A stretch of 64,000 nucleotides of DNA, taken from Tenrec ecaudatus (lineage: Eukaryota > Chordata > Mammalia > Afrosoricida > Tenrecidae). The position numbers and the translations under genes were made by a program. The notes under the pieces were generated by a model. It had not been told where the DNA came from. It worked only from the letters and a program-made list of their open reading frames with translations, and searched no databases. Below, piece after piece: positions 1-64,000 of this stretch. The stretch spans positions 128,942,937 through 129,006,936 of the forward strand of contig NC_134538.1 of the NCBI RefSeq assembly GCF_050624435.1, given 5' to 3'. How positions within the stretch are numbered: position 1 is the stretch's first letter; each line of letters begins with the position of its first letter.

Positions 1-400
1 TGCATGGGAAAGTTGGACATTGAGTATGGAAGACCGAAGAAGAATCAGTGCGTGGGAGTTAAGGTGCTGGTGAAGAAGACGGAAAGCACGGTGGACTACT
101 GAAGAACAAACCGAATTGTCCTGGAAGAAGTACAGTCAGAGTGCTCCTTAAGGCAAGGACGGTGAGGCTTCATCTCCTGTACTTTGGACATGTTGTCAGG
201 AGAGAGCAGTCCCTGGGGAAGCACATCAGGCTCGGTGAAGCAGAGGGCAGAGATAAAGCAGAGGGAAGAGATAAAGATGGATGGACTCAGAGGCTCAGGA
301 ATGGGCACCAACAGAAGAACGAGTGTGAGGACGGCACAGGGCTGGGCAGTGTTTGGTTCTGTGGCACACAGGGTCGCTGTGACACCCAATAGCCACAGTA
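1..400 (+). mobile_element. BovB/RTE LINE, 3' end of ORF
   Basis: Decayed 3' end of a BovB-type RTE non-LTR retrotransposon. The sense reading resembles the C-terminal tail of the RTE protein after the reverse transcriptase: an F-G-H-V-V-R-R-E-like stretch near 185-215, then the basic G-R-D-K segment and the tail ending in a G-S-V-W-like motif near 345-360. Related 3' ends recur at 3000, 29070, 55330 and 59710. The 5' side continues beyond the window edge. The open frames at 141-429 are remnants of this tail and are not host genes. Confidence 0.7.
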
Positions 401-2999
401 ACAACAAATCCATTGTTAGCACAAACTGATGGAATGTTTGGGGAATGAAATTTTGCCTTGTCCCAATAAATTCTATTATGGTAAAAAAATCCATTCAGAA
501 TTATATTTTTTACTTGGTTGTCATACTTTCTTAGTTTTCTCATGTTTGGAATAATTCCTCTCTTTCTTGAGCTTAGCATTTTGGTCAGGGGTTTGCTATT
601 TTGTAAAAAGTTTCATAATTAGCATCTATCTCAATTCTTTATACTTTTATTTCATATTTGCCTGCATTTTTGGCAGGAAGGGCTGTTGTAATTTTCTCAT
701 TGTTTCCTATCTACTAAACCATGACTTATTCTGTTAGTGATAATAATAACCTGCTTAAGATGATATCTTCTAAAGAACTTCACTTTTAAGCTATTCTTTG
801 AAATTCAGAATTAACAAGTATCTTGTGGGGAAGGGATTTGGGTGTATGTAAATATCCTGTTTCTGATGAGACTTTCAATATATTCATGTATATAATTATA
901 TCGGGTTCTTGGTTGGGTATTTTGTTAACTGTATTGTGTTCTGTTATTATTTAACCATTTCCTGGGATTAAGGGAGTCACCTCTAGGAATTCATATTAGG
1001 TATAATTGTAATCTAGCAAGAAGGTCTGATAAGATATTTTTGGTAACCTACACTTATAAGCATTTTCTCTGATAATGCTAGATATGGTTCCCATTATCTT
1101 TAATAGGTTTGCTTATTTGATGTTTCTGCCTGAATGGATCCCCATCTTTTGCTCTCCTTCATGATTGCTCACTTCTTAGAATCTAACATTCCAAATTAGA
1201 GCATGACTTCCCCATTCCCATGTGGAAAATCTTTTGCTGCTCAGGCATCAACACTCCATTCCAGGACAACGCTCCCCACCATTGCTTTCACCAGACTCAT
1301 CACATCAGCTCAAGCCTAAGACATCTAGAAGAATCTTTCTCTCCCTAACGTCTTACATGTTATCCGAGATTATTCCCTATGCACATGCTCATGCTTTGGA
1401 GCTCTGAAAACTCATATGAGATAATCACTTTGTGAGTTGGTCTTTCTTACCCCACTCATGGTATCATTCTAGGCTGAGAATCATGTCTAGATAATTCTCT
1501 TACTCTCATGGAGCTGTACCCATCATTGTGAAGGTATCAAGAGTGGCCAATGTGCTTTTGAATATTAAGAACAATATAGCCATGTGTTAAAATATATCAA
1601 AATAACATATTAATATTAGTCAAAGTGTTACTTTAGTATATTTATTGGTCAAGGGTGGACAGATATGCAAATTAAGCAGAGAAAATAGACCAGATGGGCA
1701 CACACTGTATACAATATATTAAAAACTAAAAGTACAGGGAAGCAGGGAATAGATTGACTTTTCAGCAAAACACAAAGGAAAATGGAATATGCACCTGGAA
1801 TAAATATAAAATTGTTACTTCACACACAGACCTATTATAGATACATTACAATTCTCCATGAGAAAAGAAAGACAATAAAACATTTAGATTAAAAAGTAAT
1901 GAAAGAAAATAATTTCATGACTTTGAGCAGCAACATATTTTTTAAATAGAAAAACTAACCATTTATGAAGAAAAAATATAATACATTTGACTATACTAAA
2001 GCAACTCTCCTATTTAAAAACTTCAGTAATCCAAGTATACAAGCTAAAGAGTAGAAGAAACGATTAGCAATCCCATAATACAAACCTTTTCTTCCTGAAC
2101 TTTACAGATCAGTACAAAATGACAGACAGCCGAGTACAAATAACTCAGGAGTTTGTTTTCTGAAGAACTGAAGTAGATAACTTTTCCATGATCTTTTTAC
2201 TGAGTATAATGAAAACATCTGACATTAAATATGAAAGAAGCACACTTATAAGTGTGCGTATTTCCAAAACATAAGGAGATGTCGGTAAACCAGCTAAGCT
2301 CCTGATACTCAAGGAATGGCATGCCTTCAGTGAGCTCGCTGAGCTCGCTTCTGTTAGCTCATTTACTTCATCCATGATCAGAAAAAGCCAACAAGGTAGA
2401 AGCACTATTTAAATTGGGGGATGTGAGACTACTCTCCAGCCAAAGAACCAGGAAGCAACCTAGAAAGACAAAGAATATTTCAACAATATCATGTTCCCAC
2501 ATCCAATCATCATGGAATAAAACCAACCCAAACTAACACCAAACCAAACAAAAATACCAGTGACTCTATTGTGATCCGTACCAGCAAAGGCCTTGCAGAG
2601 AACTGAGAGGGTACACTGAGGCATCTGAACTGCACCATCAAGTTTGTATCAGAAAAGGCCAGTTACAGAAAATTAGTAAGAGACATCTTCCATCGTGTGA
2701 ATTAAGGTTTTGTGTAAACATGGCTTTGCTAGAATTCTTAACGTTTTGGCAGTTCAGACCTAATAATCACCCATGATGAGATCTACCACAATGTAATCAC
2801 TTCTACAATATATCTTCTGTGAGCAGTCAATCATCTGAAAGGAAGTTTCCTCAGTGGTGTGGCCTGCTTCCAATATAAGTGGACACTGTGGAAAAGCTTG
2901 CTTGTGTTTTGCAGAAGATCTGATTTAGCAGAATCTAGCTCTTCCTGGGAATTGTCAATGGCTTTCCATCTGACCTGCCAACTTGGATACATTTATTTT
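401..2999. other. Unassigned AT-rich intergenic DNA
   Basis: No gene, RNA or confidently named repeat was recognised. The few short frames (for example 1222-1407 plus and 2145-2405 minus) lack family resemblance. Ancient diverged repeats cannot be excluded by eye. Confidence 0.5.
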
Positions 3000-3260
3000 C
3001 ATGGCAAGACTTAAATATTGTAGACATGTTGTCTGGAGAGACCAGTGCCTGGAAAAGAAAATGCTCCTTGGTAAAGTAGGGGAGCAGCAACAAAGAAGAA
3101 AACCTTCAAGGAGATTCACACCAAGGCTTCAACAGTGGACTCAAGCATCGTAACAATTGTAAGGATGGTGAAGGATCTGGCAGTGTTTCTTTAGGTTGTG
3201 CATACGATTGCTAAAGGAGGGCACTGACTCAATGGCACCTAACAAAAACAACAATATAGT
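3000..3260 (+). mobile_element. BovB/RTE LINE 3' terminal fragment
   Basis: A second copy of the RTE protein tail, starting at a 'tattgtagacatgttgtc' segment equivalent to position 180 in the first copy. It runs through to the terminal 'actcaatggcacctaacaaa' segment and an A/C-rich tail. The characteristic end followed by AACAACAA-like repeats supports a true BovB 3' terminus. Confidence 0.7.
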
Positions 3261-3384
3261 CACCAGTCTGACTTGCTGACCTTGGATTAATTTTTCTCCT
3301 CAGCCTACCTTGGATTATCAGCTGCCACACCTATGAATCATGAAAAACCTCTAGCATAACATCTATGAATTATTTTCTTGATAA

Positions 3385-3408
3385 ACACACACACACACAC
3401 ACACACAA
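3385..3408. repeat. (CA)n microsatellite
   Basis: About twelve uninterrupted CA dinucleotides. Confidence 0.95.
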
Positions 3409-3409
3409 C

Positions 3410-3955
3410 GCTTCACTGGTTTTGCTTATAGCAAATCCGATCTAAGACATATTGATTTTAAGGTTTCCTAGGTTCTTGATGGCAGTTTTAAAAAATTTTA
3501 ATGATTAGTTTTGTAATTAACCATCAAAGGTCTGAGCCAAATTACAGAAGCATGCTAGTAACTACAACAATACAGACATATCTTAATCTTGCTAGAAAGG
3601 ATAGTTGTCAAAGCATTATCTTCTAATTCAAATTTGGCATCAAGAAGGTAGAGCGGAAAAGTATTAACTGTCGGTTCATAAGTAACCTGATATTGTTGAT
3701 CCTACTAAGGGGAGTGTGAGAGTTAAGGATTCTCAGTAGTTTGGCAGTTGGTGCCTCCTCCGTGATGTGGCATAACAAAATATAAATAACTTGATTATGG
3801 CATCTGCTATGATCAACCAAGTGTTATGGGAAGATTAAAGTGACATGAAACCCCTTATGCAGATGGTGTGGAGAACCTCTCTTCTTGTCACCTGCATCCT
3901 TTTTCTTCTTTGTTGACTTCTGGTTCTTTGAATTTAATCCAGTGACCTTGATATT
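3410..3955. other. Unassigned intergenic DNA
   Basis: Nothing recognised on either strand. The minus-strand frame at 3623-3820 shows no known family features. Confidence 0.5.
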
Positions 3956-4240
3956 GTTTACTGACCTTGGATACATTAATATCTACCTAACCTAATGAAT
4001 TTGTATTCATCTCTCTCTCCAGCAGCCTTCTTGCTTCTGGGCTCACCTTCCTGCTTTCTGGAAGCTACATGGGTAAGGAAAATCTTATAGCTTAATGTCT
4101 CGCCCACGTACTTGAACTGGAATGGACTTATCTGCTTTTACAACTGTGTGAGTCACCTTGTTTATATAAAGTTCTTCCTTTATGTAACACATACAATTAT
4201 CACTGAGTTTGCTTCTCTAGATAACTCATTCTAACCTAGG
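3956..4240 (+). mobile_element. LTR-like element, 3' part
   Basis: The right end has the same layout as the 3' ends of the LTR-like family elsewhere in the window: a 'tataaagttcttcc' stretch, then 'gtttgcttctctagataact' and a terminal 'cattctaacc'. This matches the ends near 20240, 35750 and 63270. The left boundary is approximate. Confidence 0.5.
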
Positions 4241-5050
4241 GGTGAACCCACTGCCATGAAGTTGAGTTCCAAATCATAGCCCCACTAGAGAGATCTCAAT
4301 TTTAAGATTAGCCAATAATCTCTCTTCTGTATTTTTCCTCTTCTCCTTACCTGCCTCCAAAAAGCAACCTTCTTTGTTTCATTTGCTTTTTCTAGAATCA
4401 ATTTTTCTGCCTTTATACATATAGAGCCACTGCTCAGAAAAACCTTACTTAAAAATTTAAGTGCATTTTTATTTTTTAAAGGGCCCAAGACTGTTGTTTT
4501 CACCTGCTGGTAGTGACCTTCTCCCACATGGTGTAAGTGGAGATTACCTAGGGAGCCAGAACTCCTACCTACCAGTCGCACTGCACTGCTCTCCCTCCAT
4601 ACGGTGCTGTATACTAGAGGTGAGTCAATACGTTTGCCATCTTTCCATGGTAATTATACCACTTCTAATCACGTGTTCATTGAATGCGGGCATTGGATTT
4701 TTAAAAATCTTGGCTCAGCATTAATGAATACCCATCCCAGTCTCAGCCTCATTTAGCATTCAGTGGACATTGAGGACTGACTTTGGTTTCTTATCTGCAG
4801 TTGGAAGGAATGCACTATCCTCGACCTCCATGACCTGAGGGTCATGTCTTGCTACTCTTACCCCCCAAGAAGATAATCCAACTTCACATTTGTCCATGGA
4901 AAATTATGCATGTCTCCACATTCCATTCTTTAATCTGACAGAAGCCATACTACCCATGACCCTCTGCTTCTCCACTGGATTTGGTCATTTTTTTGAAATG
5001 CCCACACTAAACTGACAGACAGCCTTCGTAATTATGGGTATAGTAAAGGA
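4241..5050. other. Unassigned intergenic DNA
   Basis: No recognisable feature. The overlapping frames 4285-4581 (minus) and 4461-4724 (plus) have no motif that I recognise. Confidence 0.45.
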
Positions 5051-5525
5051 AGCCGTCAGGTTATGAAATGTTAAAGATACTGTTCTTTTGTCTGAAGTGC
5101 CTCTTCTCAGCCATGAAGGCAGGCAGGTGCGTCTTTCTCTCATCCTTGTTTGCGCCATCATATTTTTCCTTGGCCTCTGGCTTGTGCTACAGACCGGGAC
5201 GCTTGCCCATTACACTTCCCCCCAGTCCGATAGTCTCGGGTCACCGCACCTCTCCTCTCTTTCTGTACCTCTCCTCTGGGCCTGTCAAGGTCTCTGGAGC
5301 CTCTGCCACTTCAGGTAGCGATCTCAAATGAGCTACACTGGTGGCTCATCTTCCTTAATCATCCCAAGTTTCTCTCTCTTTGCTACAGAGATGGCTGTCC
5401 TAATAAGACGAATGGCAAAGTGGACCAGTTCCTTTATTAATGTTTCACACACTGCTTGCATGATCCCACCCAATCAGTTGGTTGAAGTGAAAAACACAAG
5501 GCTTAAAGAGCTGCAATAAGTTATT
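5051..5525. other. Unassigned, more GC-rich segment
   Basis: This segment is richer in G and C than its surroundings and holds three overlapping plus-strand frames (5068-5331, 5088-5318, 5328-5519). None resembles a known protein. Two of them read the same DNA in different frames, which argues against coding. It could be the remains of an LTR or a processed transcript, but the sequence alone does not decide. Confidence 0.3.
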
Positions 5526-6204
5526 TTTACTTGAGCACGGTGGTGTTAGTAAGAACTATTAACGTTAAAAGTTCAATAAGATGAAGTCTCGTAAGAATCC
5601 ATATTTTAATGAAAAATAATTGGTAGTCCAAGAAGAGGAAGATTTCAAACTGAATGAAAAGGACAAAAACTAGATAGAGTCCCCAAATAACAGAGGAGAT
5701 GGAACTCTCTGCGAAGTGTTTGAAAACAGCCATCACTAACATTCTTTCATGAACAATTGCAAGTATGCTTCAGAAAATGAAAAAAAAAAGGCTTTACAAA
5801 GGAGATATTAAAAAGAACCAAATGGAAAATTTATAACTGAACTGTAAACAAAATGCAACAATGGAGGGGCTCAGCAGCACAATGGCAAAGACATAAGAAT
5901 CATTGAAGTAGAAGACAGCAAATCTCCTATCTGAACAGGAGAAAAACCTGACTGAAAATAATGTCTCATGTTCTTTTGGGAGCCTAATAAAAATGTAGCA
6001 TATTCACAGAGTTAAAGTCACAAAGGAAATGTTAAAGAGGATAGGAATAGAAAAAGTACTGAAATAATGAGTGAAAAACTTTCAAATTTAACAAGAAACA
6101 TAAGCTTAGAGATTCAAGAAGCTGAGTACCAAACTTGATTAAACCAAAGTTATCCATGCCAAGATATTCTATAATTAAACTTGTGAAAAGACAACAAAAT
6201 TAAA
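5526..6204. other. Unassigned A-rich DNA
   Basis: A-rich DNA without a recognised gene. It may be the 5' continuation of the adjoining L1 fragment, because sense L1 ORF2 is also A-rich, but no protein homology could be read. Confidence 0.35.
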
Positions 6205-7925
6205 GTCAACAAGTGGTGTTAACAAACCCAGGGACAAGGGAAAAACATGGGACCCCAAATGGTAGAGAAGGGGGAGTGGCAGGCCTGGTGGGAAATGATC
6301 AAGGGTAAGGTTGCTTAGAGAAGAGGTATACTCTAGCCCAGGTGGTGATGAAGCATGGTAGTAGGGCAGGAGGAAAGTCAAGGGAGATGGAGGAAAGAGC
6401 TAGGAGTCAAAGGGCATTCATGGAGGTCTAGACAAAGACATGTACATGCAAATATATATAGGAGGATGGGGAAATAGATCTATGTGTCTATATTTATAGG
6501 TCAAGTATTAAGGTGGCAGAAGGACCTTGGGCCTCTACTCAAACACTCCCTCAATGCATAAATACCTTCTTTTATTAAATTGGAACTCTATGATGCTCAC
6601 TCTCCCGACATAACGGCTGGAGCCAAAGTGGGTGAACAAGTAAATGTGGTGAAGAAAGCTGATGGTGCCCAGCTATCAAAAGAGATAGTGACTGGGGTCT
6701 TAAAGGCTTGAAGATAAACTAGCGGCCATCTAGCTCAGAAGCAACAAAGTCCACATGGAAGAACACACCAGCCTGTGTGATCGAGTGGTCCCAAAGGGAT
6801 CAGTTACCAGGCATCAAAGAACAAAAAATCATATCATTGACTGCACACCTCCATGATAGGATCGCTGAAGACAAATGGGTGCATAAGCAAATGTGGTGAA
6901 GAAAGCTGATGGTGCCCGGCTATCAAAAGAGATAGTGTCTGGGGTCTTAAAGGCTTGAAGGTGAACAAGTGGCCATCTAGCTCAGAAGCAAATAAGCCCA
7001 CATGGAAGAAGCACACCGGCCAGTGCGATCATGAGGTGCCCAAGGGACCAGGTATAAGGCATCATGCAAAAAAAAAAAGATATAAGTGTGTGTATGTATG
7101 TGTATATATGTGTATATGTATATATGTATGTATATATATGTATATATATATATCATATTAAATGAAGGGGGAAGTGCAGAGTGGAGACCCAAGGCCCAAG
7201 TGTCGACCAATGGAGATCCCCCCATAGAGGGGTTTAGGAGAGGAGATGGGTTAATTAGGGTGTGAGGTAGTATCGATGAAGAACACAGCTTTCCCCTGGA
7301 TCCTGGATGCTTCCTCCCCCCAACTACCATGATCCGAATACTACCTTGCAGGGCTGGATAGGACAGAGGCTGTACACTGGTGCATATGAGGGTTGGAGGT
7401 ACAGGGAATACAGGGTGGATGATACCTTCAGGACCAAGGGTGTGAGGGACGATGCTGGGAGAGTGGAGGGTGAGTGGGTTGGAAAGGGGGAACTGATTAC
7501 AAGGATCCACATGTGACCTCTTCCCTGGGAGAGGGACAGCAGAGAAGGGGGGAAGGGAGACTCCGGATAGGGCAAGATATGACAAAACAACGATGTATAA
7601 ATTACCAAGGGCATATGAGGGAGAGGGGAATGGGGAGGGGGGGGGAAGAGGACCTGATGCAAGGGGCTTAAGTGGAGAGCAAATGCCTTGAGAGTGATTG
7701 GGGCAGGGAATGTATGGATGTGCTTTATACAATTGATGTATGTATATGTATGGATTGTGGTAAGAGTTGTATGAGTCCCTAATAAAATGTAAAAGAAGAA
7801 AAGAGAAAAAAATGATTAGGGCAAAGACTGTACAGATGTGCTTTATACAATTGATGTATGTATATGTATGAACTGTGAAAAGAATTGTATGAGCCCCAAT
7901 AAATTGTTAAAATAAATAAAAAAAC
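6205..7925 (+). mobile_element. Afrotherian-type L1, 3' region
   Basis: Plus-strand copy of a long retroposon 3' region that recurs near 20.6-22.3 kb and 40.05-42.07 kb. It ends in a 'gtccctaataaaatg' polyadenylation signal followed by A-rich DNA, as expected of a non-LTR retrotransposon. A longer antisense relative at 10.1-12.6 kb carries the 'agtactccattgt' stretch typical of antisense mammalian L1 3' DNA, so I assign the family to L1. The minus-strand frame at 6977-7732 and the plus-strand frames at 7307-7671 are non-coding readings of this element. Two roughly 200-bp modules lie in tandem at about 6620-7060, and the terminal segment is duplicated at about 7690-7925. Confidence 0.7.
7085..7156. 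repeat. GT/AT-rich simple repeat inside L1
   Basis: Alternating TGTA/TATA tract. A variable simple repeat sits at the same position in the copies at 21616-21650 and 41811-41870. Confidence 0.9.
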
Positions 7926-8099
7926 ATTTAAAAAAATGACATTTAAGCTCTAAGGAACAACCAAACTGATTTAAAGAAAGGTTGATGTGAATAATTCTTT
8001 CTCCAATATAGGACTTAGGAAATGAACAAAAGAGGCCTAGTTAATTGATTATTAGAGGTGAGGGAGAATGTGATCATGATATTCATTTCTCCCCTACTC

Positions 8100-8275
8100 T
8101 TACGACCCTCTGGTGAAACTATGGCTTAGACTTTGGGCTGCGAACCACAGTGTAGGAAATTCAAGCCCCCCAGGGGCACCATGGCAGAAAGATGAGGCCG
8201 TCAGCTTCCATCAAGATTTACAGTTTGAGAAACACTATAAAAGTCACAATTAGTCAGAATTGAGTCCCTGCATGT
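8100..8275 (+). mobile_element. AfroSINE, diverged
   Basis: tRNA-derived Afrotherian SINE. The order is recognisable: a 'ccctctggtg'-type start, a B-box-like 'aaattcaagc' region, the 'ggcagaaagatgaggc' midsection, 'atttacagtttgagaaac', and a 'gtcagaattgag' end. The copy is old. Confidence 0.75.
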
Positions 8276-8679
8276 AAATTTTAATTTTTTGGCTGAGTTT
8301 GTTAGCTCGATGAATGCTTCTGTGAAGTAGCTTCAGAGAGTTCTGCAAAAAATATATGATCTTTTCATTGCATTTTCATTAACCCTTTGAAGCTACCTGT
8401 TATATGAATATGCATGTGACATTTTCAAATATGTTTATAGAAATATTTATAACCTTACCTATATTGTATGTACACAAGAACATACACCTGTATGGCAACG
8501 CTAACTTAATTAGCATACATTTTTGCACAATAAACCTAACTATAACAATAACTAAAAATATAAAAATAGGAAATGTCTCCATATCTTTAATCTCTCTCAA
8601 ATAATTATGGATTTTTCTATTTACACCAGTTCAAAATTGAGGTTTAGGCATCATCTAGGGACTTAAATCAGGAGAAAGA
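8276..8679. other. Unassigned AT-rich DNA
   Basis: Nothing recognised. The frames at 8400-8604 are mirror readings of the same AT-rich DNA on both strands and are not credible genes. Confidence 0.5.
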
Positions 8680-8795
8680 CCAAGTTTTCTACTCTCATGA
8701 AGAATTACAGTCTCAGAAATTCCCAGGGACAGTTCTACCTTCCCCTATAGGGTCACGATGAGTCATAATTAACGACCTGACAGTTTTTTCTTTCT
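8680..8795 (+). mobile_element. AfroSINE 3' half
   Basis: It shows the 'attacagtctcagaaa' segment, a 'cagttctacc' segment, 'tatagggtcacgatgagtc' and the terminal 'acctgacagtttt', followed by T-rich DNA. Confidence 0.75.
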
Positions 8796-8969
8796 TTCTT
8801 TGCTTTTATGAGGGATCCAAATCTTCATTGTTTTTCTTAAATGTTCTTGCCTGTTAAGTTTGGCATACTGGCTCTGTATTGCTTTGTTTCTTTTCCTTTA
8901 ATTTTGCTTGTATTTTCTTTGATATATCTTGATTTTCCGGAATTCTTTTGAATTGATGTGAAGTAATTA

Positions 8970-9824
8970 TGAGGGGGACCCCAAAACACCAGAATTTCTT
9001 TTTTTTAAGCTATGTATTTAATTTTTCTTTTTTTAATAAAACAACCTATCACCTTCAAGTACCCTCCATTACACTTATACATTTATCAATTCTGCAATTC
9101 CACTCTTGGGAACATTTTTCAATCTCATCTGTTTGCTTGGCTGACAGCACCTCTTGTGTTTTTTTCCTTCAACTCTTCTAAATCATCAAATCCCTGTCCT
9201 TTCATGTCCCTCTTCATTTTCAGAAACAAAAAGAAGTCACACAGACCGAGGTCAGGTGATTCAGGTGCATGGAGCAAGAGAGGTGTGCTGGTTTTTGGTC
9301 TTTTTTGGGGTCAAAAACTGTAATGCAATCTTTTCAGAACCTCTAAATAGAAAGCATGATTAATAGTCTAACCTGGTGTAACAAAACTCAAATATACTAC
9401 AAGTCAACATTTTCATCTGTTCAAGAAGTTGACGGATATCCAGAAAGAGATTTGTCACCAATCAGCATTTCACCTTTTTTGAAATGAGACAACCACTCTT
9501 ACTCTTGAGTATTTCCCATAGCGCTGTCCTTTTAAAATGTGTTTAATATCATAACAATTTCTGCAGCACTTTTTGGAAGCAGGAAACAAAATTTATTAGC
9601 CCATGTTATTCTCTTAAATAAGACATCACTCAAAACAAGGTTCAAGTGAAACTACTTTTATAAAAAAAATTCACTGTGACCGGAAAGAACATTCCCAGAT
9701 GATGCCACCGGGTGCACTAACTCAGAACAAGTGGCCGGATGTTAATCTATTGGGAAAAATGTGTACTACGAAAACTCCACTCCACCCAGTGCAATTCCAT
9801 TTGTGGGGGTGGGATACCCCCTCA
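8970..9824 (-). mobile_element. mariner-like DNA transposon, degraded
   Basis: Tc1/mariner-type cut-and-paste transposon, about 855 bp. The left end begins TGAGGGGGACCCC. The right end, read on the other strand, begins TGAGGGGGTA. Both ends are flanked by TA (8968-8969 and 9825-9826), the mariner target duplication. On the minus strand, 9150-9280 gives a broken but recognisable stretch of the mariner transposase C-terminal half: the L-A-P-C region, then an F-F-L-F-like stretch and M-K-R-D-M-K-G. Stops and frame changes break the reading. Full mariners are about 1.3 kb, so this copy is probably internally deleted. The plus-strand frames at 8969-9363 are antisense readings. Confidence 0.7.
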
Positions 9825-9943
9825 TATCTAACCATTCCTTGATCGAAGAACTTTTCTAGTCTTCCTGTTTCCCCACGTTTTTTTGGTCACTTGTTTAAAC
9901 TAGCATGACCTGCTTCTTTATATGAGTTTATATTTTCTGGAGC

Positions 9944-10085
9944 ATTGTTTTTGTTTGGTGCTGTCAAGTTGGTCCCAAGTCAGAGCATCCCATGGCCACT
10001 AGAAAGAAGCACCACCCAGCCCTGTGCCAGCATCACCATTGTCTTAGGCCTGAGCCCATTGTTGGACCTACGCTTTGTCAATTCA
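9944..10085 (-). mobile_element. BovB/RTE LINE 3' end
   Basis: Antisense BovB 3' terminus, with 'ggtgctgtcaagttggtccc' at its left edge and a 'gcctgagcccattgttg' segment. That segment also occurs in the antisense copy at 46.54 kb. It is cut off by the L1 that follows and probably belonged to the BovB copy that resumes near 12640. Confidence 0.65.
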
Positions 10086-12640
10086 CGTATCAAGTATATC
10101 TGTACATGTACATGTGTTGCTGTCATCATTTTCTAAAGATTTAATTTGTATTTGCGTTTTCATATCTTACACTGACTGCTGTCTCCCTTCACCCATGGTT
10201 TCTATTATTCTTCCCCCTGGCAGGGGGTATGCATTGATCCTTACAATTGGTTTCCCTTTGTTCCTCTCCTCCCATCACCTTATCCCTACCCTCCTGGTAT
10301 CGCTACTCCAATTTCTGCTCCTCAGGGGTTTATCTGACCTGAATTTTGTATGTCATGAGCTCATATCTGTACCGGGGTACATGCTCTGATCTAGCAAGGA
10401 CTGAAACGCAGGGCCAGGATCATGATGGTTAGGGGTGAGGAAGCCTCAAAAAACCTGAAGGATATTGCGTATTTCAAGGGTGCTATACTGTGCCCTGGTT
10501 GACTCACCCCTTCCTTTTGACCCTTGTGAGAGGGGAAGTTCTGATATCTACAGATGGTTTTGGGTCTCTGCTCTGATCCCCCTCGTTTTCTATAGTATGG
10601 TATTTTTGTTTGTTTGATTTTGGTCTTCTGATGCCCTTTATCTGATTCCATTGACACCTCATGATCACACAGGCTGGTCTACTTCCTTCATGGGGGGTTG
10701 ATGCTTCTCTGGTAAATGGTTGCTTCTTTAACTTCAAGTCTTTAAGACCCTGGATCCTGTATCTTTTGATAGCCAAGAACCATCAGCTGTCTTCACATTT
10801 GCTTATGGACACATTTTGTCTTCAGTGATCGTGTAAGGAGGGTGAGCAACACAGAATGCCAGTTTGTTAGAACAAAGTGCTCTTCCATTGAGGGAGGGCT
10901 TGAGCAGAGGTCCAAAGTCTGTCTACTTCCTCAGTCTAGTGCCATATAAATATATGTACCTAGCCCAATACCTCCATTTTTATGGATTAATATATTTACA
11001 TAAGTGAACACCTATGTTTATACCTCTATAAATAACTTTGTTTAATAGATCTTTCTTCTGTTTCCTGTCATCTTTCTCCTGCCTAACCATCACGCTTGCC
11101 ATTCCTCTGCTTCTTAGAAATTCTTCTCAGCTAGATTGCTGTTGCTCCAACACCACCGGCATCTCTGAGTCTTCTTCATCGCTGCTCTTAATTCCCTAGC
11201 TGGTCCACTGTCTGTGGTGTTTCCTCACTGCTCTTTTCCACCCACCAGGTCTCTCCAGACCTTCGGTCCTATTGCTTTCTCCTGGGCTTGCTTCCATGCT
11301 GATCTCATATTGGTAGGCAAAGCAACAATAACAGAGAGAAAACAAAAAGAAAAAAAAAGATTGAATAAAAAGAGAGGGGAAAAAAGGAAAAAACATATAT
11401 TAATCTAGGTCTGACTATCTCATCACCTTCCTGGGGAGTTCTGGGAACTGCCCCTCCTAGCATGAAGTCTATTTGGGGGGCTCCTCAGGAGTTTTGTGGC
11501 TTTACTTTGCTCCTGTTGCTGGACTAGAGAAACATATTCATAGACACTCATATGTGTATAAGAAAGAGCTTTATATAAAAGAGCAACTGTATAGTAAGGA
11601 AACATTCCAGCCTAGTCCAGATCAAGTTCATAAATCTGATATTAGCCCACATGTCTGATACCAATCTATAAATTCCTCTTCAGGCTCACACAACACATGC
11701 ATTGACACCGAATGCAGAAAAACACAGGCCAGTGGGTGGAAAGTTTTGTGGATCCAGTGTCGTGGAAGCATCTCAGCGCTATCAGGGGGCGTCACGCAAC
11801 TCCTCCAGCTCCAGGGCTCTGATTCCATCAGTGTAGCTCCATCAGTCTTGTCAGGAGGAAGACCAAGCTGAGAGTCTCTGCCCTGCCTCCAGCAAGCTAT
11901 TTATCTCCTTCGTGCCTCCAAAGGAGACCATCCAACTGTGACCTGATTGACAGGCTAGATTTCACCCCTTCACAAGTTGACAAAAGATTATGTAACTGCC
12001 ACACTCGCTCTTTCTTTTTCCTTCTTGGTTAGCTTCTGTATGGACTTGGTAGGTTGGCCCCACCCCAGCCTGTAGATTTAGGTAGCACATATTTTTAAGT
12101 GTATGTGGGAAGGAGGGGTGGGGAGGGAGGGTCAGTTTGACTCTGATTGGGTCCTGTAGACCTCTCTGTTCATGAGTTGCTCCATGGTTACATTGCCCTG
12201 AGGGTTTGGCATTCATGGGGGAGGGAGGTTTGCATGGTTTCCATGGAGACATGATACCCTCCTCCTGAGTAGATTAGTACCTTACTCCCCCAGTGCCAGT
12301 CTCCCTCTTTTACTTTCTCTCCCCCTTTTCTCCCTCCTCCCCTCTCCCTTTCCCCTTCTTTGTGTTGACTGACAGATATATCCTTGGTTTTGGGCTGCCC
12401 CCCACCCAATTGCCTGGACATCAGCCTGTAAAGTGTGAGTTTAGTGATTTGTCTTCCATAGCTATTGTGCTGATTATACTTACCTGAGTGGACTCCTGTT
12501 GGACTTGCCCTTTTGTAATTGGCTAACTCAGTTTAGCATAATTTCCTCCAACTCCTTCCATGAGAAGAAGTGCTTCATGGGATCATCAATGTTTTTAGTG
12601 ATGCATAGTACTCCATTGTGCTTCTAATCCACTGTACATT
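10086..12640 (-). mobile_element. L1 3' region, antisense, interrupted
   Basis: Minus-strand L1 3' region. It shares the block order of the plus-strand copies in reverse: a segment like 'ctggtatcgctactcc', then the 'ctttaagaccctgga...ttttgatagcc' module, then 'agtgccatataaatatatg'. Further left to right it passes through a pyrimidine-rich stretch and, at about 12530-12620, 'gtttagcataatttcctcc' and 'agtactccattgtg', which are hallmarks of antisense mammalian L1. An LTR-like element splits it at 11514-12003. The flanking DNA on both sides is BovB antisense, so the L1 appears to have inserted into a BovB copy. Confidence 0.65.
11514..12003 (-). mobile_element. LTR-like element (solo), ~490 bp
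   Basis: Member of a dispersed family of about 450-570 bp. As drawn, it begins with a TGTT...GACTAGAGAAAC segment and ends near TATGTAACTGCCACA. Read on the other strand, the ends are TGTGG... and ...AACA, like retroviral LTRs. It also has a 'tataaagctctttctta' stretch near the 3' end that could serve as a TATA box or polyadenylation region. Relatives lie at 19798, 35305, 35986, 42286, 47295, 52414, 62271 and 62741. No internal retroviral genes accompany it. The family name is not assigned; ERVL/MaLR-like is a guess. Confidence 0.6.
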
Positions 12641-14600
12641 TCTTTGTATGGATTTGAAAGCTCTGCTGAAGGCATTGGTCCTTGGCTTTCATTAGCAAAT
12701 GTTTTAGGTCTTTTTCACGGTCGGGGAGCAAAGTTGTGTCACCTGCATATTACAAGTTGCTAATAAGCCTCCCTCCAGCATGTTCTCCCCCCAATCTGCC
12801 TCCAACACTGCTCTCTTCATCATATAATCCATCTCCTCTGATTATTTGGTCAGCATACAGATTGAATAAGCATGATGAGGGGATAAAACCCAGATGCATA
12901 ACTTTCCTGATTTTAATCCATGTAGTAGTATTCCTTGTTCTGTTTGTACAATGGGCTCTTGATCCATGTGATTTCTACATGAGCACAATTAAATGTTCTG
13001 GAATTCTCACTTTTCTTAAGACTATCCATAGTTTTTTATGACCCACACCGTCGAATGCCTTTGCATATGCAATGAAACATAGATAAACATATTTCAGTTA
13101 TGTTCTACTTTTAGCTATGATCCATCTGACATCAGCCATGATGTCTTTTGTTCCAAGTCTGCCTTAACTCCCACTTGAGTCTCTCACAACTCTCTGCCAA
13201 TGTGCTGCTACAAATGTTATGGGTGATTATCAGAAAATTTTGCTTGCATATGATATCAATGATGTTCTATAATTTGAACATTCTGTTGGGTCACCTTTCT
13301 TTGGAATGGATACAAATATGGATCTCATCCAGTCCCTTGGCCAAGTAGATGTCTTACAAATTTCCTGGTATAGAGGAATATGTGCTTCTGGTGCTTAGTT
13401 GTCTTGTTGAAACAATTACATTGGTATTCCATCAATTTCTGAAATATTGTTTTTGGCTAATGCTTTCAATGAAGCTTCAACTTTCAATACCACTGGCTCT
13501 TGTTCATATGCTACCTCTTGAAATGCTGACTAATTGTTTTTGGTATGGTGACTCTGTGTATTCTTTCCACCATCTTGAAGAGTGCTTTCTGCATCATTCA
13601 ATATTTTGAGCACAGAATTTTTCAATATTGTGACTCTAGGCTTGAATTTTTCTTGCCCTTTTCTTCAGTTTGAGATCTGCTGAGTGTCTTCTTCCTTTCT
13701 GGTTTCCTAAGTATAGATATTTACACATTTAATTAGAGTATTTTTCATTGTTTTCTTGAGCTGAGCTATGAAATTCTTGTTCATCTCTGACTTCATCTTA
13801 CTTTCATTCACCTTGGCTATTCTGCGATTAAAACCAAGTTTCAGAGTCATTGCTCTTGGACATGCACTTTGATCTTTATTTTCTTTCCTGTCTTGTTCAT
13901 GCCTTTTGCTGTCTTCATTTATTATAATCTGGTTCTCATTCCACAGCTTAACAAGTCTTCTGCCATGAGTGTTTAATGAATCAATTTTGGTGTAGAGACA
14001 TTCGTGAATTTAAGATTGCATATTCTCATGGTCATAATTTGGACTTGCTTTTATTTTCTTCAACTTCAACCTGAACTTACACTGATGGTCTGTTCCGCAG
14101 TCTGCTCCTGGTTTGGTTTTAGCTACTGATACTGATACTTCTCTATCTCCACTTTCCACAGATGTAATTAACTTGATTCTGCATACTTGATTTGAAGAAG
14201 TGCATGGATATAGTCACCTTTTGTAGTATTGAGACAAGGTATTTGTTATGAACAGGTCACTGGTCTTGCAAAATCCTATCAGGTTCTCCAGCTTCTTTCC
14301 TAGTATCAGCTTCATTTCTATACTTTTCAACTATAGATCTTTCATCTTCCAACTTTTGAATTTTTATCGCCAATAATCATCATTTTTATTTCATGTTTTA
14401 TTTTATTCAGACTGCAAATTTTGGTAGAAATTTTCAATTTCTTCATCACTTGTTTTAGTGACTGGTGCATAAATTTGAATAAATTTTGTGTGACTGGAGT
14501 TCCTTGTATGGGGTGAGACATTATCTTATGATTATTTTTTCTTTTTTCCTGGTGGATATATCTTTGGCGGGGGATCAACCACGTAATGTACTACAGATGC
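12641..14600 (-). mobile_element. BovB/RTE LINE, RT and endonuclease parts
   Basis: Antisense BovB. The left part (12670-13660) corresponds to reverse transcriptase: the 'ggtctttttcacggtc' and 'tcacctgcatattacaagtt' segments and a 'cagcatacagattgaataag' segment are family landmarks. The right part (14290-14580) encodes, on the minus strand, the endonuclease region, including a degraded Q-I-Y-A-P-type motif near 14460-14480 in a context like that at 62010 and 28640. Many stops and frame changes are present, so it is not functional. The plus-strand frames at 12682-13609 are antisense readings. Confidence 0.75.
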
Positions 14601-15735
14601 TCTTTGTATGTAAGGAGTCAAAAGGAAAACCCCCAACCCTAATGTGACCCTGACTCCTGGGGACCTTGTCACACCCCTCCTCCAGCTGGGTCCGGTAAGA
14701 TGCTTACTAAATCCCCTGGAGTGGCTATTTCAATAGAAACGTCACTCAGGAGTCTTTCCCACCCATCTTCCCAGCCAAAGGGCACAGAAGAAACAGGGCA
14801 CATTGAGAAGAAGACAATAACAGGATTTCTGTTTGGAGCTTTCTCAAGATAGGCAAACAGATTGTTGTTGTTTGTGTTTTTTTGTTGTTTTTTTTTTGAG
14901 TCATGCCCACAGCCCTCCACCTCCTCTGGGGCTTTCTGTTAGAATGAACACAACAGGTCTCGTCTTCTTGCAAAAGTAGTGCCTGTGAGCATACCCGTCT
15001 GATAGACTCACTGGGATCTTCCTGACTCTTTTTGATCTCTTGGGCAGGGGGTCTGTGGGATGGGGTGCGTGAGTGGGATTCAGTGAGCCAGATACTGTGT
15101 GCTGAGTGAGCCAGACTCCACCTGCCTTGTCCTACTTCTGAGTCCCCAGGGGAGGAGGAGTGTAAGTACTTAGCTTGCTCAGCTAGCAAACTAGAGGTGG
15201 GAGGGTAGAGTCACCCAAAGGCCCTGTGAGAGAGAAGTCTGGTGATCCACTTCTGAAAAAGCAGCCATTGACTGAGTTCTATTCTGAGAAGCATCGTTGG
15301 TGTGGATGCCACAGTCACTAGGTTGTCTGATGTCTGGGCCCATGGGTGTAAACAAGAATGCTGCGTGACTCTAGGGGCGGAGTCTGTCCCCCCTCCCCCC
15401 CCGCCCCACCAGCTATGCAAGGGGAAAGGAAAAATCAAACACCGCATCAGCAACACCCAAGGCTGATGAGGTCAGACGTGCCCCACCCTCTAGCCTTCCC
15501 ACCCAGTCTGATACCCCACGGGCCCTCCTGCTTTTTCAGCTGGGTTTGACAATTCACTGTTACAGGGGCCGCAGAACTCACAGGCAATGCTCAAAACTAT
15601 GGGGTTGACTGAGGAAGTTAGCAGGTTGTAAATGTGCGGGATAAAGGTATTCAGTCTGGACCACTTCTTCTCAGTTGTGGCCTAGGCAGGTTGGTCTTGA
15701 ACCCTATCCCTCCTGATTGTGCCATTCCTGGTATA
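14601..15735. other. GC-rich insertion in BovB, unidentified
   Basis: This block of about 1.1 kb separates two antisense BovB segments and is clearly more GC-rich than its host. It contains a T/G-rich stretch (14860-14900), a C-rich run (15388-15410) and at 15236-15345 a segment similar to part of an AfroSINE variant. A 'gaggaagttagcaggttgt' segment at about 15610 loosely resembles 'agggaagttaatagtttgcc' at 57485, which suggests an LTR. No TG...CA boundary or target duplication could be proved. The minus-strand frame at 14746-15189 and the others have no recognised domain. Confidence 0.4.
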
Positions 15736-16120
15736 GGACACTAAAGAACATTCTGATTCCAAGTGGCCAATACTAGTCCATTTTGGCTCAATAATGCCTA
15801 GAATATTGATGCTATGCACTCCGTATCATTTTTATGAGTTCCAATATTCCTAGATTCATAATTTGTACATTCCAAGTTCTGATGATTCGTTGATGTTTGT
15901 AACGGTTGCCTTTCACTTTGAGTTTTGCCCCGTCAGCAAATGCAGTTCTCCAAGGCTCCCTCGCAGGCTTTCCTCCATCCGCACTGTTATGGGTGACTAC
16001 ACGGTGAGAAGGTGGCTCGAGGAAACTCGTATCTTGAGCGCTGTCCAACTGAGACCCTCAGCTTCTGGCACTATCCCTGATAATGCTCTGCTTCTAGTCA
16101 GTAGGTTTTCAGTAAATGAT
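15736..16120 (-). mobile_element. BovB/RTE LINE, 5'-ward segment
   Basis: Continuation of the antisense BovB after the insertion. 'cctagattcataatttgtacattcca' and 'tttcactttgagttttgcc' are family landmarks; a related stretch recurs at 63340. Confidence 0.65.
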
Positions 16121-18750
16121 AATATTTCAGTGCTGTAAATAGCATTTTTTCAGGGGATAATTCTTCTGAAGTGGACAGGCTGTTCCTTCTTTGACATTTC
16201 TTCTTTGTCTAAAAACTCTGCTAAAACCTAATCGCTCTGACCCTGCTTATATTTTAAATAACAGCAATGTAGCTTTCAACATCACAACAGCACACAAGTC
16301 ACCAAAGTACAGCACACGGACACACTAGTGGCATTACAGACTATTTTATTAAATGCAGATTATAAATTTGTTTTCATGTTGGCATTGTGTTTGGTTTTGT
16401 TTCAGTATAGCTGGATGGGAGTGGAGGTGGGTCTGTTATGCTAATCCTTAGTCGGACAGAATGTGAGTACAGATCTCTGTTTGCTGATCAAGTAATGACA
16501 GGCTGGCAGGTGTTGGCTGCCATATGTGATTGGTTTGGTGGCATATGAGTGGGCAATGCAACTCACTAAGTGAACTCGGTGGTAGGTGTGGTGTTTGTTG
16601 TGGGTGAGCAGAGGTACAGGAGCAGGTTCTCCTATGCTCACCAAGTTAAACTGAGATGGGTGGGTACTGAAATGCACATACGTTTGCAGAACCCCGCTCT
16701 TCACCGCTCCCTGAGTCAGTGGCTGAGAGTGATAGGTGACAAAGGGTCATTGGAGTGCCTAGTTGGATAAGAGGTTGATTAATGTGCTCATCGGAGTACA
16801 GTCATTGTGTCTACTGGATCAGTGGCAGGGCTGATGGGTGCAGGAGCAAGGTCCCCAAGGTTTGCTGAGTCAGGGCGAGTGTGGGAGGCAGGGAGGTGAG
16901 AAGTGAGTTAGTGTGTACATGAATACGCAGCTGTCACTGCTTGTGTGGGAGCCCTGTCATCAGCTCTCCCAGATCAGTCCTGCCATTGTTACCATGACCT
17001 GCTTACATGGAAATGCACGTTAATATCACTCATGTGACTTTCTGTGTTGCTGCAGGTTCAATCTGTGGCTCTTAACTTTTTCCTATCACATCAGCACCAG
17101 TTAACGCTTGGATTACTAAATCATTAGGTCTGGGGTAGAACTTAGGAATCTGCATTTTGACCAAAGTCACAAGAGGTACTGATTGTGGTGTAAGACTGCA
17201 CTCTGAGCCCCAGTTGGCTATATTATTAGGGGTAAGGAAACGCAAGATCCATGTCACCTGAACTCCCTTTGGACATCATTCACTGCTTACTAGGGAAAAA
17301 TATTGTTTTTGCTTGAATAGAAGATGAAACTCCAAAAATGTGCCTAATAAAATATCTCCTAATCTGGCACACTCCTGTTCATTAGGTGTTTCTTTACTTT
17401 CCTGACTTTCCCATGATTTTAGAGATGCAGATCTGCAGAGAAAAACTGGGACCAGATTTAGTTTCTTAACAAAAACCAAAAGATGGGGAAAGGAAGGATC
17501 CAAATAAAGAACAGAGAAAAGAGAGCTTGAGGAATTCAGGCATATAGAAAAACAGAAGTAAAAATAAATCTTGAGTGATGGTAAGCCTGCAGTGGAATTT
17601 AGCAGCAGACCCATTACGGTGGGGGCATTTTAAGCTACCTCTGGGTCAATGAGCCTGAGTGATGAAACATGTTTTGAGACAAAGAACTCATTTTAGGAGT
17701 TGAAGATAACACTGAACATAGACATTGGGATGAGGGAGGAGTTGGTGACTTGTTAAAGTAGGCTTATGAATCATAATTTAAATTGCACATTAAACTGTAA
17801 TCATAACGATGTTTTCTCTGTCATTGGAATATATGTCATGTGTGTGCCATTTTTCAAATAAAATAAACACTTCAAAACTGTCAATTGATAGTAAAGTAGG
17901 GTGATAAACCTTGAGAACTATAGGGGTGACTACATCAGGTAAGAATAAATGTTCCTTCTAGTAATAAAAAATAAACAGGTTTCAGCTCATTTAATATCTC
18001 AAGTTTCTAAAGGCACATTAAAGCCATGGCCATGATATCTAAGAATATTCCCTGTTCATAGCCATTAATTCCCAGATTTATTCTTTTTTGCTACAACAAC
18101 AAAATAGTAAGCAGACTAGTTAATCAGGCAAGGAAGGTGAGACATCATTTGTAAAAGCAAAACAGCAAACAAACCAGAGTTTTTGTTTGCTTTTCATGCA
18201 AACCTCATCTGCCTTCTCCTCCTAAACTCAAAACACATTACAGACAAACTGAAAATATAGAAAATGAAAATCACAAAATAAAAATCACCTGTAATATTGC
18301 CAGGTACAGATATTGATGGGTGCCATTTGTTCATATCATTTCTCATACACATCATGTACAAAAATACTTACCTCTAATTTCTTAATTTAAATCTGTATTC
18401 TTATATCACACAACCATTTTATTTGTAAATTCTCTTTTTTACTTTGAGCTTCAGATATTTCTCATATAAGCAGTAAAGTCTAAAATTTATTTTCATAAAT
18501 CAGAGTGCTCTCATACAAAATGTCTTTGTCTTCTAATTTCTTTACATCTGGCTTGTCTTTTTAATGCATTAGTTTACATGCTGTTAAAATTATACTTACT
18601 AATTATAGTAGTTTTAATATAGATGCATCTTTACTTTTGTATTTCTTTGACCCAATTTGAAGTTTATATAGCAGGTTAGACATCATATATATGAAATCAT
18701 AGAATGTTAAGAATTCTGTGATTCCTTATGACTTTTCTTGACCTAGAATT
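16121..18750. other. Unassigned intergenic DNA
   Basis: 16.3-17.0 kb is moderately GC-rich and rich in TG-type words. 17.3-17.7 kb and 17.75-18.75 kb are AT-rich. No gene or confidently named repeat was recognised. The frames at 16441-16770 overlap on both strands and show no motif. Confidence 0.45.
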
Positions 18751-18935
18751 CGAGCCCTGGTGGTGTAGTAGGTTAGGTGCAGGCCTGCAAATCACAAAGT
18801 TAACATTTTGAAACGACAAGCCACTTTGCGGGAGAACAATGAGACTTCCTACTCCTTCCAAGAGACCCACAGAAGCAGTACTCTCTGGTCTTTGGTGTTG
18901 GTATGCATCTGTATCGAATCAATGGCAGCAAATTC
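18751..18935 (+). mobile_element. AfroSINE
   Basis: Starts with the diagnostic 'gagccctggtggtgtagta' and continues through the 'tgcgggagaacaatgagac' midsection to 'gtatcgaatcaatggcagca'. The copy is diverged in the middle but complete in layout. Confidence 0.85.
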
Positions 18936-19103
18936 TTGTGTACATGTGGGTTAACATTGAATTAAGAATTTAGCATGCTATCCTCTTGTATCCAAATCCT
19001 CTTAATGCAATTTTTTCTGAATGTAAATACTAAACTATTACTCATTTTAAGCACCACTTTTAAGAATGGATATTGCCTTTTTAGTCTATTTTTGTTAACA
19101 TAC

Positions 19104-19490
19104 TTGTTATGATTTGAATTGAGTCTTTCAATACATGTACAAAATTTTAAGCCCTATATATGTACCTATAATATCATTTTCGAATGGATTATCTTTGTTA
19201 AAATAACTAGACAGGGTGAGTGCATGGTATGTTTTAAATCGCTCTCTTGAGAGATAAAACATCAGAGTAGACATAGAGAAGCAGTAGGAGAGATAGGGTA
19301 AGATTTGTTGTCACACCATATGAAACTCAACAAGCACGGACTGTCCCCCAGATCTGACCGAGAAAAGACGTCTCCTGGTGCCCTGCATTCAGACTGCGAG
19401 CTTCCAAATCTTTGAGAAAATGAATTTCTGTTTGTTAAAAGTACATAGTTGTGTTCATTTTTGTTAGAGTAGCACTAGATAACAAAGTTT
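19104..19490 (+). mobile_element. MLT1/MaLR-like LTR
   Basis: It starts 'tgttatgatttgaattgag', has the later 'agactgcgagcttccaaatc' and 'gaaaatgaatttctgtttgtt' segments, and ends near 'gcactagataaca'. These are the landmarks of mammalian MLT1-type LTRs of the ERVL-MaLR group. Solo, no internal genes. Confidence 0.7.
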
Positions 19491-19654
19491 ATGCTTTTTA
19501 CAATTTTTATCTTTACTCTGTGCCTCAGGTAGAGCCTGTTATATTGGTACTAATATATATATGTTGAATTGAGTGACACTAACTTAATTCTAAATGGATA
19601 GAATAGCTGTCAAAGAGATAGTGAGATGAAATATAACCAGAACTTATGTCATCC

Positions 19655-19797
19655 TTCCGGAGGAAGACAGAATTTTCTATTCTGTGAAGAATCACGGTGT
19701 TGGAAACTCAGAGGGGCAGTTCTCCCTGTGCTGTGGAGTCGCTAGGAGTTAGCATCTACTAGTTGACAGTGAGTTTGGCTTTGGTGTTGTGGTACTT
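19655..19797 (+). mobile_element. AfroSINE 3' half
   Basis: 'ggcagttctccctgtg', a degraded 'tggagtcgctaggagtt' and 'tgacagtgagtttggctttgg' are the SINE 3' part. It directly abuts the LTR-like element that follows. Confidence 0.75.
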
Positions 19798-20246
19798 ACA
19801 TAATTTCATGTCAACTTGAAAAGATATAAACATGTAGGGGTGTAGTTAAGTCTGTCAATCAGGTCACAGCTGGTGGTGATTCCTTGTGGGCAGGGCCTTC
19901 TCATAACCCGGGCCCTGGGAACCTCACTCTCTCTTTCTCCCATCACATCCCTGCTGGACAGCTACTATGAGACCCGCAAGAGCCCTGGAGATGCATCCAC
20001 CGCCATTGCACCCACAAGACATGGGCTCGCTCACTTGTGGTGTTCCTGCATTTTGTATCATTGCCTGTGACTGTGTGTGTCTGAAGAAGGACTTGTGGGC
20101 TAGTATTAGACTTGTGGACTTGAGTAGGATTGGGCTGGGTTGTTTTACTGATGCATCATTAAAAATAACTTCTTGATATGAAGCTCTTTTTTACACATAT
20201 GTGAGTGTCACTGAGTGTGTTTTTCTAGTCAACCCAGCTTAGCACA
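19798..20246 (+). mobile_element. LTR-like element
   Basis: Plus-oriented member of the dispersed family. The 5' end is TGTGGTACTTACATAATTTC, and 'atgtcaacttg' follows. The 3' end has 'gaagctcttttttacacata', then 'tgtttttctagtcaacccag' and 'ttagcaca'. The frames at 19873-20176 lie within it and are not host coding. Confidence 0.65.
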
Positions 20247-20605
20247 GGAATCACATCCTTTAAGTCTTAACTTGTTTATTTTTATTATGAATTCATTTTT
20301 ATTTTCAGTTCATCTCTAAACACATTTCTTGGGCAAGCAAAATGATTGCTTTTCACTTTGTTGCCTTATTTTTCCACTCTGAAAATATTATATTATCTCT
20401 ATACATTTATCCTATAGATGGCAGCTTATATGATTACAACTATTTTAGCTAATGGTCATTTATTTTAAAAATGAGCACTTTTAAAAGTGCACATTTGTGA
20501 TATTACTGTATTTGATATCAAAACCCAAATATTTTCCAGGATATTTCAATATTGTTTAGATTGCTTAAAACAAACCAAATGTTTGTTAAAATAAATACGT
20601 AGCCC
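20247..20605. other. Unassigned AT-rich DNA
   Basis: Nothing recognised apart from an AT-rich composition. Confidence 0.5.
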
Positions 20606-22300
20606 ACACCGAGGCAAAGCACTGGGGGAGTGCAGCGGAACAGCAAGGGAATGGAGCAGCAAGGTCCCCAGGGAATGCTGAAAGGGGACTTTGGGGCCAC
20701 GGCATGGTACCCCAACATACTGGACTGAAAACACTCCTAAGGGCCAACAAACGATCCTTGAACTAACTACAAGCTCTTCTTTTTTGGTGTGTTTTGTTTT
20801 GTTCTTTGTCAGTGGTTTATTGTTGTTGTTTTGTTGTCTGGTTGTATACTGTTGCTTTGTTTTCCTCTGTCTTGTTTTCCTGCATGTTATTGTCTCCAAG
20901 GGTCTGTCTAAATATGACAGGCTGGATGAATTATCTGGAGGAAAAACAAGGGACCAACAGTATCGGGGGGACTTGGGATAGGGGGAAGTGGGGATGGGTA
21001 AGGAAGTGGTGTTAACAAACACAGGGACAAGGGAACAACATGGGACCCAAAATGGTAGTGAGGGGGGAGTGGCAGGCCTGGTAGGGAATGATCAAGAGTA
21101 AGGATACCTAAAGAAGAGGTATAGCTGTAACCAAGGTGGGGATGGAGCATGGTAGTGGGGCAGGAGGAAAGTCAAGGGAGAGGGAGGAAGGAGCTGGGAG
21201 TCAAGGGGCATTTATGGAGGTCTAGACAAAGACATATACATGCAAATATATATATGAGGATGGGGAAATAGACCTATGTGTCTATATTTATAGGGTAAGT
21301 ATTAAGGTGACGGAAGGAACTTGGGCCTCTACTCAAGCACTCCCTCAATGCATGAATACTTTCTTTTATTAAATTGGCACTCTGCGATGCTCACCCTCCT
21401 GACACAACTGCTGAAGCCAAAGCGGGTGAACAAGTAAATGTGGTGAAAAAAGCTGATGGTGCCCGGCTATCAAAAGAGATAGTGTCTGGTGTCTTAAAGG
21501 CTTGAAGATAAACAAGCGGCCATCTAGCTCAGAAGCAACAAAGCCCACATGGAAGAAGCACACCAGCCTATGTGATCACGAGGTGTCGAAGGGACCAGGT
21601 ATAAGGCATCATGCAAATATATATATATGGTATATATATATATATACCATCATAGTGAATGAAAGGGAAAGTGCAGAGTATTTGTCGGCCACTGGAGATC
21701 CCCTTACAGAGGGGTTTAGGAGAGGAATGGGTCAGTCAGGGTGCGATGTAGTACCGATGAAGAACACAGCTTTCCCCCAGATCCTGGATGCTTCCTCCCC
21801 ACAACTACCATGATCCAAATTCTACCTTGCAGGACTGGATAGGGCAGAGGTTGTACACTGGTGCATATGGGAGCTGCAGGCACAGGGAATCCAGGGTGGA
21901 TGATACCTTCAGGACCAGGGGTATGAAGGGCGATACTGGGAGAGTAGAGGGTGAGTGGGTTGGAAAGGGGGAACTGATTACAAGGAACCACATGTAATCT
22001 CCTCCCTGGGAGACAGATGGCAGAGAAGGGCGGGAAGGGAGACTCCGGATAGGGCAAGATATGACAAAATAACAATGTATAAATTATCAAGGGGATCATG
22101 AGGGAGGGGGGATTGGGGAGGGAGGGGGAAAAAAGAAGACCTGATGCAAAGGGCTTAAGTGGAGAGCAAATGCTTGGAAAAAAACTAGGGCAAAGAATGT
22201 ACGGATGTGCTTTATACAACTGATGTATGTATATGTATGGATTGTGATAAGAGTTGTATGAACCCCTAATAAAATGTAAACAAATAAATAAATAAATATA
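20606..22300 (+). mobile_element. Afrotherian-type L1, 3' region
   Basis: A clean, undivided copy of the L1 3' region, useful as the reference for the other copies. It starts with a 'gcactgggggagtgcagcgg' block, passes a TTG/TTTG-rich stretch (20780-20880) and the block beginning 'gtggtgttaacaaac', and contains one copy of the roughly 200-bp module (21420-21600). It ends at 'cccctaataaaatg' followed by a (AAAT)n-like tail. All frames here, including the 196-residue minus-strand one at 21716-22306, are readings of this non-coding DNA. Confidence 0.7.
21616..21650. repeat. TA-rich palindromic microsatellite
   Basis: Two TA tracts on either side of 'tggta' form an almost perfect inverted repeat ending in 'atacca'. 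It occupies the variable simple-repeat slot of the L1 3' region. Confidence 0.85.
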
Positions 22301-22775
22301 TAGCATTGAAGATTAAGTTACTAGAAGGAAAGAAAAGCTAAATTCATGGTCTTCAGCCTATTTAGACTCATAATGACACTAAAAGTAATGCCTTGTAAGT
22401 TGGCAAGCGTGTACGTCTTTATGGGAATTGAGGAGACCTCACATCAGACACCATCATCTACTTGATGCTGTGCAACATGGAGACAAGGTCTCACAAGTTA
22501 ATAGGTTGTCCACAGGAATGTGAGGAGAGCCCCACTGGAAAATGAAGTGGAGAGCAGGGGAGGGGAATGTCTACGTTTCAGAGGAGGCCCGGATGTTTCT
22601 TTTGGTGGGTAAATGAGGAAGAGCCGTCATATACGGAAAGGGTGTTAACAATAATTGTAGGGAATCTAAGGGAAGAATAATCCTGTCCTCTCTTCCTGGC
22701 CAGACACTTTGAACAGCTTTCTACCCAACCCGTGATCAACCACACCTTAGACTAAGCACTCTGTTGACCTTAGGC
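22301..22775. other. Unassigned DNA flanking a SPIN copy
   Basis: No gene or named repeat recognised. This DNA is the left target flank of the transposon insertion that follows. Confidence 0.5.
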
Positions 22776-23111
22776 CAGTGGTTCTCAACTTTCCTAATGC
22801 CGTGATCCTTTCATACAGTTCCTCATGTTGTGGTGACCCCCAACCATAAAATTATTTTTGTTGCTACTTCATAACTGTCATTTTGCTACTGTTATGAATC
22901 ATATTGTAAATATCTGATATGCAGGTTGGATTTTCATTGTGACAAATTGAGCCCAATTAAACATAATTAAAGCATGGTGATTAATCACAAAACAATATGT
23001 AATAATATATTGTGAAATTTATTTATGTGTTTTCCAATGGTTTTAGGCAACCCCTGTGAAAGGGTCATTTAACCCCCAAAGGGGTCATGACCCACAGGTT
23101 GAGAACTGCTG
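22776..23111 (-). mobile_element. SPIN-type hAT MITE, short form
   Basis: Non-autonomous derivative of the SPIN hAT transposon, 336 bp. It begins CAGTGGTTCTCAAC and ends GGTTGAGAACTGCTG, forming terminal inverted repeats. The flanks CCTTAGGC (22768-22775) and CCTTAGAC (23112-23119) are an 8-bp target duplication with one mismatch and a central TA, as expected for Buster-type hAT elements. Its left part matches, in reverse, the 3' end of the full element at 50.27-50.55 kb, so it lies in minus orientation. It has no transposase and would depend on one supplied elsewhere. Confidence 0.88.
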
Positions 23112-23750
23112 CCTTAGACACTGAACTTAGAAAACATGGCATTCTACAAGAGTCAAACAAGAATAACTTGACATGGACGCCCCCCCCCGCCCCCCAACTG
23201 AACAAACTGGGCCCTACCTCAAAGCTACCCGTAGCTCTTGGACTTAAGCATGAAATCCCCTGAAGGGAGAGGAAGCAAAGGAAGGACCACCCCAATTCTG
23301 TGGAAATGGTGGTAGTTGAACCTTGGTTGGGACCCCTGCTTGATAGGCATACAGTGAAAAGATACCCAGAACCACCACATATTTACTATCTCAATGGTCC
23401 CCTTGAATTACTATGACAGATATTGATCTGATAGGCAAGGATTTGCCTTCGTAAGGAATGTACCAGACAATTTTCTCTAGCATCAACCACATGTGCAATA
23501 TAAGCAGAGCTCAATCAGTTAAGAATTCAATCTGTCCAAATCAACAACTCATGGATTTTTGCTTATAGTTGGACTGTAACTCACATAAATTCCTCATATC
23601 AAGAACATCTTAAATTCTATGTTATTGGATAAATTATTGCTATCAATACAACCTCTTTATAGCCCAGAAGTGTAGTGACAATGTTTTACTTTGTTGTTTG
23701 TTTTGTTTTGGAAGGTTTGCTGTTTGTTTGTTATTGTTGGTTTTTGCTAC
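23112..23750. other. Unassigned DNA with poly-C tract
   Basis: Contains a C-rich run (about 23179-23198). The minus-strand frame at 23065-23295 extends into the SPIN copy and spans the C-run, so it is not a credible gene. Confidence 0.45.
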
Positions 23751-24742
23751 TGCTAAAATAAACCAGATGACCATAACCAGTGGACACGCAGATGGATTCT
23801 GGACTCCCACTTAATTCTAGCCCCAAACCAAGAACAATTAATTCTTATAATATAGCCCTGCTTGATACTGTCCTTCATGAAGAGATCACTGAAGTCAAGG
23901 GTGCTACAGAAAATTGTGGTGAAGAAAGCAGATGGTGCCTGGCTATCAATAAGAATAGCATCTGGGATCTTAAAGGCTTGTCTTCAAACAAGCTGCTATC
24001 TAAATTAGGCATCAATTAAGTTTACACGGAAGAAGCACACCAGCCTGTGTAATCAAAAGATGATGATAACAAAATCCAAATATGATGGAGGGAAAAGTAT
24101 CGGAGCTTAAATCATGAACACACCGTTTGTATAAGGTCATCGCAGACAGTGGGAACCCCAAATCCATCTAGTCAGATTAAGCCTCTGGCAGATCCCCTCT
24201 GGCCACAGAAAAGGAGCTTGAACAGCATTCGTATCAGAGGGAGATTATTGTAAACCCGATTAGGGTGGATCAAACCACAGAATAATATGAGACTTGGTCA
24301 GTTGACCTCCTCTTGACCTCACCTGAATTTATTCTAGGCTTAAATATTTCTCACTTGCTCTAGGACAATAATTTGTGTTTTAGCTTTTTAAATGTTTCTG
24401 CTGGTCTTTTCTTGTTGACTCTTTATATTTATATTATTATCTTCTTTTTTCTACTTCATGTTTTATTTTTAAAATGGTTTCTGTTATATTTCCCAGTTTA
24501 GGAAGCACAGAAGGAATGATGCATAGAGAGAATAACTGATGCAATGGTTTATTGGAAATTGGGGGTGGGTAATGTGAGGGGATTTGGGAGCAAAAAATGA
24601 ATGCTGGAGTGGGGAGGGAGCACTAGAATGGATTGTGATGGTTTATATACAATTCTTTTTAAAAGCAACTAACTATGGAGGTGTATGGTATGTGAATTTT
24701 ATACCAAAAAACTACTGAAAAAAAAAAGAAAGAAAAGAAACC
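23751..24742 (+). mobile_element. Older L1 3' end
   Basis: Diverged relative of the L1 3' regions. It carries one version of the module with 'gtggtgaagaaagcagatgg' and 'gatcttaaaggcttg', then 'gaagaagcacaccagcctgt'. The end is different: 'gtgtatggtatgtgaatttt' followed by an A-rich tail (24717-24742). Confidence 0.6.
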
Positions 24743-25004
24743 AAAGTTGACCAATGGTTACCATGGGTGAAGGAGGAAGAGGTTCTACTTATCCATAGGG
24801 TGCATTTAGTTCAGGTTAATTGTGGTGGAATAATGTGGGAAAAGGTTATCAATAATGGTCGCACAACACATGAGTATAATCAAGAGCTCTGAGGTATACC
24901 TGTAGAAGTTGTGAAATTGGAGAATGGTTTGTTGTGTATATTTTTGCCACAGCTTTTTAAAATATTACTAGACAGCCAGTGAGGGTAACTGCTCCCCTTT
25001 CCAG

Positions 25005-25008
<4 letters not shown>

Positions 25009-25042
<34 letters not shown>

Positions 25043-25057
25043 TCTCTCTCTCTCTCT
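25009..25057. repeat. (TC)n microsatellite
   Basis: About 49 bp of TC repeats with one interruption, running into the T-stretch of the next element. Confidence 0.95.
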
Positions 25058-25160
25058 TTTTTTTTTACATTTTATTAGGGACTCATACAACTCTTATCGC
25101 AATCCATACATATGCATACATCAATTGTATAAAGCACATCTGCACATTCTTTGCCCTAAT
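25058..25160 (-). mobile_element. L1 3' terminus, truncated
   Basis: A T-stretch (poly-A on the other strand), then 'acattttattagggactcat' and the terminal segment through 'gcacatctgcacattctttg'. This is the last ~100 bp of the L1 family; the insertion was severely 5'-truncated. Confidence 0.8.
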
Positions 25161-25860
25161 TATACTAATAACAATGAGTACAAAGAAGAAGAAAATGTTC
25201 TAAAATTGATAGTGGTGATGATTGTATAATTCTTCTTGATAGGATTGAGCTATTGAATTGTATGATATGTGGATGAAGTGCCAAACTGTTTAAAAGATAA
25301 AGTAATTAAATTAAAAGAAAGGAATGGTGGAGTGAGTACAAGGTCAAAAGAAGAGAGAAAGGGAGGAAGGAAGAAAGGAAGGAAGGAAGGAAGGAAGGAA
25401 GGAAGGAAGGAAGGAAGGAAGGAAGGAAGAAAGAATAATATCTGGGGTCTTAAAGGCTTGCCTTAAAACAAGCAGGCGTCAAAGTGACATGTCAGCTCAG
25501 TCCATACAGAAGTAGCATAACAGCCTGTGTGATCCAAGAACTGTAAATAATAACATCTTTATCTAGAGGAAGGAACAATATTAGAGCTTAAATTCTGACC
25601 ACCTAGTTTGCTATGGATGATAGTGGAAGATGAAAATGTTGATGCATGGTCCCTATGTGGGGGTCCTTGAGTGACATCCAGGAGGGTGAATGACATTGCT
25701 GTTAGCGATCACATCACACAAAGTGGGTCATTGCTGTTATTATAAAGGTAGCCTCAAACACCTCATCAGTTGAGCTCTCTTTTGACCCATTTAAAATTTG
25801 TTTCAGGCTTTAACATAAGTCAATCATTCTTGCCCCACTATGCCATTTTGCTTTGTATCC
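25161..25860 (+). mobile_element. Older L1 3' fragments with (GGAA)n
   Basis: First an old L1 tail (25200-25310, 'ttgaattgtatgatatgtgg' and an A-rich end). Then, after a GGAA repeat, a module with 'tctggggtcttaaaggcttg' and 'agcctgtgtgatcc' and the older 'cagttgagctctcttttgac' section. It is probably two old insertions in the same orientation. Confidence 0.5.
25362..25435. repeat. (GGAA)n microsatellite
   Basis: About 70 bp of nearly perfect GGAA tetranucleotides. The frame at 25269-25466 reads K-E-G-R repeats through it and is not a gene. Confidence 0.95.
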
Positions 25861-26895
25861 TTGGTAGCTTCCCTTTCTCTGAAGTCTTTGTTATCCAAAA
25901 TTAACATCATGACCACAGCAATTTTCGTCAGTCTGGGCATGAAAGATTTTTGCCTATCTTTACTTTTAATCAACATGAGATTTCCTAACTAACTTGTATT
26001 TTGAATACAAGTATTTTTTGAACTTGTATTTTTATTCAGTTTGACAATTGATAACTCTTATTTGATGCATTTAGAGCATTCAAATTTAAAAATGATTATT
26101 GATATAATTGTCATAAGAGCTGCAATGTTCATGAATATTAATTTTGTAGCTGTTGCATTTGTCTTTGGTTATTTTCCCCTTATATATATTCCTGTTCGCT
26201 CTGATTTTAATTGAATATTTTATATGACTGATTTTATTTTCTTTAAGCATATTAATTATGATTCTTTCTGAGTTTGCTTCTAGGCTTATTTGTTTAATAT
26301 TTACCCTAAAATTGGAATACCATTAGATGTTTTCACATGTAATATAAGTACTTAATAGCAATGTGTTCACAATTCCTTCCTCCTACTTCTTATTACATTG
26401 TTTTAATTCATTTAATTTAAAATCATGTTGGTATTATTACTTTGAGCAAACAATTATATAGATCAAGTGAGGATGTAAAAATGAAAGAGTGTATTTTACT
26501 TTTAACTTCCAGAGAGATGTGGAAGTTCCAGATCCCCTCCATGCCTCTCCTGATCATCCTAGTTGGGGGAAATTGAAAGGCAACAATAATGTCCCTCACG
26601 TGAACTATATTGACTCCAAACAGGGGAGGGGTAACCTCACCATGGGAGAGAGTGATATGTGATAGTGATGTGGTAGATAGTGCAATTTCCCCCCACTCAC
26701 TAGGTTACTTCTTATATGATTCTAGCAGGAAAGGAGACCCATATCAAATCTATATTGATATATAGATGTACATGATATAGAATAAGAACAATTAATAAAT
26801 ATATGGCTACATCAGTAATATATTGTTTCTATATCACACAATTTTTAAATGAAAATTGTATACATATAATGTGTAAATATATATAATATATATTA
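25861..26895. other. Unassigned AT-rich DNA
   Basis: AT-rich DNA without a recognised feature. 25.95-26.35 kb resembles T-rich antisense L1 text, but no motif settles it. Confidence 0.4.
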
Positions 26896-27003
26896 AGCTC
26901 AATGCCATCTAGTCCATTCCAGACCCTATAAGACCCGATAGAACTGCCCCTGTTCTGAGTCTATAAATCCTTATAGGAGCAGACAACTTCATCTTTCTCC
27001 TAC
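26896..27003 (-). mobile_element. AfroSINE fragment
   Basis: Antisense SINE 3' half: 'caatgccatctagtccattcc', 'gatagaactgcccc' and 'ataggagcagacaacttcat' are family landmarks in reverse. Confidence 0.75.
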
Positions 27004-27304
27004 ATGCATAATTTTTACCAAACAATATTTTGATGTACAAGCAATATATTCTGCTTCACAGATGAGAAAATTGATATAGAATGAGGCAGATTTAGATGAA
27101 AACTCTACCCCTCTGACTTAATTTTTCAGTTAGATCAAACCTGATTTAGCAAGCACTTAAAGCAAAACTTCATTCTTATATGCAAAGACACAGCAAGACA
27201 GCTTTTATCAGTAATATAACCCTTTTCCATTGTACATTTATTTTGAATTGGCTGTACTTAGTAATATGAATGTAGCTCCTGTGAAGTGAAAAGCTACAAA
27301 GTTA

Positions 27305-27475
27305 TTGAATTAAAAAAATCACTTTATTGGGGCTCACACCATTCTTATCACCATCCATATATACATCCATTGTTTCAAGCGCATATGTACATTTGTTGCC
27401 ATCATCATTCTCAAAACATTTGCCTTCTGCGTGAGCCCTTAATATCAGCTGCTCGCTTACGTAACATTTTTTAGA
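27305..27475 (-). mobile_element. L1 3' terminus, older subfamily
   Basis: 'cactttattggggctcacac', 'tacatttgttgccatcatca' and 'gtgagcccttaatatcagct' are the antisense terminal segments of the older form, the same subfamily as at 63560-64000. Confidence 0.75.
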
Positions 27476-28360
27476 TTTTGTAGCTCATACTCTCCATAAT
27501 GCTGTGGAGAAAGAAACTCATTCATAAACCGAAGTTATCCCAAATTTATCTGAAAATCCAGATAAATAGAAAAATGTGTGAGATAGAAAAGATACAACAT
27601 ATCCTTTATGAACTCAATGAAGAGAAAAATTAGCAAAACAAAGACTCTCATCTCATACATAATGAGTTGTATTAATAGAAATCTTACGGAAAGGCACACT
27701 TTTTCAAATGATAATAGATTATAGATTTCATGAGAAGGTAAAATATAACTATTACTTATCTTGACTCTGCACCAAATGTTGTTTCATTGTAAAGCAGTAT
27801 GACCTGTTGAACTGGGGAATGGTATACATCAGATAAATAGATACTAATAATATTATTTATGTATTTTGAATGAGTGTCATTATCTACTCTGAAATTGAAA
27901 TATATGTGAGTTTGGGGTAAAGAAATGGTTCGGGGTTATGCTATGAGGATCCCTCACCCATATTACTGGTGCTTGAAGTAGAGATAGGCATTTAACTCGA
28001 GACAAAGATTTGATGAATTGTAGAAATTTAAAAGTTGAAGCTTGTTGACCACCACTTGTCTGTCAGTTTGTCTTACTGGAAGCTGTGCCATTTATAATTA
28101 AAATACCATCAGGGTTATGCAAGGTGCACACCTTTCACCAAAGAAAGGACAGACTATAAAGGAAGATAAGGCTGTCTACTGTGGAGGAATTAGCCACTGA
28201 AAAAGTTCTGCATAGGAGCAGAGGATGGTCACATTAGAGTCCGATAATAATAGTGCAATAAAGCTTCAAGTACTTCACTTGTTGATGAGGCATGACTTAA
28301 AATGAGAAGGTAAAGTTGCAAACATCCATTGATTATTGTAAATTAGAATGTATAATATAT
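27476..28360. other. Unassigned AT-rich DNA
   Basis: No gene or named repeat recognised. Confidence 0.5.
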
Positions 28361-28700
28361 GAATCTAGAAAAATTGGAATTCCTTAAAAATGAAATGGAC
28401 CACTTACATATCTCTATCATAGTATTAGTGAGTTGAAAGGGACTCATGCTGGCCTTTTTGAATCATACAATCATACGGCTCACTATGCCTGGAATAACAA
28501 ATTTAACAGGAATGATGTCTCATTCATCATTCAAAAGGGTATTTCAAGATCTTTCTTTAAGTACAATGCTAACTGTGATAGAATAAGACCTATAGACATA
28601 CAAAGAAATCGAGCAAATACAAATACCATTCATATTTACGCACCAAACATGAAAGCTAGTGAGGAGGAAATGGACGAGTTCTACCGATGCGGCTACTAGC
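28361..28700 (+). mobile_element. BovB/RTE LINE, endonuclease fragment
   Basis: Sense RTE endonuclease fragment with an 88-residue open stretch at 28433-28699. Residues about 60-70 read T-I-H-I-Y-A-P, matching the conserved [Q/H]-x-Y-A-P motif of APE-type endonucleases in RTE LINEs, followed by the acidic E-E-E-M-D-E-F-Y stretch. The upstream Glu-containing strand is broken by stops. The frame starts inside the domain and ends at a stop, so this is a remnant and not a gene. Confidence 0.7.
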
Positions 28701-28844
28701 AGTGTTCATAAAGTAAGCAGGCGCTCAGAGGCACTTTGCTTTGTGTAGACCTGCTGCACAGGAGATCTTTAGAGTGTAAGATAGCAAGGCTGTCACTTTA
28801 AATAGTAAGATGTGCAGAATGAAGCCACGGTGTTTTGAATCACT

Positions 28845-29035
28845 GGTGATATAGTGGTTCCAGATCGGGATGATAATCACAGCAGTTGAAACCACTAGGA
28901 GCTCTGCCAGAGAAGGATGAGTTTCCCTGCTCCCATTAAGAGTTCCAGTCTCAGAACACCACAGGGGGGAAGTTCTATTCTGTTCCATAGGGTCTCTATA
29001 AATCAGTATTGACTCCGTGGCAGTGAGTAAGCGTC
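28845..29035 (+). mobile_element. AfroSINE
   Basis: 'cactggtgatatagtggtt' at the start, 'gttgaaaccactaggagctc' in the B-box region, then 'agagttccagtctcagaa', 'ccatagggtctctataaatc' and 'ttgactccgtggcagtgag' at the end. Confidence 0.8.
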
Positions 29036-29425
29036 ATATAGGCATGTGATATTTGTACACTGAATAAGGGGGGCCAAGAAAAATTGATGCATTTGAAGTC
29101 CATTGCTGGCGAAGAATATTGAAAATACCATGGACTGCCAGAAGAACAAATAGGTCTGTCTTGGAAGAAGACAAATTACAATGCTCCTTGGAAGCAAGGT
29201 GATGAGATTTTGTCTCAAGCACTTTGGATGCATTATCAGGAGAGACTATCTCTGGAAAGGGACATCATCCTTAGTAAAGGGCAGTGGAAAAGGGAGTCTC
29301 TTCATGAGATGGATTGACACTGGGAGGGGTTGCAACAATGGGCTCAACAACTCTGAGCATGCCCAGAACCAGACAGTGTTTCTTTTTGTTTGCCTTGGGG
29401 CCACGATGAGCCAGAACCGAATCAG
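29036..29425 (+). mobile_element. BovB/RTE LINE 3' end
   Basis: Sense BovB C-terminal region. It contains a W-R-R-I-L-K-I-P-W-T-A-R-R-like reading at about 29107-29146 and then the tail equivalent to positions 120-400. The frame 29181-29558 spans this tail and runs on into unrelated DNA. Confidence 0.75.
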
Positions 29426-29815
29426 GACATCTAACACTAACCAAAATCAGAGCAGAGAAAGCAGCTTGGGAAACATTGACATATATTCCCTAGAGTTTAG
29501 CAAACACATGATTGATGTTTCACCATTTGTGAAAAATACCATTATAATTTTGGAATAATTTCCTGATTTTAGTCGCCGAAAATATCTAAACAAATTTTCA
29601 TCTGAGTGTTATATTTTTTTAATTATTAAGGCAAGAGGACACAATATTTAAGGCTGCCTTACTTTTAATTTATTTGATTTATAGGGGAAAATTAACAACT
29701 TCATATTTTGGGAATTGTACATTCGAAAATATCTATTCGGCTTTCAAAATAGGTCAGAGCATCATTTAATTTTTAAAAAGTACCTTTTAATTTTACACTC
29801 ATCTTTACTGATTGA
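29426..29815. other. Unassigned AT-rich DNA
   Basis: Nothing recognised. Confidence 0.5.
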
Positions 29816-30180
29816 TTTGTGTTACCCAAAGTATATATTAGAGTGCTAACCATAGTCCCTTTGAGTTAGTGTGTTTGGCAATAGAGTCTTTGAAGATGCT
29901 GAGTTAAGGTGAAGTCCTCGTCGAATAGGATAGGCCCTAGTCTATTCATACTGCTGCTATTATTAAATATAAGAGGAGCACTAAGAAACAGAGAGAAGGA
30001 AAATAGCTATTAGAAGACACATCTATAAGCCAAGTGGTGTCGGGTTACCAGAAGCTGACAGCAAAGAAAGGACATTCTCCTACAGGGCTTTGAAAACACG
30101 TGGCCTTAAGCATCCTCTGAATTCAGACTACAAGCTTCCTGAACTGTGAAAAGTACATATCTGTTCCCAAAAGCCAACCA
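29816..30180 (+). mobile_element. MLT1/MaLR-like LTR
   Basis: Landmarks in order: 'tgtgttacccaaagtat', 'gctgagttaaggtgaagtcc', 'gtctattcatactgctgcta', 'gacacatctataagccaag' and 'attcagactacaagcttcct' followed by 'gaactgtgaaaagtaca'. This order matches ERVL-MaLR LTRs. Confidence 0.7.
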
Positions 30181-32045
30181 GTCGCTGATATTTATTCTGA
30201 AGATCCTAGAAAGGGCATAAACATGGTTGTGATAATAGATTACAATTACATTGACTAATTTTAAAAATGAGAAAATGTCAATCATATTTAGACAAGGACA
30301 TGTCAGTATATTTTTTGGAAGGCAGGAAGTCTTCCACTTAGTCTAGAGATTTGATTTAGTGGAGAATGATTTAAAAATTGTGTTATAGATGCAATTAATA
30401 TAAATACTAATAAAACAGTAGGTAGCTGAAGTTCATCAAAGCCGTGATCAAAGTCAGAACAATGACAGTTTAAACGTTCAAGGATTTAGGGGAGCAAAGT
30501 GAATTGAATGGGTAGATAAATATTAAATAATGTAAAGTAAAAAACAAACAAAAGAGAATTATTCATGGAAGAGTATATATAGATTACATTGTATAGGTTT
30601 CCAAGGACAGACATTAAAGATAGCATTGTAAACAAGAGACACAAGACTTCTGCCTTCATGAATACTATTTGTAAATGAAATAAAGTAGTAGCTACTATTG
30701 AATAAAAATAATGCTTGAAACATGCATTATATTATAATATTATTCAGTGCATTTACTTAAAATGAAAAGTGACAGACCACTTTACACTCTCTTTGAAAAA
30801 TTCATTTTCATTTATTTTAATTAAAAATCATACACTTGCACAAGATTAGCTTCATGAAATTTTAACATTCATGTTCAACCACCATCAATTTGATAAACAT
30901 TTAATAGAGATGATTTCTTAATATAGTAAATCTCTATGTTATTAATTTTAACCTTCATTAATTTCCAATTTTCAGGTTTCCCTGTTTATGACATTTGGGA
31001 TTTTACATTACACACTTACATGAAACCACTGCATGAAAAAAATAACACTTAAAATAATGTCTTCCATAAACTATTTTAGTGTGTTCTAATATGTTTACAT
31101 TGGTAATCTCTAGTATAACTTTAGTTAATTCAAAAGCATTTTGAACATATTGATATTTTACTCATTGGATGTTCATCAAAGCCATAAGTAGTTGTATGTA
31201 TACTTAAAAGATGGAAAAAATTGTTTTCCATGAAAATGTCTAACTAAAATTCCGTATTTGCAAAATCTTTTATTTCTTATGAGTTGCTTTTATGTGTGGA
31301 AGAAAAAACTGAAATCTCTGATAAAAATCAGATTAATGGGTTTTATAGAATTACTTAAAGTTATGGAATTTTGAATCAAAGGCAAAGTGTGTAAAATAAA
31401 ATAAGGGGAAAAAGTATTTTTTTCCCAAGACCTTAAGTATAGAAAATGAGGGAAATTACGAAGATAAATTATTACTGACTGGCATTTGCAAAAATCATGC
31501 TACACTAATCACACGATACTTTTTAAACCCAGAAGCATTGTTTTGGTTCGTTGGAAAGTTTGAAATCATTTAACATCTAATAAATTGTAGAACTAGTAGT
31601 TTTAAGGCAAAATGATCCCGTATTAAAATAAAACATATTTCATATATCTATATCAAGTTACTTAGAAAGAATTTTCCTTTTATGCTGACATACTACAGAA
31701 CATAACGTTTTTGTCAGAATGAATTCAATTTCTTTAACTCTTGAAGAATATCAACTATTACATTTATGTGTTTAGTTACCTATAAATTGATCGATTCTTT
31801 GAATAACTATCAGAATCAAATTTAATGTTGCCATCTAGAGCATAGGTTCCCAAGCTTATTTGGCCTACCACCCACTTTTAGGGGAAAAAATCCTCAGTAG
31901 CAAGCAATTAAAATCTCTTGTATTATAGCTCAGAATCCACAATAAAATGTAGCTATCTGCGTTTGTGGTCCTCCTGGATCCTTGCAGTGCCCCGCAGGAG
32001 GCCATGTGCCCGCTTTGTGAAACAGCAAGCTTCCCCATCACTACC
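30181..32045. other. Unassigned AT-rich DNA
   Basis: About 1.9 kb of AT-rich DNA with no credible open frame. A segment at 31841-31990 starting 'cataggttcccaagctt' with 'ggcctaccacccactttt' resembles the end of a DNA-transposon MITE, but no partner end was found. Confidence 0.45.
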
Positions 32046-32195
32046 TTTAAGCTGACTCTGCCTCAGAAGGGCAGGTAGAACTCCCCCTGGGTTTCTGAGA
32101 CCGTACCTCTTTATAGGAGTAGAGAAATTCATCTAGCCTTGAACTAACCTTGAGGCTAGCAGCCCAACATACAACCCACAACTCCATGGGATCCT
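32046..32195 (-). mobile_element. AfroSINE fragment
   Basis: Antisense landmarks: 'ggcaggtagaactccccc', 'gtttctgagaccgtacctc', 'ataggagtagagaaattcat' and 'aggctagcagcccaac'. Confidence 0.75.
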
Positions 32196-32454
32196 TACAG
32201 AAGCAATATAGAATAATTTGCCTCTTTTTAAAGTTTTGTTATATCAATGAAAATAAACAATCTGTTCATTTTCATTGAACTTTTAAAACAAATTGAATTA
32301 TATCAATATTTTTCAGAAAACTACTAAGAGTTCAGATCTGAAAACAGATGTGAGAAGCAGTTCTTGTAAGTGACTAGAGCTGATATTTTAGAGAGCGCCA
32401 TGGAAAACATTAGTCATGACCTTCAGCTCTATACAACTCAGATGCAAAAACCAA

Positions 32455-32585
32455 ACCCAAGTCACTGCCATGGAGTCAATATCGACTCACAGGGCGGCAG
32501 ACGACAGGGTAGATCTGCCCCTGTGCATTCCTGAGACCACAGTGCTTCATGGGAACAGAACGCCCCATCTTTCTCCTTTGGTTTC
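32455..32585 (-). mobile_element. AfroSINE fragment
   Basis: Antisense landmarks: 'tgccatggagtcaatatcga' and 'ctcacagggcggcagac', then 'gggaacagaacgccccatct'. The frames 32416-32774 overlap it and are not coding. Confidence 0.75.
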
Positions 32586-32764
32586 AAACAAAACAACACA
32601 CAATTCACATAAGTCCATGGAACTGTGAAGCCAGCTTAAAACCCAGGCTTGTACAACGTCACAGACGACAAACCTATGGGGAATATGGTTTCTTAAAATG
32701 TATCCAGACAATTTTAGGTGAGATCTACTCCATTTATTAGAAAAATAGGTCCGAGCTAAATTCA

Positions 32765-32960
32765 AAAGCGACATGGTGTCACAGTAGGTGAAGTGTTCAC
32801 CTGCTGATTGTCAGGTTGTCAGTTCAAACTCAACAGCTGTTCCAGGAGAGGAAGATGAGGCTGTCTGTTCCTATAACAATTTGTAGTGGAGGAAACCAGC
32901 CCAAAGAGGCAATTCTGCTCTGTCATGTAGGTTGGCTACGTGTCAGAATCAATTCAGTGA
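32765..32960 (+). mobile_element. AfroSINE
   Basis: 'gcgacatggtgtcacagta', 'caggttgtcagttcaaactc', 'ggagaggaagatgaggctgt', 'tgtcatgtaggttggct' and 'gtcagaatcaattcagtga' give a full, diverged copy. Confidence 0.75.
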
Positions 32961-33950
32961 TGAACTGATTTTTTTTAAAGCTAAACCAGATGGAGGGAAA
33001 TCAGCTCTTCTGACAAAACTTGAACATCAAGTAACATTTCACCACAAAGAGAAAAAGACAACCCACATGGGAACTCATTTTCTTAAGGTGGGAGAAAAGG
33101 GAGTAGAGGGAAATGCCTTTTTCTCGATCTCATCACTAAAATCACAATTATTTCCACTATATTCTGTTTGTAATGTTTATAAGCATAGGCCCCAAACCAC
33201 CATCCTCATAGATACAATGCAGGCTCCTGTATTAGAATACTGGAGATGGGCTGACCCTTTAGTATCCTAGACTCCAAGGAGGGGCGATGGGGGTACTGTT
33301 GAGTGTTGAACTGCTGCAAGAAAAGCCATTGGTACAAACCACCAGCCTCCTCTAGAGAAAGTGCCCTTAAAGATTTAGTCACTCCAATTGGAAGATATCC
33401 TCCAGGAAGCAATTTTTCTATCCTTTTGCATATCTGTGCAAATAGGCATCCTGATGAGGATGCTGTGTAGCTTGAACAGCGTAGCACTTAAGCCAATATT
33501 GGCCTGAGAGTGGCAGCGGTCTTGTCCTGTGACTGCAGACAGTCAAATGCTTCTGCTCAATCCACTGGATCAGTTTACCCTGTCACAAGTATCTTCAACT
33601 GTTCTGTGCCTGCCAACCATCCACCATTCTCTGAGATACTTGACCTGTGTTATCTTCTTCTCCTCTTCCTCCTCCTTCTCCTCTTTCTTCCCCTCTCCTC
33701 CTCTGGAGAACATGCTGTGGAGGAAGTGGAGGAACTTTCTTAGGTATTCTAACTCGGTGATCTTCCAGATTCAGTTCAGCATGAACCGTAAAAAATAAAA
33801 CTGATTTCATCTGCAACCTGGGCAGAGCTCCTCAGGCACCTAGGTTTGTATTGCCCCTTCACAAGTGAAATAAGTCCTCACTGCGGACACATAGAGTTCA
33901 CTTATGTACCTCCAGTCTTGAACCCTCATTATGAGGAAATTGAAATTAGT
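32961..33950. other. Unassigned DNA, pyrimidine-rich patch
   Basis: Includes a TTC/CTC-rich tract at about 33650-33705. Frames on both strands (33206-33816) overlap each other and show no domain. 33240-33480 may hold a very old SINE. Confidence 0.4.
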
Positions 33951-34125
33951 CCAGTGTAAATGTATCCACATTTGGGCCGCTCAGTGCTCCGTGTGCAGTT
34001 GGAAACCACCTCACTCTGTGGCAGCAGTTGAGCTTTGTACTTCCACGGACAGGTGCAAACTCAGAAACCCACTGAGGCAGCTCTACCCTGCCTGTCAGGT
34101 CATTACGAGTAGGCATCGACGCTCT
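33951..34125 (+). mobile_element. AfroSINE, diverged
   Basis: 'ttggaaaccacctcactctg' in the B-box region, 'aactcagaaacccactgagg' with 'cagctctaccctgcctgtca', and 'ttacgagtaggcatcgacgc' near the end. Confidence 0.65.
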
Positions 34126-35090
34126 AGCAGCAAGTTTATTTGTTTGTTTGTAAATAAACTGTAATAAAGTTCAATTGTTACTCCGTTGGAATTTCTGTTT
34201 AAAATCTTTAGTTTTAGCAGTTTCATCCTTTGAGAGCTTTGAAGTCAACAAGCAAGCAATCTCCTCAATGTGACATTCAAAACATTTATGAAGTCATGAG
34301 CCTTTTTCTCTGGGAAAAATGCTGAATTTTGGAGACAGGAGAAATGATAAATTAATGTCTTATTTAGTAGATAGGATAAACTTGAATTGGACGTTGAAGA
34401 TTATTTTATAAGATAATTTCATGGAAGAATGAATTACATATCTGGATACATTTAGGAACCCTTACAAAACAAACAATTTATGAGAAAACTGAACAAAAGC
34501 AAGTCATAATCAATATATTAACAGAAGTTAATTTATAGTGTCCTGTAGTAATAAAGTCCATATCATTAACTCCCTACTATTTTTATATTGTTTGCCTTTC
34601 TTCCTTGATTTAAAAAATGTCAATTATGGAATATCATATATAGTATTAAAATAAATTCCATATAATTTAAATTACTGAAAATAAAGTCTAGATGACTTCT
34701 TAATACTACTTTATAATCAGACCCTTCTTGCAGGCTATGAGATGCTCCATGGCTTTTGTTTCCTTTGAAGAATCTTCCATTATGTCCAAGAATATTGGCC
34801 AGTGTCCACCATTGAAAAGGAAATTTATTCGGTGCCCTGTTTACATTTGAAAGTAATCCATGAAAGAAAGTTGGACTGTTGGGGTTAAATACGTCCCCTC
34901 AGGGTAGACATATACTACTGACAGTTAATATGGCTCACCAAGAACACATTTAATCTAAATAGCATGTAATTCAAATCTAGACACCCTGGGTCCATAGTCT
35001 GCTCTTGCGTACTCTAACTTGTGCCTTATACGAATTCATTTCCTTTCAATAGACTCTCTTGATAGCACATGTTGGTGGTTTCCCCATAGG
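34126..35090. other. Unassigned AT-rich DNA
   Basis: No gene or named repeat recognised. Confidence 0.5.
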
Positions 35091-35304
35091 TATCAAAGAG
35101 CCCTTCTGGTGCAGTGATGAAACACTCATACTAGTCCATTTAAACCTACCAAAGGCGCAGGGGAGAAAAAGACCAGGTACTCTTCTTCCAAAAAGATTTC
35201 CAGTCATAAAGGGTCATTTTAGTAGTGAAGTGGTTACCTGTCAGGCTGTAAACTGCAACATCAGCAGTGTGCTCCGTGGGAGGAAAACCAGGTGTTCTAT
35301 TCCC
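35091..35304 (+). mobile_element. AfroSINE, 5' part (split)
   Basis: One SINE start at 35098 ('gagcccttctggtgcagtg') and a better preserved portion from 35225 ('agtggttacctgtcaggctg', then 'ctccgtgggaggaaaacc'). The SINE breaks off at the LTR-like insertion and resumes at 35756. Confidence 0.7.
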
Positions 35305-35755
35305 TGTGATAGTTAAGTTTTTGTGCCAACATGGCATCCGTAAGAAGATATGGGTGGTATTTAGCCTGTCAAACAGGCAGCAGCTTGATGACCTCATTTG
35401 TAGGTGCCATCGAGATCAACGACTTGCTGGAGGCAGACCCTTCTCTCTCTGCCTTGACCTTCAGCCTGCTGGCAAGGCATGCTGAGACCTGGGGCAGCCC
35501 TGTGACACTTCCACTACCATTGAATACCATTTGATCACCATCAGCCTGTGATATTTCTGCATTCTGCATCATTGTCTGTGTCTGTGTGAGTCTAAAGAGG
35601 TATTTATGGACTGGTATTGGACTACTGTAGACTTATGGACTTGATTTTGACTGGGCTGGTATTTTTCCTTATATATAGCTACTCAATAGACAGCTCTCCC
35701 TTACACACATATGAGTGCCACTGAATTCATTTCTCTGGTCAACCTGACCTCACAT
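35305..35755 (+). mobile_element. LTR-like element inserted in a SINE
   Basis: Starts TGTGATAGTTAAG with 'tgtgccaacatgg' following, and ends 'atttctctggtcaacctgac' then CTCACA. It shares its layout with the copy at 19798-20246. The adjacent pentamers TTCCC (35300-35304) and ATCCC (35756-35760) could be a decayed 5-bp target duplication. The frames 35267-35572 are within it. Confidence 0.65.
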
Positions 35756-35850
35756 ATCCCTTAAAGACTTAGAGTCTCAGAAACTCACAAGGACCGTTCT
35801 ACCCTGTCCTATAGGGTCATGGTGAGTCATCAACTTAACAGCAGTGATAC
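35756..35850 (+). mobile_element. AfroSINE, 3' part (split)
   Basis: 'aaagacttagagtctcagaa', 'accgttctaccctgtcctat' and 'agggtcatggtgagtcatca' continue the SINE that was cut at 35304. Confidence 0.8.
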
Positions 35851-35985
35851 ACACACGCATATTTATATATGTACACATAAAATATATGTATACATATGTG
35901 CACATATATGTGTATATTCATTTTCAGTTGGAATCAACAGCACATTATAAAAACAACAATATATGCTTCTGTGTTTTACACATTG

Positions 35986-36486
35986 TGTTAGTCTGGATAG
36001 ATTAGAGAAACAGATTCATAGACACTCATATTTGTTTAATGAACTTTAGATACAAGAGCAACTGAATATTGAGAAAACATCCCAACCCAGTCCAGATCAA
36101 GTCCCTAAATCTGATCTTAACACATAAATCCAATACAAATCCATAAATTCCTCTTCAGACTCAAGAAACACATGCAATGATGCTAAATGCAGGAGAATCA
36201 CAGGCCAGTGGGTGGGAAGCCTTGTGGATCCAGTGGCATTGTAAGAATCTCCTCAGTGCTGGCAGGGCTCTCCACGTGGCTGCTCCAGCTCAGGGCGCTA
36301 GTGTAGCTCCATATGTCCTGTCAGCTGCACTGTGTCCCATGGAGTGAGCATGTGTCCCACTTCCAGAGAGCTGTTTTATCTCCTTAGTGCCTCCAAATGA
36401 AGTCATCAAGCTGCGATCTGATTGATAGGCTACACTCCACCCCTTCATCTTAAGTTTCAAATTGATGGTAGATTATTTAACTACCA
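35986..36486 (-). mobile_element. LTR-like element
   Basis: Minus-oriented copy. It begins TGTTAGTCTGGATAGATTAG, contains 'ccagtccagatcaagtcc' and 'cataaattcctcttcagactc', and ends 'gattatttaactaccata'. Confidence 0.7.
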
Positions 36487-36970
36487 TATACATATATAAT
36501 AATTTATACTTAAGAATTACTGTGGGTTGTTGATTCATAAATATAAACATATTAAATTTTCAAGCTTCCATCAAATTCACTTCCCAAAATAGGTTTCAAA
36601 TTGTAATACTATAATAGTGTATGACAATACTGTTTATATACCCATATCAGCATTGTTTATGTTTATTTTCACTTTTTATGTAAGCTGATCAGTAGTAACA
36701 TTTTGAATCTCCTTTTTTATATTGATAATCCCTAGGTTATTTGTAGTATTAAGGATTGCTTATAATAGCAATTTCTTCTGAACACTTTTCACAATTGAAA
36801 ATTTTCTATTGGTAATTATTTTTTCCTTATTTTCAGAAACAACTTACATTTTAAAGATATTCATCATCATATGTTATAAATGTTTACTCTGACTATATCA
36901 TTTATTACTCTTTTTGTTGTGCTTTGGGTAATATAGAAGGTTTATATTTTGTATTACAAGGATTATTCAA
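36487..36970. other. Unassigned AT-rich DNA
   Basis: Nothing recognised. Confidence 0.5.
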
Positions 36971-37320
36971 TTATAAGTTTCACAGAAACTTCCCGCCAAA
37001 CTAAGGTATTTTTAACAGCAGAACCACTGCCGCCTTAACAGAATGTTGTTTAAAGGGAGGCACTGGTAGTGAGCAAGAGTACCTATCTGCAGGCATGAAA
37101 AATTTCTTACAGCTCCGAGATTTCAGCTTTAACAAGCTGCTTGCATCTGTGGCAAGTTTGTCAGGATTTAACTGCATTGTTGCACTTCCACCGCTCTTAG
37201 GGGAAGGGGCTTCTTGGCATTCTAACAAGAGGCAACTAGCAAAGACCTCGGAACACGGAGACAATCTGTTCCTAACAGGCTGCTCTGGGATGGCGAGAAT
37301 TTAATGAAGGAGAGAACCGA
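36971..37320. other. Unique GC-richer segment with E2F-like site
   Basis: This segment of about 350 bp stands out against AT-rich surroundings. It has overlapping frames on both strands (37001-37264 minus, 37095-37304 plus) with no recognised family. At 36989-36999 the minus strand reads TTTGGCGGGAA, a perfect match to the E2F consensus core. It may be a regulatory element or an unrecognised ancient repeat. Confidence 0.3.
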
Positions 37321-37900
37321 GCGGAGGAGTAGTTAAAAAATATTTCTCGTATTTTGGGTGTTAAGAGATTGGTATTTTAAAGTTTGAGTCTAGTCTAAAT
37401 ATCTGCTTGAATTTGTTTATAAAAGCAGCTGAGCAGCTGAATGAATACATGTGAAAATGAATATTTTAAAATTTACTCAAGATTCGATAACTGGAAGGTG
37501 AAGCCAACCACTTTTACAATAGCACCCGATGTAAATGGTATGGTTTGGTATCTGGTGGAAGTCTCCATTTATTGTTCTCTGTTTCAAACTCCACTTGGCT
37601 ATGAAAATTCATTTTCACTTACAGATACAATGTAAGACTTTTTGGGCAAGTTTCATAAAAGCCCTGTGAGAATTTATAGAGTAATTGAAAGAGAAGTGAC
37701 ATCTTTACAATGCTGCATTCTTCCTACAAAGAATCTATTCTCTCCCAGTCCACAGAGGTCTTTTATGTCTCTTAGGAAAGCTTTATAGTTTTTCTTTATA
37801 ATTTAGACATCACCAGTTTTGGTTGTTGCGGTTATGCTTGTTCTACAAAGATGTGTGTGTGCAGCTGTTATTTTAATTTTTAATTAATTAATTTTATTTT
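37321..37900. other. Unassigned DNA
   Basis: No recognised feature. The frame 37441-37635 has no family resemblance. Confidence 0.45.
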
Positions 37901-37903
37901 CTA

Positions 37904-38087
37904 AGGACCCCTGGTGGTGTCGTGGTTACGCGTTGGGCTGCCATCCACGCGATGGTAGTTTGAAACCACCAGCAGCTCCACGGCAGAAAGACTGACCTTA
38001 CTAAGGCCCATAAACAGCTACAGTCTCAGAAACCCACAGGGGACCATTATGAGTCAGCTTTGACTCGATGGCAGTTGAGTGTTATAT
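37904..38087 (+). mobile_element. AfroSINE, well preserved
   Basis: The best copy in the window. The 5' end is 'cccctggtggtgtcgtggtt', the B-box region is 'ggtagtttgaaacca', and 'ccaccagcagctccacggc', 'ctacagtctcagaaacccac' and 'gactcgatggcagttgagt' follow in order. Similar AT-rich words, TTATTTTCTAAG and TTATATTTTCTGAG, flank the two ends and may be the target duplication. Confidence 0.88.
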
Positions 38088-38920
38088 TTTCTGAGAGAGT
38101 TGTGTATAGATAGGTAAATAATTTATGTACAGTGATTTTTATTTAATTTGATGACATTCAATTTTTACAAATTCTAAAAATACAAATTTAAATTTTTATA
38201 CTTTCACTGTATATGAATTCTACATTTGAAAATTATTGTAATTTTGAATCCTACATAATGATATTCTTATCTCAGCTAATAAAGTTACCTTTTGATTGAA
38301 GTGTGCAATTTCTGAAGACCAAGTGTCATTAGGGGAAATTGGCTTCATTTTTATGCCTTTATCTCTAGGTTCTTGCCTTTATTAGAGTTTGACTAAATAA
38401 ACTTTAACTGTCTTTTCATGTCCCCAGTCCTTCAAAGGATATTTTTCTTATGCCTATATTAGTAGCAGTACCACAGAACAGAAACAGAACTGGTTCTTCA
38501 ATCTTTCCTTTCCTTATTTTATACTTCTTCCTCATTCATTATTCAAAAAGATATCAAGTTTCATGTTCATGGAATGATTTCTCTATTTCAAAATTATTAT
38601 TTTGTACTTTCATTTAGTTTTAAACTTTCCTGTTGCTTTCCATTCAGTTTTTCTTCTTATTTTATATAATTCCTTAATGTAGGAGTAAGGAAAAAAGATA
38701 TTTCTACTAGTTTTCCAGTTTTTTATGTTATTCCAAACCAGAGTTATTTGAAGATGTCACTGTGATCAGTAGATAGCTACAACATTTCTCTCAGTAATAC
38801 ACTCGTTTCAGTTTCATCGGGGACTTTTAAGAGAAGGCACAGTCAAAACCCTGACTTCCAATGGAATCTTGTGGACCAGCTCAATTCAAGGCAGCTAGGT
38901 CACCATAGAGATTTATAGTG

Positions 38921-38982
<62 letters not shown>

Positions 38983-39395
38983 AAATCACAGGAACTTGTA
39001 ATGAAGAAATTTTAAGAACATTGGACACTGCATTGGTGAGGACAAGAGCACAAAAGTTTTGCTGAGGAATTTTAAAAAATCTTTTCCATCATGACGAGGC
39101 ACTTGCTCATTGTTCTGGAGTAGCAAGTGTCGGCCTCCAAGAATTCCATTTTGGAAGCTTACCTGATCCCCCTACAGCCCCAATCTTGCCTGCACCGATT
39201 TCCTTATATTTCCAACACTCAAACGAATATTGGAAGGAAAACTGTGTACATCCCTTGAGGTTGCCAGAACTTCGATTTGGCAAAGTGTAAATTGCGGAGA
39301 ACGAGTTTCTCAGGGAAGAGTTAAATAGGTGAGAAAATTACCTTCAGAATAGCATACACCTGGATGTGTTAGAAACAACGGCTTCACGTTCTGAT
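38088..39395. other. Unassigned AT-rich DNA
   Basis: Apart from the TA microsatellite at 38933-38980 nothing was recognised. Confidence 0.45.
38933..38980. repeat. (TA)n microsatellite
   Basis: 48 bp of perfect TA repeats. Confidence 0.97.
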
Positions 39396-39454
39396 GCTTC
39401 TACTTCATAAGTGGTTTTCTACAACTGTAGCAATATATTGGCCTTACCCTTGTA

Positions 39455-39770
39455 TAAATGCAATCTCCTCTTGAATACGATGGAGTCGTTCCTGATTCAC
39501 GGTGACCGTGTACACGGAGTAAGTGAGACACTGCGTGGCCCTGTGCCGTCCTCACAATTGTTCTTATGTTTGAGACCATTGCTGCAGCCACCGTGTTGAC
39601 CCACTTCATGCAGGGCATTCTCTTTTCCATTGCTCCTCCGCGTTATCAAACACGGAGTCCTTCTCCTGACACGAGTCCCTCTGACAACACAGCAACAAAG
39701 CTGGGGCAAAATCTTGCCATCCTGGCCTCAAAAGAACTTTCTGCCTCTACGTGGTCCAAGATGGATTTTT
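39455..39770 (-). mobile_element. BovB/RTE LINE 3' end
   Basis: Antisense copy of the BovB protein tail. The minus strand gives C-L-I-T-R-R-S-N-G-K, then A-L-H-E-V and the C-S-N-G-L-K-H stretch before the terminal segment. This is better preserved than most BovB pieces here; its frames (39400-39709 minus) are remnants of the retrotransposon ORF. Confidence 0.75.
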
Positions 39771-40051
39771 TTTGTTTACAGAGGATCCTTTCTGCTTACT
39801 CGCCGTGTATTTACTTATATTTAGTGAGATTGATATAAAATTATTATCTTAAAATAATAAAGATAGCCTTCCTCTGGCCTAGAGAATGAGAAAGTTTCTG
39901 TGTATTTACTTGTTCAATAGTTCCAATGTTTTAGTCCCACATACAACACAGGGATCTGTAGACTCATCATGGATTTGTATTTTTAATTCATAAACATAAA
40001 GACTCACTGGGAATAAAGTGGAAGCACATACCATCACGGCTCCTCTGTCAG

Positions 40052-41808
40052 TTTCAATTTTTTCTTTTTTCTTTTTAAACATTTTATTAGAGGCTCATAC
40101 AACTCTTATCACAATCCATACATATACATACATCAGTTGTATAAAGCACATCCGCACATTCCCTGCCCCAATCATTCTCAAAGCATTTGCTCTCCACTTA
40201 AGCCCTCTGCATCAGGTCCTCTTTTTTTTTCTTCCCCCTCCCTCCCCGCTCCCCCCTCCCTCATGAGCCCTTGATAATCCACAGATTTTTATTTTGTCAT
40301 ATCTTGCCCTATCCGGAGTCTCCCTTCCCCTCCTTCTCTGCCATCCATCTTCCAGGGATGAGGTCACATGTGGATCCGTTTAATCAGTTCACCCTTTCCA
40401 AACCACTCACCCTCCACTCTCCCAGAATTGCCCATCACACCCCTACTCCTGAAGGTATCTCCCACCCTGGATTCCCTGTCCCTCTAGCTCCCATATGCAC
40501 CAGTGTACAATCTCTGCGATACCACCTGACCTGATCCCACCACACTGAGGGAAAGCACTGGGGGAGTGCAGCGGAACAGCAAGGGAATGGAGTGGCAAGG
40601 TACCCAGGGAATGCTGAAAGTAGACTTTGGGGCCAGGGCATGGCGCCCCAACAGACTGGAATGGAAAGCACACCTAAGGGCCAGCAAACGATCCTTGAAG
40701 GAACTACAAACTTTTCTTTTGTGAAGTGTTTTGTTTTGTTCTTTGTCAATGGTTTGTTTTTGTTGTTTTTTTGTCTGGTTGTATACTGTTGCTTTGTTTT
40801 CCTCTGCCTTGTTTTCGTGCATGTTAGTGTCTCCACAGGTCTCTCTGAATAGGACAGGCTGAATGAACTATCTGGAGGAAAAACAATGGGACTGAGAGTT
40901 CCTGGGGGACTTGGGGTGGGGGAGGGGGAGGGGGTAAGGAAGTGGTGTTAATAAACACAGGGACAAGGGAACAACATGGGACCCAAAATGGTAGTGAGGG
41001 GGGAGTGGCAAGCTTTGTGGGGAATGATCAAAGGTAAGGTTGCACAGGGAAGAGGTATAGCTGTAGCCCAGTTGGGGACGGAGCATGGTAGTGGGGCAGG
41101 AGGAAAGTCAAGGGAGAGGGAGGAAGGAGCTGGGAGTCAAGGGGCATTCATGGAGGTCTAGACAAAGACATGTGCATGCAAATACATTTATGAGGATGGG
41201 GAACTAGATCTATGTGTCTATATTTATAGGTTTAGTATTAAGGTGGCAGAAGGACCTTGGGCCTCTACTCAAGCACTCCCTCAATGCATGAACACTTTCT
41301 TTTATTAAATTTGCACTCTATGATGCTCACTTTCTGACACAACTGCTGAAGCCAAAGCGGGTGAACAAGTAAATGTAGTGAAGAAAACTGATGGTGCCCG
41401 GCTATCAAAAGAGATAGTGACTGAGGTCTTAAAGGCTTGAAAATAAACAAGCGGCCATTTAGCTCAGAAGCAACAAAGCCCACATGGAAGAACACACCAA
41501 CCTGTGTGATCGCGTGGTCCCAAAGGGATAAGGTATCAGGCATCAAAGAACAAAAAATCATATCATTGACTGCACACCTCCATTATATGATCGCCAAAGA
41601 CAAACGGGTGCATAAGCAAATGTGGCGAAGAAAGCTGATGGTGCCCGTCTATCGAAAGAGATAGTATCTGGGGTCTTAAAGGCTTGAAGGTGAACAAGTG
41701 GCCATCTAGCTCAGAAGCAAAAGAGCCCACATGGAAGAAGCACACCAGCCGGTGCGATTACGAAGTGCCAAAGGGACCACGTATAAGGCATCATGCAAAA
41801 AAATAAGA

Positions 41809-41857
<49 letters not shown>

Positions 41858-42066
41858 CACACACATACCATAGTGAATGAAGAGGGAAGTGCAGAGTGGA
41901 GACCCAGGGCCCAAGCGTCGGTCACTGGAGATCCCCTCATAGAGGGGTTTAGGAGAGGAGATGGGTCAGTCAGGGTGCAATGTAGTACCGATGAAGAACA
42001 CAGCTTTCCCCCAGATCCTGGATGCTTCCTCCCCCCAGCTACCATGATCTGAATTTCAATTTTTTC
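40052..42066 (-). mobile_element. L1 insertion with 5' inversion (twin priming)
   Basis: A single L1 insertion on the minus strand. The 3' part (40065-40527) is antisense as written and ends, on the minus strand, in AATAAAATG and an A-rich tail. The 5' part (about 40528-42053) lies in the opposite orientation. The junction corresponds to about 21818/21840 in the unbroken copy, so roughly 20 bp were lost. The identical 13-bp sequence TTTCAATTTTTTC flanks the whole structure at 40052-40064 and 42054-42066. An inverted 5' part plus one target duplication is the accepted signature of twin priming. Two tandem ~200-bp modules lie at 41370-41790. The frames in this interval are non-coding. Confidence 0.85.
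41819..41854. repeat. (GT)n microsatellite
   Basis: About 18 GT units followed by an AC-rich stretch, occupying the variable simple-repeat slot of the L1 3' region. Confidence 0.95.
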
Positions 42067-42285
42067 ATTTGATAAGGTAGCCACAAATCAGTGTGATAAT
42101 TTCCCTGCATGCTTAATATAAGCTTTTTCAAACACTACCACAACCCGATTTTCTTAGGATGTCCTTTCTCTGTTATTTCACATATATGTTGATCAAAATT
42201 GGATATGCTTCATAACCCGTTTCTGCTCCCACGTTTTATTGCTTGAGAAAGATTTTAAGTCACGATCCTCTGTTGCAGACAGGCG

Positions 42286-42795
42286 TGTTAGTCTGGTTGA
42301 CTAGAGAAACAATTCCAGACATTCATATATGTATGGGAAAGAGCTTTATATCAAGGAGTAATTGTATATTGAAAAACATCTCAGCCCTGCCCAGATCAAG
42401 TCCATAAGTCTGATATTAGCCCATCTGTCCAATACTAGTCCATAAATTCCTCATCAGACTCACTTCACACAACACATGTAAGGATGTCGAATGGAGGAAG
42501 ATCGCAGGCCAGTGGGTGGAAAGTCGTGCAGATCCAGTGGCTGTGGGCAGGTCTCAATGCTGATACGTGTCTCCACAGGGCTCCTCCTGCTCTCTGAGTG
42601 TCTCCTCCAGAGGAAGGTGAAGCAGACAGGGAGGGTGGCCCACCTCCAGGGAGAAAGCCAGGAACTTCCCAGAATTTTCATGAGAAGTCCATGCCAACAG
42701 GGAGGAATCATTAGGCTGTGACCTGATTGAAAGGCTAGATTTCACCCTTCATTCTTAATATCCCCCAGTTGACACGCGATTATATAACTACCACA
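42286..42795 (-). mobile_element. LTR-like element
   Basis: Minus-oriented copy: TGTTAGTCTGGTTGACTAGAG at the left, 'gcccagatcaagtccataag' inside, and 'gattatataactaccaca' at the right. A short BovB tail-like stretch ('ggaactgactcaacagcacc') follows at 42800-42850. Confidence 0.7.
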
Positions 42796-42850
42796 ACTGG
42801 GTTGTACATGTTGGAACTGACTCAACAGCACCTAGCACAACAACAGGTGC

Positions 42851-44560
42851 CCTGCCATTTTCCTCAATGTAGTATTTCCCTTCATATTTTCAAATAATTG
42901 TTGCAGGCATATGTCACTTCCTAGCAGACTATGTCATTACATATTTAGTATAAGTTCATTAAAATTTCTATTCTCAAGCATTCCTCTGATATTCCTTTGA
43001 TTGTTTTGTCTCACTTTAATGAGATGTTTGAAAAACAGAAGCAGTAGCATTACATCTCAGGCTCCATCTTACCTCAAACTATTCAAGAGTCTTATTTAAG
43101 CATTATTTTTTTTGTTTAGCTTATATACTTAACAATATATTGTATTGTTTTTGAAGGAAAATAGATGCCATCAATTCTATCTTTGTCAGCTATTCATGGT
43201 ACATGGTTAAATATTTGATACTCTCTGACTATTACCACTGGGATAATCATTTGCTTGGTCACCTGCCCTTGGATTTATCTAATCTTTACACCTGGTGTCA
43301 CTCAACTTTTACTTGCACATTTCAAATTTTCCCCAGACTTCAGGGGCTATTTGCAGTGTAATTGCCAGTGGAACTTAGAGATATAGATTCCAATTTGCCT
43401 TGTTATAAACTACTGTTGATCCTGTGCCCCAGATATAGTGACTATAGTCCTTTGTGTAATACTTTCACTATCTGGAAAGATATGGGTACTCTGAGAGATA
43501 TGGATATTCTACTGCAAAATCATATTTAGTTGTTTGCTAACAACACACATCTCAGAATATCTTGGGTATAGTTTCAAATTATATTATTTGCTTACTGAGT
43601 GGAGTTAATTTGAGAGCCATTGCCATTAAAATTCAGCATAAGAATATTGAAAACAATCAGATGTGGGGCTGAGCACACCCTGTTAGTACTAGGGATAGGA
43701 CTATGGAAATCATCTTAACGTTTGTTTGCTGTTATTAAACATTTGTAAAATAGGCATTGCAGTAGTTTGCATGATGGCTGAAAGCATAGCAAAATATTTT
43801 ATTATCTCAATACAATTTCTACAATATTTCATGAAACCTAAGATGCTATATAATTGAAGATGTATAGTCAATTAGTACATAGTAGAATATGGATTACATG
43901 TTAGCAACTACACTGAAAATAATGCTTTCTAAAGACAGGCATTTTTGTTTTTATTTATTGAAAGAGGTATACATGTATGCATATTATAAATCACTATTTG
44001 CTTATATTAAAAGAAAATATTAGTAAGGTGAATTAAATCTTTATATTCAACTTCTAAATATTCTTAAATCAATGTTTTTACTATCTATGGAATTCAGAAT
44101 GTCATCTGTTTTGCTAGTATTATGATACATATATGATTGAAAAGCATGCACTGCACACCATTTGACTTGGGATTTTTTTTCAAGCCAATCACCTTCAGGC
44201 TCTGCTTTCAGTACTAGAAAATTATTACTTAATAAAGTATCAATATACAACTTTGAAATAATAATCAAAGCTAACAACACTTTTCAAGTTGTTCCTTTAA
44301 TGGTACTGCTCATTCAAATGTTGAGTAATTACACTTGTTTAAAGTTCTACAAGTGACGACTGAGTTCACTCATGTGAAATTGACACCTTTGTTACAGTTG
44401 CCACGTGGGGTGTGAATGACTGAAATGTTCCTATTATTATACAGAGGTACAAAAAAGGGTTTTTTAATGTGCACCATTTAAAAAGAAATGTAATGTGATA
44501 TATATATATATATTAATGCTACACAGACATAGATAGTAGCTATCCATTGCCTGTTACCAA
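42851..44560. other. Unassigned AT-rich DNA
   Basis: About 1.7 kb with no credible gene. The frames at 44047-44356 overlap on opposite strands. Confidence 0.45.
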
Positions 44561-44561
44561 T

Positions 44562-44766
44562 ACCCAAACCCATTGCCATCCAGTCGATTCTTACTCATGG
44601 TGAGCCAACAGGGCAGAATGGAACTGTCCCTTAGGGCTTCTGAGACTATAAATCTTCACAGAAGCAATCAGCCTCGTGTTTCTCCCATAGATTAGCTGGT
44701 GGATTTGAACAACTAACCTTCAGTTAGCAGACAAGTATTTACCTAACTGTGCCACCAGGGCTCTCC
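44562..44766 (-). mobile_element. AfroSINE, complete
   Basis: Antisense full-length copy: 'cccattgccatccagtcgat' at the left, 'gggcagaatggaactgtccc' and 'ggtggatttgaacaactaac' inside, and 'gtgccaccagggctct' at the right. Confidence 0.88.
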
Positions 44767-45429
44767 AATGTCTAGTGAGGGTGTTGTATTGTGATTCTCA
44801 ATTCGACAACTTGTTTGTCTTACTTTGTGTTCCCGGTCCTGATTATTAACCCTACAGATGTACTCCCTTCCTCTGAATCATAGCTCCTTGAGACAGGCCA
44901 CCTATATGTCTATACCTCACCAGCTACCTGTTTAACTGAAATTGTATATCTAAAGTTTAGGGCCGCACATACAATGGCTACACAATAAGGGTTATACATC
45001 GAGCCTTTGCTACTAAGACTGTCTCAGCCACCCCTCCAGGTTACAATTATTCTGAGAGTTCTGTAACCAGTTTTTATGCCACTGTAGGTCTCTGAGCTCC
45101 ACTCAGGATACTGTGTCCCCAAACACATACTATTGACTATGATATATGATGTAAAATATTGACAATGCACTTTTCATATTTTATCATTTTCCTTTTCAGG
45201 TCTTTCATCTTTTATTATTGCAGGGTACTAGAGAATTCTGAGTTATAGGGTCTTGATTTAAAATTTAGCCAAAGGAATCAATATAATGTGAAAAGTATAT
45301 GCAAACATTATTTCCTATCTGCTTTATAAGCAGTATACTATATTTAATAATCATTTTATCAAGAGTAAAATATGTTGCAAATGAAAGATTATCTTAACCC
45401 CATGTTCTTTCTACTGCTGATTCTAGAAC
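44767..45429. other. Unassigned DNA
   Basis: Nothing recognised. Confidence 0.5.
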
Positions 45430-45605
45430 AATGCAAAAACAAACTCACCTCCATTGAGTCGATTCCAATGCATTACCACCTTCCAGGACAGAGAAGCCCT
45501 GCCCGGTGAGACAACCCCTCTTTACGGAGTAGAGTTATTGAAGTTGAAACTCTTCATGACTGGCTCAACATTAATTATTCAACCATCTCTTGATGCTTCC
45601 TACTG
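45430..45605 (-). mobile_element. AfroSINE, diverged
   Basis: Antisense landmarks 'cattgagtcgattccaatgc', 'gacagagaagccctgccc' and 'ttacggagtagagttattg'. Confidence 0.7.
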
Positions 45606-46490
45606 AAAACCTCTGCTAGTCAGGTCCATCTCATCTCAGCTATCTAAGCACATCATGAATATTATCGTCTTCCTACTTGGATCCCTCAAATATTCTTTCA
45701 ACTAAAATAATTTTGTTTCTTTTCTTCTTCATATGCTGACTTCATTGTCAAATCCTGCTAGTCTGGAACAAACTCATTATTTGCCCTTTTCAATAACTCA
45801 ACAAATGTAGTCTGTCAGACATGTGAATATGACAGACAAACCTTTCAGCTATCATTGAACAATGTCAGGTATGAAAATAATGAAGTAAAATATAACTTTG
45901 TAATATATATTTAAACATCGATAATAATATAAAGGGATATTAGAGTGTCAGGAATAGTGCAATGCTCATCCATAGCCAATCTATAATATATATGTAAATA
46001 CTATGCATTAGGTTATTTCATTGAAGTGTATATAGTTTATATCTCTGATTAATGCATCAAATCAAAGAAACTGAATTCCTTTATATGTGCAATAGATTTA
46101 GCAAGGCATTAAGGAGAGATAAGTAAAATTTCAAATTTTGCTCTTTTCCCTCACCAAATAACTTGCCAGGCCAGCTTTTTAAACACATTAAAACCTCACA
46201 ATGAGGCAAAATTGAGTCACCTTTTCCACTTATATTAAATATCAGGAATATGCTAATATATTCTGAAGTCTATTAGTGGTTAGTCGAGGTGAAAGGGAGG
46301 AAAAAGAAGAAGATATTGCTTCAGGTGTACTGAGCTTCTGTTAAGGGTGATGGCAAAATTTGGAAATGGAATAAGAGTGAAGATTGAACAATATGGTGAA
46401 TTTTGTAAATGACACTGAATTATACATGTGAAATTTCTATAATGGGAAATATTCCAATTGTATGTTTAAATTGAGTAAACCTATACACAA
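45606..46490. other. Unassigned AT-rich DNA
   Basis: No gene or named repeat recognised. Confidence 0.5.
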
Positions 46491-47280
46491 CAGATTGAAA
46501 CACTGAATGGTCCTGCACCATCCTCACAATTTGTCCTGTGCCTGAGCCCATTGGTGCAGCCACTGTGATAATCCATTTCATCAAGTGCATTCTTTTTTAC
46601 TAAGGGCTCCACCCCTTAACCAAGGTTAATGTCTTTCTCCAGGGACTGCTCTCCCTGACAATATGTCCAAATTATGTAAGACAAAGTCTTGCAACCCTTG
46701 TCTGTAAGGAGGATTCTGGCCTTATTTATCCAAGTACAGATTATTTTGTCCTTTTAGCAGTACTCAGGACTTTTAATATTCTTCCCCAGTACCACAATTC
46801 AAATGAATCCCATCTTCTATGGCCTTCCTTATTCAATGTCCAACTTTTATCTGCATGCGATGCCCCGGAGAATACCATGGCTTGGGTCATGCGTACCTTA
46901 GTTTTCAAAGTAACATCCTTGCTTTTCACTACTCTAAGGAGGTCTTGTGCAGCAGATTTACCTAATGCCATACGTCTTGACTCCTATTTAATGGATATTA
47001 ATTATGGATCCAAATATTATGAATATTAATTATGGATAAGAGGATCTCTTGACTCCTATTTCCGTGAATATTAATTATGGATCCAAACAAGACAAAATTC
47101 TTGACACCTTCGACCTTTTCCTCCATTTGTAATGATGTTACTATTTGTCTACCTGTGAGGATTTTGGTCTTTCTCACATTGAATTGCCATCTACCACTTG
47201 TCTGTCAATTTGTCCTACTGTACTGCCTTGTGTGTGGCCGTGATATGGAACACAAAGTAAAACATGCCAAATAATACCAA
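46491..47280 (-). mobile_element. BovB/RTE LINE, C-terminal region
   Basis: Antisense BovB. The minus-strand frame 46741-46971 (76 residues) reads like the post-RT region of the RTE protein: T-K-V-R-M-T-Q-A-M-V near residues 24-33, then W-T-L-N-K-E, and near the end F-E-L-W-Y-W-G-R-I-L-K-V. 47070-47275 holds more upstream RT sequence ('attgccatctaccacttgtc'). A short tandem repeat of 'gaatattaattatggat' units at 46990-47085 separates them. Not functional. Confidence 0.75.
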
Positions 47281-47294
47281 ACTAGAGTTAGGGC

Positions 47295-47764
47295 TGTGAT
47301 GGCTAAATTATATATACACTGGATTTTTCTGAGTGAATGTAGGGTACAGCCCAACCTATAAATCAGATCTCCACCCGCTGCCACCTCCTTGGCGATATGG
47401 CTTTTTATATAAGAGAACCCCTGACCAGAACTGGGCTCTCCCTGTTCACCGCCTCCTTGATCTGAATTCTATTTTTAGGTTATAAACCTCCTGCTCCGTC
47501 ACCTGCTGATCCCAGGAGCCATCATGGAACTGCTGACCAAAAGAATGAATGACTCAGATTCATTCAGCACTGCATCCACCAGCATGTGCCCTTTGCTGTG
47601 CTTCTTCCTGCTTCCTGTTTGTCAGCTCCTGCAGCTGCATCAGCTAGGAGAAGCTTCCAACTTACATCTGACCTATGGACTTGAACCCAATTGAATTTGG
47701 CTATTTCTACAACAGAGTAAGCCATTTTTTATCTAAATATCTGTTGATATACATACATGTAGAA
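47295..47764 (+). mobile_element. Older LTR-like element, 5' part (split by SPIN)
   Basis: Starts TGTGATGGCTAAATTATATA and carries a roughly 450-bp LTR-like body. It lacks its 3' end at the SPIN boundary, but immediately after SPIN, 50559-50600 supplies the family's end ('ttcttccctagagaacccat', then CAAACATA). The transposon therefore landed inside this element. Confidence 0.6.
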
Positions 47765-50550
47765 CAGTAATTCTCAACCTTTGTGTCGTTATCCCTTTGG
47801 GGTTGAATGAACCTTTCATAGAGGTGGCCTAAGACTATCGGAAAACACATATTTCTGAAGGTCTTAGGAACCAAGACACTGCTCCTCTATCTGTCTGCAG
47901 GCGGGTCTACCACATGCAGATAGGCCCACATACGAGTACCTGGTGTGTTGATATCATTTTCACCAACACCATCACACACACCCCATACAAATACAGGTAT
48001 GTGTGACAGGGTTGGCACCATAGTGTATTTGGTGCAGACCAATCACACATGTGTAGAGAGCAGCTACTGTGTAGAAAGCAGCTGCTGTGTTGAGAGCAGT
48101 TACTCTGTTAAAAGAAGCTACTGTGCTGAAAGCAGCAGTACTGGAGGTAAAATGACACTTCATGAATTATAATTACTGGGTAAATGTAAAATCATCAACT
48201 ACTGCAATATATATATGTACCGTGGTCTTTTGTCCTCAGCTGTGGTTGATGTGAATGCTGTGCCCTTTTTATAGTAACAGATATGTAAAAAGCACACACA
48301 CACACAGAGACTGGTAAATGAAAGGAAACTTTAATGATATATATTGACTGAACTATGCCTTATATCATCTTTTATATTATTAAAGCTATGATTATCTATT
48401 ATTTTCATTAGCAAACCATCCCATGACAATTGATCATGTAGAGAAGAATGTTAAGAAAAGAAAATATAGTGAGGATATTTTACAGTATGGTTTTACCTCA
48501 ATTATTATAGTAGGAATTGAGAAACCACAATATGTTATTTGTTGTGAAGTTCTATCGGCTGAATCTATGAAGCTGAACAAACTAAAATGGCATTTTGATA
48601 ACAAACAGCTGAGCTTTGTCGGCAAGGATACCAACTATTTTAGAAGCAAAACTGATGGACTCAAGAAAGTCAGACTTGACACTGGTGGCAAGTACCACAA
48701 ACTAAACGTAACGGCTGTTGAAGCTTCATATTTGGTGGCACTCAGCATCGCCAGAGCTATGAAACCTCACACCATTGCTGATGACGTACTGTTGTCAGCA
48801 GCCAAAGACATTGTTCGAGTGATGATCGGAGATGAAACTGAGTGCAATTTCCTTATCTAATGACATTGTGCAGAAGAATAGATGACGTGCCTGCTGATAT
48901 TCTTGATCAGGTAATCCAGGAAATTAAAGCTGCTCCAATTCCAATATTTAGCATTCAGCTTGATGAATCCACAGACGTTGCAAACTGTTTACAGTTACTG
49001 GTTTATGTGAAGTATATTAATCATGGCGACTTTAAAGATGAGTTTCTTTTTTGCAAACCTTTTGAAGCAACAACTACACATGATGCATTTGACACAGTTG
49101 GTTCATTTCTGAAAGAGCATAAGATCTCTGGGAAAAGGTTTGTGGTGTTTGCACAGATGGTGCTCCAGCTATGCTAGGATGTCGACCTGGATTTCAAAGT
49201 TTGGTACTAAATGAGTCACCAAAAGTCATCGGAACTCACTGTATGATTCATCGGCAAATATTAGCAATGAAGATGCTGCCACAAGAGTTACAAGAAGTAA
49301 TGATAAGCATCATAAGTTTTGTCAGCTTTGTAAAGGCGAACACTTTAAACAGTCGACTGTTTTCTCAACTGTGCAATGAGTTGGATGTGCAGAATAACGC
49401 GCTGCTATTTCACACTGAAGTGATATGATAGTCGAGAGGAAAAGTTCTAAAATGTGTTTTTGAATTTCGTAATGAACTCAAACGGTTTTTATCAGAGGGC
49501 AAGACTGCAGTTCAAAGCACTTTTCAGTGATAAAAGTAAACTGTAGAAAATAGCTTACTTGGATGACATCCTTGCTAACTTGAATGAGTTAAATTTATCA
49601 CTGCAAGGACCAAATACAACAGGCCTTGATTTGTCTGAAATGATCAATCAATTGCTTTGGCAATAATAATATTGGATAAAAATAAAATTTACAGGTTGCC
49701 TACCTTACGTGCTTTCTTTGAGGAACATGGCATTGAACCAGACAAAAGGATTATGATAATAATTCCTGTGAAAGAACACTTTCACATACTTACAGACACA
49801 ATTTCATCGTCCTTTCCAAATCTACCAGACACGCATTTGCACTTGCCAGAAGCCCATTCACAGTCAAAGTTGAAGATGTTCCTGAGGCAGCACAAGAGGA
49901 GTCCATTGAACTTATTAATAGCGATGTAGTGGAAACTGATTTCTCTACAACGCCAGTTACAAAATTCTGGATCATGTGTTTGCAGTCATATCCTGTTCTG
50001 TCTGAGACTGCGTTGCACCCTCTTCCATTCTAACAACATGTCTTTGTGAAACAGGGTTTTCAAGTGTGTTGGTTATCAAGTCTAAATACAGAAGTAGACT
50101 TGTTGTGGAAGATGATCTTCGTGTGCTCTTGCAAAGACTGCCCTGAGAATTTCTGATCCGGTGAGAAAGCAGCTAACTCAACCTTCACACTGATGCTGGC
50201 TTTTTATGCATACTGTCGCAAAATGTACCAATATTACTGTTGTTATATTAAGACTGTTACCCATGCTACACCATGCTTCAAGACACAATTTCATTTATTT
50301 TTAAGTAGAAACAGATATTTCACAATATATAATTACATGTTGTGTTTGTGATTAATCACTATGCTTTAATTATGTTCAATTTGTCACAATGAAAATACAT
50401 CCTGTATATCAGATATTTACATTAAGAATCATAATAGAAGCAAAAGTACAATTATGAAGTAGCAATGAAAATAACTTTATGGTTGGGGGTCACCACCACA
50501 TGAGGAAGGCTACTAAAAGGTTGTGGCCTGAGGAAGGTTGAGAACCACTT
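47765..50550 (+). mobile_element. SPIN hAT DNA transposon, full length, inactivated
   Basis: Cut-and-paste transposon of the hAT superfamily, Buster-type SPIN family, 2,786 bp. This is close to the size I recall for the autonomous element (about 2.8 kb). Terminal inverted repeats are CAGTAATTCTCAACC at the left and GGTTGAGAACCACTT at the right. The flanks ATGTAGAA (47757-47764) and TTGTAGAA (50551-50558) are an 8-bp target duplication with one mismatch and central TA. Both ends match the two short SPIN copies in this window. A transposase pseudogene occupies 48423-50193. SPIN is known for horizontal transfer among tetrapods including tenrecs; that is family knowledge, not shown by this sequence. 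Confidence 0.92.
48423..50193 (+). pseudogene. SPIN hAT transposase pseudogene
   Basis: Remnant of the SPIN transposase, which would bind the element ends, excise and reinsert it in the nucleus. The N-terminal piece (48423-48860, 145 residues) holds the BED-type zinc finger at residues 32-60. Its C-x2-C pair is broken (Tyr before V-I-C) and the last His is replaced by Gln. The second piece (48842-49177) carries L-D-E-S-T-D, the region of the first catalytic Asp. The third (49171-49428) continues after the T-D-G-A-P-A-M region, which is reached only after a one-base slip near 49135. A further piece is at 49657-49929. The hAT C-terminal dimerisation region (about 49955-50150) still shows C-E-T-G-F-S with the Glu. 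At least four frame breaks and stops near 49425 make it inactive. I chose 48423 as the first Met that opens into the recognisable N-terminus. Confidence 0.9.
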
Positions 50551-50558
50551 TTGTAGAA

Positions 50559-50600
50559 GGATCGATGGCTTTTCTTCCCTAGAGAACCCATCCAAACATA
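50559..50600 (+). mobile_element. LTR-like element, 3' end (split by SPIN)
   Basis: 'ggcttttcttccctagagaa' and 'cccatccaaacata' complete the LTR-like element interrupted at 47764. Confidence 0.55.
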
Positions 50601-51590
50601 AGGACCCAAATATGTGATAAACAGACAGAACGAGCCCTCACATCTATCAAAATAGGCATCCACAAATTATTGTAAAATTTTCTTGAATATTGGAATTAAA
50701 GTGCAAGTGGTTTTAGCTCTTCTTGCTAAAATCATGGATGTTAATTAACACTTTTCCCATAGGCATCCTAGAAATCTAACATCCATATTGTATATATAAT
50801 AGAGCTGACAATTCTATTTGTATCAAAAACTTTGAGAAACATAACTGTATAATTTTGTAAAACATTACAACTGCTCTCCTATGGTTATAGTACTGAAATT
50901 TGGCAGTGAATTCCACACAAGTGATGTTGAATTTTTTCCTTTTATGTGTGCTTAAATGATAAATCTCAATAACTTTTCATAAATCCATGGGACAGTCTCT
51001 GAGCCGTTATATATATATATATAACATATAATAATAATATATATATTATTTCCCTTGTCTGCTGACACCTGGGCCAGGCAGTGTTGTGTTCGTTATGCGC
51101 AGGGTCACTTTGAGTCAGAAACTAGTCCACAGCATCGTTCCACAAATGTCCACTGACCGCTGCGGAGCCCCTACAGCATGTGGAAAGCCGTAGCTGCTGG
51201 TGAGATGGGGCTCCATGAGACCTGATATTGTGCTGTTTGTCATTTAAGATAAACATTCTTCAAACTATCCATTATTTGTAATTAAAAAGCCTATCCTAGT
51301 CGGTCTATAAACATGTAAATACCTAATCTATAATTCTGTTCCTAGGTGCTTTATCAGATGTTATTTTGACAAATCACTTTCTTCTTCTTTTTTCGCTCAT
51401 AAGGACTCCATTTCTAGCTCTCTAATTTTTTAAATAGAAAAAAAAAGTTCAACTCTGACAGGTGTGCTTCTCTGAAAATGACTCACCATGAATTATATCC
51501 ACCCATGAAAACAGCTGTGAAAAGCGTATTCATCAACAAAAAGTGTGTACCAAACCTGCTCCAATGAATGTTGAAGGCCTCTAGTCATCG
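50601..51590. other. Unassigned DNA; possible SINE remnant
   Basis: Mostly AT-rich with a TA tract (51008-51050). 51060-51200 contains a 'gcagggtcactttgagtcag' stretch that may be a heavily decayed AfroSINE. No gene seen. Confidence 0.4.
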
Positions 51591-52060
51591 GGGAGTGGGT
51601 GGGGAGCGAAATCAAAGCTGTTACACTGAATAATTTTCCCTACGTGAATGTTAATCAATTATCTTATTTTTCTTTCACTCTCTGCCTGTTCCTATTTTCT
51701 ATTTCTATCAGAGTAGACGCCTGGTTTGGGCTCTGGATTCTAACAGGTTTATCCCAACGGGAGTTTTTCAGAGATGCGATGGGTAAGAGAGCATCTGTTT
51801 ACAATATTTAAAAGTGGCTGAGCTCCCCTAATCTGCCGCGTTACTGTGGAGACTGAAAGCAAATGGAAACTTGAACTGCAAATTGAGGTGGCTGAGCTGA
51901 AATGCTGGCTTCTGTATCAAGAGCAGACAATGTCAGTCCCAGGCCTTTCAAACTGAAGTTCTGAATGGAGCATTAGCAGAATCATTTGTTTCCAGAGAAA
52001 CCAACCAAAAAAAGCACACAATGTTTATCAGAACAGGAGAAAACACCAGATAACTTCATT
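51591..52060. promoter_or_regulatory. Candidate conserved non-coding segment
   Basis: A unique segment without recognised repeats and less AT-rich than its flanks, containing homeodomain-like TAAT words (51633, 51655 area) and the run 'ggagcattagcagaatcatt'. The plus-strand frame at 51599-51811 shows no protein family. The composition and lack of repeats fit a conserved non-coding element, but conservation cannot be judged from one sequence, so this is only a candidate. Confidence 0.25.
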
Positions 52061-52413
52061 CAGTTTAACACAATCTACAACTGAAGCTCTCTGAATTCAT
52101 TAATCTGTTTGAGAAGAGAATATAGGTACCACTACTGATATTACTATTTAATTACAATTACTATTTTAAATGATGAATTCAAACATTATATAATTTAAAT
52201 ATATCTCTGCCTAAGTATATCCATAATTTTAACAAAATGATGACACATACACTATGCCACATTCTCTTGTAAAGTCACTTCATCCTAGTTTCTCATAGCT
52301 GAACAATGAAAGTGATTAATGATTCCCCCTTGGCCTTGGCTCGCACCCTCTAATTGTACAGACCATTATCTTTTTGGAAAGAGAGGTTGTGCTTTATTCC
52401 TTTTCTAACATTG
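52061..52413. other. Unassigned AT-rich DNA
   Basis: Nothing recognised. Confidence 0.5.
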
Positions 52414-52984
52414 TGTTTAGTCTGGGCAGACTAGAGAAACAAATCTATAGACACTCATCTGTGAATAAGAAAGAGTTTTATATACAAAAACAGTTGAACA
52501 TTGAGAAAACATCCCAGTCCAGTTTAGATCAAGTCCATAAGTCTGATATTAGCCCATATGTCTGATACCAATCTATAAAGTCCTCTTCAGACTCATAAAA
52601 CACATGCCATGATGCCAAATGCAGGAATCTCACAGACCAGTGGGTGAGAAGTCCTGTGGATCCAGTGGTGGGGTAAGCATCTCAGCGCTGGCAGGGGTCT
52701 CCACATGGCTTCTTCGGCTCTAGAAGTCTGGCTCCATCAATCTCCCTCCATGTGTCTTCTCCTCAGGGATATCTTGAAGAGAGTGAGCCTTGTCAGTAAG
52801 AGTCTCCAAGTGAGTGAGCCAAGAGAGTGTCTCCTGACTCCAAGGAAGAAGTAAAGGAGTTCCCAGAATCCTCAGGAGAAGTTCATGCCCACACAGAGGC
52901 CTCATTGGCTATATCCTGATTGACTGACTCCACCCCTACACTTTTAATCCTCAAATTGACACCAGCTTATGTAACTCCCACACA
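52414..52984 (-). mobile_element. LTR-like element
   Basis: Minus-oriented member: TGTTTAGTCTGGGCAGACTAG at the left, 'cagtttagatcaagtccata' inside, and 'gcttatgtaactcccaca' at the right. It is somewhat longer than its relatives because of an insert-like stretch at about 52760-52870. Confidence 0.7.
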
Positions 52985-54350
52985 GTGCATACCATTTTAT
53001 TTTGGGGGTTTTATTTTTGGAAAAAGAAGTCATGCTTTATTAGTCTAATATTTGACATGGAAAATTACACTCAACTCTTACATGCCTCAATTCTATGGCT
53101 ATATTTTATGATCAATGGGAACGAATTTAAGCTAATATTTATTGAAATTCCATCTTGTTTAAAAGATACTACTGTTCATGCAAATAAACGAAGTAGTAAG
53201 CACATGCACCACTTTAAATAATTTTCTAACATTTCAACATTTCTATACATGAAAGTTTGTTTTTATATAAATGGAGGATTTCATGCTTCACACGGATTTT
53301 TTTGTTGTTGTTGAACCGATTACAATCCTATTGCTAAGCAGATATTTAAAACATGATCTCATTTGGAGAAGAAGATTTTGGTGAAAGATACTACAATACA
53401 AAGGGAGATTAAAACATGACATTGCAACTTCTCTAGGCTTTAATTTCCTCATCTATAAAATTTATCCCTTGAAAAGAATAACAGGGATTTTCATGTGTGA
53501 GGTGCCCTGGCATTATGGAAAAGGGTAAGACTGAGTTTCAGAACAAATGGGTGTCCCCCTGCTTCACCACTCATTCACCAAACGTGCTTTCTGGCCAGCT
53601 TCATCTCTCCGACAAGGTCATTGCGAGGATTAAATATGTATGGAAGTAATTTATAAGTTATGAAGAACTAAGTCTAATCTATTAATATTTATTGCAAAAT
53701 CCTGGTTCGCAGTGGGAGGCTTATTGATAGAAGTTGAGCAAGGCATTATTTTCAGTGATGATGATGATGATGATGATGATTATTTTACATTGTGAAGTGA
53801 ATGCATGTCCTTGGAGCAAGAGAAACAATATGAGGCAATAAAAAGATAAAAACCATTGACATTCCCATAAATTTCTTTCTTAATTCTCCAACAAAAGCAG
53901 TATTGAAATCCCAGTGTAATACGTGCACAACTTTTTTCATGTTTATGTACATAGTAGAAATGTAAAAGGGATCCATTTGGATTTGTATAGTGCAATTATT
54001 CTTGTTTTGCCTCCTAATTATGCACAGTCTCCTTTAGCTATATTTATTTTCCATTTCATTTTTTTTACTTAAAAGTATGTCAGAGAGGGCACTGTAATAA
54101 GGATCTCCATAGATGAGAGTTGAAAGGTGTAAGTAAATTAAAATAATCATAATCCAATAATTTTTATATGATTTTGCTTTTGTTGGGTGAAACAGAGTCA
54201 TAATGGCCCTGGGTCTAACAGAAAAAAGAAAAGAAAAAGGGTCTGGTCCAAGGTCATCCTCAAAATCAGTGTTATGCTAAAAAGTCCAAGTTGTAGCCAT
54301 TGTCCCATTCCATAATATTATACTTCTGCATTCTTCAGGGTCGGACTGTG
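52985..54350. other. Unassigned AT-rich DNA
   Basis: No credible gene; contains the GAT microsatellite at 53755-53780. The two overlapping minus-strand frames at 53780-53995 read the same DNA in different frames. Confidence 0.45.
53755..53780. repeat. (GAT)n microsatellite
   Basis: Eight to nine GAT trinucleotides. Confidence 0.95.
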
Positions 54351-54354
54351 ATCT

Positions 54355-54490
54355 CAATGCGAATTAATTCAAAACCACTAGCCACTCTCAGAGAGAAAGA
54401 GGACGCTTTTGATTCTCATAAAACTTATAGTCTAGGAAAGTCTCAGGCAGTTCTAGAGGGTCATTCAGAGTTGGAATCAGGGGGCACCTG
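54355..54490 (+). mobile_element. AfroSINE fragment
   Basis: 'caaaaccactagccactctc', 'aacttatagtctaggaaag' and 'gggtcattcagagttggaat' are diverged SINE landmarks in order. Confidence 0.6.
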
Positions 54491-55260
54491 CACAGCCCGG
54501 GCCACCTGCAGCTCCTGGGCAATCTCTCCAGCTGGCGCTCAGTAATAAGCAGGGTCAGTTTTTACCAAGATAAGAGAGAATGGAGCTGAGTTTCACTGTG
54601 CTTGCGTGGATGGCTGGAAGATGGCAGAGAGTGCGGAACTGAGGACTGGTAAGTTGAGAGACTGTGGCTGCTGGCTGGAGATCCAGAGTAGGCTCAAGAC
54701 CCGTGAGCAGACCAGAGTTTCGGTGCAGGTGGGAGATCAGAAGCGGGCCGAAAACCATGACAGGCTGGAGACCCGTGAGCAGACCAGAGATCCAGAGCTC
54801 TTGTCTTCCCTTGGCTGTGGACACTGAACTCAATCAGTTTCTGAGGACATCCTCAGCCAATGGCAACAAGGTGATCAAACTGCCCGCCCTTGCATCTCCT
54901 TCCAAGCCCATCCATCCAATAATAGCCAGGTGGTCCAGGAAAAGGGAGTGGGAGGGGAGCTGATAACATGATGACTGTCTGATCCCGCTCAAGGGGAGTG
55001 AACAGCAATTGTAGGGGAAAGGTGATAGTGGATGGTATAAGAGAAGGCAAAAATGAATGAATGAGTAAATAAATAGTGTTCCTGGAGGGTTGGGTAGGGA
55101 GGGGGCGGCCAGAGGTAGCTGTTATCAAGGAGTGCTAGAAGAAAGAAAATGTTTTGAAACTGATTGTGGTAGCTATTGTACAGTACTGCTTGATGTGATT
55201 GAACTACGAACCATTATGACCTCTGTAAGAGCTTCTATTAAAATGACTTTTTAAAAAAGA
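54491..55260 (+). mobile_element. Older L1-type 3' end
   Basis: The right part (54830-55260) ends with 'tgcttgatgtgattgaactac', 'cttctattaaaatgac' and a T/A-rich tail, resembling old L1 tails like the one at 25200-25310. The left part (54600-54830) contains an imperfect direct repeat of 'gagacccgtgagcagaccag' (see findings). The frames here are non-coding readings. Confidence 0.5.
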
Positions 55261-55324
55261 GTTGAAAGCTACATGATGGCAGTGAGTTTGATTTTTTATA
55301 TGATGAAAGTACAATAATTATTGA

Positions 55325-55645
55325 AATATTTGTTTACTGATGGACGCATGGGGTCACCTATAGTACTTGGGATGTGTTATCAAGAGAGATCAAGCCCCGG
55401 AGCAGGCCCGCACATTTGGTAAAGGAGCAGGCCAGCGGAAAAGAGGAAAGTTCTCACCAACATGGACTGACACAGTGGACACAGCAGCAGAGTCAAATAT
55501 AAGATTGATTGTGCTGCTGGGGCAGGATAGGGCACGACCGGGGACCATCTCATGGCATCTAGCAGCAACCATCACAACCATTGACAGACTCTTGCTTTCA
55601 ATTAAAGAAATGCTCCCTAGCGTTATTCAACTGAAGACTCAGAAA
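55325..55645 (+). mobile_element. BovB/RTE LINE 3' end
   Basis: 'ttgggatgtgttatcaagag', 'ttggtaaaggagcaggccag' and 'catggactgacacagtggac' followed by 'agggcacgaccggggaccat' are the RTE protein tail in sense. The frame 55367-55648 is its remnant. Confidence 0.7.
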
Positions 55646-55684
55646 TAATGGGGATGCTCTGTATTTGCACTGTCTTTATGCCAA

Positions 55685-55885
55685 GAAGCCCGATCTCACA
55701 CTAGGTTAAGTGTTGGGCTATTAACCATAAGGCTCTTTGAGATGAAAATGAAGCTGTCCCTTCCTTTTAAAATGACAGTCTTAGAAACTCTCTAGTGCAG
55801 TCATACTGTGGGGGTGGGGCGGGGTGTGGATCTGAGTCATAGTCAAATAGAAAGCACTGACTTTGGTTTTCTGTTCACAGTAGAT
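55685..55885 (+). mobile_element. AfroSINE, diverged
   Basis: 'ctaggttaagtgttgggcta' and 'gatgaaaatgaagctgtccc' lead to 'gacagtcttagaaactctc' and the terminal 'gcactgactttggttttctg'. Confidence 0.7.
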
Positions 55886-55974
55886 ACTAGCCATGTGTGG
55901 CTCCTGAGCATTGTGATTAAGAAACACCCTTTTGTATTTTATTTCATCTTAATTAGCTTAAATAGTTAGATGTG

Positions 55975-56392
55975 GTGCTTTGAATTGAATTGTGTGTTCC
56001 ATACATGTGTTGCAAATCCATACCTATACCTCGAAATGTACCCCAATTTTACACAAATAGCATGAATCTTCTATATATGTTTGTTAAAAGCATCCTCGTT
56101 TGCGAAGTATTTTATAAATGGGCTATGGCAATTCATTTTCTCTTTAAAATATATCAATATATAAAAGAAAAATGCTAATGTGGAGCTTCTTTGTAGGCTA
56201 ATGAGATCATATAATTGTATCCTTATACATCCTAAAGTGGTTGACAAAAAGGAAAAGTAATTTAGGCACACAACCAAGTGGACCTGGAGGGTGGGCAGCG
56301 GGGAGATGGATGGGAGTGAGAACTCCAACAAGCTTTCAGAAGAACGTGAGACAAGACAAGGGCCTGAGTGGACAAAGAAACTTCCTCTGGAG
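55975..56392 (+). mobile_element. MLT1/MaLR-like LTR, 5' part (split by SPIN)
   Basis: 'gctttgaattgaattgtgtg' at the left, the 'gtttgcgaagtattttataa' and 'ggcaattcattttctc' segments, and later 'gagtgagaactccaacaagc'. The LTR is interrupted by a SPIN copy and resumes at 56886. Confidence 0.6.
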
Positions 56393-56877
56393 AGGTGGTT
56401 CTCCACCTTCCTAAGGCCACGACCCTTTAATACAGTTCCTCATGTTGTGCTGTGTCCCAACCACAAAATTATTTTCATTGTGACTTTATAACTGTCATTT
56501 TGTTACTGTTATGAATCAAAATGTAAATATCTGATATGCAGGATATATTTTCATTGTGACAAACTGCACATAATTAAAGCATAGTGATGAATCACAAAAA
56601 CAATATGTAATTCTATATTATGAAATATTTTTTCTAATGACAAATAAATGAAATTTTGTCTTGAAGCATGGTGTAGCATGAGTACCAGTCTGCATGCCGG
56701 TACTCTTATGTGGGCATATCTGCATGTGGGCAGACCCACCTGGAGCCAGATAAAGGAGCACTGTCTCATGCCTAAGACCTGCAGAAATATGTGTTTTCCG
56801 GTAGTCTTAGGAGACTCCTGTGAAAGGGTCGTTTGACGCCCCCAAAGGGGTCTCGACCCACAGGTTGAGAACCACTG
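56393..56877 (-). mobile_element. SPIN hAT internal-deletion derivative
   Basis: 485-bp non-autonomous SPIN copy. Left end TGGTTCTCCACC (first bases decayed), right end GGTTGAGAACCACTG. Flanks CTCTGGAG (56385-56392) and CTCTAGAC (56878-56885) are a decayed 8-bp target duplication. In reverse it joins about the first 165 bp of the full element (47765-47930) directly to about its last 285 bp (50265-50550). It therefore looks like a simple internal deletion of an autonomous SPIN and keeps no transposase. The frame 56551-56955 is a non-coding reading. Confidence 0.9.
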
Positions 56878-56885
56878 CTCTAGAC

Positions 56886-57005
56886 TAGGTATCCCAGATG
56901 CACACTTCCAGCCTTCTACATTGTGAGAAAATAAGCACCTGCTTATTAAAGCCACCTATTTATTTGACTCTGTTACAGCAGCCCTGAGGAAGTCCAACAT
57001 GTGGT
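56886..57005 (+). mobile_element. MLT1/MaLR-like LTR, 3' part (split by SPIN)
   Basis: 'ccagccttctacattgtgag' with 'aaaataagcacctgcttatt', then 'gttacagcagccctgaggaa': the standard 3' portion of an MLT1-type LTR, completing the element cut at 56392. Confidence 0.75.
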
Positions 57006-57634
57006 TAGTTACTACCATCAGGGATTGAGTGGCTCTGAATTACACTACAGTGTCTACAATTAATTTTTTTTAAGGAAAGAAAATTCTGTTTTCTAGCTTT
57101 TGAGTTTAACATATGTGACTACTATCCATGCCTAGTCAGGAGTCTTCAACAGAGTCAACAGTAGGTTAAGTGTGAGGCTGCTAACCAATGGGGATGTCAA
57201 GTTAGTGAACTTTTGAAATCCAGTTTATAAGTTAGATGTTCATGAGTCAAAATGCCAACTCCTGCAATCGACTGCCATCTTCAGTAAGCAGCATGGATGT
57301 GAACCTCTCTTACCCCCTTTGGCCTCCCCATCGCCAAGAGTCAGGGTTCAGATATGCGTCCGCTCTTTGTCTTCCTGGCCTATTCTAAACTAACCCCACA
57401 GCACTCACTTCAATGCCGGCTTCTATACTTCCTTGAAACGGCCACACTGGACTCACAGATAATGTCCGAAATAAGGAGGTTTATTAGGGAAGTTAATAGT
57501 TTGCCACAAGTCGGGATCTATAAATAGTAAGGCTATCATGACTGGTCTAGAGAAACACCTCTCCTCTGTCAGATACCAAGTTTTTCTTTGGTCCGGAGCT
57601 TCTCAACCACATGTTCCCTTGCTCTTTAAATCTG
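57006..57634. other. Possible SINE start and LTR-like DNA
   Basis: 57145-57200 ('gtaggttaagtgtgaggctg') is the start of an AfroSINE. 57390-57600 is GC-richer and shows 'tttattagggaagttaatag', which loosely resembles the insert at 15.6 kb. No boundaries could be proved. Confidence 0.4.
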
Positions 57635-57857
57635 CAAAAGTCCTCAAACTTTTTCAACAAGGGGCCAGTTCACTGTCCCTCAGACCTGTTGGAGGGCCGG
57701 ACTATAGTTCAAACAAAAGCTATGAACAACTTCCTATGCACACTGCACATATCTTATTATGAAGTAAAAGAACAAACCATTAAAAACACCCAACAGGCCA
57801 GATAAATGTTCTCAGTGGGCCGTATGTGGCCCGTGGGTCGTAGTTTGAGGATGCCTG
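57635..57857. mobile_element. Second hAT-like MITE
   Basis: 223-bp element with terminal inverted repeats: left CAAAAGTCCTCAAACTTTT, right (other strand) CAGGCATCCTCAAACTA. Internal words 'gttggagggccggactatag' and 'gggccgtatgtggcccgtgg' are typical of a non-autonomous hAT family different from SPIN. An 8-bp target duplication is not evident (TAAATCTG against CTCCAGGG). The frames 57538-57805 read through it and are not genes. Confidence 0.65.
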
Positions 57858-58310
57858 CTCCAGGGTCTAGGAAGCCAGGCAGACTCTCACTCCCTCACAG
57901 CTGATATCCTCTGACTGGATGAGAAGGTGGCATCCCCTCATCTCAGCTCTGCTTCGCCGAGTCTTTGTGCCAGTCTCCGGGGTATACAGTTTCCATGGCT
58001 CGATCCCTAGAGAGCGATCTTGGATAGGGTCTTCAGTGGCCTGGAATTTCTTTCTCTGTCCCAGATGACTCTTGTACTGATGATAGCTTTGATGGAGTGT
58101 AGTTTTTGTCTGTTAGCTGACTATACCCCCAAGAAAGATGAAGGTGACTTAAAAAATGAGGGTGTCTTAAGTCATCCTTCTAGTAAAGGACCTTAACGAA
58201 GCCGCCAAGGAAACGGAGGGCGTGGCATGGTTCATGTGCTCTACTAAGATCAGGACTTACCGCAGCTTTACCCTTTGTGACTTCTCTAAAATGGCATAAT
58301 AACCACAGGC
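57858..58310. other. Unassigned GC-richer DNA
   Basis: Together with 57390-57634 this may be a retroviral LTR into which the MITE inserted. No defining boundary was seen. Confidence 0.35.
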
Positions 58311-59705
58311 ATAGAGATTAGAATTCTAATACATCCCATGAGGAATTGACCATAAGAATTGAAGACCATAGGAATTGACAGATTACCTCTCACAACCTGA
58401 TCAACAAGGAGAAAATGACTACAGAACACGGAATAAGTCATGCTATTCCATATGATTGTATCTTGTATTAGAATGTGCTTTTACAAGATAGGCACTCCTA
58501 TATATATCTTTTTTCTCATTTAATTATGTGTAAACATCGTGTTGACATTTACCTAAACTCTAGTACAGTGGACTTTTGTTTACCTCAGGGTTTTCTTTTA
58601 CAGAAATTCTGTTGGAAGGAAAGTGTTCTGCCCTTCTAGAATTTTGAACGTATACCATTCTTCACTGGAAATGATCTCTGTCTTTTTCTTTGATTTGATT
58701 TTATACTGAGTACCACTTAATCACAAGTTTTCAAAGCTACTCCCTGGAATTTGATTGATTTTTGCCTCCTATTTTATCTTTCTCAAATGGAAATGCTAGA
58801 AAACATGGTAGGTTTGGTTACAAATCTGGAAGTATTAAAGCTCTCTCGGTTTCTGAACCCTACCAGATTCGTATGCAAATACTGATGACTTGAGCCGTGG
58901 AGAATGTAATCCTATTATAGTCTCACATTTATCAGCATGTTTAGAAATCCTGATTAGCCTTGCTAATCACCTAGCTTCTTCCTTAGATATTATTCCTAGC
59001 TCTGGTGGTTTCATAGCCTTTCATGTGAGAAAATATGATTTTGACTTCACCTACTTCTGAAGTTCTTTATGTATGTGTTTGTGTGTCAGAGAAAGACAAT
59101 ATTTTCCCTGAGATAATATTTTTTATTCTATTCAAAGGCTGACATCTTTTTAATAAAATATATAAGCAAAAATATTATAAATAGCCCACAAATTAAAACT
59201 TTTGTCCTGTTTGAAAACTAAATCCATCAAAAATAATTTTTGCAATATTTGATCTAATTTAATCCACTTATATTCCAAGTCACTCTATAAAATAGATTAA
59301 CATTCCTGCGCTCAGCTGTTTTCCAATAGGCAAAGTATGTGAACTTTCCAGGTATGTGCAATTCCACTCAGTATTTTTTTCATGAGATGAGAAAAGAATA
59401 TATATCAAAGCCTATAAAACATAAAAATATGAAACATTTATTTCTTAATTTGAATCTGATTTTCCAAATTTAAGTTCTGAACACAAATGCAGCTAATTAT
59501 TCTTCCTGGTAACACATAAACATGGTTTATTATGTGCCAATAATTAATACATCATTATCAATAGGTCAGTCTTTAAGTAGCTACTCAAAAAGGGTATCTT
59601 TTTGTTCTATTCCTTTTGCTGTAAATTTCATCCTGCTAAGCTTAGCAGATAATTGAAAAGTACTTAATCTAACCTTGAGAATTAAGGTAAACCTGATCAA
59701 GTTAT
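58311..59705. other. Unassigned AT-rich DNA
   Basis: About 1.4 kb with no open frame of note and no named repeat recognised. Confidence 0.5.
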
Positions 59706-59935
59706 GTTATTTTCAATTGTCTCATATGAATGTGAAATTTGGGCATTGAATAAAGAAGATAGAAGAATTGATGCAACTGAATTATCGTGCTGGTAAAGAA
59801 TATTGAAAGTACAATGGGACTGACCAGATCTAGCAAATTTGTCTTGGGAGAAATTCAACCAGAATTCTCTTTAGAGGCAAGAATGGTGAGACTTTATCTC
59901 ATGTAGTTAACCTACCAAGTAATTGATAAAATAAG
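59706..59935 (+). mobile_element. BovB/RTE LINE, C-terminal fragment
   Basis: Sense copy of the segment seen antisense at 46.8 kb. 'tgtgaaatttgggcattgaa', 'gaagaattgatgcaactgaa' and 'agaatattgaaagtacaatg' are the family landmarks. It provides the target site of the U1 pseudogene. Confidence 0.7.
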
Positions 59936-59942
59936 ATGTATC

Positions 59943-60106
59943 ATACTTACCCGGCAGGGGAGATACCATGATCAGGAAGGTGGTTTTCCCAGGGCGAGGC
60001 TTATCCGTTGCACTCCGGATGTGCTGACCCTTGCGATTTCCCCAAATGTGGGAAATTCGACTGCATAATTTGTGGGAGTGGGGGACTGTGTTCGCGCTCT
60101 CCCCTG
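59943..60106 (+). pseudogene. U1 snRNA retropseudogene
   Basis: 164 bp, the exact length of vertebrate U1 snRNA, aligned end to end. It starts ATACTTACCCGGCAGGGG (the usual splice-site-pairing 5' end with one change) and contains the stem-loop II region with GTTGCACTCC (usual ATTGCACTCC, the U1A-binding loop). It keeps the Sm-site word AATTTGTGG at 60067-60075 and ends CTCCCCTG. I count a handful of differences from the standard U1. Upstream is BovB DNA and no snRNA proximal sequence element is visible, so it is probably not transcribed. An A-rich tail follows (60107-60119), and ATGTATC occurs just before the copy and again after the tail. This fits retroposition by L1. The protein frames at 59972-60202 are spurious. 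Confidence 0.93.
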
Positions 60107-60119
60107 GAAAAAAGAAAAC

Positions 60120-61595
60120 AATGTATCTGCTACTATGATAAATATTCCCTCTATTATTTTCAATATTCCTTTGCCCTTATTGCAAGACATTATAGTGAGT
60201 AAAATAAAGCAGCCTGTGAGCGTTACGCCTTCAAGGAATAAAAGAAATTAATCTCCGGACAACAAAAACATAAAGCTGAAACATGTGTCTTTTTGTAAGT
60301 AAGACTTTAACTTCAACTAAGGACAAAAATGAATCTAACCTTGTGAACCTAAAGCACATTTTTTTCAGGTTTTTTATGGGTGTTTTGTTGTTATTGTTGA
60401 ATTTTATAATTCTAAAGTAAACAACAACAAAAAGTCTCCTCCTTACTAAATATATTGAGATAAACTTAGCAAACATGAACATAAGGTTAATTTTGCTTTC
60501 TCATAAAAGGTGTATCATCTATGTTCAGTTTCTGATATTTGCACAGTTAAAATATTAAAATTAAATACAAAATGAAAAAGAGTCATTGTCAAATAGTTTA
60601 TTCTAAAATATGTCTTTCATAGCTTAAAATGACACTCATTACAATAACAATGAGTAAAAGATATAACAACCTCTTTCTAAATTGTTGTTCTTATTATTCA
60701 CTCCAAATACATCTTCTTTGTTAGTGATTTTTTGAAGACTTTTGTAAAAAATGAAAAATCTTGAATTTTGAAAGTAATAAAAGATAAGAATAGGTTTTTG
60801 AAGTGATCACCAGGATATTTCTATCTCCCTTTGTAAAAGTTTAAATAAAATTAAAGTCCTTCTGATAGCTTATAAACTCAAAACACAGAGGGCAGCTTTG
60901 GGAATATTGCAACATGACACACTTAGAGTGTTTTAAGACTGATATAAATTCCTATTCCATAATCATTAAAAGGGCTTAGACATCCTAAATCAGAGAGAAG
61001 GAATGTAATTAATAAAGATTCTTAAATGTAACATCGCTGAGGATCATATACTGTGGCACTTTAAGGGTGACTGCAAAAGCATTGACATTCTTCCCATCCA
61101 GGGTTAGATTTTACTCCCTTTCCTGTTTTAGCACATAAAGGAGATGAGAAATGACAGCATGCCAGTTCTAGGTTTAGACTTTCACTGGACCAGCAGCTCC
61201 ACGTTGGTCTCTTAGAACTCCAAGCTGCTATGCAAAAGTAGAATGATCCTGCCAGAGAGCCTACATGGAATGTCCTGAGACTAAAGAGAGAGACATGGAA
61301 GAGATGCTGAGACTTCACCGAGAAGGAGAGTGGCATAGCCAAGCCAAACATTCCATTAGCTACACAAGGAAGCAAAGATAATACAAAGAAAGTGCCTTTT
61401 ATCTCAGTCCGTTCCACCCAGCAACATACTATTGTGGTGAATGCTCTGGGCAATGAGTGAAACATCCATCCAAATCCTGCTCAAAATCCTGACTTACATA
61501 AACATCAGATATAATAGCGTGGGGGTTGCTTAGAGTGCTAACGTTCATACTAACTGATCATGCTGTGATTTAAAAGTGTTTGCCTCATGGAAGTC
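60120..61595. other. Unassigned DNA
   Basis: AT-rich to 61.0 kb, then a more balanced stretch (61050-61480) holding the minus-strand 134-residue frame at 61061-61465. That frame shows hydrophobic runs but no recognisable domain, promoter or splice context, and I do not call it a gene. Confidence 0.4.
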
Positions 61596-61599
61596 CACC

Positions 61600-61825
61600 A
61601 CTCATTCTCAGTGCCATCAAGGCAATTCTGACCCCCCCCCCAACAACCCTATAGGACAGTGGAGAATTGCCCCCATATAGGCCTTTGAGTATGTAAATCT
61701 TTACTGGAGTACAGAGATTCCTCTTTCTCCAACTAGTGTCTGGGAGTTTCAAACAGTTTTGCTAGTCAAGTGTCTTTCTGTTAGGAACCCAAGCTGTAAC
61801 CCACTTTGCCACTGTAGAAGAAATC
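61600..61825 (-). mobile_element. AfroSINE, diverged
   Basis: Antisense landmarks: 'ctcagtgccatcaaggcaat', 'ccctataggacagtggagaa', 'tactggagtacagagattcc' and 'acccactttgccactg' at the right. Confidence 0.75.
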
Positions 61826-62270
61826 CTTGATCTTGCAAAATTTTATCATAGGGTCTCCCGCTTTGTATCATCATAGCCATACATTCCTTTTGTTTTCAAA
61901 CATTTGCATTCCAATGACCAGTTTATCAATACTTGTGATTGCATGCTTGATCAATTTTAGACTGAAGGAGATGATGGAATTTCTAAATTTCTTCATCATC
62001 GACTTTAGTAATTGGTGCATACATTTGAATAGTCGTTGTATAACTATACTTCCTTGTAAGAGGATAAGTATTATCCTATCACATACAACATTGTTTTGCA
62101 AGACATCTTGAAATGTTCTTTTTGATGATGTAGTAAACTCCATTCCTCTTAAATTTACCATTTGGGACATAGTAAACCATATAATTGTTAGATTCAAAGT
62201 TGTTAATACCAGTAGATTTCAGTTCGTTCATGCCTAAGACTGTGTATTCCTTTCCAGTTTTAACAACTCT
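61826..62270 (-). mobile_element. BovB/RTE LINE, endonuclease part
   Basis: Antisense BovB parallel to 14290-14600. The minus-strand frame 61871-62197 covers the endonuclease; near 62020-62040 it gives an I-Q-[M/V]-Y-A-P-like reading with a frame break. The segment stops at the LTR-like pair and resumes at 63271. Confidence 0.7.
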
Positions 62271-62740
62271 CTTGGTTCAGGTAGACTAGAGAAACAATTT
62301 CATAGACACTCATATGTGTATAAGAAAGAGATTTATATATAAGAGCAGTTGAATATTGAGAAAACATCCCAGCCCAGTCCAGATCAAGTCCATAAATCTG
62401 ATATGAACCCATACGTCCGGTGCTAATCTATAAATTCCTCTTCAGACTCACACAACACATGCAATGACACCAAATGCAGGAAGATTACAGGCCAGTGACT
62501 GGAAGGCCTTGTGGATCCAATGGTGCTATAAGCATCTTAACACTCACATGGCTCTGGCTGCCATCATCCAGTCTCCATGTGGCTTGTCAACAGAGACTGA
62601 GTCTGTGTCCTGCATCCAGTGAGCTATTTATCTCCCTAGTGCCTCCATATTAGGTCATCAAACTATGACCTGGTCGAGAGACTAAATCCACCCCTTCACT
62701 CATAATCCTCTCAAATTGAGAACCAATTATATAACATAGG
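62271..62740 (-). mobile_element. LTR-like element (first of a head-to-head pair)
   Basis: Left end 'cttggttcaggtagactag', 'cagtccagatcaagtcca' inside, right end 'ccaattatataacatagg'. Its LTR-sense 5' end touches the 5' end of the next copy. Confidence 0.65.
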
Positions 62741-63270
62741 TAGTTAGTTTATTATGCCAGTCTGGCCAATAAACGCATGTGGGGTTAATTGAAGAGCGGA
62801 GAGGGATAAATGGCTCAGTGACCCTTGCCTTTCGAGCTCTTGGGTCTCTTGCTTTCTGGAGGTTGGACCAGGGTGCAGCTGCCTTAGCCAGTTGCCTGCT
62901 TCAGCTGGCAAGGCTCACTTCCTGCAAGACATCCCTGAGGAGAAGCCACATGGACCTACCCTAATGCAACCCTGGGTGCTGGAGCAGCTATATGGAGACC
63001 GCTGCCAGTGCTGATATATTTATACACTCACTGATTCAGCTTTCCTCCTGCAGTCGGCATCATTGCATCTGTTTTGTGAGATTGGGGAGGACTTTGTGGA
63101 TTGGTGTTGGACAAATGGGTTAGTAGGTTAATATTGAACTTGTGGGCTTGGGCAGCACTGGATGGGATGTTTTCTTGATGCTCACTTAACCTTTTTAAGT
63201 TTTGTATAAAATTCTCTCTTATACATGAGTTTCTGTGAATTTATTTCTCTAAAGTACTCAGACTAACACA
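62741..63270 (+). mobile_element. LTR-like element (second of a head-to-head pair)
   Basis: Plus-oriented related copy. It begins near 'tagttagtttattatgccag' and ends 'gaatttatttctctaaagta' then CTCAGACTAACACA, a clean LTR-like 3' end. The middle is GC-richer than in the other members, so it may be another subfamily. The frame 62779-62964 lies within it. Confidence 0.65.
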
Positions 63271-63545
63271 ATAACTACAACAACCTCCAATATTCTGAGA
63301 CCAATGGTCCAATAATTAATGGATGTTGCAGATGGTGTTTCTCATTTTGAGTAGTGCCCTATCAGTAAATAAACACGCCCAAATCTTTTCTCCATCCACT
63401 TCACTTTGGTCAATTCTGCTTTGAGGAGGCAGCTCTTTGTCAGCCAAGTGCTCTCCATCCAAAGGAGCTCATCTTCTGGCGTAGTGTTACATAGTGTTCC
63501 TCAGACATTCATAAGGTTTCCACGGGCTCATTGATCAAAACGGAA
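63271..63545 (-). mobile_element. BovB/RTE LINE, 5'-ward segment
   Basis: Continuation of the BovB interrupted at 62270. 'tctcattttgagtagtgccc' with 'tatcagtaaataaa' equals the segment at 15915-15945. Confidence 0.65.
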
Positions 63546-64000
63546 CTTTTTTTTCTTTTTCTCTGTTTTTAAAATCATTTTATTGGGTGCTAATGCAGCT
63601 CTTATCACAAACCATCCATCCATTTATTGTGTCAAGCACATTTGTACATTTGTTGCCATCATCATTTTCAAAACATTTTCTTTCTACTTGAGCCCTTGCT
63701 ATCAGCTTCTCAGTTCTCGCCTCCCTCCCCACCTTCATACCCTCATGAATTATTTGATAATTTATAAATTATTATTATTTTTTCATGTCTTACACTGGCT
63801 GATATGTCCCTTCACCCACTTTTCTGTTATACATCCCCCGGGGAAGGGGTTATATTTAGATCATTGTAATCAGTTCCCTTTTTCTCCCCCCACCTTCCCC
63901 TTCCCCTCCTGGTTTGGCTACTCTCAATATTGGTCCCAAGGGGTTTATCTGTCCTGGATTCCAGCTCTTATCTGTCCTTGTGTACATACTCTGGTCTACC
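63546..64000 (-). mobile_element. L1 3' end, older subfamily, runs off window
   Basis: Begins with a T-rich stretch (poly-A on the minus strand), then 'aaaatcattttattgggtgc', 'tacatttgttgccatcatca' and 'cttgagcccttgctatcagc'. It continues into the body seen at 10.1-10.4 kb ('ggggtttatctgtcctggat'). The element extends past the right edge. Confidence 0.8.

Follow-up and report, generated by a model that had tools for sequence, protein, structure and literature searches.

Transposons of the hAT type are defined by an 8-bp target site duplication (TSD) and short terminal inverted repeats (PMC11008031). The SPIN (SPACE INVADERS) elements have been placed in the Buster family, a TSD of the form nnnTAnnn being given for TcBuster, and Hermes has been assigned to the Ac family (PMC3499496). 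SPIN has been reported from tenrec, galago, murines, opossum and vesper bats, with an age range of 15-46 My, and one element has appeared in print under the name SPIN_NA_1_Et (PMC3183009 for the name; PMC5857283 for hosts and ages). The occurrence of SPIN in tenrecs had thus already been published (PMC5857283), and the element described here, from a window of 64,000 nt of the Tenrec ecaudatus genome (the whole stretch of DNA that was analysed), is one more ordinary copy. Four open transposase frames in the same genome were unexpected. The tenrec genome offers a datable, star-like burst of copies, a ratio of about 64:1 between matches to a terminal and a transposase probe, and these four open frames, which raise the question whether mammals have repeatedly recruited an acquired transposase or whether SPIN was active for longer than thought.

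The element at 47765-50550 and its insertion site

The SPIN-type hAT element occupies positions 47765..50550 (+ strand) of the window, is 2786 bp in length and is full length and inactive. Its 5′ terminal inverted repeat (47765..47781, +) pairs at 14 of 17 bases with the 3′ repeat (50534..50550, +), which is the inverted counterpart of the left end (CAGTAATTCTCAACCTT). The flanking TSDs, ATGTAGAA on the left (47757..47764) and TTGTAGAA on the right (50551..50558), are identical at 7 of 8 bases and carry TA at positions 4-5 on both sides. The 8-bp TSD and the short terminal inverted repeats are those of a hAT element, and the nnnTAnnn form of Buster TSDs was found on either side. An 18-bp tandem repeat of 4.8 units lies within the element (48050..48136, +); all 16 aligned full-length copies have it, in 2.8 to 4.8 units, after the 5′ end and ahead of the reading frame.

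A remnant of the transposase reading frame extends over positions 48405..50193 (+); 8 indels break its frame and several in-frame stops occur. Joined reading of three frames, with 8 frame changes, gave about 600 residues of transposase with 4 in-frame stops, or 3 when read by alignment column. In the BED zinc-finger remnant (48522..48617, +) the first Cys and the last His ligands are replaced, i.e. two of the four zinc ligands, all of which are invariant among the relatives. Three acidic residues, which we take to be the hAT catalytic triad, are still readable on the + strand: a first D in the motif LDESTDV (48962..48964), a second D in CTDGAPAM (49156..49158) and an E in CETGFS (50048..50050). 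Among 63 residues that are invariant in 32 relatives, 13 have been lost in the window copy. No present function need be assumed for this element on the evidence. The initial annotation had described a full-length hAT element with matching terminal inverted repeats, a TA-centred 8-bp target duplication, a BED finger remnant and hAT catalytic motifs across broken frames; all of these features were recovered.

The element is inserted precisely into an older interspersed repeat (47280..47756, +), similarity to which goes on for about 40 bp past the element. Other copies of this repeat were collected from the genome (40 scored of 1,230 candidates), and the 39 outside the window were 68-82% identical. 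For the empty-site test, the element and one copy of the TSD were deleted by script and the joined flanks were aligned to 19 fetched repeat copies. Eleven of the 19 were continuous across the joined flanks by a preset criterion, and these are paralogous copies of the repeat without the element. Base-by-base alignment covered 12 empty-site copies, namely these 11 and L050; L050 stops just before the junction, and a weaker, detached piece of L056 did not enter the empty-site count. The insertion and the duplication are thus observed directly. By analogy with the family, a SPIN transposase would have excised the element elsewhere and inserted it into the older repeat by cut-and-paste, producing the 8-bp TA-centred duplication, and the copy would then have decayed neutrally for some 30 My, depending on the rate.

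Copies, age and short derivatives in the tenrec genome

Further copies were searched for in the assembly with the first 741 bases of the element as query. Among the 40 scored of 6,551 candidates, 27 (including the window copy) covered at least 683 of the 741 bases. Full-length, uninterrupted fossils were found in 15 of the 39 fetched regions and gave, together with the window copy, a set of 16; the other 24 regions were interrupted, truncated, running off the fetched stretch or short derivatives, and were excluded from the divergence count. The K2P divergence of the 16 copies from their majority sequence was 0.087 (0.072 without CpG sites), and the pairwise mean was 0.138, i.e. the set is star-like. 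The window copy, at 0.079 from the majority, lay within the range of 0.057-0.087. All three codon positions had decayed about equally in the fossils (713, 704 and 708 changes). If 2.2e-9 substitutions per site and year are assumed, the non-CpG divergence of 7.2% places the burst at about 33 My, an age that is rate-dependent. In the tenrec genome paper the split from the golden mole is dated to 49.4 Mya, that from other tenrecs to 27.1 Mya and that from Echinops to 14.4 Mya, and the words 'transposon' and 'hAT' do not occur in its main text (PMC13063843).

TSDs were surveyed in 42 copies, with shifts of up to 2 bases allowed at each end; L001-L008, which are places already in the set, were omitted. 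Both ends were found in 31 copies, 27 of which had a TSD identical at 6 or more of the 8 bases. Of these 27 copies, 21 had TA at positions 4-5 in one or both halves of the duplication and 17 had it in both. When flanks were swapped between copies as a control (200 shuffles), on average 8.4 and at most 15 of the 31 copies scored likewise, a high value that arises because the target sites resemble one another.

The abundance of transposase-bearing and short copies was compared with two 24-mer probes, allowing up to 2 mismatches (controls 0 and 0). The transposase probe gave 1,090 and the 3′-terminal probe 70,029 matches (about 1:64), which are counts of matches and not of insertions; some of the 1,090 sit in a multi-megabase duplication on C40. 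Transposase-bearing copies are therefore much rarer than short derivatives, as the initial annotation had said of an intact-length autonomous copy, but full length as such is ordinary, 15 more such copies having been found among the 39 regions. Its view that the element is useful for dating the invasion likewise holds for the set of 16 copies, but not for the window copy alone. In the duplicated part of C40, from about 12.6 to beyond 40.7 Mb, SPIN fossils (L076-L081) occurred at repeated spacings, two pairs of them exactly 2,091,310 bp apart; they were 99.6-100% identical in pairs and formed three types that were 80-85% alike. This arrangement reflects either a recent multi-megabase amplification or an assembly duplication.

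Two short derivatives, both on the minus strand, possessing both ends and without transposase, were located in the window itself: derivative A of 485 bp (56393..56877; TSD GTCTAGAG/CTCCAGAG) and derivative B of 336 bp (22776..23111; TSD GTCTAAGG/GCCTAAGG). Both ends of the long element were retained in A and B at 81-85% identity, and the TSD was TA-centred on both sides in B and on one side in A. The same burst would have yielded these two and very many other short, internally deleted derivatives, which the same transposase probably mobilised in trans. The window also contained a match to the full U1 snRNA model at 59943-60106 (+) with 159 bits.

Relatives of the transposase remnant

A Pfam search with the separate broken pieces yielded no hAT family match; the evidence for a hAT transposase came from the relatives. 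With the Pfam hAT dimerisation model, the Nycticebus coucang protein P0008 scored 22.5 bits, just above the cut-off of 21.4, and the Protobothrops mucrosquamatus protein P0001 scored 18.9 bits, below it. The joined reading matched 1,292 relatives, 120 of them listed. The best among the matches listed, over the whole length, were from Protobothrops (76%), Bufo and Myotis (75% each) and Crotalus, Nycticebus and Pantherophis (74% each). Eight relatives, from three snakes, a toad, two vesper bats, a loris and a gecko, showed a mutual identity of 86-91%. A tree of 28 proteins placed the window copy in a largely unresolved clade of 17 rows (support 94/82), the hosts of which were snakes, geckos, Anolis, toad, Xenopus (a reported SPIN host), loris, bats and muroid rodents; four other frogs were placed outside this clade. 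Its inner branches were short (0.005-0.04) and the order of the hosts was not recovered. By path length the rows nearest to the window copy were snake, bats and loris, and a pairing with two vesper bats had weak support (83/78). Raw tblastn identities between frameshifted copies and the proteins of other hosts were too scattered and were not used.

Three of the relatives showed features of their own. P0001, the closest relative, has N in place of the second presumed catalytic D and may be inactive despite its open frame. The gene model of P0008 combines a SPIN transposase with a long extra N-terminus with a weak TPR score (E 0.16, below cut-off); the extension is either part of a fusion gene or an artefact of the gene model. 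A SPIN-like protein from the tunicate Clavelina lepadiformis (P0042), represented by 15 member sequences, was 70-78% identical to the vertebrate proteins compared, suggesting that the SPIN-like family may reach tunicates.

A phmmer search of PDB sequences with the snake protein gave no match, and a predicted fold was therefore used for the comparison with known hAT transposases. The window copy itself being broken, an open relative from the same genome (L083, see below) was modelled, with a mean pLDDT of 83. The 12 PDB chains found by Foldseek below E 0.001 were all of the Hermes hAT transposase; the model points to a hAT-type fold, although TM values were 0.41-0.56 and the rmsd was large (8.5-18.5). 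TcBuster and Hermes are hAT transposases like that of the window element; Hermes differs in belonging to the Ac family (PMC3499496) and in a sequence identity to L083 of only 14-16%.

Close relatives of the window element were thus found in unrelated tetrapods, in a tree that does not track host phylogeny, and in a host of the tenrec lineage the estimate of about 33 My, rate-dependent as it is, falls within the 15-46 My given for SPIN. The SPIN-like host distribution and the hAT type given in the initial annotation, and the Buster family, were supported by the relatives, the tree and the TSD. The tenrec host was supported by an intact TLR5 gene in the assembly, which over 858 residues was 100% identical to that of Tenrec ecaudatus and 90% to that of Echinops telfairi; 25 cytochrome b matches included no mitochondrial contig and were taken to be nuclear mitochondrial fragments. 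We regard the element with high confidence as SPIN (hAT, Buster), a transposon that has spread horizontally: a dead copy of full length in T. ecaudatus, which belongs to a burst and has decayed neutrally since. The name SPIN is very likely and derives from the host list of the relatives, not from a direct match to a consensus. The TSD type, relatives in reported hosts, the star-like tree and the large burst of short derivatives are shared with SPIN, and no tested feature differs. The copy comes from T. ecaudatus and not from Echinops telfairi, to which the 'Et' in SPIN_NA_1_Et presumably refers.

Another horizontally transferred hAT of the same branch (e.g. OC1 or hAT-HT) would also agree with the report that other hATs were transferred into tenrec (PMC5857283). 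The nearest proteins, however, come from groups with reported SPIN (vesper bats, a strepsirrhine, muroid rodents and squamates) and the TSD is TA-centred as given for Buster elements, which makes a non-SPIN identity very improbable. Vertical descent of an old hAT, shared by all Afrotheria or by mammals as a whole, is hardly credible. In the one afrotherian genome that was compared, the divergence of 7.2% at non-CpG sites looks far too low for an age common to all placentals, and inheritance since an early afrotherian was rejected for this reason; the toad and snake relatives, moreover, are as close as the mammalian ones.

Uninterrupted transposase frames elsewhere in the genome

A search of the assembly with the snake relative protein gave 7,153 candidates, 72 of which were scored; four of these were uninterrupted over the whole length, with 614-615 residues and 91-92% identity to the snake protein. 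The remaining rows covering at least 580 of the 614 residues had 8 or more stops each. The sequence reading covered L083 (C40:206507713-206509551, 614 residues), L084 (C55:100790512-100792353, 615 residues) and L085 (C40:69875107-69876945, 613 residues); the fourth open frame (C121:16523847-16525679) was seen by the protein search. In L083, L084 and L085 the presumed catalytic triad and the zinc ligands are intact, and only 1, 1 and 2, respectively, of the 63 invariant residues are lost. The open copies are separate insertions, since their mutual homology is limited to the element (87-89%) and no flanks are shared; at this level of identity a recent origin from one another was rejected. Within the stretch fetched, L083 lacks its 3′ end or has it displaced by other sequence, and the 5′ terminus of L084 looks damaged; neither copy therefore looks mobile. 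No Tenrec or Echinops protein was present among the 120 listed of 1,292 relatives or the 120 listed of 1,837, and no report of open SPIN frames in tenrec was found in the titles and abstract openings of the papers listed, subscription papers being mostly outside this scope.

The 16 fossils carried on average 8.6 frame-breaking indels, with at least 5 in each, and 5.8 stops, counts that may shift by about 1 per fossil owing to an A-tract column; the single event scored in L083, L084 and L085 is that column and is not real. Nonsynonymous and synonymous changes numbered 50/40 in L083 (p=4e-4; 2.4e-3 without CpG sites) and 42/36 in L084 (p=2.5e-4; 6e-4 without CpG sites) versus 1562/563 in the fossils, the ratio in both copies being half that of the fossils. 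L085, which showed few changes of any kind, did not differ significantly (44/21, p=0.32; 0.87 without CpG sites). Changes confined to single copies gave 23/19 for L083 (p=0.0013) and 16/12 for L084 (p=0.02) versus 780/225 in the fossils (p=1.1e-4 for both together), and 13/7 for L085 (p=0.18). When neutral decay was simulated at 4 scales with 20,000 runs each, the counts of L083 were never reached and those of L084 in at most 0.00015 of the runs. Among stop-free simulated frames, a ratio as low as that of L083 occurred in at most 0.7%; the open copies had been chosen for their open frames, a selection that these simulations meet only in part. The 5′ noncoding parts of L083 and L084 had diverged by 12.5% and 13.3%, versus 5.8-11.9% in the fossils.

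The open frames could be co-opted transposases, or later movers or arrivals. SPIN exaptation has been published for murines, and the muroid 'ZBED8-like' proteins (P0021, P0026, P0030, P0032-P0037) are uninterrupted SPIN-like transposases with 79-84% identity to the L083 protein. These proteins are mostly longer (624-757 aa), and the three included in the tree formed a clade of their own; the tenrec open frames are separate insertions, for which no annotation was found. That the tenrec frames, too, are separate SPIN insertions under selection for a host function is favoured here at somewhat less than an even chance, and offers the simplest account of L083 and L084. It accounts for four whole frames among the 72 scored candidates, where about 0.0006 would be expected by chance in 1,090 copies at fossil age, for the low nonsynonymous change in L083 and L084 despite noncoding parts more diverged than those of the fossils, for the persistence of this signal in single-copy changes and simulation, and for the damaged ends of both copies. 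Against it, 0.8 chance survivors would be expected in the 1,090 for a copy half as old, L085 is not significant, neither annotation nor orthologues support it among the relatives listed, the copies were picked for their open frames with three of the four read, and it would be unusual for a single genome to show more than one co-option of this kind. It is thus no more than tentatively, and with distinctly less than even confidence, that we propose that at least two and perhaps four separate SPIN insertions keep their frames under purifying selection whereas the other copies examined have decayed, i.e. repeated co-option of one horizontally acquired transposase alongside tens of thousands of short derivatives.

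Alternatively, the open frames may have arrived later, or may have been the last to move in a lineage that remained active, with selection acting on the transposon and not on the host; this we consider a serious possibility, at rather less than an even chance. L083 is no closer to the tenrec fossil majority (92.3%) than to the snake protein (92%), which speaks for such an origin and against co-option. Amino-acid changes that were also seen in other hosts made up 55-64% of those in the open copies versus 29-45% in the fossils, a recurrence that fits either constraint or separate ancestry. Pairs of L083, L084 and L085 shared 15-18 changes from the fossil majority, compared with a mean of 12.2 and a maximum of 22 in fossil pairs. 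All three had 10 such changes in common, more than any of the 560 fossil triples (mean 2.8, maximum 9), although each of the 10 was also present in 4-8 of the 16 fossils. The three open copies may thus come from one sub-lineage, which weakens the case for co-option. The few changes in L085, and the match of L085 and the fourth open copy to L084 up to both ends, also agree with late movement. Against this reading, near siblings were not seen: no match above 89% was found to L083 or L084 among 40 scored candidates each, some broken partial copies reaching 87-89%; the 5′ noncoding identity between L083 and L084 is only 80%, and the absence of shared flanks likewise stands against it. Chance survival of the frame, finally, is likely for L085, whose counts were reached in up to 9% of the neutral simulation runs.
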